A stretch of 43,535 bases of DNA from Flavobacteriales bacterium (GCA_023264155.1 JALQTD010000002.1:1-43535); one strand, 5' to 3'. Numbered from the stretch's first letter, positions 1 through 43,535 are shown. Translations and numbers: made by a program. The notes: a model not told the origin generated them from the sequence alone.

Positions 1-983
1 TAATTCGCGTTCACCTGCAGATTGAGGACCGGCTCATCGCAAGTCAGCACATAAGGGCCGTCAGGCAACAAGTTCATTTCGAGGGGTTCCACCGCCACGG
101 AGATGTCGGCGGTCAGCGCTTGCCCGCACAACCCAGTGTACTGGACGGTGTATTGGACTGAGGCGTCTGGCACACACCACGGGTCGGAAGCCGTGGGGTC
201 GCTGAGGTAATCCGGCGGGCTCCATTGGTAGCTGCCTTCGTTGGAGCCCACCACATTGAGTTGGATGGAATCGCCCGGGCACAGCGTGACATCCGATGGG
301 GTGGTCAGGCTGTTCGCTTGAAGGCAAACGGTTTGGACGTTAAATGAGCCCCCGGTCGAACCGGTGAATCCCCACCAGACCTGGCTTTCTCCGCTGAACA
401 CGTCGTTGATGAGGTCGACTTGTTCCACGAGCCGAACATCGCAATCGAAGGCGACGGAAATGAGCTCGGTGGCGGGGTCCCAGGTGATTTGGCCGATGTG
501 GTTGGCCCCGTCTTCTCCGTTGCCAAAGCCATCGATCATCGCCACGGGCGCACCAAAGGCCGTCGCGGCATTGTGGTCCACGCTCCCATCGGAGACGCAG
601 CCGATGTGGTCGTAAGTGGGATCGCCGTAGTTGCCGTTTTGCCATGTATCGAATTCGACGCCGAAGGCCGTATTGAATCCGAGGAATCCGAGTCCGCCGC
701 CGCTTTGACCGATGGCGTCGGTCCCGTCAAGCTGCAAGACGAACATGATGCCGTCAGCTCCGTTCGCGTCGAGGCTGCCGAGGCCGATTTCGAAGCTGAT
801 GTTGAAGGGCTGGGTGAGGTCCAGGGGCTCGGCATACCAGACCGCTCCCGTTTGCGTGCCGATCGCTGGGGTGAGTTGGTAGCAATCGGGTCCGGTGTTG
901 GTGGCGCTTCCTTGGAGGAAGTAATTTTGGCCAGATGCTTGCGCGGACCAAAACAAAACCAAGGTAAAAATCAAGCGCTGCAT
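1..983 (-). CDS. Secreted L-type lectin-domain protein, C-terminus beyond the window
   Basis: The frame is open from an ATG at 983 to the window edge, giving about 327 visible residues. It starts with a signal peptide (MQRLIFTLVLFWSAQASGQ). Residues about 20-215 form an L-type (legume-like) lectin domain, with the motifs GADGIMFVLQ, GGGLGFLGFN, FDTWQN, YDHIG and VWWGFTGSTGG. A cysteine-containing Ig-like/PKD-like segment follows (LCPGDSIQLNVVGSN). The complete protein at 34994-37513 has the same order and ends in a gliding-type sorting domain, so this one is probably a T9SS cargo that binds surface glycans. That ending is inferred and is not in the window. A TATTTTAG element ends five bases before the ATG, which supports this start. 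The short frames seen on the same strand in this stretch are not genes. Confidence 0.85.
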   Translation of the reverse strand, partial: MQRLIFTLVLFWSAQASGQNYFLQGSATNTGPDCYQLTPAIGTQTGAVWYAEPLDLTQPFNISFEIGLGSLDANGADGIMFVLQLDGTDAIGQSGGGLGFLGFNTAFGVEFDTWQNGNYGDPTYDHIGCVSDGSVDHNAATAFGAPVAMIDGFGNGEDGANHIGQITWDPATELISVAFDCDVRLVEQVDLINDVFSGESQVWWGFTGSTGGSFNVQTVCLQANSLTTPSDVTLCPGDSIQLNVVGSNEGSYQWSPPDYLSDPTASDPWCVPDASVQYTVQYTGLCGQALTADISVAVEPLEMNLLPDGPYVLTCDEPVLNLQVNAN

Positions 984-988
984 GGCCC

Positions 989-996
989 CTAAAATA
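989..996 (-). promoter_or_regulatory. -7 promoter element of the lectin gene
   Basis: TATTTTAG read on the minus strand matches the Bacteroidota -7 form TAnnTTnG in six of its fixed positions. It ends five bases before the ATG at 983, implying an almost leaderless mRNA. No clear -33 TTG is seen. Confidence 0.4.
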
Positions 997-1015
997 CGCA
1001 TTTCCGCGACCTGCG

Positions 1016-3556
1016 TCAGAACCGGATGCCCAATTTCACGTTGACCCGCCGGTCGGTCAGGTAGTTGGAAATCGCATACAGCCGGCCGTTGACATCCTCG
1101 ATCCACGTGTGGTTGATGGTGTTGCGAATGCCCAAAATGTTGAACACTTCAACCGACAAGAATCCCGACCGTTTCCCTTCGCTCTCCGTGAACAATTCGC
1201 GGGAGAAGCCGATGTCCACCCGCCGATACGGGGGCGTTCGCAGGATGTCCTTGTACCGCTCGAAGGAAGGCGGCCCGAAGGGCAATCCCGTTCCGAAAAA
1301 GAGCGAAACCAGGACTTTGTAGCGGTCGTCCCCCGGCATCTCGTCTTGGAACAACAAGGACATGTTGAAGCGTTGATCGGTTTGGCGGGGGATGAATCCG
1401 GGCTCAATGCGCACGCTATCCACCACTTCGTTGTTCAAGGTGAAGCCCTCGATGATGTACTCGCCGTCGCTGTTCAACGGCTGCCAGTAGCCGTCATCCA
1501 CGAGGTCTTCAGCGGTTTTCATGATGCTCGCCCGCATCCAGCTTTGGACGCCTTCGATGAATTCCCCGTTCAACATCACGTCGAGGCCAGTCGCGTAGCC
1601 CCGGGAGTTGTTCGTGGCGTAATACCGCATCCGCACGTTCTCGATTTCGTAGGGAATCAGGTGGTTCAGGTCCTTGTAATACAGTTCGCCGACCAGTTTG
1701 AACGGGCGGTCGTAGAGCATGAAAATCCGGTCCATTCCGAGGACGGCGTGCAAGGCACGTTGCGCCCGGATTTCTGGGTTGACGGTGCCGTCGAGGAACC
1801 GCATTTCCCGGTAAAAGGCCGGTTGGAAGTACGTGCCCCCTGCCAGCCGCCAAACCGTCGATTGACCGAGGCTGTCCTCTGCCGAACGATAAGCCAACCG
1901 GGCCCGTGGACCGCCGACCAGTTGCTGGTTGAAATTCCAATAGTGGCCCCGGATGCCCGCATTGAAATCCCACCGGCTGCCGTCCTCGCGTTCCCGGGAC
2001 CAGGTGTCCTGCAAGTAGGCCTGTACCCGCTCCGATGCCACGGCATTGCTCGCGCGGACGATGTCATTCAGCTCGATTTGCTGGTCCGGCCGATCGGCGA
2101 CTGAACTGTATCCGATGGAGTCGAGTGGATGCGGGCTGATGTAACCTGCGGAATCGACCAAACTCCATTCGCTCAACACATCCCGGATGTCCTCATGCGA
2201 AGCCTTGACGCCCCATTCGAAGAAGTGCCCCGAGCCCGGCAGGGTGGTGGACCCTTTGAGCGCACCGCTCAACACCGTCGCATCCAGCCGGTTCCGCGCG
2301 TGATCGAGGAACGCACCCACTCCGCGGTTGACCAACACCGACCCCAATTCGTCCGACCCCAAGTCCCGGTCCAACTCGTCCAAGTAATACGCCCCCAAGA
2401 TGTCAAACTGCTCGCTTTCCTGCGTGCGGAAGGCCGAGGCGATGAACCGCCACCGGGTGGCTTCCGTGGTCCGGTTGACTGCAAGCGCCCCGAACCCCGT
2501 GGTGTATGCGGTTTGTTCTTGCCCGTCGAAATAGATGGTCAGCCGGAGGGCTTCGTTGATGTTGCCGACATCGGTTTGGCGCGTGGCGGGAAAGAAGTTG
2601 TAGCGGTTCGCGCCGGCCATCGCGAGGAGTTCGACATCCCAAGGCCCGAATCCGTCCGGGTCGTAGGTGATGAAGGCCTGGCCGTCGAGGTACCGCGGTT
2701 GGTACTCGCCGCCCTCGTCGAGCGTGCCGAGCACGTAACTGTTGTCGCGGTAACGAAGGCCGGTGTTCAGGGTGATCCGGTGCTTCTGCCCGAGGTTGGA
2801 CGACGTGACGGCGTCCTGCTGCCACTGCACACCGAGCAGGCTCGCTTGAAAACGCGTAGCCGCTTCCGTGGGTTTGCGGTAACGGATGTCGAGGACCGAG
2901 CTCAGTTTGTCCCCGTATTTGGCCTCAAATCCGCCCGCGCTGAAGGTGATGGATTCGACCATGTCGGGGTTCGGAAAAGAGAGTCCTTCTTGCTGACCTG
3001 CACGCACAAGAAAGGGCCTATACACCTCAATGTCATTGACATAGACCAAATTCTCATCGAAACTTCCCCCCCGCACATTGTACCCTGAACTCAACTCGCT
3101 CGTGAAATTCACGGGCGCTTGGAGCAGGAGGTCTTCAATGCTTCCGCGCGGCGAAGGGATGCGCACCGCCACCCGCGGGTCGATGCGGCGCACCGGCGCA
3201 CTCCGGTTGCCTTCTGCGACCACTTCGGATGTGCCCAATGCGACTCCGGCGCGCAACCGGGCCCCGAGTTCGCGGCGCTCATCCGGTGCGAGTTCCACCT
3301 GGCGCGTCAAGGACTCGTACCCGACAAAGCTGAACACCACCGAAAGCGGTTGTTCGGCCGGCAATTCCAAGCTGTATGTTCCGTCCGCTGAAGTCGTACG
3401 GGCGAGCCGCGGGAATCCTTCCGGAATGATGCTGGCGCCAGGGAGGGGCGTCCCGTCCTCGGCGGTGACCCGACCGAACAGGGTGGCGGATTGCGCGGCG
3501 GCCACGAAAGACCAGGCGCTCAGGACCACGGCTAGCGCGATTTGGTACACTTTCAT
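1016..3556 (-). CDS. TonB-dependent outer-membrane receptor
   Basis: This 846-residue protein has a signal peptide (MKVYQIALAVVLSAWSFVAAAQ) and a carboxypeptidase-regulatory-like beta-sandwich at about 25-110 (LFGRVTAEDGTPLPGASI). A plug domain follows at about 120-230 (SSGYNVRGGSFDENLVYVNDIEVYRP) and then a 22-strand-type barrel that ends in the expected aromatic residue (KLGIRF). It should import a ligand across the outer membrane with TonB energy; no SusD partner is adjacent, so a polysaccharide role is not indicated. Its ATG overlaps the stop of the upstream gene as ATGA, so the two are translationally coupled. The substrate cannot be read from the sequence. Confidence 0.93.
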   Translation of the reverse strand: MKVYQIALAVVLSAWSFVAAAQSATLFGRVTAEDGTPLPGASIIPEGFPRLARTTSADGTYSLELPAEQPLSVVFSFVGYESLTRQVELAPDERRELGARLRAGVALGTSEVVAEGNRSAPVRRIDPRVAVRIPSPRGSIEDLLLQAPVNFTSELSSGYNVRGGSFDENLVYVNDIEVYRPFLVRAGQQEGLSFPNPDMVESITFSAGGFEAKYGDKLSSVLDIRYRKPTEAATRFQASLLGVQWQQDAVTSSNLGQKHRITLNTGLRYRDNSYVLGTLDEGGEYQPRYLDGQAFITYDPDGFGPWDVELLAMAGANRYNFFPATRQTDVGNINEALRLTIYFDGQEQTAYTTGFGALAVNRTTEATRWRFIASAFRTQESEQFDILGAYYLDELDRDLGSDELGSVLVNRGVGAFLDHARNRLDATVLSGALKGSTTLPGSGHFFEWGVKASHEDIRDVLSEWSLVDSAGYISPHPLDSIGYSSVADRPDQQIELNDIVRASNAVASERVQAYLQDTWSREREDGSRWDFNAGIRGHYWNFNQQLVGGPRARLAYRSAEDSLGQSTVWRLAGGTYFQPAFYREMRFLDGTVNPEIRAQRALHAVLGMDRIFMLYDRPFKLVGELYYKDLNHLIPYEIENVRMRYYATNNSRGYATGLDVMLNGEFIEGVQSWMRASIMKTAEDLVDDGYWQPLNSDGEYIIEGFTLNNEVVDSVRIEPGFIPRQTDQRFNMSLLFQDEMPGDDRYKVLVSLFFGTGLPFGPPSFERYKDILRTPPYRRVDIGFSRELFTESEGKRSGFLSVEVFNILGIRNTINHTWIEDVNGRLYAISNYLTDRRVNVKLGIRF

Positions 3557-4197
3557 CGCTTCAAATCCCCGTTGCGCAAGGCCTGGAAAAACTGCGCCCA
3601 GGCCACTGGATTCAGCAGGCTGATGGTTTGCACACCGCCCAACTGCCCCGCCTGGATCGCTTGCTGCTGCAGCTGTGCACTCACGGCACCTTGGGCATCG
3701 TCGCCGATGTACACCAACCGATCAAACGCATCCAAATCGTTCAGCCGCTGATTGCCCAACGAATACGCATCGAGCGCAACATCGAGCGACAAGAAATCCG
3801 AACGGAAGCGCTCGCGCGTGGGCCACGGATAAATGAACGCTTCCTCCAACACCACCGTGTCCCGTCGCAGCGACTGCACGACCCGGTGTCGCCCTTCCTC
3901 GGTGGCCTCCGGGATGACGAAGGAGCTTCCGACGTACCCCACGCTGCTGACCTCAATGGTATCCCCTTCGAGGGCAGGCAAGGAAAAGAATCCGCGCACG
4001 TCCGTCATGGTACCGCGCTGATCCCGCGCCCGGTAAACAGTGGCAAAGGGGAGGGGAGTGAGGGAGTCGCCTGTCACCACCATCCCACTGACCTGCACCA
4101 CGTCGGGCATGGACAGGCTGTCCTGCTGGGCCCACGCCCCGGGCCCCCAAGCAGCCAGGCACAGCGCAATCGCTGCGGATGACGGAATCAATCGCAT
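3553..4197 (-). CDS. Small carboxypeptidase-regulatory-like periplasmic protein
   Basis: This 214-residue protein has a signal peptide ending near AWAQ and one CarboxypepD_reg-like domain at about 35-105 (VQVSGMVVTGDSLTPLPFATV, then GFFSLPALEGDTIEVSSVGY). After it comes a tail with the motif VLEEAFIYPWPTRERF and a Gln-rich helical end. In Bacteroidota such proteins often sit next to a TonB receptor, and here the stop overlaps the receptor start by ATGA. It is probably a periplasmic or outer-membrane-associated accessory of that receptor. The function is unknown beyond the domain. A TAACTTGG element just upstream supports the start at 4197. Confidence 0.8.
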   Translation of the reverse strand: MRLIPSSAAIALCLAAWGPGAWAQQDSLSMPDVVQVSGMVVTGDSLTPLPFATVYRARDQRGTMTDVRGFFSLPALEGDTIEVSSVGYVGSSFVIPEATEEGRHRVVQSLRRDTVVLEEAFIYPWPTRERFRSDFLSLDVALDAYSLGNQRLNDLDAFDRLVYIGDDAQGAVSAQLQQQAIQAGQLGGVQTISLLNPVAWAQFFQALRNGDLKR

Positions 4198-4201
4198 GGG
4201 G

Positions 4202-4209
4202 CCAAGTTA
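4202..4209 (-). promoter_or_regulatory. -7 promoter element of the TonB-receptor operon
   Basis: TAACTTGG on the minus strand lies four bases before the ATG at 4197. It has the form TAnnTTnG seen before many genes in this window. Confidence 0.4.
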
Positions 4210-4261
4210 CTGCACGCACGCATGTTCCACCCCACCGAGGTCACAACGAGCCTTAAATCGT

Positions 4262-5860
4262 TCAAGCCTGTGCAGTTTTGAATTCCGAGGTGAAGTGGAA
4301 GGTGATTTCGGGGTAGTTCCCGATCTCCATGTCGAGCAAAAATTTCGATGGCGCGAGGAAGACGTCGTTGCCGTCCTTGTCTTTCACCATGTCGGTGCCT
4401 TTGATGCGCTTGAATTCGTTCAGTTTCCCTTCGTCGTCACTCACGAGCCAGCAGGCTTTGTAGTAGGGTTTGGCTTGGAATTCGCATTTGGCGCCGTATT
4501 CATGTTCCAAACGGTATTGGATGACCTCAAATTGCAGTTCCCCCACGGTCCCCACGATTTTTCGATTCCCGACCTCGCGGATGAACAGCTGGGCCACGCC
4601 TTCGTCGGTCAGCTGCTGAATGCCCTTCTCGAGTTGCTTGCTCTTCATCGGGTCCTTGTTCACCAGTTCCTTGAAAATTTCTGGCGAAAAGCTTGGGATG
4701 CCTCGGAACTGAAGGTGTTCCCCTTCCGTTAGGGTGTCGCCTATTTTGAAGTTTCCCGTGTCGTAGAGGCCCACGACATCTCCCGGCCACGCTTCGTCGA
4801 TGACGCTTTTATCCTGGGCCAAAAAGGTCGCTGGGTTCGCAAACTTGAGCTTCTTATCCAACCGCGTGTGGTAGAAAAACGTGTTCCGCCGGAACGTGCC
4901 GCTGCACACCCGCAGGAAGGCGATGCGATCGCGGTGCCGCGGGTCGATGTTCGCGTGGATCTTGAAAATGAATCCCGTGAAGGCGTTCTCGGTGGGGGCG
5001 ACATCCCGCACGTCCGCAGGCCGCTTGCGCGGATCCGGGGCGATGTCCACGAAGGTGTCGAGCATCTCTTGTATGCCGAAGTTGTTGACCGCACTTCCGA
5101 AAAAGACAGGCGCCATTTGGCCGGCCAAATAAGGCGCCGGATCCCACGGCTCGTAGACCCCATCGATCAGCTCCACGTCCTCCCGCAGCTGGTTGGCATG
5201 CGCTTCGGTGACCAATTCGTCCAGCTCCGGGGCGCCGAGATCGCTGATGGCCACCACGTCTTTCGCAATCCGGGTCTTGTCGGGGTTGAACAACCGAACG
5301 TTCGCGTCGTACAAGGAGTAGACGCCTTTAAACGTGTGGCCGCCGGAGATGGGCCAGGACAACGGACGCACGTGGATGTTGAGTTTGGTCTCCAGCTCAT
5401 CCAACAGGTCGAACGGGTCTTGGCCCTCCAAATCCAGTTTGTTCACAAAGATGATGACCGGGGTATCGCGCATCCGGCACACCTCCATCAGCCGCTCGGT
5501 CTGGGCCTCGACCCCCTTCACGCAGTCCACCACCAAGATGACGCTGTCCACCGCGGTCAGCGTGCGGTAGGTGTCCTCGGCAAAATCCCGGTGACCCGGC
5601 GTGTCGAGGAGGTTGATGAGCATGTCGCGGTAGTGGAAGGCCATCACAGAGGTGGCTACCGAAATCCCCCGCTGCCGTTCGATTTCCATGAAATCCGACG
5701 CAGCGGTCTTGGTGATTTTGTTGTTCTTCACGGCGCCAGCGGTTTGGATGGCCCCACCGAACAACAAGAACTTCTCCGTCAGCGTGGTCTTTCCCGCGTC
5801 GGGGTGGCTGATGATGGCAAACGTCCGCCGCTTGGCGATTTCTTCTTGGATCTGTGACAT
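4262..5860 (-). CDS. prfC: Peptide chain release factor 3 (RF3)
   Basis: A translational GTPase of 532 residues that recycles RF1/RF2 after peptide release at stop codons. The G motifs are all visible near the N-terminus: [10 protein letters not shown] (P-loop), [10 protein letters not shown] (switch I), DTPGH, and VNKLD. EF-Tu-like beta-barrel domains and the RF3 C-terminal domain follow ([17 protein letters not shown]). The length matches the family. The frame extends to 5893, but [14 protein letters not shown] at 5860 is the normal RF3 N-terminus. A TATCTTCG promoter element lies between the two possible starts, so the longer form would begin upstream of transcription. The gene stands alone between the TonB-receptor operon and a divergent rhodanese gene. 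Confidence 0.96.
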
Positions 5861-5867
5861 GCGGCTG

Positions 5868-5875
5868 CGAAGATA
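5868..5875 (-). promoter_or_regulatory. -7 promoter element that decides the prfC start
   Basis: TATCTTCG on the minus strand ends seven bases before the ATG at 5860. It lies downstream of the alternative start at 5893, so only the shorter reading frame would be on the transcript. Confidence 0.45.
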
Positions 5876-5961
5876 CAGCGCGCAGCGAGCCATCGCCCAG
5901 TGTGACTTGGAACACGGATAACCGCCGCTTCAGTCCGCAACTTTGCTGAAAAAATAACACC

Positions 5962-6273
5962 ATGTTTTTCGGACCTAAAACAGATTTGACGGCGGACCAG
6001 TTCGTCGCGAAGTTGGAAGCAGAAGGGGGCGTAGTCATCGATTGCCGCACCCGAGGTGAGGCAGCAGAAGGCACGTGGCCGAACGCGAAAGTCATCGATT
6101 GGTTGGGCGGTGAGATGGAAGGCCAAATCGGCTCCCTCGACAAATCCCAGAACTACTACCTCTACTGCCGGAGCGGTGCCCGGAGCGGTGCTGCCACCCA
6201 GTTCCTGAAGTCCAATGGATTCGCCAACGCGTTCAACGTGGGAGGATTCGGTTCCATTGCACACCTCGCCTGA
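5962..6273 (+). CDS. Single-domain rhodanese-like sulfurtransferase
   Basis: This 103-residue protein is one rhodanese domain, about the size of GlpE/PspE. The N-terminal half carries VVIDCRTRGEAAEGTWPNA, the CH2-like A motif. The active loop is CRSGARSG, with catalytic Cys about residue 69. It has no signal peptide, so it acts in the cytoplasm and probably carries persulfide sulfur. The stop codon is followed after one base by the thioredoxin ATG, so the two form an operon. A sulfide:quinone oxidoreductase gene lies just downstream, which fits a role in passing on sulfane sulfur from sulfide oxidation. That link is inferred from context. Confidence 0.92.
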   Translation: MFFGPKTDLTADQFVAKLEAEGGVVIDCRTRGEAAEGTWPNAKVIDWLGGEMEGQIGSLDKSQNYYLYCRSGARSGAATQFLKSNGFANAFNVGGFGSIAHLA

Positions 6274-6274
6274 G

Positions 6275-6583
6275 ATGGCCAAGGAGAGTTTCAAAGACCT
6301 GATTTCAGGGAGCACACCGGTGCTGGTGGACGTCTTCGCCGATTGGTGTGGGCCTTGCCAAGCAATGATGCCTGAAATCGATTCCCTCGCCGCCTCGCAC
6401 AGCGAGCAGTTGCGGGTGTTGAAGGTGAACATCGATGCCAACCCCCAGTTGGGTCAGGCATTCGGAATCCGGGGCGTGCCCACCTTGCTGCTCTTCAAGG
6501 AAGGGGAGTTGGTGTGGCGGGCCAGCGGCTACCACACAAAAGCGCAGTTGGAGTCTGCGGTAAAGCCGTTCGAAAACAACTGA
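6275..6583 (+). CDS. Thioredoxin
   Basis: A 102-residue cytoplasmic thioredoxin with the standard fold. DVFADWCGPCQAM carries the CGPC redox pair near residues 25-28, and GIRGVPTLLLF holds the conserved cis-proline. The frame is open upstream to 6215 inside the rhodanese gene, but MAKESFKDLI at 6275 gives the normal thioredoxin length and follows the rhodanese stop by one base (TGAGATG). Together with the rhodanese it may reduce or unload protein persulfides; this is inferred. A strong intrinsic terminator follows at 6601. Confidence 0.94.
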   Translation: MAKESFKDLISGSTPVLVDVFADWCGPCQAMMPEIDSLAASHSEQLRVLKVNIDANPQLGQAFGIRGVPTLLLFKEGELVWRASGYHTKAQLESAVKPFENN

Positions 6584-6600
6584 GCGCTTGAATGGTTCAT

Positions 6601-6630
6601 GAAAAAAGGAGGCTGCGGCCTCCTTTTTTT
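6601..6630 (+). terminator. Intrinsic terminator after the rhodanese-thioredoxin operon
   Basis: An A-rich left arm and GGAGGC pair with GCCTCC and a seven-base T run, around a short TGCG-type loop. The structure is symmetric, so it may also stop transcription from the other strand. The terminator after the next gene has nearly the same stem. Confidence 0.9.
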
Positions 6631-6653
6631 GTTTATGCGACCCAAGTCACGTT

Positions 6654-6680
6654 TTGCCGGTTTCAAGCCGTGTAGTTTGG
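6654..6680 (+). promoter_or_regulatory. Promoter of the sulfide:quinone oxidoreductase gene
   Basis: TTG at 6654-6656 and TAGTTTGG at 6673-6680 are separated by 16 bases, close to the Bacteroidota -33/-7 arrangement. The ATG lies at 6713, leaving a leader of roughly 25 bases. Confidence 0.4.
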
Positions 6681-6712
6681 ACGCGAATTAACAGCATCGC
6701 AACTTCTTTTTA

Positions 6713-7975
6713 ATGAGCAACCACCATCAAATCCTGATTGTCGGAGGGGGAACCGCGGGCATCATGACGGCAGCACAGCTGCGCAACCGCGACGCCTCGT
6801 TGGACATTGCCATCATCGATCCTTCGAAGGACCACTACTACCAAGCCGCTTGGACCCTTGTCGGCGCGGGCACGTACAATTATGCGAACACGCGCCGGGA
6901 CATGGCGTCTTTGATCCCGAGCGGAGTCAAATGGGTGCAGGACGGAGTCACCTCCTTCGATCCTGCGAACAACAGCCTGAGCACGAAGTCCTCCGGGGAT
7001 TTGACGTACGATTACCTGGTCGTTTGTCCAGGGCTGCAATACGATTTGGACGGCATCGAAGGGCTCCGTGAAGCCCTCGACACGGATTTCGTTTGTTCCA
7101 ATTACCTCGATCCGGAGAAGACCTGGCGCGTCATCCAAAATTTCAAAGGCGGCAACGCGGTGTTCACGCAGCCCACTACCCCGATCAAGTGCGGTGGGGC
7201 GCCTCAGAAAATCATGTACCTCGCGGACGATGCGTTCCGCAAGCAAGGCGTTCGGGACAACGCGGAGGTCATTTTCGCCACGCCGGGCAGCGTGATTTTT
7301 GGCGTGAAGGATTTTGCCAAAACCTTGACCCAAGTCATCAACCGGAAGAACATCCACCTCAAGACCTTTTACGCGCCGGTCAAGATTGACTCCAAAAAGA
7401 AGGAGGTGCATTTCCAATGGACGAAGCAAGAAACAGGGTGTGTCATCCAAAACGGTAACCCATTGGGCGAAGACCTCGCGGGGGAGACCACCGTGGTGAT
7501 GCCGTATGACATGTTGCACCTCGCTCCGCCTCAGAGCGCGCCCGACTTCGTGAAGGCGAGCCCGCTGGCGCACCAAGAAGGCCCCTCGAAGGGCTGGCTG
7601 AATGTGGACAAATACACCTTGCAGCACAACGAGTTCGCTAATGTGTTCGGGCTTGGGGATGTGGCGGCTTTGCCCACGGCCAAGACCGGTGCCGCCGTGC
7701 GGAAACAGGCTCCTGTGGTGGTGGAGAACATCTTGACGATGATCAAGTCACAGGCGTTGGGTGGCAAGAAATACGAGGGTTACAGCTCTTGCCCTTTGGT
7801 GACGGGTTACGGCAAGATGGTCTTGGCCGAGTTCAAGTACGACAACGTGCGGGACAGCGATCCGTTCTTGAGCAAATTCGTGGACACCACGAAGGAGAAC
7901 TGGAGCATGTGGATCTTGAAGAAGTACGGGCTGCCTTACTTGTACTGGAACAAGATGATGAAGGGCAAAATGTGA
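6713..7975 (+). CDS. sqr: Sulfide:quinone oxidoreductase, SQRDL-like
   Basis: This 420-residue FAD enzyme oxidises sulfide to sulfane sulfur and passes electrons to the quinone pool from the inner face of the membrane. The N-terminal dinucleotide fold is ILIVGGGTAGI. The motif TPIKCGGAPQKI (Cys about 160) is typical of the mitochondrial/type II SQR group. A second conserved cysteine is in YSSCPLVTGYGKMVLAEF (about 360), and a third lies at about 128. The FAD-binding VFGLGDVAALPTAKTGAAV stretch is present. The C-terminal hydrophobic/basic helix (YGLPYLYWNKMMKGKM) may attach it to the membrane. The upstream rhodanese and thioredoxin genes suit a sulfide detoxification pathway. Confidence 0.93.
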   Translation: MSNHHQILIVGGGTAGIMTAAQLRNRDASLDIAIIDPSKDHYYQAAWTLVGAGTYNYANTRRDMASLIPSGVKWVQDGVTSFDPANNSLSTKSSGDLTYDYLVVCPGLQYDLDGIEGLREALDTDFVCSNYLDPEKTWRVIQNFKGGNAVFTQPTTPIKCGGAPQKIMYLADDAFRKQGVRDNAEVIFATPGSVIFGVKDFAKTLTQVINRKNIHLKTFYAPVKIDSKKKEVHFQWTKQETGCVIQNGNPLGEDLAGETTVVMPYDMLHLAPPQSAPDFVKASPLAHQEGPSKGWLNVDKYTLQHNEFANVFGLGDVAALPTAKTGAAVRKQAPVVVENILTMIKSQALGGKKYEGYSSCPLVTGYGKMVLAEFKYDNVRDSDPFLSKFVDTTKENWSMWILKKYGLPYLYWNKMMKGKM

Positions 7976-7992
7976 GCCCGCCGAACTGAAAT

Positions 7993-8025
7993 GAAAAAGG
8001 AGGCCCGTTGTGGCCTCCTTTTTTT
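7993..8025 (+). terminator. Intrinsic terminator after the SQR gene
   Basis: AAAAAGGAGGCC pairs with GGCCTCCTTTTTTT across a CGTTGT loop. A T run follows. The stem repeats the one at 6601, so SQR sits between two matching terminators. On the opposite strand the A tract also gives a T run, so it may serve the convergent gene at 8031 as well. Confidence 0.9.
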
Positions 8026-8030
8026 ATCGG

Positions 8031-8495
8031 TCAAAGTTGAAACCGCAGGGTGATCGCACCTTCGTCCCCCACGAGTCCTCCCGTACCGATGACGGCGATT
8101 CCGGGTTTCCAATCGGCACTGAGGCTCACCGGGCCTCCTTTGATGCGGTATTCAATTCCGATGATGCCGTCCAGTCCGATGTCATTTGTAGCCTCACCGG
8201 CAGCATTCGTGCCGAGGGCCAAATGCGCCCCAGCACCATAATACCACCGCAACTCGTCCGATGCGAAATCGTAGTTGTGCAATTCGTACAATCCGGCAAT
8301 GGCGAACGTGGAGGCCCCGCCGGTCGAATTCCGGAAGGTCAAGATGGCTTCAATGGCTTCGACATCGTCTGCGAGAAACCACTTGACGGCCAAGCCGTTT
8401 GCCAACCCACCCCGCAGTCCGATGCTCGGGGCTTCTTGGGACATGCCCTTCAAGGCGAGCAAGGCGAAAGGGAGGAGAAAGATCAGGCGCTTCAT
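8031..8495 (-). CDS. Small outer-membrane beta-barrel-like protein
   Basis: A 154-residue exported protein with a signal peptide MKRLIFLLPFALLALKGMSQ. The mature part reads as alternating strands with Gly turns (IGLRGGLANGLAVKWFLADD, GLYELHNYDF, WYYGAGAHLAL, GLDGIIGIEYRI) and ends in ITLRFQL with a penultimate-type aromatic signature, typical of small eight-stranded outer-membrane proteins in Bacteroidota. The frame could start at a TTG at 8504, but the ATG at 8495 begins a normal signal peptide. It is convergent with SQR and shares its terminator region. The function is not recognisable. Confidence 0.75.
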   Translation of the reverse strand: MKRLIFLLPFALLALKGMSQEAPSIGLRGGLANGLAVKWFLADDVEAIEAILTFRNSTGGASTFAIAGLYELHNYDFASDELRWYYGAGAHLALGTNAAGEATNDIGLDGIIGIEYRIKGGPVSLSADWKPGIAVIGTGGLVGDEGAITLRFQL

Positions 8496-8513
8496 GGCGA
8501 GCAAATTTGAGGT

Positions 8514-8548
8514 AAAAAAACCCGAGCATCGGAGGATGCCCGGGTTTT
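8514..8548 (-). terminator. Intrinsic terminator after the DUF1573 gene
   Basis: On the minus strand AAAACCCG and GATGC-type arms pair across a short loop and are followed by a seven-base T run. It lies between the DUF1573 stop and the start of the small barrel gene. Confidence 0.75.
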
Positions 8549-8568
8549 CAACTGCGGAAGTTGCGCAA

Positions 8569-9072
8569 TTATTTTGCCATCATCGGATTCGGCGAAACCT
8601 GCGCCTTGATGGTGAGGATGGTTTGTGCAGGATCCGTGTTGGCGTCAATGGTCACGCGCTTCGTTTGCGCATTTTTCTTGCCCTTCGAGTTGAATTTCAC
8701 TTCAATGTTGCCCGTGGCGCCTGGGGCGATCGGGTCCTTCGGCCATTCAGGAACGGTGCAGCCGCAAGAGCCTTTGCACTTCGAAATGACGAGTGGCTCG
8801 CTGCCGGTGTTCGTGAACGTGAACGTGTGGGTCACTACGTCGCCTTCGTTCATGTTGCCAAAATCGTGTTCGTACTCGGCGAAGCTCATCGTCGTGGTGG
8901 GGGCGCTCGGTGCTTGGGCCTCCTGACGTGCCGGGTCCATCGGTTGCTCCGCTGCAGCCGGGGTTGCAGATTCCGCAGCGGGCGCGCTTGAAGCGGACTC
9001 ACTGCCATCGCCGCATCCGTACAGGGTCATCCCTGCGATGGCAGCGAGCAAGGGTAAGCGATTCAATTTCAT
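8569..9072 (-). CDS. DUF1573 lipoprotein
   Basis: This 167-residue protein has a lipoprotein signal (MKLNRLPLLAAIAGMTLYGC, modified Cys near 20). An Ala/Pro/Ser-rich linker comes next, then a DUF1573 domain at about 65-165, an immunoglobulin-like fold (YEHDFGNMNEGDVVTHTFTFTNTGSEPLVI). The domain has the conserved CKGSCGCTVPEWP cysteine cluster. DUF1573 proteins are common surface or periplasmic proteins of Bacteroidota whose exact role is unknown. The frame is open to 9162, overlapping the protease gene, but a TAATTTTG promoter element at 9093-9100 and the lipobox fix the start at 9072. Confidence 0.88.
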   Translation of the reverse strand: MKLNRLPLLAAIAGMTLYGCGDGSESASSAPAAESATPAAAEQPMDPARQEAQAPSAPTTTMSFAEYEHDFGNMNEGDVVTHTFTFTNTGSEPLVISKCKGSCGCTVPEWPKDPIAPGATGNIEVKFNSKGKKNAQTKRVTIDANTDPAQTILTIKAQVSPNPMMAK

Positions 9073-9092
9073 GGGTAAAGGATTTGAGTAAG

Positions 9093-9100
9093 CAAAATTA
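9093..9100 (-). promoter_or_regulatory. -7 promoter element of the DUF1573 gene
   Basis: TAATTTTG on the minus strand matches the consensus TAnnTTTG fully. A TTG lies 20 bases further upstream, inside the 3' end of the protease gene. The leader would be about 15 bases. Confidence 0.5.
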
Positions 9101-9103
9101 AGT

Positions 9104-10711
9104 TCAGAAGGTGCGGTGCGCAAGTTTGGTTCGGTCAAACGTGCCGTCCTGCAGCACTTCAACCGCGCGGGTCAGGGTTTCGTTCAATTCACTGATGATA
9201 CGGTAGAACGTCGACCCTTCGTGCAAGTTGCGGCCAATCATCGCTCGCAAGCGCAATTGGATGGCGTCGCCTGAGCGCTCCCAGCCGGCTTCGTCGAACT
9301 CCACCCCGGATTTGGTCACAAAAGCGATGAACGCATCCACTTCCGTTTCGGTCAATTCGAAAGCTTCCACAAAGCTGTCCTCATCGGGAAAACGCACTTC
9401 CAACTCTTCCCGCAAGCTGTCCACATACATCAAGGCGTACCGGTTGTCGAGGCCCTTGCGGAGGATGTTTGAGAAATAGGCAGAATTGTCGCTTGTGTCG
9501 AGCGGGACAAAGATGTCGGGCAAAATGCCGCCTCCACCGTACACGGTGCGGCCTTTGATCAAGGTTTGGTACTGCAGGGAATCGGGCAAGTCCAAGCTGT
9601 CGAGCGACAGCAACTCACCGTTTTCGTATCGCTCGTACTTTTCTTGGCGGTACGCGTCCACGCCTTCTTCATAGGGTTTCTGTATGCAGCGGCCAGAAGG
9701 GGTGTAGTATTTCTGGACGGTCAACCGCACGGCTGAACCGTCGGGCAGGTTCACCGGGCGTTGCACGAGCCCTTTGCCAAAGCTCCGGCGCCCGAGGATG
9801 AGGCCGCGGTCCCAGTCTTGCACGGCCCCTGAAACGATTTCCGAAGCCGAAGCAGAACCTTGGTCGATGAGCACGCACAAGCGGCCTTCCTCGAAACCTC
9901 CCCGCCGGAAGGCGTGCGTTTCTTCCTTCGGAAAGGAACGGCCTTCCGTGTACACGATGAGCTTGTCATCTGCCAGGAACGTGTCGGCCATGTGGGTCGC
10001 CGTCCGCAGCATGCCCCCGCCGTTGCCTTGCAAGTCGAGGATGAGGTCCTTCATCCCCTCGGCTTTCAAATCCGCCAAGGCCGTCATGAATTCTTCCATG
10101 GTGGTTTTGGCAAAGCGATTCACCTTGATGTAACCGATGCCCGGGGCCACCATGAACGCGGCATCGACCGAGAAAATCGGAATCTTGTCCCGGATGATTT
10201 CGAATTCGATGAGTTCGGCCACACCGGAACGCTTGATGCCGACGGTCACTTGGGTGCCTTTCGGCCCCTTGAGCAACCGCTGCACGTCCTTGTTCGTCAC
10301 CCCGACGCCCGCCACGACTTCTCCGTCCACAGTGACGATGCGGTCGCCGGCGAGGATGCCCAACTTCTCCGACGGGCCACCCGAAATGGGGGAGACCACC
10401 ATGATGGTGTCCTTGAAGATGTTGAACTGTATGCCCACCCCTTCGAAGTTGCCATTCAGCGGCTCGTCCGCCGCTTGCAATTCTTCAGCGGGAATGTAGA
10501 CGGAGTGCGGATCCATCTCCTCGAGCATGCTCACGATGGCCGTTTCTACGAGTTCATGGGCGTCCACGGAATCGACATAAATCTCGTCGATGTAATAGAG
10601 CAAGGTGTTGAATTTCTGGGCTTCCGCCTCGCGGGTGGAGCTTTGAGCAAGGGCCGAGCTTGAAATCAAAAGAAGGCAGGCCAAGACCGTGTGCAAGAAA
10701 GTAGCGTGCAT
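9104..10711 (-). CDS. C-terminal processing peptidase, S41 family
   Basis: A 535-residue periplasmic serine protease of the CtpA/Prc type, which trims or degrades envelope proteins from their C-termini. A signal peptide (MHATFLHTVLACLLLISSSALAQ) is followed by an N-terminal helical region. The PDZ domain is at about 90-175 (GGPSEKLGILAGDRIVTVDG) and the S41 core carries the Ser-Lys dyad (QGSASASEI near 285, RSFGKGLVQ near 310). The substrate-cleft motif LILDLQGNGGG is present, and a C-terminal helical extension follows. The frame extends to 10933, but that part lies across the divergent promoter region and is not a signal peptide. The start at 10711 is therefore preferred. Confidence 0.93.
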   Translation of the reverse strand: MHATFLHTVLACLLLISSSALAQSSTREAEAQKFNTLLYYIDEIYVDSVDAHELVETAIVSMLEEMDPHSVYIPAEELQAADEPLNGNFEGVGIQFNIFKDTIMVVSPISGGPSEKLGILAGDRIVTVDGEVVAGVGVTNKDVQRLLKGPKGTQVTVGIKRSGVAELIEFEIIRDKIPIFSVDAAFMVAPGIGYIKVNRFAKTTMEEFMTALADLKAEGMKDLILDLQGNGGGMLRTATHMADTFLADDKLIVYTEGRSFPKEETHAFRRGGFEEGRLCVLIDQGSASASEIVSGAVQDWDRGLILGRRSFGKGLVQRPVNLPDGSAVRLTVQKYYTPSGRCIQKPYEEGVDAYRQEKYERYENGELLSLDSLDLPDSLQYQTLIKGRTVYGGGGILPDIFVPLDTSDNSAYFSNILRKGLDNRYALMYVDSLREELEVRFPDEDSFVEAFELTETEVDAFIAFVTKSGVEFDEAGWERSGDAIQLRLRAMIGRNLHEGSTFYRIISELNETLTRAVEVLQDGTFDRTKLAHRTF

Positions 10712-10743
10712 GGGTAGGGAGCGTTTTTTTCGCAATCGAAGCC

Positions 10744-10751
10744 GCAATTTA
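10744..10751 (-). promoter_or_regulatory. Possible -7 element of the S41 protease gene
   Basis: TAAATTGC on the minus strand, about 32 bases before the ATG at 10711. The same octamer precedes the gene at 26182. It departs from the consensus at the last two positions. Confidence 0.3.
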
Positions 10752-10816
10752 CCCAAATCCCCAGCGGGCATGAGGGCCTCCCTCCCCAATTTTCCCAAAT
10801 CCGGTGGTGAACATCG

Positions 10817-10824
10817 TATCTTGG
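10817..10824 (+). promoter_or_regulatory. -7 element of the secreted protease gene
   Basis: TATCTTGG on the plus strand lies about 26 bases before the ATG at 10851. With the element at 10744 it makes a short divergent promoter region between two protease genes. Confidence 0.4.
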
Positions 10825-10850
10825 TGGCTTCGTTTGAACCTACCTGCAAC

Positions 10851-12509
10851 ATGCTGCCCATGCGTTTCCTTGTCACCTGCTTGACCTTGCTTCCTGTTTT
10901 GGCCCTTGCCCAATCCCAAGTTGAACTGCCCACCCCGGATGTGCAATCCTTCTGGAACCGTGCCTCGTGGCATGAGGAGCATACGGGTAAGACCTACATC
11001 GGGGAGGTGCTCGAGGCGGATTGGGACTTTTTCGAGGTGGCGGACCACGCGGTGGTGAACGGGGAGGAGATTTGGCGGCTGCGCGTTGGGGTGGAAGGCG
11101 CTCCGGCGTTGGCCATCTACTTCGAAGACATGCACCTTCCGGTGGGCGGTCAGTTGGTATGCCAAACCCCCTCCGGCGCATTCCCCACGGCTTACGCCGA
11201 CACCCCCATCGACGCATCGGAAAACAACCCGCACGGCCGCTACGTCACCGGCGAAATCCCGGGCGACGTCGTGGAAATGACCTACACCCACCCCGTCGGC
11301 ACCATCGGCACCCCCTCACTCCGCATCAACGGCGTGGGCTACTTCATCCGCTACCTGTGGCTGCCGGAAGCGTTCGACCTGATTGGCGACGGCGGCGACC
11401 GCGGCAGCGACTTTTGCCAGGTGGACGTGAACTGCCCGGAGGGCGACGATTGGAAATGCCAGCGCGATGCGGTGGCCCGCCTGCGCGTCTCGATGGGCGG
11501 CAGCATCTTCTACTGCTCGGGAGCCATGGTCAACAACACGGCCCGCGATTGCCGGCAGCTGCTGTTGTCGTCGTTCCACTGCGCCGACGATATGGCGGAC
11601 ACGGATTGGGCCTACCTGAAGGTGCGCTACAATTACGAATACACCGAATGCGGGGGCACCATCAGCTTGAATTCCCATGACCGCACGGGCGTCTTTTTCC
11701 TGACGGGATCGGACGACATGACGGGCTCGAACATCACGGGTTCCGACTTCTTGCTGATGGAAGTGGAGGATCCAATTTTCGAGTCCTGGACGCCTTACCT
11801 CGCGGGATGGGATGCGACCGGTGTGCCGGCGACTGAAGCCGTGGGCATCCACCACCCCTCGGGGGACCGCAAGAAGATTTCCACGAGTTTCGATCCGTTG
11901 GCGAGCAGCTCCGCGTACGCAGCAGGTGCGCATTGGCGGGTGACGTGGGATGAGACCGAGACGTCGCATGGTGTGACGGAAGGCGGGTCCTCGGGCTCTC
12001 CGATTTTTGACCAAAACCAGCGCATCGTCGGAACCCTGACCGGCGGCGCTTCTTTTTGCACCTCACCCAACTCGCCCGACTACTACGGGAAAATGAGTTA
12101 CCACTGGGATGGCCCCAACCCCATCACCACGGCCGAAAAGCTCCAAGCCTTCCTCGATCCCGCGGGCACTGGGGAGGAAATCCTGGACGGCACGTACATC
12201 GGCGATGGCTCAAGCTGCGAGCCCGAGGACTTCTGCACGGCGCTGAATGTCGAAAGCACCCTGCTCACGCGTCCATCTTGGGCCATGTACCCGAATCCCG
12301 CAAGCGGTGAAGTGCAGCTGGCCTTGCCGACCACGCTCGCGTTGGTGGACGTGCGGGTTTACGATGCCCAAGGGCGCATGGTGCGGTCGTTGGCGGATGC
12401 CACGGGAGTCAGCACCTTCTCAGTAGCCGGTTTGCCATCCGGACTCTACTACGTGACCGTCCGCAGCCCTTCCGGTGCTTCCGGTACGCAGGCGCTCCGC
12501 GTGGAATGA
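10851..12509 (+). CDS. Secreted trypsin-like serine protease with T9SS sorting tail
   Basis: This 552-residue exported protein has a signal peptide (MRFLVTCLTLLPVLALAQ, ATG at 10851 or 10860) and an N-terminal beta-rich domain at about 30-190. A trypsin-like domain follows with a visible catalytic triad: His in LLLSSFHCADD (about 243), Asp in GSDFLLMEV (about 298), and Ser in EGGSSGSPIF (about 381). Cysteines are frequent. The last 80 residues are a type A T9SS sorting domain (MYPNPASGEVQL, VYDAQGRMV, GLPSGLYYVTV). It should be released or anchored at the cell surface and act as a lysyl-endopeptidase-like or collagenolytic protease; the specificity is not clear. The longer frame from 10689 lacks a signal peptide. 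Confidence 0.92.
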   Translation: MLPMRFLVTCLTLLPVLALAQSQVELPTPDVQSFWNRASWHEEHTGKTYIGEVLEADWDFFEVADHAVVNGEEIWRLRVGVEGAPALAIYFEDMHLPVGGQLVCQTPSGAFPTAYADTPIDASENNPHGRYVTGEIPGDVVEMTYTHPVGTIGTPSLRINGVGYFIRYLWLPEAFDLIGDGGDRGSDFCQVDVNCPEGDDWKCQRDAVARLRVSMGGSIFYCSGAMVNNTARDCRQLLLSSFHCADDMADTDWAYLKVRYNYEYTECGGTISLNSHDRTGVFFLTGSDDMTGSNITGSDFLLMEVEDPIFESWTPYLAGWDATGVPATEAVGIHHPSGDRKKISTSFDPLASSSAYAAGAHWRVTWDETETSHGVTEGGSSGSPIFDQNQRIVGTLTGGASFCTSPNSPDYYGKMSYHWDGPNPITTAEKLQAFLDPAGTGEEILDGTYIGDGSSCEPEDFCTALNVESTLLTRPSWAMYPNPASGEVQLALPTTLALVDVRVYDAQGRMVRSLADATGVSTFSVAGLPSGLYYVTVRSPSGASGTQALRVE

Positions 12510-12513
12510 GCAG

Positions 12514-14652
12514 TCAGTGGGCGAGCCAGGTGAGTTTGTGCCGCTCGACCCGCATCCGCATTTGACCGAAGAGCACGGTCACGTCATCGCCCTTTATGGC
12601 CACCACTTCTCCGCGCTCGTTGCCGTTGCGCAGCCGAACTTTGGAGCCGACTTGGATGCGCTCCACGTGGTGCTTGGGGCGGCGCTTGGGCGCGGACGTT
12701 TTTGCCGCGGCTCGTTTGGCAGCCGCTAGCGCAGCGGCATCTTCCTGCCGGGCACGTTCAACGGCGAGGTATTTCCGTACGTCTTCGAGCAGCTCCTTGT
12801 TCTTGGATTGGGCGTTCCACCGGTCGATGAATTGCTGCATGCGTTTCCCGCGGGTCAGCGCCACGTTTTGTTCGTCGGCGATCTCCTGTTGGGTTGCTGC
12901 TTTGGTTTCCAGGGCAGCTTGCTTCCGTTCGAGGGCCGTTTTGAGCTGTTGCACTTCCAACTCCTTGCGCAATTGCCGGTCGGTGAGCTTGGTGAGCTGG
13001 TTTTTCTCCCGTTCCAAAGCCGTGAGGAGGTCGTCGAGCTTGACCCGCCGGTGATCGAGTTTGGCCTTTGCGCGCTCGATGAGCGACCGGTGGATGCCAT
13101 TGATTTCAGCCACTTCGAAGGTGAACGAACTGCCCGGTTGGCCCACATCCAGCTTGTAAAGCGGCTCGAGGGATTCCCGGTCAAACCGCATGGACCCGTT
13201 CAGCGCCTCATCGAGCTGCGCGGCCCGCGTCTTGATGTTCGCATAGTGCGTGGTGATGACCCCAAAACAGCCGCGTTCATAGAGTTCTTCGAAGAACACT
13301 TCGGCGAGGGCACCCCCCAATTCCGGGTCCGAGCCCGTTCCGAACTCGTCCAAGAGCAACAGGCTGGTTCGGCCACTCACCTCGAGGAATCCCCGCATCC
13401 GATTCAGCCGGTAACTGTATGTGCTGAGTTGGTTTTCAATGCTTTGGTTGTCACCAATATCGGTGAGTACCGCATCGAAGAAACCGACTTCGCTGTTCGG
13501 ATGGACCGGAATCAACAGCCCGCTTTGCAGCATGACTTGCAGCAGCCCCACCGTCTTCAGGGTGATGGATTTGCCCCCAGCGTTGGGCCCGGAAATCACC
13601 AACATGCGCCCCCGATCGGACAGTTCCACGGTCTGTGGTTCGGTGTGCCGGCCGCTCGCACTGTTTTGTATGCGCAACAGCGGGTGGTACGCTTGGATCA
13701 TATGGAATCCGGTCGTTTTCCGAAGCAAGGGCAGGTGGCCCCCGCATTCGCCCGCTAGCCGAACCTTTGCTTGCGTCCAGTCCAGTTCGACGATGACCCG
13801 TTGGTAGGCCCGGATGAGCGGCAGGTGATGCCGGATGCGCTGCGTCAAATCGCGTAAAATCCGCAGGATTTCCTTGCGTTCATCGTCCTTGAGCATCTCG
13901 AATTCGGCGTTCAGCGGCATGCACGCGCCGGGCTCGATGAACGTGATGCTCCCGTTGTTGGATTGGCCGAGCACCGTTCCCGAGAGCTTCCGTTTGTGCG
14001 TGCTGTTCACCGCCAAAACCCGCCGCTCGTTGATGAATCCCTCGGTGGTGTCGGCCAGCCAGCCCTTTTCTTGGCCCACCTTCACGGCGCGCATGAAGGC
14101 CCGGTTGATCGCCCGCCGAACCCGCGTCATTTCGCCTCGGATGGAAACCAGCAAATTCGATGCGTCCGCCCGGACTTCGCCCTTGGCATCGAACACCGAT
14201 TCGATGGCATCGGTCAATTCCTCGGTCCATTCCACGTCCTCTACCAGCCCCTCGAGCCGCGGAAACCGACCCGCCGAAGCCTGCAGCGCTTCGAGCAGTG
14301 CGTTCAATGTCTTCGAAGCATCCAGGATGCGCAAAAATCCCGCCTCATCCAGCACAGAATCGCGGACTTTGAGCATCCGGATTTCCCGCAGCAGCTCGTC
14401 GCAAGCCACCCGGGGAAAGGGGATGCCCTCTTGCCGGATGGTGCGCAATTCGGCGGTGGTCTCCAAGGCGGGAATGATGCGCTTCCGCGTGCGCCACGGA
14501 CGCAGTTTCTCCGCTCGTTCTGTGGCGGATTCTCCGTGGCAGTAGGAGGCCAGCAAGGCCTGGATGACATCGAACTCGAGGTCTTCCGCGACCTGCTCAT
14601 CGAAGCCGCCCAGCCACTCCCCGTGGAAGGTATGTTGCTTCGCGTGTTTCAT
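12514..14652 (-). CDS. mutS2: MutS2-family ATPase lacking a Smr domain
   Basis: A 712-residue MutS-like ATPase. The order is an N-terminal helical/clamp region, core domain, ATPase with Walker A GPNAGGKSITLKT (about 350) and Walker B LLLLDEFGTGSD (about 435), then a long Lys/Gln/Glu-rich coiled coil at about 520-650. A small KOW-like barrel ends the protein (VGSKVRLRNGNERGEVVAIKG). The canonical MutS2 has a C-terminal Smr nuclease domain; here the protein stops before it. Known MutS2 proteins act on recombination intermediates or collided ribosomes. The start at 14652 overlaps the miaA stop as ATGA, so the longer frame from 14679 is not used. It converges with the protease gene, leaving four bases between stops. 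Confidence 0.93.
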   Translation of the reverse strand: MKHAKQHTFHGEWLGGFDEQVAEDLEFDVIQALLASYCHGESATERAEKLRPWRTRKRIIPALETTAELRTIRQEGIPFPRVACDELLREIRMLKVRDSVLDEAGFLRILDASKTLNALLEALQASAGRFPRLEGLVEDVEWTEELTDAIESVFDAKGEVRADASNLLVSIRGEMTRVRRAINRAFMRAVKVGQEKGWLADTTEGFINERRVLAVNSTHKRKLSGTVLGQSNNGSITFIEPGACMPLNAEFEMLKDDERKEILRILRDLTQRIRHHLPLIRAYQRVIVELDWTQAKVRLAGECGGHLPLLRKTTGFHMIQAYHPLLRIQNSASGRHTEPQTVELSDRGRMLVISGPNAGGKSITLKTVGLLQVMLQSGLLIPVHPNSEVGFFDAVLTDIGDNQSIENQLSTYSYRLNRMRGFLEVSGRTSLLLLDEFGTGSDPELGGALAEVFFEELYERGCFGVITTHYANIKTRAAQLDEALNGSMRFDRESLEPLYKLDVGQPGSSFTFEVAEINGIHRSLIERAKAKLDHRRVKLDDLLTALEREKNQLTKLTDRQLRKELEVQQLKTALERKQAALETKAATQQEIADEQNVALTRGKRMQQFIDRWNAQSKNKELLEDVRKYLAVERARQEDAAALAAAKRAAAKTSAPKRRPKHHVERIQVGSKVRLRNGNERGEVVAIKGDDVTVLFGQMRMRVERHKLTWLAH

Positions 14653-15560
14653 TCGGAGGGGGAGGCGCTGGCGGTCCATTTTGTCGCCCGTTCAAGGGCC
14701 GCGTCGAATTCGGTTGCGGCGAACCATTCGAGTTGGGGCATGCGGCGGAACCAGGTCATTTGACGTTTGGCGAACTGCCGGGTGCGGATGGTGATCCAGT
14801 CGAGGGCCTCGTCCCGCGTGCACCGGCCTTCGAAGTGGTCGAACCATTCGCGGTATCCCACGGTTTTCAAGCTGTTCAGGTCCCTTTTAGGCCAAACCCG
14901 CCGCGCCTCTTCCTCAAAGCCCTCCGCCACCATCGCCTGCACACGCCGCGCAATCCGGTCATTCAGTTCCTCCCGCGTCCGCTGCACGCCGATGACCAGC
15001 GCATCGAACGGACGTTCGCGCTCCACGTCGCGGTGGAAGGCCGAAAACGGCTGCCCCGTGGCCCGGCACACCTCCAGCGCACGCACGACCCGCTGGGGGT
15101 TCGAGCGGTCAATGCGGGCAGCCGTCACCGGATCCACCCGCTCCAATTCGGCCACGAGTTCCGCTAGCCCGCCGGCCTCCACAGCCGCATTCAGTTCCTT
15201 TCGCACGTCCAAATCCCGCGGCACCGCATCGAGGCCATCGAGCAGCGCCTGCACATACAGCCCGCTTCCTCCGACCACGATCGAGCAGGGACGCGCAGCA
15301 ATCCACGCCCGGGCATCGCGCTCGAAATCCCCCGCACTGTAGAGCGCTTCGAGCGGCAAGTGACCGACGAAATGATGCGGCACAGCGGCTTGTTCTTCGG
15401 CAGTGGGTTGCGCCGTCCCAATCGGAATGCCGGCAAAGAACTGCCGGGAATCGGCGTTCAGAATTTCGCACCCAAGGGCCTGGGCGAGCCGCACGCCCCA
15501 CGCAGTTTTGCCGACGGCTGTGGGGCCGACGAGGAACACCACTTTCGGGCGTGGTCCCAT
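14649..15560 (-). CDS. miaA: tRNA dimethylallyltransferase
   Basis: A 303-residue enzyme that transfers a dimethylallyl group to N6 of A37 in tRNAs reading U-starting codons. The P-loop GPTAVGKTAWG is near residues 12-22. The substrate motif NADSRQFF is followed by the insertion domain (VVGGSGLYVQALLDGLD). The C-terminal region carries KTVGYREWFDHFEG and the RQFAKRQMTWFRRM motif that binds tRNA. The length is normal. The upstream gene stop and this ATG share TGATG, and its own stop overlaps mutS2 by ATGA, so it is translated within a coupled operon. Confidence 0.96.
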   Translation of the reverse strand: MGPRPKVVFLVGPTAVGKTAWGVRLAQALGCEILNADSRQFFAGIPIGTAQPTAEEQAAVPHHFVGHLPLEALYSAGDFERDARAWIAARPCSIVVGGSGLYVQALLDGLDAVPRDLDVRKELNAAVEAGGLAELVAELERVDPVTAARIDRSNPQRVVRALEVCRATGQPFSAFHRDVERERPFDALVIGVQRTREELNDRIARRVQAMVAEGFEEEARRVWPKRDLNSLKTVGYREWFDHFEGRCTRDEALDWITIRTRQFAKRQMTWFRRMPQLEWFAATEFDAALERATKWTASASPSE

Positions 15561-16192
15561 CAGTAAAGGTCCTGATCCAAATCGTCCAAGCTCGTATAGC
15601 CGCCCGGCTCGTCGTCATCCTCTCCGTCGGCGAGGTAGGCGTCTAGCTCGGGATCGCCCGTGCTGTCCGGTTTGCCCGGCGCTTCGAAATCACCGAGGTC
15701 GCCGAGGTCGCCGAGGTCGATTTCCCGGCTTTCGGGTGCGGGGGCCACGCCGTACTCGGCGGTGAGGCGGGGGTACTGGGCCTCCGGCTCGGGGGCTTTT
15801 TGGTCCACCAACTCCACGTAAAAGCACCACATCCGCAAGAAATCGTACACGTAAACCGCGCGGTCGTTCACCTGCGTCAGGAGCTCGCCCACCGCCACAG
15901 AATCCATGCTCTTCGCACGCTGGGGAGCGGCGGACAGGTCCATCTCTTCAAAGTCCATGGCCGCCTCTTCCTCCTCGAAGCCTTCCGGCATGGCCATCAA
16001 GGGGATTTCCTCCCCGCGGTCCCATCGAGCATTGCTGCGGTAAAACGACGCCATTTCGTCCCCGTGCCACCCGAAGGCGTCCAGGGTCGCGGCATGCAGG
16101 TGCGTCAAGGGGGCGTCCGCGGCGATTTCAATGTCGCGGAAAACGTCTTCGACCACGTCGAGGACAACACGGATAGCAAGGATGGTCTTCAT
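15560..16192 (-). CDS. pRiA4b ORF-3-like domain protein
   Basis: A 210-residue cytoplasmic protein. The N-terminal 75 residues match the plasmid pRiA4b ORF-3/IS1096 TnpR-like fold (VFRDIEIAADAPLTHLHAAT, then LDAFGWHGDEMASFYRS and GEEIPLMAM). This domain is common in chromosomes and its role is unknown. The C-terminal third is acidic and low in complexity (a GDLGDLGDF repeat, then GEDDDEPGG). A matching near-perfect nine-base repeat in the DNA suggests repeat expansion. It overlaps the genes on both sides (ATGA upstream, TGATG downstream). Despite the TnpR name there is no transposon here. Confidence 0.85.
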   Translation of the reverse strand: MKTILAIRVVLDVVEDVFRDIEIAADAPLTHLHAATLDAFGWHGDEMASFYRSNARWDRGEEIPLMAMPEGFEEEEAAMDFEEMDLSAAPQRAKSMDSVAVGELLTQVNDRAVYVYDFLRMWCFYVELVDQKAPEPEAQYPRLTAEYGVAPAPESREIDLGDLGDLGDFEAPGKPDSTGDPELDAYLADGEDDDEPGGYTSLDDLDQDLY

Positions 16193-16524
16193 TCCACGAC
16201 AAAGGTAGCATCCAACTCCACCGGGTCGATGCCATAATGGGAGAGGACTTGCGTCGCCATGCCGTGCTTGACGAGGAGCATTTGCGGCGATTCGTGTTCC
16301 ACCGCGAGGACCTCAGCGATGGCGTTGCTGACGTCCCGGTGGGCGATCAGGTCGAGGTGGTACGCAGCAATTCCCGGGTGATTCCACCGTTGCTCAGTGA
16401 GCTTGCGGGCCATGCTGCTGACGGGGCAACGCGTGCTGTGTTTGAACAGCATCACCGGCTGTTGGTGGGAGCGCTCGAGCGCTCGTTCAAAATCTTTCCG
16501 CGTCTCCATTTCATTCCATTCCAT
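16189..16524 (-). CDS. YtxJ-like (DUF2847) thioredoxin-fold protein
   Basis: A 111-residue protein of the YtxJ family, annotated elsewhere as a bacillithiol-system redox-active protein. The motif LFKHSTRCPVSSMARK carries the conserved single Cys near residue 40, and AYHLDLIAHRDVSNAIAEVL and ESPQMLLVKHG match the family. It probably acts as a monothiol glutaredoxin-like protein; whether bacillithiol is made by this organism cannot be seen here. The ATG at 16524 follows a perfect TATTTTTG element and is preferred over 16509 and 16584. It is the first gene of the ytxJ-like, pRiA4b-like, miaA, mutS2 operon. Confidence 0.87.
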   Translation of the reverse strand: MEWNEMETRKDFERALERSHQQPVMLFKHSTRCPVSSMARKLTEQRWNHPGIAAYHLDLIAHRDVSNAIAEVLAVEHESPQMLLVKHGMATQVLSHYGIDPVELDATFVVE

Positions 16525-16532
16525 CGGCTCGA

Positions 16533-16540
16533 TACTTTTG
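16533..16540 (+). promoter_or_regulatory. -7 element of the rightward transcript
   Basis: TACTTTTG on the plus strand matches TAnnTTTG fully. It directs transcription towards 16565 and 16636 and lies five bases from the opposing element at 16546-16553. Confidence 0.5.
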
Positions 16541-16545
16541 TGGGC

Positions 16546-16553
16546 CAAAAATA
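16546..16553 (-). promoter_or_regulatory. -7 element of the ytxJ-mutS2 operon
   Basis: TATTTTTG on the minus strand, a full consensus match, about 21 bases before the ATG at 16524. It faces the plus-strand element at 16533-16540. Confidence 0.55.
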
Positions 16554-16635
16554 CCACCTCCACCATGGATACCCGCATCATCAAAATAGCCTTGACGGCC
16601 GCCGCACTCGGTTACGCCATCTGCTCGTGGCAGTT

Positions 16636-17058
16636 ATGGGGGTATTGGCGAGTTTGCAGAGCGTGCGTTTGATCTTCGCTTTCGCCAATTTGCGCCAACA
16701 AAAGGTAGCCGAGGCGCGCAAATGGTTGGGACGCATCAATCCGAACCACCTGTGGAAGCGCCGCCGCGCTTACTACCACTTCCTGGAGGGCAGCTTGACC
16801 ATGGAACAAAACATGAACGAGGCAGCGAAGCACCTGCGGACCGCCCTGGACCTTGGGTTGAAGCAGGCCTATGACCAGGCGGCAGCGAAGCTCAACCTCG
16901 CCGTGGTGGCGAGCGCCCAGCGCAAACCCCAGCAAGCGAAGGCACTGCTGAACGAAGCCAAGCGGCTCGACGACAAGGGCATGTTGAAGAAGGACATCAA
17001 AATGGTGGAGGATGCGCTGCGCAATCCGCGCATGGTGCACCAGCGGGTGCGCCGCTGA
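16636..17058 (+). CDS. TPR-type small membrane protein, N-terminus possibly frameshifted
   Basis: The 140 residues from the ATG at 16636 contain a hydrophobic start (MGVLASLQSVRLIFAFANLR) and then helix pairs of TPR type: KVAEARKWLGRINP, RRRAYYHFLEGSLTMEQNM, AAKHLRTALDLG and QAKALLNEAKRLDDKGM. Related Bacteroidota proteins have a short membrane region of two helices before these repeats. Here a good first helix (MDTRIIKIALTAAALGYAI) starts at 16565, in another frame, and ends in a stop at 16672. The intact gene may therefore once have started at 16565. A GTG at 16627 is an alternative start in the current frame. It is transcribed from TACTTTTG at 16533. The function is unknown. Confidence 0.65.
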   Translation: MGVLASLQSVRLIFAFANLRQQKVAEARKWLGRINPNHLWKRRRAYYHFLEGSLTMEQNMNEAAKHLRTALDLGLKQAYDQAAAKLNLAVVASAQRKPQQAKALLNEAKRLDDKGMLKKDIKMVEDALRNPRMVHQRVRR

Positions 17059-17114
17059 GTTTGGATTTGTGAATCGGATGTCCTACTTTGACGGAAGATT
17101 CTCAATCCATTTGC

Positions 17115-17429
17115 ATGCCCAGTCAACCCGCACCCGTCCGCCGTGCCGTGCACGTTTTACTCAATGATGTGGTGCTCGCGGGATTCCAGCTGAGCTTGGA
17201 TTTGCCTGAATACGAGTCCGAAGCGCGGAGCATCATCCGCGAGGCGACGGCGTCCATTGAGTCCCTGTGCGAGCGGCTTGACGCCGTGGATGCGCACCAA
17301 ATCGAAGGACAGCCGCTTCCCGCCGAACAGAAGCAAGAATTGCGGGCCATCTCCCAAGCCGCTCAAGACCAGAGTTTGGTGCTCCTGGGGCAATTGCAAG
17401 CGCTGCGCGCCCTCCGGGTCCCCGAGTAA
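17115..17429 (+). CDS. Conserved-looking small hypothetical protein
   Basis: A 104-residue cytoplasmic protein that I do not recognise. It is mostly helical, with VRRAVHVLLNDVVLAGFQLSL at the N-terminus followed by charged amphipathic helices (SEARSIIREATASIESLCERL; PAEQKQELRAISQAAQDQSL). It has no signal peptide, cysteine cluster or catalytic motif. The ATG at 17115 is preferred over a TTG at 17088, and a TACTTTG-like element lies at about 17084. It converges with the dehydrogenase gene, with only two bases between stops. The coding evidence is the codon pattern and the tight packing. Confidence 0.65.
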   Translation: MPSQPAPVRRAVHVLLNDVVLAGFQLSLDLPEYESEARSIIREATASIESLCERLDAVDAHQIEGQPLPAEQKQELRAISQAAQDQSLVLLGQLQALRALRVPE

Positions 17430-17431
17430 CG

Positions 17432-19456
17432 TCAGCGGGCCAGCAGGGCGGCCACAGCCGCCTCGAGCCGGTCGTTTGCCAAGTAGGCCCGCTCCAGGTC
17501 CCCGGCGAAGGGCACGGGCGTGTCCAAGCTGCCGAGCCGCCCCACCGGTGCGTCGAGCGATTCCCAGCACCGGTCTTGGATGACGGACGCGATTTCACCG
17601 CCGATGCCTCCGGTCAAGCTGTCCTCGTGCAGCACGAGCGCCCGGCTCGTCCGGCACACGCTTTCCACCACGGCCGCTTCGTCCCACGGGCTCAAGGTCC
17701 GCAAGTCGATGATTTCGAGGTCCCATTCCGGGTGGGCTTCCGCCAAATCCATGGCCCAATGCACACCCAGTCCGTACGTCACGATGGTGGCCTGGCTGCC
17801 GGAACGGACGGTTCGGGCTTCGCCGAACGGCAACATGTATTCAGCCTCTGGAACGGGGCCGGTGAGTGACCGGTAGAGGAACTTGTGTTCGAAGAACAGG
17901 ACGGGGTTGGGGTCGTGGAACGCCATGGCCATCAAGCCCTTCGCGTCGGCGGGCGTGGACGGGTAGGCGATTTTCAGACCGGGCACATGGAAGAACCACG
18001 CCTCGGTGCTTTGGCTGTGGTACGGCCCGGCTCCGACGCCGGCGCCGGTGGGCATCCGAACGACTACGTCGGCTTGGGCGCCCCAGCGCCAGTGCAGCTT
18101 GGCGAGGTTGTTCACGATTTGGTTGAAGCCGCACGTGACGAAGTCGCTGAACTGCATCTCCATCATGGACTTGCGTCCGGAAATGGAGAGGCCGAGGGCG
18201 GCCCCGACGATGGCGCTCTCGCAGAGCGGCGTGTTGCGGACCCGGTCTTTGCCAAACCGGTCCACGAAGCCGTCGGTGACCTTGAAGACGCCGCCGTATT
18301 CGGCAATGTCTTGTCCCATGAGCACGAGGTCCTTGTGGCGTTCCATGGCCCCGCCGAGTCCCTCCGAAATGGCGTCGATGAGCCGGATTTCGCGGTCGGT
18401 CGCTGGCAGCTCATCGAGGTGGGGAAGGGCCGAGGGGGGCACAGGGGCAAAGCGGTCGGCGAGTTCGGTTTCGGGGTGGGCCTGGATGGCGGGTTCGTTC
18501 GCCGCGAATTGGAGGCCGGCCGCGATGGTGGCTTTGTGGGCTGCCCGCGTGCTGTCGATGAACGCATCGTCGAAAATGCCTTCGGCGCGCCCCCAGGCTT
18601 CCATCCGCTCGACAGGGTCGATTTGGCCCCAGTGGTCGATGAGCCCTTCCGGGTAGTACTTTGTGCCGCTGGCTTCTTCGTGGCCGCGCATCCGGAAGGT
18701 TTTGAATTCGAGGAGGATGGGGCGGGGGCGTTGGCGGATTTGGTCCGCAGCATCGCGCACGGCATGGTAAACGGCCAGCAAATCGTTGCCATCCACCTGG
18801 ATCGCATCCTCCGCTGGAATGCCGTACCCCGCCGCCTTGTCCGTGAAATGGGCAAAGCGGAACTGCTCGTTCGAAGGTGTGGACAAGCCCCACGCGTTGT
18901 TTTCGATGCCGATGATGACGGGCAATTGCCAAACCGCCGCCACATTCACGGCTTCGTGGAAGTCGCCTTCGCTCGCGCCACCATCCCCGGTAAAGACCAA
19001 CGTGGCCTTGGCATCCCCGGCGAGTTTGTTGGCCAACGCGATGCCGTCGGCGATGCCAAGTTGCGGCCCGAGGTGCGAAATCATGCCGACGATGCGGTGG
19101 GGCAGGGAACCGAAGTGGAAGGAGCGGTCGCGGCCGTTGGTGAAGCCGGCAGATTTGCCTTGGAATTGGGCGAAGAGTTGGCCGAGGTCGATGCCGCGCG
19201 TGGTGAAGACGCCGAGGTTGCGGTGCATCGGCAGGATGAACTCATCTCTTTGCAATGCGGCCGTCGCGCCGACTGAAATGGCTTCTTGTCCCATGCCGCT
19301 GAACCATTTCGAGATCTTGCCTTGCCGCAATTGGCTCATCATTTTCTCCTCGATCATGCGCGGGAGCAGCAGTTGCGCAAACAGGCTGCGGATTTCGTCG
19401 TCACGGAGTTCGCGGCGGTCGAAGCGCAGCGGGTTGTGGGGAAAGGCGTCTTGCAT
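17432..19456 (-). CDS. 2-oxoacid dehydrogenase E1, alpha and beta subunits fused
   Basis: A 674-residue thiamine-diphosphate enzyme that decarboxylates a 2-oxoacid (branched-chain or pyruvate) and passes the acyl group to lipoyl E2. The N-terminal half is E1-alpha, with the ThDP motif GDGGASEGDFHEA...GIENN at about 155-185 and the phosphorylation-loop-like RMRGHEEASGTKYYP. The C-terminal half from about 360 is E1-beta (LMGQDIAEYGGVFKVTDGF, CESAIVGAALGLSISG, TGAGVGAGPYHSQSTEAW). In many bacteria these are two genes; the fused form is common in Bacteroidota. The ATG at 19456 is fixed by a TATTTTTG element just upstream; the longer frame from 19540 overlaps a divergent promoter. Confidence 0.94.
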   Translation of the reverse strand: MQDAFPHNPLRFDRRELRDDEIRSLFAQLLLPRMIEEKMMSQLRQGKISKWFSGMGQEAISVGATAALQRDEFILPMHRNLGVFTTRGIDLGQLFAQFQGKSAGFTNGRDRSFHFGSLPHRIVGMISHLGPQLGIADGIALANKLAGDAKATLVFTGDGGASEGDFHEAVNVAAVWQLPVIIGIENNAWGLSTPSNEQFRFAHFTDKAAGYGIPAEDAIQVDGNDLLAVYHAVRDAADQIRQRPRPILLEFKTFRMRGHEEASGTKYYPEGLIDHWGQIDPVERMEAWGRAEGIFDDAFIDSTRAAHKATIAAGLQFAANEPAIQAHPETELADRFAPVPPSALPHLDELPATDREIRLIDAISEGLGGAMERHKDLVLMGQDIAEYGGVFKVTDGFVDRFGKDRVRNTPLCESAIVGAALGLSISGRKSMMEMQFSDFVTCGFNQIVNNLAKLHWRWGAQADVVVRMPTGAGVGAGPYHSQSTEAWFFHVPGLKIAYPSTPADAKGLMAMAFHDPNPVLFFEHKFLYRSLTGPVPEAEYMLPFGEARTVRSGSQATIVTYGLGVHWAMDLAEAHPEWDLEIIDLRTLSPWDEAAVVESVCRTSRALVLHEDSLTGGIGGEIASVIQDRCWESLDAPVGRLGSLDTPVPFAGDLERAYLANDRLEAAVAALLAR

Positions 19457-19463
19457 CAAGGCC

Positions 19464-19471
19464 CAAAAATA
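19464..19471 (-). promoter_or_regulatory. -7 element of the E1 fusion gene
   Basis: TATTTTTG on the minus strand, a full consensus match, seven bases before the ATG at 19456. Confidence 0.55.
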
Positions 19472-19515
19472 ACCCGCGGAGGCCCCACTTGGTGCCGGCT
19501 GGTGAAGCCGCGCAG

Positions 19516-19523
19516 TATCTTCG
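19516..19523 (+). promoter_or_regulatory. -7 element of the COG2509 gene
   Basis: TATCTTCG on the plus strand, four bases before a GTG at 19528. With the element at 19464 it makes a 70-bp divergent promoter region. Confidence 0.45.
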
Positions 19524-19527
19524 CGCC

Positions 19528-21117
19528 GTGAATCCTCCACAACCCACTATTCAAGTGCGCGTGCCCGCGCGCGAGGCGGCTAATCCCGAGGCCTTGGAAC
19601 GGGCTGTTCGCCGTGCGTGGTCGGGCGGAGAACTGGGGGAGTGGCGGGTGGAGCGCAAGTCGCTCGATGCGCGCAGGCGTCCGGTGATGGCGGTGCTGAC
19701 CGTGCGGGTGGCCCCGAAGGGCATGGCCTTGCCCCCTGCCGAAGTGCCGACGAGGGACGAGGTGCCCGCCTTGCCGGAGGATGCGCCGCGGGTGGCCGTG
19801 GTGGGCATGGGGCCCGCCGGGCTGTATGCGGCGCTGGATTTGGTGCGGGCGGGCGTGCGGCCGGTCATCCTGGAGCGGGGAGGGCCGGTGCGTGAACGCC
19901 GACGGGATTTGGTCCAAATCACGCGCGCCCACCGCGTGGACCCCGACTCCAACTACTGCTTCGGTGAAGGCGGCGCGGGAACCTATTCCGACGGCAAACT
20001 GTACACCCGAAGCCAAAAGCGCGGGAACATCCGCGGCGCGCTCGAAACGCTTGTGCAACATGGCGCTGACCCCGAAATCCTGGTCGAGGCGCACCCGCAC
20101 ATCGGGACGAATAAATTGCCGGGCATCATCGAACGGATGCGCGAAACGCTGCTGGCGGCAGGGTGCGAAGTGCATTTCCGGACCCGATTCGAAGACTGGG
20201 AGGCGGATGGCAAAGGCCGCATTGTGGCCGTCATTGCCCGAGCGACTGACTCCGGCGATGCCATTCGCCTGCCCGCTGAAGCTGTCATCCTGGCCACCGG
20301 CCACAGCGCCCGGGACATCTTCCGATTGATGCACCGAAAGGGGCTGGCATTGGAAGCGAAACCCTTCGCTCTTGGCGTGCGCGTGGAGCACCCGCAATCC
20401 TACATTGACGCCGTCCAATACCACGGCGAACAGGGGGACTGGTTGCCGCCAGCTGCGTATAAATTGGTGTGCCAGGTCGGCGACCACGGCGTCCACTCGT
20501 TCTGCATGTGTCCCGGTGGGATCATCGCCCCGTGCGCCACGGCTCCCGAGGAGGTGGTCACGAACGGTTGGTCGCCTTCGAAGCGAAACAACCCGTTTGC
20601 AAATTCGGGCATGGTGGTCACCGTGCGGGAGGCGGATTGGCAGGCGGCTGGCTTCAGCGGTCCCCTGGGCGCGATGGCGTTTCAGGCGCAGGTGGAACAT
20701 GCGGCTTGGCTTGCAGCAGGCCAAACCCAGCGTGCCCCCGCCCAACGCCTCGTCGATTTCGTAGCACAGCGCCCGAGCCGCGACTTGCCGCCCTGCAGCT
20801 ACCTCCCGGGCGTCGTCCCGGCGGACTTGCACAGCATCCTTCCCCGCTTCGTGGCCCGCGCCCTGCAGCAAGGGTTCCAACAATTCGGCCGGAGCATGAA
20901 GGGCTTCCTGCACCCCGAGGCCATCCTCGTCGCCCCGGAATCGCGCACAAGCAGCCCCGTGCGCATTCCCCGCGATCCGTTGACTTTAGAGCACCCTGAA
21001 CAACCCGGGCTGTATCCGTGTGGGGAAGGGGCGGGGTATGCCGGGGGCATCTTATCAGCGGCCTTGGATGGCCAGCGGGTGGCAGCGGCCGTCATTGCCT
21101 CCCTCGAGTTGAAGTAA
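19528..21117 (+). CDS. COG2509 FAD-dependent dehydrogenase-like protein
   Basis: A 529-residue cytoplasmic flavoprotein of the uncharacterised COG2509 family. The N-terminal about 85 residues form a small alpha/beta domain (IQVRVPAREAANPEALERAV). The FAD fold follows with VAVVGMGPAGLYAALDLVRAG. Family motifs include NYCFGEGGAGTYSDGKLYTR, ILATGHSARDIF, CMCPGGIIAPCAT and the closing YPCGEGAGYAGGILSAALDG. The substrate is unknown. The start is set at GTG 19528 because a TATCTTCG element ends four bases before it. The frame also runs up to a TTG at 19489 that would lie upstream of transcription. The mRNA would be practically leaderless. Confidence 0.92.
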   Translation: MNPPQPTIQVRVPAREAANPEALERAVRRAWSGGELGEWRVERKSLDARRRPVMAVLTVRVAPKGMALPPAEVPTRDEVPALPEDAPRVAVVGMGPAGLYAALDLVRAGVRPVILERGGPVRERRRDLVQITRAHRVDPDSNYCFGEGGAGTYSDGKLYTRSQKRGNIRGALETLVQHGADPEILVEAHPHIGTNKLPGIIERMRETLLAAGCEVHFRTRFEDWEADGKGRIVAVIARATDSGDAIRLPAEAVILATGHSARDIFRLMHRKGLALEAKPFALGVRVEHPQSYIDAVQYHGEQGDWLPPAAYKLVCQVGDHGVHSFCMCPGGIIAPCATAPEEVVTNGWSPSKRNNPFANSGMVVTVREADWQAAGFSGPLGAMAFQAQVEHAAWLAAGQTQRAPAQRLVDFVAQRPSRDLPPCSYLPGVVPADLHSILPRFVARALQQGFQQFGRSMKGFLHPEAILVAPESRTSSPVRIPRDPLTLEHPEQPGLYPCGEGAGYAGGILSAALDGQRVAAAVIASLELK

Positions 21118-21150
21118 AAAAAATCGGGCCGGCTCGCCAGCCGACCCGAT
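21116..21150 (-). terminator. Intrinsic terminator on the minus strand
   Basis: On the minus strand ATCGGG, GGCT and their complements form a long stem followed by eight T. The plus strand has no T run after the hairpin, so it serves a minus-strand transcript, although it lies directly at the stop of the plus-strand FAD gene. No minus-strand protein gene lies immediately upstream, which points to an RNA gene. Confidence 0.75.
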
Positions 21151-21317
21151 ACATCCTGTTACGCACCGGGTAAAACCGGACAGGATTCCCCGGGGGGAGA
21201 TCGTTACGTAAACATGGCGGGTTCCATCGGTGTGCGTCCGTCCGCCATGTCGCCCTTCTGCTTCAAACCGCTTTCGGTTCAGCTGCGTCAGGAAAATGCT
21301 TCACCCAATTGCTTGGA
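21116..21317 (-). ncRNA. Candidate stand-alone structured RNA, about 200 nt
   Basis: No protein gene occupies 21118-21457. On the minus strand a promoter (TTG at 21347-21349, 16 bases, TATCTTCA at 21323-21330) and a terminator (21116-21150) enclose about 200 bases. The bases between are full of hairpins: CCAA-gcaa-TTGG with a GNRA loop, AACCG-aaag-CGGTT, ACATGGCGG with CCGCCATGT, ATCCTGT with ACAGGAT enclosing CCGG/CCGG, then the terminator stem. No riboswitch motif, SRP, RNase P or tmRNA signature is recognised. The size and stand-alone nature would suit a 6S-like or unclassified regulatory RNA. This is an inference from structure signals. Confidence 0.5.
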
Positions 21318-21322
21318 TGACG

Positions 21323-21349
21323 TGAAGATACGAAATCCTTTTCTTTCAA
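21323..21349 (-). promoter_or_regulatory. Promoter of the candidate structured RNA
   Basis: On the minus strand TTG, 16 bases and TATCTTCA. A second -7-like octamer, TATTTTTG, lies 22 bases further upstream at 21352-21359. The start would fall near 21317. Confidence 0.45.
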
Positions 21350-21457
21350 GGCAAAAATATCGAGAAAAAAATCACCTGAATCGACGAATATTTTTGTTTC
21401 GAAGGTTGAAGAAGGAATTTGGTCTTGCTCCATTGAAGAGCAGGTATTGCGTTTAAA

Positions 21458-22531
21458 TTATGGATTTTCAGTTGATTGAGCCTTTTGCATGGGCTGCTGA
21501 CCGCGTTGGACAGGCAGGTGGGGTCGCACCCCGGTCTCGGGTTCGGCTATGATTTGGCGGTAGTCGACCGTGAAGGGGGAGGGCGATGCTGCAGCCGAGC
21601 GGTTCGCATCGACCTCAATGCCCCACACATCGACGACTCCCTTGCTCCCCGGCTGGGCATCGCGGTAGTCGGGAACACCGTCTCCGTCTTCATCGGTCGG
21701 ACATCCTTTTCCATCAACGGGTGCGCCGGCAGGCGTGTTGAAACAGATGTCCCTCCCATCGCGCACGCCATCACCATCGGAGTCCATGCGATTGGACAAG
21801 TAGGCTTGTGGAATGCGTTCGTCCTGCAACAGGCGACTTCCTGGCCGCCAACCCACGCCCACAGTGAAGGCGGTGAGCGATGCAGGCGAAGCGCCGATCC
21901 ATGCATTCAAGGCCGGGTCCACACCGAGGTACCACGCGTTGGCCGCTTCGAAGGTCCATTGGTCGCTGAGTTGCCAATCGACTCCGAGCCGCAAGGGTAC
22001 GCCCCACGCGTGGCGGGTGCCAATTTCGGTGTCCGGTTGAAAGTCGGGCACTACGTTTTGGGCGTACAACTGAGCGTACGGAGCGTCTTCTGCCATATCG
22101 TACAGGGCGCCATCGGACCAAAGGTGGTAAGGCTGTCCCGCTGCATCGAGCAGGTCTGCTGTGACTGTTTGCTGGAACGCGCAGGCCCCGAGGCCCACAT
22201 AGGGGTTGATGCGCCACTGGCGGCTCCAATTGGGGTGCCAGAGTAAACCGACTTGTCCGCCTGCCAGGTGTTCAACATACCGGTTGATGGTGCTGTTGGT
22301 TAGCCCGAATCCGCCCGAATGGACTGCCGTCTCCGCGCGCACGTGCGGGGTCAGGTTCACGCGTGCTGACGCCGTGGACAGGAACGTGCCAGCGGAGCTA
22401 GGGCCCTGCGATGCGCCGGTGTAGCCCGTCGCGCCGGTGGAGAGCGTCAGCTGCCAGTCCGGGGTTTGGCCCCACAACGTGGCGGCGGACAGCCAACAAA
22501 GGAGACTGATGAAATAGCGCATGCCCTGCAT
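21458..22531 (-). CDS. Outer-membrane protein with thrombospondin type-3 repeats
   Basis: A 357-residue exported protein with a signal peptide MRYFISLLCWLSAATLWGQ; start at 22531 or 22522. Residues about 25-245 look like an outer-membrane beta-barrel (GQVGLLWHPNWSRQWRINPY, VGLGACAFQQ, FEAANAWYLGVD). Calcium-type TSP3 repeats follow at about 250-292 (DSDGDGVRDGRDICFNTPAG, DEDGDGVPDYRDAQPG). In many Bacteroidota OmpA-family proteins this is followed by a peptidoglycan-binding OmpA domain. Here the tail is only about 65 residues, Pro/Gln-rich, with no OmpA motif. It diverges from the coiled-coil gene at 22597. The function is unknown. Confidence 0.8.
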   Translation of the reverse strand: MQGMRYFISLLCWLSAATLWGQTPDWQLTLSTGATGYTGASQGPSSAGTFLSTASARVNLTPHVRAETAVHSGGFGLTNSTINRYVEHLAGGQVGLLWHPNWSRQWRINPYVGLGACAFQQTVTADLLDAAGQPYHLWSDGALYDMAEDAPYAQLYAQNVVPDFQPDTEIGTRHAWGVPLRLGVDWQLSDQWTFEAANAWYLGVDPALNAWIGASPASLTAFTVGVGWRPGSRLLQDERIPQAYLSNRMDSDGDGVRDGRDICFNTPAGAPVDGKGCPTDEDGDGVPDYRDAQPGSKGVVDVWGIEVDANRSAAASPSPFTVDYRQIIAEPETGVRPHLPVQRGQQPMQKAQSTENP

Positions 22532-22581
22532 ACGGAAAAGCCGCTGCGGGGGTTACATCAATAAGTACCCGCGGAATTTCT

Positions 22582-22589
22582 TATTTTTA
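22582..22589 (+). promoter_or_regulatory. -7 element of the coiled-coil/TonB-like operon
   Basis: TATTTTTA on the plus strand, seven bases before the ATG at 22597 and 22 before the one at 22612. It differs from the consensus only in the last base. Confidence 0.4.
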
Positions 22590-22596
22590 CCCTTTG

Positions 22597-25419
22597 ATGC
22601 ACATTGAATCCATGGCCCGAAGTTCGTTTATCCTGCGTTGGTGTGTGGCCGTTGCTTTTTTGGCGACGGCCTTTGGTGCTTGGTCGCAGGACGATCTGTT
22701 GCTCGTCAGTGGGACCTTGACCGACGATGGCAACCGCAAAAAAATGCCGGGAGTGGAGGTGGTGGTGTATCAGGACGGCGTAGAATACGATCGCATGACG
22801 ACCGATGCGCGCGCGAGTTATGCGTTTGAATTGCCGCTTCGCCACGATTACGTATTCAGTTACGAGTTTGAGGGTTACGGCAACAAGCGGATTCAGGTGG
22901 ATGCATCGGGAGTGCCTGCGGAGGATTTGAAAGGGGGCTTCAATTTGGACCTGGACATGTCGATGTTCGCCTTGGTCGAGGGGTTTGACACCAGCATTTT
23001 GGAAGATCCCTTTGGCAAGGCGGCCTTTGATGCCCAGCGGAATACGCTTTCGTTCGATTTTGCTTACACCGATCGGATGAAGACGCGGGTGGAGAATGAG
23101 TTTGACCGCGTGGAACGGATGGCTGAGTTGTTGGCCCAAATGAAGGAGGACTTCGCCGAATTGATGGAGGAAGGCCAACAAGCCCTCGACAAGGAGAAAT
23201 GGCAAAACGCCTTGGCGGCCTTCACCAGCGCGCTGGAGCTCTTCCCGGAAGACGTCGCAGCACAGGCGAAGCAGGCGGAAGCACAAGCTGCAGTGGATGC
23301 GGCGGCGGCGGCGGAGCGATTGGAGGAAGACTTCCAAGCGGCGTTGAAGGAGGCCGAGTCCTTTTTGAGCAGCGATAAACTGGACCGTGCACGCGAGGCA
23401 TTTGAGTCGGCGGCAGCGTTGAAGCCGGCCGCCCCGGAGCCCGCGGCGGGTTTGGCGCGCGTGGCGGAGCGGGAAGCGGCACTGGGCGTTGAAGCGGCAT
23501 ACGATGGCAAAGTCGCCAGCGCCGACAAGGCGTTCAAAGAAGAGCGTTACGCGGATGCCAAAGCGCTGTACGAAGAAGCGAGTGCGTTGCAACCGGGAGA
23601 AAAGTACCCGAAGGACCAAGCCGCGGCATGTCAAGCGCAACTCGATGCGCAAGCAGACGCGGCGGCGGCGTTGGCGGCCAGAGCAGCGGAATACGAGGCG
23701 CTGATCGATGCTGCTGACAAGCTGTACAAGGGCGGAGATTGGTCCGGCGCCTTGTCACAATATGAGGCAGCAACCGCCTTGCTCCCTGCAGAATCCTACC
23801 CCAAGGACCGGGCGGCCAAATGCCGAGAAAACCTCGACGATGCGGCAGCCGAGGCCGATGCTGCGGCCCGTGAAGCGGCAGAGGCGGCGGCCGCAGCGGA
23901 AGTGGACGCGGCGTACAACGCCGCCATTGCCCAAGGCGACCTCGCCTTTGATGCGGGCAATTGGGACAACGCGCGCACAGCGTACGAATCCGCTCTTGAT
24001 GTCAAGCCCGGTGAGCGTTACCCTTTGGGCCGGTTGGACAAGATTGATCGCGAGATAGAGAAGGAGGCAGCGGCCCTTGCGGATGCAGCGGCGGAAGCCG
24101 ATCGCGCCGCGGAGGAGGCTGCTCGTGCGGCCGAACGGGAAGCGGAGGCTGCGGCGCGCGAGGCCGCAAAGGAAGCAGAAGCGGCTGCCCGGGCAGCGGA
24201 GAAAGCCGCTGCCGCTGCTGCGGCAGAGGCGGAACGGGAGGCGCGTGCGCGTGCGGCGGCTGAGGCCGAAGCTTCAGCGGAAGCCGAACGACGGGCCCGA
24301 GCAGAAGCCGCGGCCGCGGCTGAGGCCGCGGCGCGCGCGGAGCAGGAAGCCCTCGAGGCTGCCGCAGCAGCAGCGGCGGCGGCTGCCCAAGCAGAACGCG
24401 CAGAACGGGCAGCGGCAGAAGCAGCCGCAGCGGCGGAGGCGGAGGCACGGAAGCGCGCAGCCGAAGAGGAAGCGCGCCGCCGGGCGCAAGAGGTTGCTGC
24501 TGCGTTGGAAGTGGAGGACGATGACGAAGCCGAGGCTTATTACCGCGCTGCATTGGAGTCGGAGCGGCGGGCCAAGGCCATGGAGGTGGAGGCCGAGAAA
24601 GAACGCGCGGAGGAGCTGCAGCTTAGCGCCCAAGCGAGGTCGCGGCGCCAGCGTGAAGACGCCAAGGGTGAGGCGGATGCATTGGCCGCTGAGACAGCGG
24701 AACTGTTGGAGGAGCGGGCGGGCCGACGGGAAGGGGAGGTGGCGGATTTGGCATCGGACAAGGAACGGATTGCGCGTCAGCAGCGCGAGATGAGCGAACG
24801 GGGAACTGAGATGTCGCGGGTTGCGGTCCCGGACATTGCCGATCAGGAGGCGGGAATGCGGGATTTGGCCACCGATCGCCGCTACGATTACCGCGACGAA
24901 ATGCCCAGCATTGCTTCGGAGCATGCACATCAGCAATCGAGCCAAGCGGATTGGAGCGATGCCGCAGCGGAAAACCGTTCCACCGCCTACACGTCCACCC
25001 AATACGTGGCCGAACAATATGCCGCCCTCGGTGAGGGGGAGCTGGAACGGATCCGAGCAACCCAGGCTGAAATCAACGCTTCGGCGGCCGGATTCAAGGA
25101 GGAGGTACAAACCCGTGAGCTGCAAGCTGAAAACAGGCGTTACGATGCGCGCCAGGAAATATTGGCCCTCGATCAAGGCGAACCGACCCGAGCTGAAGAG
25201 TACACCCTCGCTCCCGAAGATGTTGACGTTGCGCCCGGAATCCAGGAGCAATCCTACGACATCCCGAACGGGTTGGTCATAGAGCGCACGGTCCGGGTGG
25301 GCAACCACGTTCGGCGCTTCCGCAAGGTGGTGACGAAGACCGGGGTATATTACTTCGAAGGGGAAGACAGCATCACAGAATCTGCATGGCGCCGGGAGAC
25401 GACGGTGATTTTGGATTGA
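22597..25419 (+). CDS. Large exported TPR and Ala-rich coiled-coil protein
   Basis: About 940 residues. The order is a signal peptide (MARSSFILRWCVAVAFLATA, Met at 22612 also possible), a carboxypeptidase-regulatory-like sandwich at about 28-110 (LVSGTLTDDGNRKKMPGVEV), and the family motif FDTSILEDPFGKAAFDAQ. Five TPR-like repeats follow at about 195-500, each with a W/Y/L-x-x-A pattern and a KPGE(R/K)YP-type end. An Ala/Glu/Arg-rich coiled coil covers about 510-690. The C-terminal module is NGLVIERTVRVGNHVRRFRK...YYFEGEDSITESAW. Proteins of this plan are frequent in Bacteroidota and probably span the periplasm or scaffold the envelope; the exact role is unknown. The next gene, TonB-like, overlaps it by 34 bases. 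Confidence 0.85.
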   Translation: MHIESMARSSFILRWCVAVAFLATAFGAWSQDDLLLVSGTLTDDGNRKKMPGVEVVVYQDGVEYDRMTTDARASYAFELPLRHDYVFSYEFEGYGNKRIQVDASGVPAEDLKGGFNLDLDMSMFALVEGFDTSILEDPFGKAAFDAQRNTLSFDFAYTDRMKTRVENEFDRVERMAELLAQMKEDFAELMEEGQQALDKEKWQNALAAFTSALELFPEDVAAQAKQAEAQAAVDAAAAAERLEEDFQAALKEAESFLSSDKLDRAREAFESAAALKPAAPEPAAGLARVAEREAALGVEAAYDGKVASADKAFKEERYADAKALYEEASALQPGEKYPKDQAAACQAQLDAQADAAAALAARAAEYEALIDAADKLYKGGDWSGALSQYEAATALLPAESYPKDRAAKCRENLDDAAAEADAAAREAAEAAAAAEVDAAYNAAIAQGDLAFDAGNWDNARTAYESALDVKPGERYPLGRLDKIDREIEKEAAALADAAAEADRAAEEAARAAEREAEAAAREAAKEAEAAARAAEKAAAAAAAEAEREARARAAAEAEASAEAERRARAEAAAAAEAAARAEQEALEAAAAAAAAAAQAERAERAAAEAAAAAEAEARKRAAEEEARRRAQEVAAALEVEDDDEAEAYYRAALESERRAKAMEVEAEKERAEELQLSAQARSRRQREDAKGEADALAAETAELLEERAGRREGEVADLASDKERIARQQREMSERGTEMSRVAVPDIADQEAGMRDLATDRRYDYRDEMPSIASEHAHQQSSQADWSDAAAENRSTAYTSTQYVAEQYAALGEGELERIRATQAEINASAAGFKEEVQTRELQAENRRYDARQEILALDQGEPTRAEEYTLAPEDVDVAPGIQEQSYDIPNGLVIERTVRVGNHVRRFRKVVTKTGVYYFEGEDSITESAWRRETTVILD

Positions 25420-26129
25420 GTGGCGGGACGCGGCAGACGTTCACCCTTCAAGCCATCGCCTTGACGTTGGCGTTGCACGCTGTGGTCTTGCTGGTGCTTT
25501 GGTTGCCCTCGGTGGGTGGCGGGGCGCCCACTGTGCGGTATGCGGAAGTGGGATTGGTGGAGCAGTTGGAGCCGGTGGAGACGACGACCTTGGAGGAGCA
25601 GTTGCGGGCGGCATTGGAGGGGCAGGTGGCGAATTTGCGGAGCGATGCGCGTTCGGACTTTTCCGAGGAGCGGCGTTCGACGGCTTCGGACCAAATGGCA
25701 GCCGAGGTAGAAGCGGAGTTGCGGGCGTTTGAGGCCGCGGAGATGGAGCGACTGGCGGCAGAGGCCAAGGACTTTGGATTGCAGGAGGTGCCCGAGGTGG
25801 ACGACCGCGAAGTGGAGACACTCGCGGGCTGGAATGCCCAATATGAAGGCGATGTGACGGTGAAGTTCGACCTGCCCGGAAGGCGCGCGAAGCACCTTGA
25901 TGTGCCGGGCTACTTGTGCAAGGGCGGGGCGACCGTGGTGGTGCGCATTTCCGTCGATCGGCAGGGCATCGTGAAATCAGCGGCAGTGGAGCCGGCGGGA
26001 GGGGGGGGGCCGGGAGCGTGCTTTCTGGAGGCGGCGTTGCAAAGTGCTCGGAAGAGTTCGTTTTTCATCGATCCGGCTGTGGAGGGGGTGACCGAGGGCA
26101 CGCTCACGTACATTTTTGTGCCGCAGTGA
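25386..26129 (+). CDS. TonB-like energy-transducer family protein
   Basis: A 247-residue protein with one N-terminal membrane helix (AIALTLALHAVVLLVLWL, about 23-41). An acidic helical stretch follows (EEQLRAALEGQVANLRSDAR), and the periplasmic C-terminal domain resembles TonB_C (VVVRISVDRQGIVKSAAVEP, then ACFLEAALQSARKSSF). It lacks the Pro-rich spacer of classical TonB and has a short Gly run instead. The ATG overlaps the coiled-coil gene by 34 bases in another frame, so the two are co-translated and probably work together across the periplasm. A role in energising an outer-membrane process is inferred. Confidence 0.82.
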   Translation: MAPGDDGDFGLSGGTRQTFTLQAIALTLALHAVVLLVLWLPSVGGGAPTVRYAEVGLVEQLEPVETTTLEEQLRAALEGQVANLRSDARSDFSEERRSTASDQMAAEVEAELRAFEAAEMERLAAEAKDFGLQEVPEVDDREVETLAGWNAQYEGDVTVKFDLPGRRAKHLDVPGYLCKGGATVVVRISVDRQGIVKSAAVEPAGGGGPGACFLEAALQSARKSSFFIDPAVEGVTEGTLTYIFVPQ

Positions 26130-26166
26130 GGGCGTGTGGGGTGGCGGATTCCGGGGCCGACCTTCG

Positions 26167-26174
26167 TAAATTGC
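26167..26174 (+). promoter_or_regulatory. Possible -7 element of the gene at 26182
   Basis: TAAATTGC, seven bases before the ATG at 26182. The same octamer is found before the S41 protease gene. Confidence 0.3.
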
Positions 26175-26181
26175 GCGTATC

Positions 26182-27447
26182 ATGGACACACCCCGCTACA
26201 CCCCCGAACAGCCGCTTTACATTGGAGTCATCCGCGAAGGGAAGGTGCCGCCGGATGCGCGGGTGCCGTTGACGCCGGACCATTGTGTGGAATTGGAGCG
26301 GCGGTTTCCGCAAGTGCGGGTCTTGGTGCAGCCGAGTGCTGTTCGGCGGATCACGGATGAGGAGTACCGGGCGAAGGGGGTGATGGTGGAGGAGGATTTG
26401 GCCCGATGCCAAATCTTGCTCGGGGTCAAAGAGGTCAACAAGCCCGATTTGTTGCCCGACAAGACCTACCTGTTTTTCAGTCACACGTACAAGCTGCAGC
26501 CGTACAATGCGGGGCTGCTGGCGGAGGTGCTGCGGAAGCGGGTCCGGCTGATTGATTACGAAATGCTGAAGCGCCCCAGCGGCAAGCGCATCATCGGTTT
26601 CGGCCGGTGGGCGGGGCTGGTGGGGGCGTACAACGGGTTCCGCGCCCACGGCGTGAAGACGGGGCGGTACACGCTCAAGCCGGCGCATGCGTGCCGGGAT
26701 TTGCAGGAAATGCTGTCGGAATTGTCGGCAGGGCTGGACTTGCCTTCGCATTTCAAGGTGGTGCTGACGGGCAGCGGGCGGGTTGGCGAGGGTGCGAAGG
26801 AGGTGCTCGACGCCATCAAGATGCGGCACGTCCACCCGGACGATTTCTTGCGGATGGACTTTCCCGAGCCCGTTTACACCCGGCTCGAGGTGGAGGATTA
26901 CAACGCCCACAACGAGGGGCGGCCGTTTTCCATGGCGGAGTTCAAGGACGATCCGACGAGTTTCCACAGCACCTTCCCGCGGTTTGCCCACGCGGCGGAT
27001 GTGTACATCGCGGGGCACTTTTGGGCCGAGGGGTCGCCGTTTTTGTTCACCCGGGCCGACATGCGCGACCCGGCTTGGAAGGTGCAGACCGTGGCGGACA
27101 TCAGCTGCGACATCGACGGGCCGGTGGCGTGCACCCTCCGCCCATCGACCATTGCCGAGCCGTTTTACGGCTACAATCCCACGACCGAATCGGAAGCCGA
27201 CCTGAAATCCTCGACGAGCATCGCCGTCATGGCGGTGGACAACTTGCCGTGCGAGCTGCCGCGCGACGCCTCAGAGGGCTTCGGGGATGAGTTGCTCGAG
27301 CACGTGCTTCCGCTGCTCATTGAAGGCGACCGAGATGGCATTTTGGCGGGGGCGACGGAGACGACCTTGGCGGGCGAGCTCCATGCGCCTTACCGCTATT
27401 TGGCGGATTATGCGGCAAAAGGTGCAGGCGAGTTGCCCGATGCTTAA
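26182..27447 (+). CDS. Saccharopine/alanine dehydrogenase family NAD(P) enzyme
   Basis: A 421-residue protein of the alanine dehydrogenase/transhydrogenase fold, closest in plan to the lysine-forming saccharopine dehydrogenase (LYS1) group. The N-terminal domain has IGVIREGKVPPDARVPLTPDH, with the conserved Arg and Lys. The motif FFSHTYKLQPYNAGLL and GFGRWAGLVGAYNGFRAHG are typical of the LYS1 side. The nucleotide site is VVLTGSGRVGEGA, and VADISCDIDGPVACTLRPST closes the active site. It probably carries out a reversible NAD(P)-dependent reductive amination; the substrate is not settled by the sequence. It has its own promoter and stands alone before tmRNA. Confidence 0.88.
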   Translation: MDTPRYTPEQPLYIGVIREGKVPPDARVPLTPDHCVELERRFPQVRVLVQPSAVRRITDEEYRAKGVMVEEDLARCQILLGVKEVNKPDLLPDKTYLFFSHTYKLQPYNAGLLAEVLRKRVRLIDYEMLKRPSGKRIIGFGRWAGLVGAYNGFRAHGVKTGRYTLKPAHACRDLQEMLSELSAGLDLPSHFKVVLTGSGRVGEGAKEVLDAIKMRHVHPDDFLRMDFPEPVYTRLEVEDYNAHNEGRPFSMAEFKDDPTSFHSTFPRFAHAADVYIAGHFWAEGSPFLFTRADMRDPAWKVQTVADISCDIDGPVACTLRPSTIAEPFYGYNPTTESEADLKSSTSIAVMAVDNLPCELPRDASEGFGDELLEHVLPLLIEGDRDGILAGATETTLAGELHAPYRYLADYAAKGAGELPDA

Positions 27448-27484
27448 ACTGCCCGCCTTCTAGGCCAAATCCCTGCACAATCCG

Positions 27485-27492
27485 TATCTTCG
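27485..27492 (+). promoter_or_regulatory. -7 element of the tmRNA gene
   Basis: TATCTTCG, ending 20 bases before the mature tmRNA 5' end. The primary transcript would carry a short 5' leader. Confidence 0.5.
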
Positions 27493-27512
27493 CACGCTGT
27501 TCTTTGATTTAT

Positions 27513-27910
27513 GGGGCCGATTTTGGATTTGACAGCGAGATGATCATTCTCGTAAGCATGCCGAGCACTTGTAAGCACAGCTCGTTAATCTTGAACTTTC
27601 AAGTCAGAAATGACAACACTTCCTACGCGCTCGCGGCCTAATCGACTCAGTCGATTCGCCTAATCCCGTTACCAGGTAACGCGACGAGCTGCTCCAGGTT
27701 TGGCGTACGGACCCTTTCGCCAAATCAATGGGGTATCGGATAAATGGGACTAGCAAAGGACGGGTTCGACGTCCGGAGCGAAGCTTACTGAACTAAGCCG
27801 TTGGTGGGGTGTCCTTGCTCAGCCACCGGTCGACAACGAATTGAGGAATAAGCATGTAGAAAGCGCGGGTGTTCCTCGTTTGGACGGGGGTTCGACTCCC
27901 CCCGGCTCCA
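27513..27910 (+). ncRNA. ssrA: Transfer-messenger RNA
   Basis: The 5' end GGGGCCGATTTTGGATTTGA and the 3' end CGGCTCCA pair as a seven-base acceptor stem. The T arm is GGGGG-TTCGACT-CCCCC. The tag frame starts after AAGTC with AGA at 27606 and reads RNDNTSYALAA before TAA at 27639, ending with the YALAA degradation signal as in other bacteria. The AGA resume codon is inferred from alignment with the E. coli layout. CCA is not encoded; the DNA after A73 reads CAA. tmRNA rescues stalled ribosomes and tags the product for proteolysis. The 3' end of this gene is a known integration site for mobile elements. Confidence 0.95.
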
Positions 27911-27954
27911 CAAGTAAAGTGGACTTTTACATCCTGGACGAATTTGTAAACCCT

Positions 27955-28003
27955 ACTTGACCACATCGGGGTTAAGGGTGGTCGGCTTCTGTCTGCTGGC
28001 TCC
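27955..28003 (+). repeat. Direct repeat, left copy
   Basis: Aligned with 30711-30760 this 49-base stretch matches in 45 of 50 columns, including one gap. It begins ACTTGACCACATCGGGGTTA and ends CTGCTGGCTCC. It lies 44 bases after the tmRNA and contains the inverted repeat GACCAC...GTGGTC. Nothing in it codes for protein. Confidence 0.85.
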
Positions 28004-28110
28004 GCGAAACTCATCAAATGGTGGATTTGAGTTTGTATGCCACAAAGCTCTCGCCTCGTTTTCAGGGAAATAGATACAAATCAGGGCAATGCCAACCCAT
28101 TTCGCAGGAT

Positions 28111-28779
28111 TCAGCCCTTCGCCACCGAATGGCGGCGCATGTCTTCGTTCTCCCAGATTTCTTGACGCATCGGCTGGAGTGCCACTTCCACCATGACTTT
28201 GGCCAAGACGTCGGAGGGGATGGAGAATTTGGTGTGCCTCCGAATCAGCGGATAGATCCACCGGGAAATGACGTACCCCAGGTTGGGCTCCTTTCTGGGG
28301 ACCACGGGGTAGATGTAACCCGGCCGAAACGTGGCAAACCCACCGAGTCCCAATGCGGCAAGCTGGTTTTCAGCAGCGCCCTTGTCCCGCGCGAATTGCA
28401 CGCGGCTTTTTTCGCTGCGATCGGCGCCTTGTCCACTCAACAGGGCATAGCGCGCATCAGGCGATTGCCTCTGAAGAGCCCGCGCCATGGTCAACGGGAG
28501 GTCCACGTTGATGCGCCGGAAGGCGGTACTGTCGAGGGCTCCCGTGTACGCACCCACGCAGAACAGGCAGGCTGTGACACCTTGGAAGCAGGCCTCGTCG
28601 TCCAGCTTCACGAGGTCAGCGGCCACCCATTGCCGAAGTTTGGGATGTTCTTGGGCCAGCTTGCGGCGACCGAGCGTCCGAACCTCCTTGACTTGAGGAT
28701 GCGCCAAGGCATGCTCCAAGGCATGGCCGCCCACCATCCCGGTGGCGCCCAAAATCAGGACCGTGTCGCCGTGGCTCAC
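28111..28779 (-). CDS. Atypical short-chain dehydrogenase, NAD(P)H-binding
   Basis: A 222-residue cytoplasmic protein with an N-terminal Rossmann fold VLILGATGMVGGHALEHAL. The TLGRRKL segment after the second strand, ACLFCVGAYTGA and YALLSGQGADRSEKSRVQFA follow. The plan resembles HTATIP2/TDA10-type atypical SDRs, where the YxxxK pair is replaced. Its GTG at 28779 overlaps the stop of the SDR gene as GTGA. A longer frame up to 28989 would run through the SDR gene and is not used. It may reduce or sense a nucleotide-linked substrate; the function is unknown. It is last in the AraC operon. Confidence 0.83.
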   Translation of the reverse strand: MSHGDTVLILGATGMVGGHALEHALAHPQVKEVRTLGRRKLAQEHPKLRQWVAADLVKLDDEACFQGVTACLFCVGAYTGALDSTAFRRINVDLPLTMARALQRQSPDARYALLSGQGADRSEKSRVQFARDKGAAENQLAALGLGGFATFRPGYIYPVVPRKEPNLGYVISRWIYPLIRRHTKFSIPSDVLAKVMVEVALQPMRQEIWENEDMRRHSVAKG

Positions 28780-29738
28780 GACAGCCCCACGAGTTCGCGA
28801 CTCTTCGCCACCAGTGCCTTCGCGGCCTTCAAATCCCGCGCGTGTGGGTTGGGGGATTCCATGGGCCAGCCTCCTTTGCGACATTCCTTGTCTTGGTACA
28901 GAAAGCTGTACTGGCTGAAGTAGGCACCTGAGTGGTTTCGCGCATCCTCGGACAGCAGGACGTGCATGGAGGTTTGGGCTGATTCCCAACTGCTGTCAGA
29001 CACGAAGGGGAGGATGGGCTTCATGAGGAACATGGCTGCGCGCATCCAGGCCGGACCACCTTTTCCAAAATTGGATCGTGCCCATCCAGGGTGAATGGAG
29101 GCGGTGGTGACATTCGAGCCCTGCAGTCGGTCGGCCAACTCAAGCGCGTACAGCGTGGTGGCCACTTTGGCCTCGCCGTAGGCGCCAAAGTTGCTGTAGT
29201 CGCGACGCTCGAAGTTCAAATCGTCCAAATGGACTTGGTAGCGGTTCTTGGGGCTGCCCGCATGGACGACAGAAGAGAGGATGCCGTAGCGGCCGTCAGG
29301 TGATTTTTTCAAGGCATCAAGCAACAATTCCGTAAGCAAGAAATGCCCGAAGTAGCTGATTCCGATGGTCAATTCAAACCCGTCTTTGGTGAAGGCGGGC
29401 TTGCTGTCCATGTTCACCATGCCGGCATTGCACATCAAGCCGTCGATGACCTCGTACTTGGCGTGGAAGGCCTCGGCGAATGCGCGCACGGAATCCAAAT
29501 CGGCGAGGTCGCAGCGGAGAATGTCCACGGTGCCTGCCAACCCTACAAATTCCTTGGCGACTTCTGCGGCAGCGTCGGGACGACGGCATGCCATGATGAC
29601 GTGTCCGCCTTGCTTGACCAGTTGCCGGGTCGTTTCCAGTCCCACGCCAGAGTTGGCGCCGGTCACGACGTAGGCTTTGCCAGACAGATCTTTCTCGAGG
29701 AGTGCCTTGTCGCACCAAATCAAATTCTTGTTTGCCAT
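28776..29738 (-). CDS. Short-chain dehydrogenase/reductase
   Basis: A 320-residue classical SDR of the retinol-dehydrogenase/protochlorophyllide-reductase-like size. The cofactor motif is TGANSGVG (26-33), NAG is at 104-106, a Ser pair at 155-156, and the catalytic YGEAK at 187-191. The C-terminal part is long, as in oxidoreductases acting on hydrophobic alcohols or aldehydes (GPAWMRAAMFLMKPILPFVS). The ATG follows the AraC stop by one base, and its stop overlaps the next gene. The substrate is unknown; neighbouring desaturases suggest a lipid-related one, which is an inference. Confidence 0.9.
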   Translation of the reverse strand: MANKNLIWCDKALLEKDLSGKAYVVTGANSGVGLETTRQLVKQGGHVIMACRRPDAAAEVAKEFVGLAGTVDILRCDLADLDSVRAFAEAFHAKYEVIDGLMCNAGMVNMDSKPAFTKDGFELTIGISYFGHFLLTELLLDALKKSPDGRYGILSSVVHAGSPKNRYQVHLDDLNFERRDYSNFGAYGEAKVATTLYALELADRLQGSNVTTASIHPGWARSNFGKGGPAWMRAAMFLMKPILPFVSDSSWESAQTSMHVLLSEDARNHSGAYFSQYSFLYQDKECRKGGWPMESPNPHARDLKAAKALVAKSRELVGLS

Positions 29739-29739
29739 A

Positions 29740-30657
29740 TCAATTGAGGTTAGAACGGAAAGTTTTGGGCGTCATGCCGGTGTGTTTCTTGAATAATCGT
29801 GTAAAGCTCTGGGGCTGCTCAAAGCCTAGCCCAAATGCAATCTCCCCAATGCTCTCCTCGGAGCTCGCCAAGGCGTGTTTGGCCCTATCCACCAAGGTTT
29901 GATGGATGTGTCCCTGTGCACTAAGACCTGTCTCCTTGCGGAGCAAATCACTTAAGTAGTTGGGAGACATGCACAGCTCTTGGGCGATCCAGTCCACGCG
30001 AGGAAGTCCCTCCAAAAGCGCGCGGCCAGAAGCGAGGTACGCGCCCAAAGCCGTGTTGAATCGGTCTAGGGTCCCTGAATGCATGGCGGACCGCTGGAAG
30101 AACTGGCGGTCGTAAAAACGCATGCATTGGTTGAGCAAGAGCTCCAAGTTGTTCAAAATGAGCTTGTGGCTGTGGGCATCGAGTTTTTGGGAATACTCGG
30201 CTTCGATGTGCTTACCGATGTCCAGGGCTTGGGCTTGCTCTATGGTCGAAAGGTGCAAGGCTTCCGTGACGTCGTAGCCGAAGTAGGTGTATTCGTCCAT
30301 TCGCCTTCCCAAATCCGTCCCCGCCAACAAGTCAGGGTGGAAGAGGAGCATCCAAGAAGCGGAGTCTTTTGCATGTCGCTTTCCTTCAAACCTCAATTCT
30401 TGTCCTGGCGCTGTGAAGATGAGTGTGCCATTTTCATAGTCGTATTGGCTGCGTCCATAGCCGATGGAGCCTTCTACACCCTCCTTGTACATGACCGTGT
30501 AGAGGGACAATTTCATCGCGATGTCCATGGCGTGGTCCATCGACACCTGCGGCAACTCCCTAAGCACGTACATGCCAATCAGGGGGTGCGCCGGTTCCGA
30601 CAGTCCTGTCAGGGCATGCAATTCGCTGAGTGTGGAGATGTTGACCACGGGGTTCAT
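29740..30657 (-). CDS. AraC-family transcriptional regulator
   Basis: A 305-residue regulator. Residues about 1-200 form the sensor half, with a cupin-like start (LTGLSEPAHPLIGMYVLREL). The two-HTH AraC domain lies at about 210-305 (VDWIAQELCMSPNYLSDLLR; then IGEIAFGLGFEQPQSFTRLF, KHTGMTPKTFR). It should activate genes by binding direct-repeat half-sites. A TAGATTTG element ends four bases before its ATG, and two 13-base copies 21 bases apart lie just behind it. It is the first gene of the operon with the SDR pair, so it probably controls itself. Confidence 0.92.
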   Translation of the reverse strand: MNPVVNISTLSELHALTGLSEPAHPLIGMYVLRELPQVSMDHAMDIAMKLSLYTVMYKEGVEGSIGYGRSQYDYENGTLIFTAPGQELRFEGKRHAKDSASWMLLFHPDLLAGTDLGRRMDEYTYFGYDVTEALHLSTIEQAQALDIGKHIEAEYSQKLDAHSHKLILNNLELLLNQCMRFYDRQFFQRSAMHSGTLDRFNTALGAYLASGRALLEGLPRVDWIAQELCMSPNYLSDLLRKETGLSAQGHIHQTLVDRAKHALASSEESIGEIAFGLGFEQPQSFTRLFKKHTGMTPKTFRSNLN

Positions 30658-30661
30658 GATG

Positions 30662-30669
30662 CAAATCTA
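30662..30669 (-). promoter_or_regulatory. -7 element of the araC-SDR operon
   Basis: TAGATTTG on the minus strand, a full consensus match, four bases before the ATG at 30657. The mRNA would start at or next to the start codon. Confidence 0.6.
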
Positions 30670-30688
30670 CCTGCACTCCATGCTGATG

Positions 30689-30722
30689 CACTTCACCAAA
30701 TCCCCGAATCACTTCACCAAAT
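30689..30722 (-). promoter_or_regulatory. Tandem 21-bp repeats, likely AraC operator
   Basis: CACTTCACCAAAT occurs at 30689-30701 and again at 30710-30722, 21 bases apart, or two helical turns. A relative, CACTTGATCAAAT, lies at 30802-30814, and another, TACTTGACCACAT, at 27954-27966. The tandem pair covers the -33 region of the araC operon promoter. Spacing and position are those of class II AraC-type activator sites. The second unit also lies inside the 50-bp direct repeat. Confidence 0.55.
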
Positions 30723-30760
30723 CGGGGTTGAGGGTGTTCGGCTTCTGTCCTGCTGGCTCC
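30711..30760 (+). repeat. Direct repeat, right copy
   Basis: The partner of 27955-28003. It continues after GGCTCC as ACCATGAAGTGGGTTTTCAC, which resembles the tmRNA end and its flank (27904-27930) in 21 of 27 columns. Confidence 0.85.
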
Positions 30761-30766
30761 ACCATG

Positions 30767-30807
30767 AAGTGGGTTTTCACCTGCGCGGAGACGTGTTTTC
30801 CCACTTG
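30767..30807. other. Inverted repeat in the divergent intergenic region
   Basis: AAGTGGG and CCCACTT, seven bases each, face each other across 27 bases; TTTTCAC and GTGTTTT flank them inside. The 270-base region 30658-30926 holds this, the operator-like repeats and the right direct repeat, and no protein gene. No T run follows on either strand, so it is not an obvious terminator. Confidence 0.4.
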
Positions 30808-30926
30808 ATCAAATCCCCGCATTTCTAGGTGCTGGCTTCAGCGCGCTGAGTGCTGTTGGATGGTCACTAGGCTAAGGATTCCAGTGGGTTACAGGGGAGT
30901 TCCTGGATTTTTTCGAACTTAGATGA

Positions 30927-31511
30927 ATGATTCATGCCTTGCAATCCGACCAAATTGAGCGCGCCCGTGAGATTTTGGTTGGGGCGCTGAAAGATTCGTT
31001 GGGGGTTCATTGGGTGCTTCGCAACAAGAGCGAGGAGGGAAAAGTGATGGCGTTGGAGGTGCTGTTTTTTGAAGGGGCCGACAGGGAAGGGGTCTACCTC
31101 TCTGATGATGGAAATGGAGCGGTGGTGTTTTATGACATCAATGACCCGAGGTGGAGTTGGTCCAATGCACGCCGGAAGGCTCAGTTGGTAATGCGTTACA
31201 CAGGGCTTCGAAGCGTTTGGCGATTGTTGAAATACAGGAAGATGATCTCGTCCACGAGGCCTCAAGAAGCCCTGGTTGGATTCCTGGTTGGCACCGATCG
31301 CCTTGCGCGTGGATCCAAGGCCATCTTCGACATCCATGAGGGCATGCAGCAGTTGGCCAAATCGCGCAACCTGCCCATTTGCCTCGAAACCACACAGCCC
31401 CGGGTCCGGCGCCTTTACCAATATGCAGGCTATGAGGAATATGCTGTGAAAAGGCACCCTTATGTTGAACTGAACATCTACTTCTTCATCAAGCATCCCG
31501 AAGATGGCTGA
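30927..31511 (+). CDS. GNAT-fold acyltransferase-like protein
   Basis: A 194-residue cytoplasmic protein resembling GNAT enzymes of Bacteroidota that lie near lipid genes. The N-terminal part (LGVHWVLRNKSEEGKVMALEVLFFE) and the core strand ALVGFLVGTDRLARGSKA occupy the acetyl-CoA-binding position, where the usual Q/RxxGxG/A loop is changed to LARGSKA. The end strand ICLETTQPRVRRLYQYAGYE is typical of GNAT. Substrate and acyl donor are unknown. The stop overlaps the desaturase ATG by eight bases. By eye the sequence is richer in A and T than the housekeeping genes around the window. Confidence 0.75.
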   Translation: MIHALQSDQIERAREILVGALKDSLGVHWVLRNKSEEGKVMALEVLFFEGADREGVYLSDDGNGAVVFYDINDPRWSWSNARRKAQLVMRYTGLRSVWRLLKYRKMISSTRPQEALVGFLVGTDRLARGSKAIFDIHEGMQQLAKSRNLPICLETTQPRVRRLYQYAGYEEYAVKRHPYVELNIYFFIKHPEDG

Positions 31512-32610
31512 ATCCTTCACCCGCATCACATTTCCGCCTGAAAAGGACAACTTCTACGCCGAATTGCGGGAAGAAGTTTCCCGGTATTTCAAAGAATCAG
31601 GCTTCACTCCTTATGGCAACCGGGCAATGCACATCAAAGCAGCGGCCATGTTGCTGGTCTACTTCGGCTTGTATGCCAGCATGTTGCTCACGGCCTCGGC
31701 ATTTCATGAACTGCTCGTTTGGTATGCGCTGATTGGAGTGTGGGGGGTGTTCTTGGGTTTGAACGTGGGGCACGACGCCGCTCATTTTGCCCTGTTCAAA
31801 TCACGTCGATGGAACAAAGTATGCTTGCTTGTCTTCGATTTGCTTGGAACCAACTCATTCAATTGGAAGAACCGTCACGTTGGGGCCCACCACCTGTTTC
31901 CAAACATCATGGATTACGATTCCGACATACAACAGTCCGAGGTGGTGAAGATTTTCCCCAAGGACAAGCACCGGGTCATGCACAAAGTTCAGTGGGCCTA
32001 CATGCCTTTCGTGTACATGATTTACATCTTTCGCTGGGTCGTATACCGGGACTTCAAGGACATTTTTACACGGAGAATCGGAGGGTTCGACAACAGCAAT
32101 TATCCCGCCAAGGAAATTGTAAAAATGGTCCTCTTCAAATTCGGCTACTTTGGCTACATCGTGGTGGTGCCCAAAATGATCCTGGGCTTTTCATGGGGCC
32201 AGGTATTCGGGGCGTTCTTCCTCCTTACGGTCTTCGCAAGCCTGACCATTACCATGGTCCTGCTCTCCACGCACGTTGGTGAGCATGCCAATTTTCCCGA
32301 GCCCAATGCCGATGGGGTGATGCCTCACGCTTGGTCACGCCATCACATGATGACCGCCGGCGATTTTGCAACGGACAGCATGCTTGTGACCCATTTGTTT
32401 GGAGGGTTCAATCATCACGTCATCCATCACCTATTCCAACATATTTGCCACATCCATTACCCAGAACTGACAAAAATCCTGATCCGTGTTGCCTCATTGC
32501 ATGGGGTGGAATACCGTTCAGAGAAACACATGTTCTCTGCCATGTATTCCCATTTCAAGCTGTTGTACAACAACGGAAACAATGCAAATCCAGTACCGTT
32601 CGAGTCATGA
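31504..32610 (+). CDS. Membrane fatty-acid desaturase
   Basis: A 368-residue integral membrane di-iron desaturase. The three His boxes are HDAAH (about 89-93), HVGAHH (124-129) and HHVIHH (303-308). Membrane helices surround them (AAAMLLVYFGLYASMLLTAS; YALIGVWGVFLGLNV; VFGAFFLLTVFASLTITMVL). The plan fits the front-end/acyl-lipid desaturases (linoleoyl-CoA-like), but without a fused cytochrome b5. It introduces a double bond in an acyl chain; the position is not predictable. It overlaps GNAT by eight bases and the next desaturase by ATGA. Confidence 0.93.
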   Translation: MAESFTRITFPPEKDNFYAELREEVSRYFKESGFTPYGNRAMHIKAAAMLLVYFGLYASMLLTASAFHELLVWYALIGVWGVFLGLNVGHDAAHFALFKSRRWNKVCLLVFDLLGTNSFNWKNRHVGAHHLFPNIMDYDSDIQQSEVVKIFPKDKHRVMHKVQWAYMPFVYMIYIFRWVVYRDFKDIFTRRIGGFDNSNYPAKEIVKMVLFKFGYFGYIVVVPKMILGFSWGQVFGAFFLLTVFASLTITMVLLSTHVGEHANFPEPNADGVMPHAWSRHHMMTAGDFATDSMLVTHLFGGFNHHVIHHLFQHICHIHYPELTKILIRVASLHGVEYRSEKHMFSAMYSHFKLLYNNGNNANPVPFES

Positions 32611-33584
32611 GGCATGTTCCATCAGATTTGCTGCTGAAGACGGTTCCTTTTGCCAAGGAGCACGTCGCAACGAGCTGGCGGCACACCCTCGTAGCCTGGT
32701 TGTTGCTTATGGCGAGCATCACGGGCGTGGTGATGTTGCCGGCTTGGTGGATGAAGGTCATGTGCAGCGCAGGTGTAGCTGTATTGATGTCCCGCACATT
32801 CGTGATTTACCACGACTACGTGCACGGCGCCATCCTCAAGTCGAGCCGTTTGGCCAAGGTGTTGTTCGCGGTGTATGGCGTGTTTTGTTTGGCACCAATG
32901 ACGGTCTGGAAACGAACCCACGATTACCACCACCGCTACAATGGGAGGCTTTCCAAACCCAGCATTGGGACCTACCCAGTGTTCACAAAAAAGAGGTTTG
33001 AACGCGCATCCATGTCGGAGCGGAAGAGCTACCTGTTCGCTCGGCACCCCATCGTCATAGCAATGGGATATTGGTTCACTTTTCTACATGGGATGTGCAT
33101 TCAACCAGGTCTTGCGAGTCCCATGAAGCACTGGGATTCCTGCCTAGCAGTGGGGGGTCATGCGATGTACCTCGCGGGCATGTACATGGTCGCAGGGTGG
33201 GAGGTGACGATGCTTGCCATCGTGCTGCCCAACACGGCGGCTTTTGGGTTTGGAGCCTACCTGTTTTATGTACAGCACAACTTTCCTTCAGCCGTTTACG
33301 CCTGCGATGGAGAGTGGGCATACGAATCATCGGCGCTTCAATCCTCGAGCTTCTTGGACTTGAGTCCCTTTATGCACTGGGTTACGGCAAACATTGGCTA
33401 CCACCACATCCATCACCTCAATGCACGCATTCCCTTTTACAGGTTACCGGAGGCCCAAGCAGCGATCCCTGAATTGCAACAACCGCTGCGGACGAATTTG
33501 AAGTTGAAGGAGGTACGAAGGTGTTTTGCGCTGAAGCTTTGGGATGAGCAAAAAGGGCGCATGATTTCCTTAGCAGAAGGATAG
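32607..33584 (+). CDS. Second membrane fatty-acid desaturase
   Basis: A 325-residue di-iron desaturase distinct from its neighbour. The His boxes are HDYVH (about 68-72), HDYHH (104-108, in RTHDYHHRYNGR) and HHIHH (265-269, in GYHHIHHLNARIPFY), as in omega-type acyl-lipid desaturases. Membrane helices lie at about 28-60 and 155-220. The ATG at 32607 overlaps the preceding stop as ATGA; the longer frame from 32331 runs through the first desaturase gene and is not used. Two unlike desaturases in one operon suggest sequential double bonds in one lipid. Confidence 0.92.
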   Translation: MRHVPSDLLLKTVPFAKEHVATSWRHTLVAWLLLMASITGVVMLPAWWMKVMCSAGVAVLMSRTFVIYHDYVHGAILKSSRLAKVLFAVYGVFCLAPMTVWKRTHDYHHRYNGRLSKPSIGTYPVFTKKRFERASMSERKSYLFARHPIVIAMGYWFTFLHGMCIQPGLASPMKHWDSCLAVGGHAMYLAGMYMVAGWEVTMLAIVLPNTAAFGFGAYLFYVQHNFPSAVYACDGEWAYESSALQSSSFLDLSPFMHWVTANIGYHHIHHLNARIPFYRLPEAQAAIPELQQPLRTNLKLKEVRRCFALKLWDEQKGRMISLAEG

Positions 33585-33617
33585 GAGCAGCTCAGCCTGA
33601 TTTATCCCCCTGCTCCT
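33583..33617 (+). terminator. Weak stem-loop after the desaturase operon
   Basis: AGGAGCAG at the stop codon and CTGCTCCT can pair across 19 bases. No T run follows, so termination by this structure is uncertain. Confidence 0.3.
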
Positions 33618-33691
33618 GAAATGGGGCGATTAAGGTTGAAAATAGCGTGATTGTAGTGGCATTGTGCAAGCTCGTGCACAGCACTCGGACT

Positions 33692-33699
33692 TAACTTGC
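33692..33699 (+). promoter_or_regulatory. -7 element of the T9SS cargo operon
   Basis: TAACTTGC, about 14 bases before the ATG at 33714. The stretch 33618-33691 shows no other feature. Confidence 0.3.
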
Positions 33700-33713
33700 G
33701 CAGAACTGCAAGA

Positions 33714-34997
33714 ATGATGAATCAATTTTTCCGCCTCCTGACCTCTTTAGGTGCGTTGTTACCAATTTGCCTGACCGCCCAAACCACCTTGCCGATCGAC
33801 TTCGAGTCCGGTACGGTGGCAGCGGACTTCACCGATTTTGACGGGGCCACGGCAGACGTAGTTGCGAATCCGTACCCCGATGCCCTGAACGAAAGCCCAA
33901 CCGTGGGGCGCATCGTTCGGGAAGGAGGCCAAATCTGGGCGGGGTCCTACCTCGCGCTCGACGCCCCATTCGACTTTTCGGAGGAAAACGCCATCCGCAT
34001 GAAAATCTGGTCCCCCCGTTCGGGCGTCCGGATGAAGGTCAAACTCGAAAATGCAGAAGGACTCAGCACCGAAGTCGACCAATGGAACGTGACGAGCGGG
34101 GGATGGGAAACCATGACTTGGGATTTCGCCTTGGCCTTGCCCATGACGTTCGATCGCTTGCTGTTCATGTTCGACTTCGAAACCATCGGCGACGGCACCG
34201 ACGACTCCACGTTCTATTTCGATGACATCGAGCAAGTCGACCCCAGCGCCGGCCTCGCCCAAATCGACCTCCCCGTGACCTTCGAGGAGGAAGGCGTATT
34301 CTACGCAACCATGGACTTTTGGGGCAATGCATCGGAAGTGGTAGCAGACCCCGAGAACCCCGCGAACCAAGTCGTGCAGGTCACGAAAATGGAAACGGCG
34401 ATGACGTGGGCGGGCACCATCATCGGCACCCTCGAGGGATTCGCCACCCCGATTCCGTTTACAGAGACGGACCAAACCATCAGCATCCGCGTGCACACGC
34501 CCGCCGCCGGCACCCCCATCTTGCTCAAGGCCGAGATGTCGGGCAACCCGATCGCCACGGAAACCCTCCAGTTCTCGTCGCAAGCCGGCTGGGAGACCTT
34601 GCAATTCAACCTCGGCAACGAGATGCCCGGCACCGAGCCCCTGCAGGTCGGTTTCCCGTACGACTTGCTGGCCATCTTCTTCGGTTTCGGCGAGCCCGGA
34701 GTGGAAGGAGGGACGACCTATTATTTCGACGATGTGTACTTCGGCCAACAACCAGCTGTCAGTGTTGAAGCGCCCACTGCTGCGAATTGGACGTGCTACC
34801 CAAACCCACTGCGTGCCGGACAAATGCTGCAGCTAGATGGCCTGAATGAGGGAGAGCACGTGGCCATTTGGGACGCGGCTGGCCGCGAAGTGTGGTCGGG
34901 CGCCTACCAGGCGGCGGGCCTCGATATGACCTTAAAGGCAGGCGCTTACTTCGTGGTGGCGAACGGGCGGCGCGCTGAACGGTTGCTGGTGCAGTGA
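33714..34997 (+). CDS. Secreted beta-sandwich protein with T9SS type A tail
   Basis: A 427-residue protein with a signal peptide (MNQFFRLLTSLGALLPICLTAQ). Two similar beta-sandwich domains follow at about 25-180 and 185-345; each begins with the pattern LP(I/V)(D/T)FE and ends with a (F/Y)YFDD(I/V) motif, as in carbohydrate-binding jelly-roll modules. The last 75 residues are a type A sorting domain (NWTCYPNPLRAGQMLQL, WDAAGREVW, LKAGAYFVVANG). It is probably exported by T9SS and binds glycans; no catalytic domain is present. Starts at 33714 and 33717 are equivalent. The stop overlaps the next gene's GTG as GTGA. Confidence 0.87.
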   Translation: MMNQFFRLLTSLGALLPICLTAQTTLPIDFESGTVAADFTDFDGATADVVANPYPDALNESPTVGRIVREGGQIWAGSYLALDAPFDFSEENAIRMKIWSPRSGVRMKVKLENAEGLSTEVDQWNVTSGGWETMTWDFALALPMTFDRLLFMFDFETIGDGTDDSTFYFDDIEQVDPSAGLAQIDLPVTFEEEGVFYATMDFWGNASEVVADPENPANQVVQVTKMETAMTWAGTIIGTLEGFATPIPFTETDQTISIRVHTPAAGTPILLKAEMSGNPIATETLQFSSQAGWETLQFNLGNEMPGTEPLQVGFPYDLLAIFFGFGEPGVEGGTTYYFDDVYFGQQPAVSVEAPTAANWTCYPNPLRAGQMLQLDGLNEGEHVAIWDAAGREVWSGAYQAAGLDMTLKAGAYFVVANGRRAERLLVQ

Positions 34998-37513
34998 GGC
35001 GGCTCCTGCTCGGCGGTTGGGGAATCATGGGCATCGCTGCGGCGGTGGCACAATCGCCGTGCACGTTGGTGGGCGACGCCATGTCGCTTGGAGGAGATTG
35101 TTACCAAATCACGCCCGACGAAGAGTGGCAGCTTGGAGCGGTTTGGTTCAACGACCAACTCGACCTCAACGATCCGTTCACCATCCAAGTGGATGTGGAA
35201 CTCGGGAGCGTGGACGCGGCAGGTGCCGACGGCATTGCCTTTGTGATGCAATCGGTTGGACCGGCCGCTTTGGGCGATGCCGGAGGAGGGCTGGGGTTTG
35301 AGGGATTCAATCCGAGTTTTGGCGTGGAAATCGACACGTGGCAAAACACGGACATCGGCGATCCCGCGGTTGACCACGTGGCATTCCTCCGCGATGGCAT
35401 CAATTGGCACACGGCACCGTATTTCAATCTCGCCGGGCCTGTGGCCGCCCGCAGCGATGGCGCGAACATCGAAGACGGGCAATCCCACCGGTTCAAATTG
35501 GTGTGGGATCCTGCGGCGATGCTCCTCGAGTTTTACTTCGATTGCGAACTGCGCTTGACCCTCACCGAGGATTTGGTCGAGGAGATTTTTGGCGGCGACA
35601 GCATCGTTTGGTGGGGGTTCACCGGGTCCACGGGAGGCGGCAGCAACCTGCAATCCGCGTGCATCACGGCCTCGGCCATCGGTTTGGCGCCCGAATTCAA
35701 CGTCTGCCAGGGCGATTCGGCGCTGCTCGTTTTGGACATGGCGCAAGTGGGCACGGTGGAGTGGACCCCCGCTACCGGTTTGTCAGATCCGCTGTCTGCC
35801 GTGACCCATGCGGCTCCGGCGGTCTCTACGCTCTACACGGTGACGTGGACGGATGTCTGCGATGAGCAGCTGACGGACAGCACGTGGGTGGAAGTTGAGG
35901 CCATTCCCGCGCCGGATTTGCCGGATTCCGCGTGGTTCTGTCCGGGTGAGGAGGTGAATTTAACGGCTGCGGTTCCCAGTGGAGATGCGGTGGTCGAGTG
36001 GTCGGATGGCACGTTGACCGCGGATTGGTCGGGCACATTGGAGGGGTGGCAAGTGGTTGAAGTCCAAACCGCAGCAGGCTGTTCCGCCTCCGATTCCACT
36101 TGGACCGCACCGTTGCTCCCAGCCTCATTCGCATTCCCAAGCCTTCCTGCCCTGTGCACGGGCCAAGATTCGCTGCTCGCATGGCCCGCGGGAGGGGCCG
36201 ACTGGACCGTGAACGGGGTGTCCATGCCTGCGGGCTGGCTCGCCACCGTGGGCTCAGCCCAAATCGCCTTCACCGATGCCACCACGGGCTGCCCACTCGA
36301 CACCGTTTTCGAAGTGGAAGAAGTGGTCGTGCTACCGTCCGCACTGCCCGGGACGTTCGCTGCCTGCGAAGGGGAGTCCGTTACGTTGATGTTGGACTGC
36401 GATCCCGCTTCTGAAGTGATTTGGTCACCGGCCACGGGTTTGTCTTCGGACAATGTACCCCAGCCCATCGCCGGACCTGCGGCCACGACCACCTACGTGG
36501 CCACCGTATCGGACGTGTGCGGGCAAGTGACGGAATGGGCCACCACCGTGGAGGTCGTCGAGCTGCCCCTGCTCACCTTACCGGACTCCATCGCAGCGTG
36601 CGAAGGCGAGGCCGTGACCTTGTCCCTCGGGTCCTTGAGTGGAGCACCGATCGTGGAATGGTCCGACGGAACGTTGGGAGCAGATTGGACCGGGCAGGAA
36701 GGGGGCTGGCAGTCGGTAACGGTGGATTACTTACCGGGATGTTTCGCGGAGGACAGCACCTTCGTGGACCTGTTGGTTCCCGAAGTACCGACCTTCGAGG
36801 TGTCCCCGCTTTGTCCGGGGGCCATGGATTTTGTGGCTTTCCCAGCAGGTTGGGACCAATGGGGGGTTCCCGGCCTCGCCGAGGTCGGGGGCGGTTGGAA
36901 TGTTGTGGCGCCGGGCACCTTCACGGGCACCGCGGTCGAAGTGGCGACGGGTTGCCCGGTTCCGGTGTACGTGGAGGTTCCACAGGGTGTGCTTCCTGCG
37001 ATGAGCTTGCCGGAGGAGGCCTACTTGTGCGACGGGGACTTGCTGCATTTGCACACGGGAATCGCGGGGGAGGTGGTCTGGAGCGATGGGGAAGTGGGGA
37101 GCATCCGCGAGGTGACGGAAACGGGATGGTACATGGCGGAACACCTGTCGGCGTGCGGGGTGGTGCGCGATTCGACGGAGGTCATCGAAGCGGTGTGCGG
37201 GTGCCCCGTGTTCGTCCCGAGTGCGTTCACTCCGGACAGCGATGGCATGAACGAGGCGTGGCGGCCGGAGATGGACTGCGAACTGCTCGAGTACCACGTG
37301 CAGGTGTTCAACCGCTGGGGCGAACAGGTGTGGGATTCGCAGGTGCCGGGGGAATATTGGGTGGGGGGGAGCCGGAAGCCCGGGTCCACGGAGCCCGGGT
37401 CGGACTACTTTGTGCCCGATGGCTTGTACCGGTTTGTGTTGACGTACCGGGTGCCGTTTCGGCAGGCATCGAAGCGGTATCAGACGGCGGGGGATGTGTG
37501 GGTATTCCGTTGA
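34994..37513 (+). CDS. Secreted L-type lectin protein with gliding-type C-terminal domain
   Basis: 839 residues from a GTG overlapping the previous stop. A signal peptide (RRLLLGGWGIMGIAAAVAQ) is followed by an L-type lectin domain at about 25-230 (GADGIAFVMQ, GGGLGFEGFN, VEIDTWQN, VWWGFTGSTGG). Several Ig/PKD-like segments recur, with VCQGDSALLVLDM, ACEGESVTLMLDC and ACEGEAVTLSLGS motifs and paired E(V/W)SDGTL...W units. It ends in a CHU_C/type B T9SS domain from about 740 (FVPSAFTPDSDGMNEAWRPE, YHVQVFNRWGEQVWDS). It should be placed on the surface and bind carbohydrate. It is a paralogue of the protein truncated at 1-983. Confidence 0.92.
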   Translation: MRRLLLGGWGIMGIAAAVAQSPCTLVGDAMSLGGDCYQITPDEEWQLGAVWFNDQLDLNDPFTIQVDVELGSVDAAGADGIAFVMQSVGPAALGDAGGGLGFEGFNPSFGVEIDTWQNTDIGDPAVDHVAFLRDGINWHTAPYFNLAGPVAARSDGANIEDGQSHRFKLVWDPAAMLLEFYFDCELRLTLTEDLVEEIFGGDSIVWWGFTGSTGGGSNLQSACITASAIGLAPEFNVCQGDSALLVLDMAQVGTVEWTPATGLSDPLSAVTHAAPAVSTLYTVTWTDVCDEQLTDSTWVEVEAIPAPDLPDSAWFCPGEEVNLTAAVPSGDAVVEWSDGTLTADWSGTLEGWQVVEVQTAAGCSASDSTWTAPLLPASFAFPSLPALCTGQDSLLAWPAGGADWTVNGVSMPAGWLATVGSAQIAFTDATTGCPLDTVFEVEEVVVLPSALPGTFAACEGESVTLMLDCDPASEVIWSPATGLSSDNVPQPIAGPAATTTYVATVSDVCGQVTEWATTVEVVELPLLTLPDSIAACEGEAVTLSLGSLSGAPIVEWSDGTLGADWTGQEGGWQSVTVDYLPGCFAEDSTFVDLLVPEVPTFEVSPLCPGAMDFVAFPAGWDQWGVPGLAEVGGGWNVVAPGTFTGTAVEVATGCPVPVYVEVPQGVLPAMSLPEEAYLCDGDLLHLHTGIAGEVVWSDGEVGSIREVTETGWYMAEHLSACGVVRDSTEVIEAVCGCPVFVPSAFTPDSDGMNEAWRPEMDCELLEYHVQVFNRWGEQVWDSQVPGEYWVGGSRKPGSTEPGSDYFVPDGLYRFVLTYRVPFRQASKRYQTAGDVWVFR

Positions 37514-37536
37514 GCGGGGTTTGGCCTGAAAGCGAA

Positions 37537-37568
37537 AAGGCCCCTCACTGCAAGCAGCAAGGGGCCTT
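37537..37568 (-). terminator. Terminator hairpin between convergent operons
   Basis: AAGGCCCCT and AGGGGCCTT pair across 14 bases. On the minus strand a short TTTT run follows; on the plus strand TTCGG. It is best suited to the peroxiredoxin operon and may act both ways. Confidence 0.7.
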
Positions 37569-37576
37569 CGGATGCA

Positions 37577-37831
37577 TCACTTGTCGATTGAGCCGACCAC
37601 CCGCTGCATGAAGCCGTTCAACGCATCGCGCTGCGGCGTTCCCTGGCGGATTTCGGCCATCACCTCTTGCGCACCACTGATGTTCGAAACCAGCTCGCCG
37701 ATGACGTCCATTTCCTCATCGCTCAGCCCACGCGCTTCGGACACGCACAACAGCACTTCGACCGCTTCCTCGAGGTAATCCTCGTCGAACTGGCCCGATT
37801 CGATGATCTGCTTAATGATGGGTAACTTCAT
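37577..37831 (-). CDS. DUF6952 family protein
   Basis: An 84-residue helical protein matching DUF6952 (MKLPIIKQIIESGQFDEDYL, DEEMDVIGELVSNISGAQEV, QGTPQRDALNGFMQRVVGSI). This small family follows peroxiredoxin and thioredoxin genes in Flavobacteriia. The start MKLPI at 37831 lies 20 bases inside the thioredoxin gene; a longer frame from 37855 has no family support. The function is unknown, but its constant position suggests a peroxide or thiol-redox role. Confidence 0.86.
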   Translation of the reverse strand: MKLPIIKQIIESGQFDEDYLEEAVEVLLCVSEARGLSDEEMDVIGELVSNISGAQEVMAEIRQGTPQRDALNGFMQRVVGSIDK

Positions 37832-38123
37832 GGAGCACGTGTTCGATGACTTCAATTTTGTTGCCTTGGGATTGGCCGACCAATTGGCCGTTCACAAAGC
37901 CCGCAAACGTCGGCAAGTTGGTCACTTCGGCAAAGGCGCGCGTGCCCGGCAGTTTCTCGGCATCCACGTAAACGAAGAGCACGTCCTCGTGCTGCGCAGA
38001 GAGCTTTTTGAACTTCGGCTTGATGAGGCGGCAATTGCCGCACCACCCGGCTCCGTACTGGACCATCACTTTCGCGTTGTCACGCAAGACATCCCCCAGG
38101 GTGTCGGTTGTCAAATCCATCAT
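37812..38123 (-). CDS. Thioredoxin-family protein with CGNC motif
   Basis: A 103-residue thioredoxin fold with GAGWCGNCRLIKPKF (Cys 28 and 31) and TNLPTFAGFVNG as cis-proline region. It has no signal peptide. It lies four bases after the peroxiredoxin stop and overlaps DUF6952, so it is probably the reductant of that peroxiredoxin. The CGNC pair instead of CGPC may shift its redox potential. Confidence 0.92.
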   Translation of the reverse strand: MMDLTTDTLGDVLRDNAKVMVQYGAGWCGNCRLIKPKFKKLSAQHEDVLFVYVDAEKLPGTRAFAEVTNLPTFAGFVNGQLVGQSQGNKIEVIEHVLHEVTHH

Positions 38124-38127
38124 GGCT

Positions 38128-38763
38128 TCAGTGGTTGCTGAGGTAATCGGCCACCCCGTCGCGGGTAGCGTTCATGGCGTCTTTCCCTTCTTCCCAGTTC
38201 GCTGGGCACACTTCACCGTGTTGCTGAACGTGCGTGTAGGCATCCACCAGCCGCAGGTATTCGTCCACATTTCGGCCGAGCGGCATGTCGTTGACCGATT
38301 CATGGAACACCTTGCCGTCCTCGTTGATGAGGTAGGTGGCCCGGAAGGTCACGTTGTCGCCGTCAAGGGCCTCCTCGCTCGCGTCAAGGTGTTGGTAAGC
38401 ATCGTAGTCCAAAATATCCAACGCCGAAGCCAATTGGCGCGTCGAATCTGCAATCAGCGGGAAGGTCACGCCTTCAATTCCGCCGTTATCCTTCGCCGTG
38501 TTCAGCCAAGCAAAGTGCACTTCAGCGGTGTCGCACGAAGCACCGACCACCAAGGTGTTTTTCGCCTTGAACTGCTCCAATTTCTCCTGGAAGGCATGGA
38601 TCTCGGTCGGACATACAAACGTAAAATCCTTCGGGTACCAAAACACCAACACCTTCTTGCCCTCCTTGCGGGCGAGTTCGAACAAGTTGATGGAGTAAGT
38701 GTCGCCCATCTCGTCGATGGCGTTCACTGCGAGGTTAGGGAAGTTCCGTCCTACGTAGCTCAT
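38128..38763 (-). CDS. 2-Cys peroxiredoxin (AhpC/Prx1 type)
   Basis: A 211-residue peroxidase that reduces hydrogen peroxide and organic peroxides. The peroxidatic Cys is 51 in KDFTFVCPTE, and the resolving Cys is 186 in HGEVCPANW; the conserved RATYLINEDGKV is present. It has no signal peptide. The frame continues to 38874, but MSYVGRNFPNL at 38763 is the normal start. A weak GAACTTTG element lies about 37 bases upstream. It is first in the operon with the CGNC thioredoxin and DUF6952. Confidence 0.95.
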   Translation of the reverse strand: MSYVGRNFPNLAVNAIDEMGDTYSINLFELARKEGKKVLVFWYPKDFTFVCPTEIHAFQEKLEQFKAKNTLVVGASCDTAEVHFAWLNTAKDNGGIEGVTFPLIADSTRQLASALDILDYDAYQHLDASEEALDGDNVTFRATYLINEDGKVFHESVNDMPLGRNVDEYLRLVDAYTHVQQHGEVCPANWEEGKDAMNATRDGVADYLSNH

Positions 38764-38889
38764 GGTTGTGGGTTGTGATGTTGCGCCGAATTGGCTGCAC
38801 AAAGTTCCGAACTTTCTTGTGACGCCGCTTCGGCCTTTGAATTGATATTCGCAATGAGGTATAGCCGAAGTCAATGCCTGCCTTCCGCC

Positions 38890-38897
38890 TACCTTTA
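38890..38897 (+). promoter_or_regulatory. -7 element of the membrane thioredoxin gene
   Basis: TACCTTTA, about 18 bases before the ATG at 38916. It differs from the consensus in the last base. Confidence 0.35.
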
Positions 38898-38915
38898 CAG
38901 GCCAAATCCCGTACC

Positions 38916-39359
38916 ATGCCCCAGCCCAAATCCCTCCTCGAACGCTTGCACCAGGCCTTCTGGCTGCTCTTCCTCGTCGGGTCCCTCGGCTACGCGTGGT
39001 ATGCGTTCTACGCCCCGTCGAACGACATCGCGTGGAACCCGGATTTCGAAGCGGCTTCAGCAGCGTCCCGAGCTGGGCAGAAGCCCATGCTGGTGTTCGT
39101 CACCGCCACGTGGTGCTCCCCCTGCCGGATCATGAAGCGAGAGGTTTGGGCGGACGACGAGGTCAAGCAGTGGGTAGAGGACCGATTTTTCCCGGTGCTC
39201 CTCGACGCCGATGCACCTGACGCCGCGCCCGTGTTGCAACGCTACGGCATTCAAGGCACCCCATGCACCCTTGTCATCAACGGCGAGGGCGAGGTGCTGG
39301 ACTACCGCTTTGGCGCGGTCAGCAAGCCCGATTTCCTGGCGTGGACGGGCCGCTTTTGA
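38916..39359 (+). CDS. Membrane-anchored thioredoxin-like protein
   Basis: A 147-residue protein with a short cytoplasmic start, one membrane helix (AFWLLFLVGSLGYAWYAFYA, about 14-33) and a thioredoxin-like domain on the outer side. MLVFVTATWCSPCRIMKREVW holds the CSPC pair, followed by GIQGTPCTLVINGEGEV with the cis-proline. It probably exchanges thiols in periplasmic proteins, in the manner of DsbD-gamma or thioredoxin_7 proteins. The ATG at 38916 is preferred over an upstream one at 38874 because the TACCTTTA element lies between them. Confidence 0.87.
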   Translation: MPQPKSLLERLHQAFWLLFLVGSLGYAWYAFYAPSNDIAWNPDFEAASAASRAGQKPMLVFVTATWCSPCRIMKREVWADDEVKQWVEDRFFPVLLDADAPDAAPVLQRYGIQGTPCTLVINGEGEVLDYRFGAVSKPDFLAWTGRF

Positions 39360-39420
39360 AGGGACCGAAAAGAATTCCCAAAAATCCAACACCAAGCGCA
39401 CCCAGTGCACTTGCCGCTTG

Positions 39421-39428
39421 TAGTTTTG
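39421..39428 (+). promoter_or_regulatory. -7 element of the metal-uptake-like operon
   Basis: TAGTTTTG, a full consensus match, ends seven bases before the ATG at 39436. No zinc-regulator box was recognised. Confidence 0.5.
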
Positions 39429-39435
39429 CGTCAGC

Positions 39436-39795
39436 ATGCAGCTCCGTTCATCCCACATCGCCTCCTTGTTGTTAGCCGTTTGGGCCTTGGTGTGGGGCGT
39501 GAATTTGGCCCATGAGTGGTTTCACCATCACCACCACCATGACAGCTGCGTTCACACGGACTACGCGAAGCAAGAGCATGTTGACGGTTCGCAGTTCCAA
39601 CAACTAGCGGACGAAACGGATTGTGCGGTGTGCGATTGGGATTGGGGGCCGGTGCGCACGGAGCCACCTGTACCGCCACATCTTACTCGGGGCCTATTTG
39701 CGTTGCGCACAGATTTCCCGCGGGTGGACGCGGGCCATCGGAATGTCTGGCATGAAGGGAACCACGGTCGAAGGGGACCGCCTGCGGCGCGCTGA
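39436..39795 (+). CDS. Small exported His-rich protein, putative metal binder
   Basis: A 119-residue protein with an N-terminal signal/membrane helix (SHIASLLLAVWALVWGVNLA). HEWFHHHHHHDSCVH with six consecutive His follows, then a CAVCDWDWGP pair of cysteines. The rest is basic and Pro-rich. His runs and the CxxC point to binding of zinc, copper or nickel in the periplasm. It lies 33 bases before a TonB receptor. No family name is recognised with certainty. Confidence 0.75.
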   Translation: MQLRSSHIASLLLAVWALVWGVNLAHEWFHHHHHHDSCVHTDYAKQEHVDGSQFQQLADETDCAVCDWDWGPVRTEPPVPPHLTRGLFALRTDFPRVDAGHRNVWHEGNHGRRGPPAAR

Positions 39796-39828
39796 TTTTT
39801 TCGCGTCTCAACCCTTTAATCTCCTCTT

Positions 39829-42126
39829 ATGACCTTACATCCTCCGCTTGTGCGGCGGGGACTGGCGCGTGCAGGATGGTTGAGGCTACTTCTGCTAAGC
39901 GTGCTGCTTTTGCTGGTGCGGTGGGCCGGGGTTTGGTCTCAATCCGTCCTTTCGGGACACGCTCTTGACGCGGCTACCATGGACCCCATCGCAGGGGCAT
40001 GGGTGGTCGCCTATCCTTGCCAGGATCAAGTTTCTTCTGATGCCAACGGCCACTTCGCTGTGGAGTGTGCCGTTCCCTTCGACTCCATTGCGGTGCACGC
40101 GCCGGGATACGTTGTTGCCGTGCACCTCGTTCCAGAAAATGGACATCTGGATTTGGCCTTGGTGCCCTTGTCTTTTGATTTGGATGCGGTGGAGGTAAGC
40201 GCGAACGCGGCTCCCGAACGCGAGGCAGTGGCGCTGCCGACGGGCGATTTCATGGACGTCCTGGATGCCACGCCCGGACTGGCGAGCATGGACCTCGGAG
40301 CGGGCCTCGTGCAGCCGGTGGTTCGCGGGTTGTTCGGTTCGCGGGTGGCGGTCCTGGAGGACGGCGTTCCGCAGCAAGGGGCGCGGTGGGGCGCGGACCA
40401 CGGGGCGCTCATCGATCCCGATTTGTACGCCGCATCAGCTTGGGTGCCAGGGTCAGGCCAAATCCAGCTCGGCCCAGAATCCCAGGCCGGCGGGCTCCGC
40501 TTCCAATCCGCGCCATGGACCGGCGAAACCGCCCAAACCACCACCGCGGGGTGGACCGCCCGCTCCGGTGACCTCGGGCTCAAAGCCTTTGCCCTCCACA
40601 CCCGTTCGGACTCCACGGGGCTGTTCCAAGCCGGCGGCTCCTGGTCCGCCTTCGGAGACCGCAACGTCCCCCAATCCCAGTTCAGCTACCTAGGCCGAAC
40701 CTATTCCCTGCCCGAAGGCCGCCTCGTCAACACCGCAGGCCGGTCGGGGCACGCCTTGGTGCAAGCCGAACGGCCGCGAACGGGCAGTGGCACGTTCAAG
40801 TGGGTGGTGCGTGCCGGGGATGTGCGGCAGGGGTTGTTCCCGGGCATTGTCGGCATTCCCCGCGAAGGGGATTTAGCCCCTGATGGCAATCGCCATGATG
40901 TCGCACTGCCCCTGCAGCATGCGAGCCGCCTCCTCGCCACCTTCAAGTGGACGCGTCTACCGGACGGCCTCCCAGAATTCCGGTCCCACACGGCCTCCTT
41001 CGCCTGGAATCGCCGCTTGGAATTGGCGCCGCCACATGCCCACGGGTGGGGGCCGGAGCCGACGTCGCCCATCAGCTTGGAATTGCAAGAGTGGACGGCC
41101 TTCGCGGAAGGGCTGAGGAAGGCTGCTCACGGCCATGTGGGGTGGCAAGTCGAGGCGCTGGCCTTGCAAGCCAACGGGTGGGAATTCCTGGTCCCTGACC
41201 ACCGCCGGCTCCGGGCGTCGTCGTGGTGGAGCAATGGCACCTGGTCGGCTCGATTTGATGGCGTGGTGGCGGCCCAAAACGCCCACAGCGAACCGCTCTA
41301 CAACGCCGAAGGCACCGTCATCGGCACCGATGTTCGCAGCGTCGCCCGCACGTGGTGGGTGCCTGGAGGCACCCTCTCCTACGAACACCCTTTCACTTGG
41401 GGCACAGGCACAACGGGACAGCTTACGGCCTCCGCTTCCACCCGCGCACCAAGCAATTACGAGTGGGGCGCCTTTGGCATCCACCACGGTACGTTCCGCT
41501 TTGAACAAGGCAATCCCGACTTGAAGCCTGAGCAGACCTTGGAAGGCCGCTTTAACCTCGATTCGCGTGTACATCAGGACGCACTGCGCATTCACATTCA
41601 GGGGTTTGCAGCCCTTCACCGCCAGTTCATTCACTTGGCCCCGAGCGCCTCGTTCGCACCCATCGTGCACGCCGGGCAGGTGTATGCCTTTCGGGCGGTC
41701 AATGCCTTTCGATCGGGCGCAGAAGCGTCCTTGGCATGGCGCAGAGGCCCGAGCAGGTGGACGTTGGATGCATCTGCCTTGGGCCAATGGGAGCTCGCCA
41801 CGGGACTCGGCTTGCCGTTCACCACGCCCCTGCAAGCCCGGGTCGGTTGGGAGCACGCGCCACCGTCCCAAAAATGGAGTGTAGCCGGCGGCATCAAGGG
41901 CATCGCTCCGGCCTGGATCGTTGCCCGCAACGAGGCGGCAACGCCCGGGACGGTGCTGTTCGATGCCCGGTTCCAGCGGAGAGGGCGACATGGGGTATGG
42001 CTCGTGAAGGGCCACAACCTCCTCAACACGGCGTGGCTCGATCACAGCAGCAGCTACCGAGCCCTCGGTATGGTCGCCCAGGGGCGCTGGGTTTCCTGTT
42101 CTTATCAATTGAAAATCAATCATTAA
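39829..42126 (+). CDS. TonB-dependent receptor, ZnuD-like
   Basis: A 765-residue receptor with a long signal region (LRLLLLSVLLLLVRWAGVWS) and a carboxypeptidase-regulatory-like domain at about 38-125 (SGHALDAATMDPIAGAWVVA). The plug is at about 130-235 (PVVRGLFGSRVAVLEDGVPQ, then WGADHGALIDPD). The barrel follows, with the GIHHGTFRFEQGNPDLKPE loop and a closing KGHNLLNTAWLDHSSSYR, as in zinc/heavy-metal receptors of the ZnuD group. The His-rich neighbours on both sides agree with metal import; the metal is not determined. It has no adjacent SusD. Confidence 0.9.
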   Translation: MTLHPPLVRRGLARAGWLRLLLLSVLLLLVRWAGVWSQSVLSGHALDAATMDPIAGAWVVAYPCQDQVSSDANGHFAVECAVPFDSIAVHAPGYVVAVHLVPENGHLDLALVPLSFDLDAVEVSANAAPEREAVALPTGDFMDVLDATPGLASMDLGAGLVQPVVRGLFGSRVAVLEDGVPQQGARWGADHGALIDPDLYAASAWVPGSGQIQLGPESQAGGLRFQSAPWTGETAQTTTAGWTARSGDLGLKAFALHTRSDSTGLFQAGGSWSAFGDRNVPQSQFSYLGRTYSLPEGRLVNTAGRSGHALVQAERPRTGSGTFKWVVRAGDVRQGLFPGIVGIPREGDLAPDGNRHDVALPLQHASRLLATFKWTRLPDGLPEFRSHTASFAWNRRLELAPPHAHGWGPEPTSPISLELQEWTAFAEGLRKAAHGHVGWQVEALALQANGWEFLVPDHRRLRASSWWSNGTWSARFDGVVAAQNAHSEPLYNAEGTVIGTDVRSVARTWWVPGGTLSYEHPFTWGTGTTGQLTASASTRAPSNYEWGAFGIHHGTFRFEQGNPDLKPEQTLEGRFNLDSRVHQDALRIHIQGFAALHRQFIHLAPSASFAPIVHAGQVYAFRAVNAFRSGAEASLAWRRGPSRWTLDASALGQWELATGLGLPFTTPLQARVGWEHAPPSQKWSVAGGIKGIAPAWIVARNEAATPGTVLFDARFQRRGRHGVWLVKGHNLLNTAWLDHSSSYRALGMVAQGRWVSCSYQLKINH

Positions 42127-42139
42127 ACACCAATTTAAA

Positions 42140-42922
42140 TTGAAAAAGTTGAATGTACTGGCTGCTTGCGTAGCGGCCACCTTTGCTGCTTCCTGCGGCA
42201 AAACCGACGAGGCGGCGCCCACGATTTGCACCGCTGCGCCCACCGATTACAGTGTGCTGAACGATGAGATGGACGCGGAGGCCGGGGAGGCCATTTCCCT
42301 GACCGACTTGTTCTGCGACAACGAAGGGTTGGGCCAAGTGCGTTGGAGCGTCCACAATGCCGCCGGACACGCGCATGAAGAAGAAGCGCATGCCGAATCC
42401 GAGTTTGTGCTGCACAGCGGCACGGAATGGGAAGTCCTCCGGCTCATGGACCTTGAAGGGGTGGAGGCCGAGGATGAACTGACGTTGGAGTTGCCGTTGA
42501 GCGTTCGGGGCGTGTGGCACGTGCAGGTATCCCTTGTGGACGCGGCGGGCAATGCAGCGGAAGACCGGATTGCGGAGCTGCACATCGCCAACGCACACTT
42601 GCCCGCGTTCCACCTGACCGAAGTGGATGGACAGGATCCTACAACGTGGGAAGGGGAGCCGACTTGGGCGGTGGGGAGCACCGTGAACCTCGTGGGCTGG
42701 GTAGCTGACAGCGATGGGGTGGCCTCTGCCGAGGTGTCCTTGGTGGATGAAGCTGAGGTCACGGCGTGGTCGATGCCCCTCGCGGCGACGGGTGCGGATT
42801 CACTGGCGTTCGAATTGAACGTCCAGGTGCCACAGCAGCCCGGGGAGTGGACGGTGGTTTTGGAGGCGGAGGATGCCTCGGGCGTCAGCATGGAAACGGA
42901 ATTCCACGTGGAGGTGGAGTAG
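42140..42922 (+). CDS. DUF4625-like lipoprotein with His/Glu-rich loop, TTG start
   Basis: A 260-residue lipoprotein. The start is a TTG at 42140, because MKKLNVLAACVAATFAASC gives a proper lipoprotein signal with Cys 19; no ATG lies in a suitable place. Two Ig-like domains follow, and a loop AGHAHEEEAHAE in the first could bind metal ions. DUF4625-like proteins are found with TonB receptors in Bacteroidota. It lies 13 bases after the receptor stop. It is probably a surface or periplasmic helper of that receptor. Confidence 0.82.
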   Translation: MKKLNVLAACVAATFAASCGKTDEAAPTICTAAPTDYSVLNDEMDAEAGEAISLTDLFCDNEGLGQVRWSVHNAAGHAHEEEAHAESEFVLHSGTEWEVLRLMDLEGVEAEDELTLELPLSVRGVWHVQVSLVDAAGNAAEDRIAELHIANAHLPAFHLTEVDGQDPTTWEGEPTWAVGSTVNLVGWVADSDGVASAEVSLVDEAEVTAWSMPLAATGADSLAFELNVQVPQQPGEWTVVLEAEDASGVSMETEFHVEVE

Positions 42923-42963
42923 GGGCGAATGAACCGGAGCGGCATCTCAGCGGTTAGGAAGGC

Positions 42964-43314
42964 ATGCTGTACATGATTTGGGCGTGGGCTGCCGCGTTGT
43001 TGGCGGAGCCGTTTACGAGCAACTTGTTCATTCCGAAGGGGCAGGTGTTTCTGCTTGGGGAGTACCACGAGGGGACGGGGTATGGGGTGAGCATTGACAA
43101 CGTTGGGAGGTGGCCGGTTTTGGCCCAAATCTCGGAGCGCACCACCGGGAGCGTGCTCACCACGGCGCGCATCGACCGCGATGCCCACCTCGAACTGAAC
43201 ATCCCGGCCGATGCCGTGGTATCCCTCGAGAACCTCGGGAAGCGGCGCGCCCACCTCACCGTCGTGCTCGAAGACGGCTTCGTGCAAGGCATGCGGTACA
43301 TCGACCGTGAATAA
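42964..43314 (+). CDS. Small exported hypothetical protein
   Basis: A 116-residue protein that I do not recognise. A hydrophobic start (MLYMIWAWAAALLAEPFTS) may be a signal sequence. The rest has strands (NLFIPKGQVFLLGEYHEGTG; AHLELNIPADAVVSLENLG) like an Ig or adhesin-type beta sandwich, followed by VVLEDGFVQGMRYIDRE. Its last codons overlap the next gene by eight bases, which suggests the two are translated together. Confidence 0.6.
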   Translation: MLYMIWAWAAALLAEPFTSNLFIPKGQVFLLGEYHEGTGYGVSIDNVGRWPVLAQISERTTGSVLTTARIDRDAHLELNIPADAVVSLENLGKRRAHLTVVLEDGFVQGMRYIDRE

Positions 43315-43535
43315 ACGGCGACTCTCCGCCGAGGAGGTGGACCGCATCATCGAAATGGCTTGGGAGGACCGCACGCCATTCGAGGCCATTCGCCACCAAT
43401 TCGGCCTGGGTGAACCCGAGGTGCGGGCCTTGATGCGCCAGGAAATGCGGCCTTCGTCGTTCCGGATGTGGCGCAAGCGCGTGCAAGGGCGCACCACCAA
43501 GCACCGCCAACGCACTTCTGACGATGTGCAGCGGT
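43307..43535 (+). CDS. TIGR03643 family protein, right end at window edge
   Basis: Starts at a GTG overlapping the previous stop by eight bases and is open at the window end, with 76 codons visible. The sequence LSAEEVDRIIEMAWEDRTPF, IRHQFGLGEPEVRALMRQEM and SSFRMWRKRVQGRTTKH match TIGR03643, a small helix-turn-helix-like conserved protein of unknown function, usually about 75-80 residues long. It is therefore almost complete here. Confidence 0.85.
   Translation, partial: MNKRRLSAEEVDRIIEMAWEDRTPFEAIRHQFGLGEPEVRALMRQEMRPSSFRMWRKRVQGRTTKHRQRTSDDVQR

Follow-up and report, generated by a model that had tools for sequence, protein, structure and literature searches.

How do genes come to lie between two direct repeats immediately behind a tmRNA gene (ssrA), in a stretch of DNA that encodes no integrase? 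We addressed this question in a window of 43,535 nucleotides, the whole stretch analysed here, which is a complete contig of the draft genome of a Flavobacteriales bacterium (G000; 424 contigs, 87.6% complete). A sequence-only reading had proposed that 50-bp repeats enclose one cassette of three genes, which could have been moved in trans or could have arisen by duplication and recombination.

Two cassettes lie behind the tmRNA gene of the window

Realignment of positions 27955-28003 and 30711-30760 gave 45 identities, 4 mismatches and one 1-nt gap over 50 columns, with GGCTCC at the end of both copies, exactly as had been read from the sequence; by BLAST, the left copy matches the right one with E = 3.5e-12. 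The distance of 44 nt between the tmRNA (ending at 27911/27913) and the left copy also held, three minus-strand ORFs (AraC, SDR and NAD(P)-binding) do lie between the copies, and the window contains no integrase, as claimed. The idea of a cassette stood as well, but there are two of them rather than one, and the ends of the 50-bp match are not the junctions. Because cassettes start directly after an 8-mer shared by the tmRNA and the repeat, we placed the functional boundaries at GGCTCCAC|27912 and GGCTCCAC|30763. The features of the region are as follows.

27513-27911/27913, plus strand: tmRNA (ssrA), by ARAGORN and Rfam
27904-27911, plus strand: tmRNA 3′ end GGCTCCAC, the attB-like insertion site, from the end of synteny with G001 and cassette starts in other genomes
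27912-28005, plus strand: gene-free 94-nt mini-cassette ending in repeat copy L, also found between repeats in G101, G096 and G115
27955-28005, plus strand: repeat copy L, core ending GGCTCCGC, with a 1-nt deletion, by alignment
28006-30762, plus strand: 2,757-nt gene cassette ending in repeat copy R, its junction type matching the intervals of relatives
28111 to ~28872, minus strand: NAD(P)-binding protein, atypical SDR/epimerase-like (Pfam Epimerase and Semialdhyde_dh, matched on the longer ORF 28111-28989; start codon provisional)
28776-29738, minus strand: short-chain dehydrogenase/reductase (SDR; Pfam adh_short, 2.5e-27)
29740-30657, minus strand: AraC-family regulator (Pfam HTH_18, 2.3e-22)
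30711-30762, plus strand: repeat copy R, intact, with core GGCTCCAC at 30755-30762; right end of the cassette

Copy L has probably decayed. The spacing of the three genes makes their co-transcription plausible. When the genome of the window was searched with the 50-mer, two copies were found in all, both in the window.

The surroundings of copy R hold further traces. Copy R is flanked by two incomplete copies of the repeat's left portion, at 30689-30709 (CACTTCACCAAATCCCCG) and 30802-30822 (CACTTGATCAAATCCCCG), and an inverted repeat, AAGTGGG/CCCACTT, lies at ~30766-30808; these may be remnants of older junctions. Two tandem fatty-acid desaturase genes (31504-33584) begin ~750 bp past copy R and are never found 3′ of the tmRNA in the relatives examined, so the variable region of the window may extend further. 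A predicted secreted protein (33696-34997) is also located 3′ of the cassette in the window, while in genus g10 its homologue (L076, L187, L224 and L242) lies between an AlaDh/PNT-like gene and the tmRNA.

Cassettes begin at the base following a shared 8-mer

The same sequence, GG(C/G)TCCAC, terminates both the tmRNA and the repeat, and cassettes begin at the next base. Alignment of the window with G001, a genome of the same genus, stops at 27911, the last base of GGCTCCAC. Across the family, gene order is conserved upstream of the tmRNA and the 3′ side varies from genome to genome; a conserved order including both repeats, which would have spoken against insertion, was thus not what the relatives displayed. 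Two genomes, G123 and G100, present empty sites, with what appears to be the tmRNA's own terminator directly behind it.

To compare junctions, we clustered the 150 nt that follow each of 105 of them. Six clusters mix tmRNA and repeat junctions, meaning that the same cassette start occurs in different genomes behind either sequence, and the break falls at GG(C/G)TCCAC| in each. They unite the tmRNA of G104 with repeats of G101 and G022; that of the window (G000) with repeats of G101, G096 and G115; those of G123 and G100 with repeats of five genomes; that of G003 with one G101 repeat; that of G107 with repeats of G107, G106 and G115; and that of G109 with one G102 repeat. The G123/G100 sequence is an intrinsic terminator and is therefore probably the ancestral tmRNA flank. 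What is probably this terminator also lies behind repeats within arrays (for example at G107:C38:12250, G106:C33:3915 and G022:C60:899), sometimes twice per genome (G106).

Starting from the 8-mer, the tmRNA flank of G003 is 98.0% identical to a G101 array over 298 nt, and the tmRNA cassette of G104 is 97.7% identical to G101 over 693 nt, compared with 70-71% identity for a core recombinase gene in the same genome pairs (G003/G101 and G104/G101). A cassette-encoded Fic protein is shared by genera g3 and g10 at 92.8% identity. At the level of sequence, these junctions demonstrate site-specific insertion right behind the tmRNA, exchange between tmRNA and repeat sites, and recent cassette transfer between genera. 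Metagenome-assembled genomes (MAGs) supply most of the evidence, and as their small array contigs may be misbinned, transfer is safest on the tmRNA-bearing contigs (G000, G003, G104, G107 and G115).

Every junction leaves the tmRNA intact, and no acceptor stem is encoded by the repeat; hence no displaced 3′ fragment of the RNA gene is restored by the element, as tyrosine integrases would do at tDNA. Beyond the 8-mer, the repeat is weakly similar to the tmRNA 3′ end (p = 0.09 by local alignment, p = 0.0005 when end-anchored). That the repeat derives from the tmRNA 3′ end is suggested by the end-anchored comparison and not by the local one, and we did not adopt this origin. On the other side of the junction, about a third of the cassette starts (~30/87) read A(A/T)GTAAAGTGGAC or a close variant, a candidate for the right arm of the recombination site. 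This motif puts an inverted GTGGAC 7 nt past the core GTCCAC.

Repeat arrays are sporadic within one family

Among 40 relatives in a first DNA search, one stood out: G022, in which over 12 strong copies were concentrated on a few contigs. Using a sequence-only model built from 13 copies, we then found the repeat in 25 of the 114 genomes of the window's family, in five genera and with up to 15 copies per genome. When 399 genomes from across the order were sampled, 25 were positive, and every one of these belongs to the family. The repeat is absent from G001, although this genome shares the genus of the window, and its distribution is therefore sporadic. When 84,980 species were scanned for an exact 21-mer, matches came from Flavobacteriales/Bacteroidetes MAGs, several of which bear sample names of Caspian or Baltic type; the carriers live in marine and brackish water. 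Three matches beyond this group, one each in Actinomycetota, Burkholderiales and Rhizobiales MAGs, were dismissed as chance because their scores were low and the left half was missing. A viral or phage origin was likewise rejected: viral contigs gave one chance pattern match, and the serine integrases retrieved were only distant ones (≤32% identity among those listed).

In the relatives, the 50-mer marks many other cassettes. The repeats agree in strand in all 60 copies on the 19 contigs with at least two of them, while the intervening genes run in both directions. Six contigs carry both a tmRNA and repeats (in G000, G010, G104, G108, G115 and G129), and there the repeats are always 3′ of the tmRNA and on its strand. 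The arrays thus combine a uniform orientation and a conserved 3′ site, as integrons do, with tandem elements 3′ of ssrA within direct repeats, as in the ssrA islands of Dehalococcoides. The 36 intervals measured range from 94 to 5,149 nt (median ~1.7 kb), and many hold a single ORF. Their cargo includes a pentapeptide repeat protein, esterases, peptidase C26, Fic, Fib_succ_major surface proteins, LemA/TPM, amine oxidase, CobW, sulfotransferase, GNAT and AraC+SDR; no recombinase was recognised among the cassette cargo proteins scanned. One lone copy (L176, G107:C37, 11674-11743) is distant from the contig ends and has no obvious proximity to ssrA; it shares its right flank with G101:C52.

A large serine recombinase is found at the ssrA edge in relatives

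At the edge of ssrA, relatives G109 and G011 each encode a CcrB-group large serine recombinase. In G109, which carries the repeat, a 561-codon frame lies immediately 3′ of the tmRNA and reads antisense into it (...KSLW|VEPGGVEPPSKQ...); the G011 enzyme is a distant relative in the same arrangement. Since the recombinase reads antisense into the tmRNA in both, its element begins precisely at that boundary. Resolvase and Recombinase domains were identified in the G109 protein, whose best curated profile matches are XisF and SCC CcrB, CcrA and CcrC, the CcrB/A/C scores being below their cut-offs. Its relatives of solved structure are the A118 and TP901-1 integrases.

Among repeat carriers, G109-like enzymes were present in two genomes (G109 and G101), with a remnant in a third (G102). 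Contig G101:C36 encodes a recombinase 95% identical to that of G109, cut by the contig end, and a repeat in the expected orientation ~9.3 kb away, with ~9 kb of cargo in between. Apart from the G102 remnant, this is the only contig with both recombinase and repeat, and binning errors are possible in MAGs. On G102:C44, the cassette opens with the 37 C-terminal residues of the recombinase, right at the repeat junction. A circle of recombinase plus repeat, built in silico, keeps the frame open (...KKSLWVDPAGQKPNTLNPDLVK*), with its TAG at the left border of the repeat. Variation among repeat copies by codon position is highest in the third (68 vs 52 and 31); as one sense frame scores equally, the pattern is consistent with a coding origin of the repeat and supports it weakly. 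Serine recombinases were not found in the incomplete genome of the window (87.6% complete) or in most carriers. From three loci, we infer that the enzyme is likely a CcrB/XisF-like large serine recombinase.

A model for cassette accretion at ssrA

We consider it probable that the repeats are the sites of a cassette system whose primary site is the tmRNA 3′ end and whose enzyme is a large serine recombinase of the CcrB/XisF group. In our model, the tmRNA gene, present in a single copy, would offer its 3′ end as the primary insertion site, and a cassette would consist of variable DNA, often one gene, plus the ~50-nt repeat, whose 3′ terminus is GG(C/G)TCCAC. A circular cassette would recombine with GGCTCCAC of the tmRNA or with GG(C/G)TCCAC of a resident repeat and insert just 3′ of its target, leaving the tmRNA intact. 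As insertion would always occur just 3′ of the core, cassettes would pile up in the same orientation. The circular intermediate is postulated, and no excised circle was seen.

The enzyme would be an ssrA-specific recombinase carried by few elements. The repeat would represent the element-side half of attP, overlapping the native end of the recombinase gene; read antisense, it would continue the recombinase in frame (...KSLW|VDPAGQKPNTLNPDLVK*). Cargo-only cassettes, including those of the window, would then be deletion derivatives moved in trans. Counting against the model are the rarity of the recombinase among carriers and the variable cassette starts, which provide no conserved P′ arm, a requirement of textbook serine integrases. 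The junctions of relatives, the empty sites and the G001 break at 27911 nevertheless support the original proposal of a small cassette moved in trans, and plain duplication and recombination need not be invoked.

Other mechanisms were weighed against this model. Since ssrA is a classic integration site, the arrays could be accreted remnants of ordinary tyrosine-integrase islands, mobilizable in cis, that have lost their integrases. A 446-aa tyrosine integrase does lie ~180 bp 3′ of the tmRNA in G118, and several carriers have a second tyrosine-integrase family. Such islands, however, typically carry a longer duplicated segment of the tRNA or tmRNA 3′ end, whereas here the clear sharing is confined to the 8-mer, and the 364-aa integrase family sits at tRNA genes, outside the arrays, and is absent from the window's genome. 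We therefore regard this origin as unlikely. A more remote proposal is that the host XerC/XerD enzymes move the cassettes, as with plasmid dif modules. Enzymes of XerC/D size are indeed the tyrosine recombinases common to the carriers examined, but they are universal while the arrays are sporadic, and by eye the repeat has no 28-bp palindrome of XerC arm, 6 bp and XerD arm (11-6-11); this makes their involvement very improbable. The last and least credible proposal is a dispersed intergenic repeat, terminator- or REP-like, that brackets genes near the tmRNA by chance. Its copies are intergenic and some are followed by a terminator, yet it is refuted by a strand that is uniform whatever the strand of the genes, by the linkage to tmRNA, by the sharp junctions, and by the same cassettes occurring at the tmRNA and behind repeats.

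A true integron or CALIN, with the repeats as attC sites and an integron integrase acting in trans, would also account for arrays of small, often single-gene cassettes, each with a 3′ site and with no local integrase. Folding of the repeat core yields an imperfect hairpin that includes several G-U pairs and is more favourable on the top strand. Against this, GTTRRRY occurs within 8 nt of none of the 87 junctions, the primary site is the tmRNA, and the only tyrosine recombinases found in the incomplete genome of the window are XerD and a XerC-like protein, with integrase_gron scores of 144 and 102 (cut-off 265). We did not take the hairpin for an attC, given its reliance on G-U pairs and a junction that has no R box. 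The integron reading is thus largely refuted, and we give it very little weight.

Two kinds of tyrosine integrase recorded along the way deserve description. The G118 enzyme (L224, G118:C92, 5512-6852) marks a second kind of element at the tmRNA locus. The well-conserved ~360-aa family was found at tRNA genes in 14 of the 114 family genomes, for example at L225 (G107:C18), apparently within a tRNA-Ala gene, at L226 (G104:C70) and at L228 (G130:C1), and constitutes a separate island family. The conserved 364-aa family, present in some carriers, was discarded as the dedicated enzyme of the arrays, being located inside or beside tRNA genes and not tracking the arrays.

Comparison with known systems

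By enzyme and place, the closest described system is that of the Dehalococcoides ssrA islands. These are arranged in tandem 3′ of ssrA and bounded by direct repeats, and next to their left edge lies DsiB, a CcrB-like large serine recombinase; an integration module is missing from 15 of 31 islands, and the CcrB-like enzyme is proposed to stack them behind ssrA (PMC3146451). In Dehalococcoides, the repeat copies 20 bp of the ssrA 3′ end, and vcr islands measure ~12 kb (PMC3146451). Our arrays share the tandem position behind ssrA, the direct repeats and recombinase-free units, and a CcrB-like enzyme is present in the relatives G109 and G011. In contrast, their repeat is ~50 nt long, clearly has only the 8-mer in common with ssrA and is no ssrA copy, their intervals are 94-5,149 nt and often hold one gene, and they occur in Flavobacteriales rather than Chloroflexota.

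With integrons and CALINs, the arrays have in common small, promiscuous cassettes with a 3′ site each, a fixed primary site and an enzyme that would act in trans; they differ in the missing attC R box, in that no IntI was found, in the tmRNA as primary site and in an enzyme that is probably a serine recombinase. The profile scores place the serine recombinase in the same group as CcrA/B/C of SCC, which act at rlmH. SCC elements insert at the 3′ end of a conserved gene, form composite arrays and include recombinase-less pseudo-SCC; target gene, size and repeat are different here. As in cis-mobilizable elements (CIMEs), which form by accretion, recombinase-less DNA is enclosed by att sites and would be mobilised by a helper element, but known CIMEs are ICE-derived and few per site, unlike the up to 15 repeats per genome seen here. 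A literature search, with most subscription journals outside it, returned no description of this array.

The arrangement is probably a form of serine-recombinase accretion at ssrA with integron-like behaviour, differing from known islands. Integrons are the textbook bacterial system for stockpiling and shuffling single-gene cassettes. A bolder reading, towards which we remain somewhat sceptical, is that the arrays may constitute an independent integron-equivalent platform for gene capture, in which a large serine recombinase would use the tmRNA 3′ end as docking site and both tmRNA and repeats as targets. If so, many small recombinase-free cassettes would be stacked, shuffled and exchanged between genera through a serine instead of a tyrosine recombinase. 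The arrays of aquatic Flavobacteriales are a second, unrelated-looking arrangement with integron logic, whose cargo is metabolic, surface, regulatory and Fic-domain. They raise the question of whether a serine recombinase could, through a very short shared core and with no directionality factor, act in trans on many recombinase-less cassettes.

The exact junction (GG[C/G]TCCAC|) and the searchable 50-nt mark make cassette traffic traceable in metagenomes. The arrays may also account for the interruption of several assemblies at the tmRNA 3′ end or close to it: contigs stop exactly at this end in G022, G018 and G084, and within ~100 nt of it in G107 and G100, as expected where a repeated or variable flank would break the assembly.
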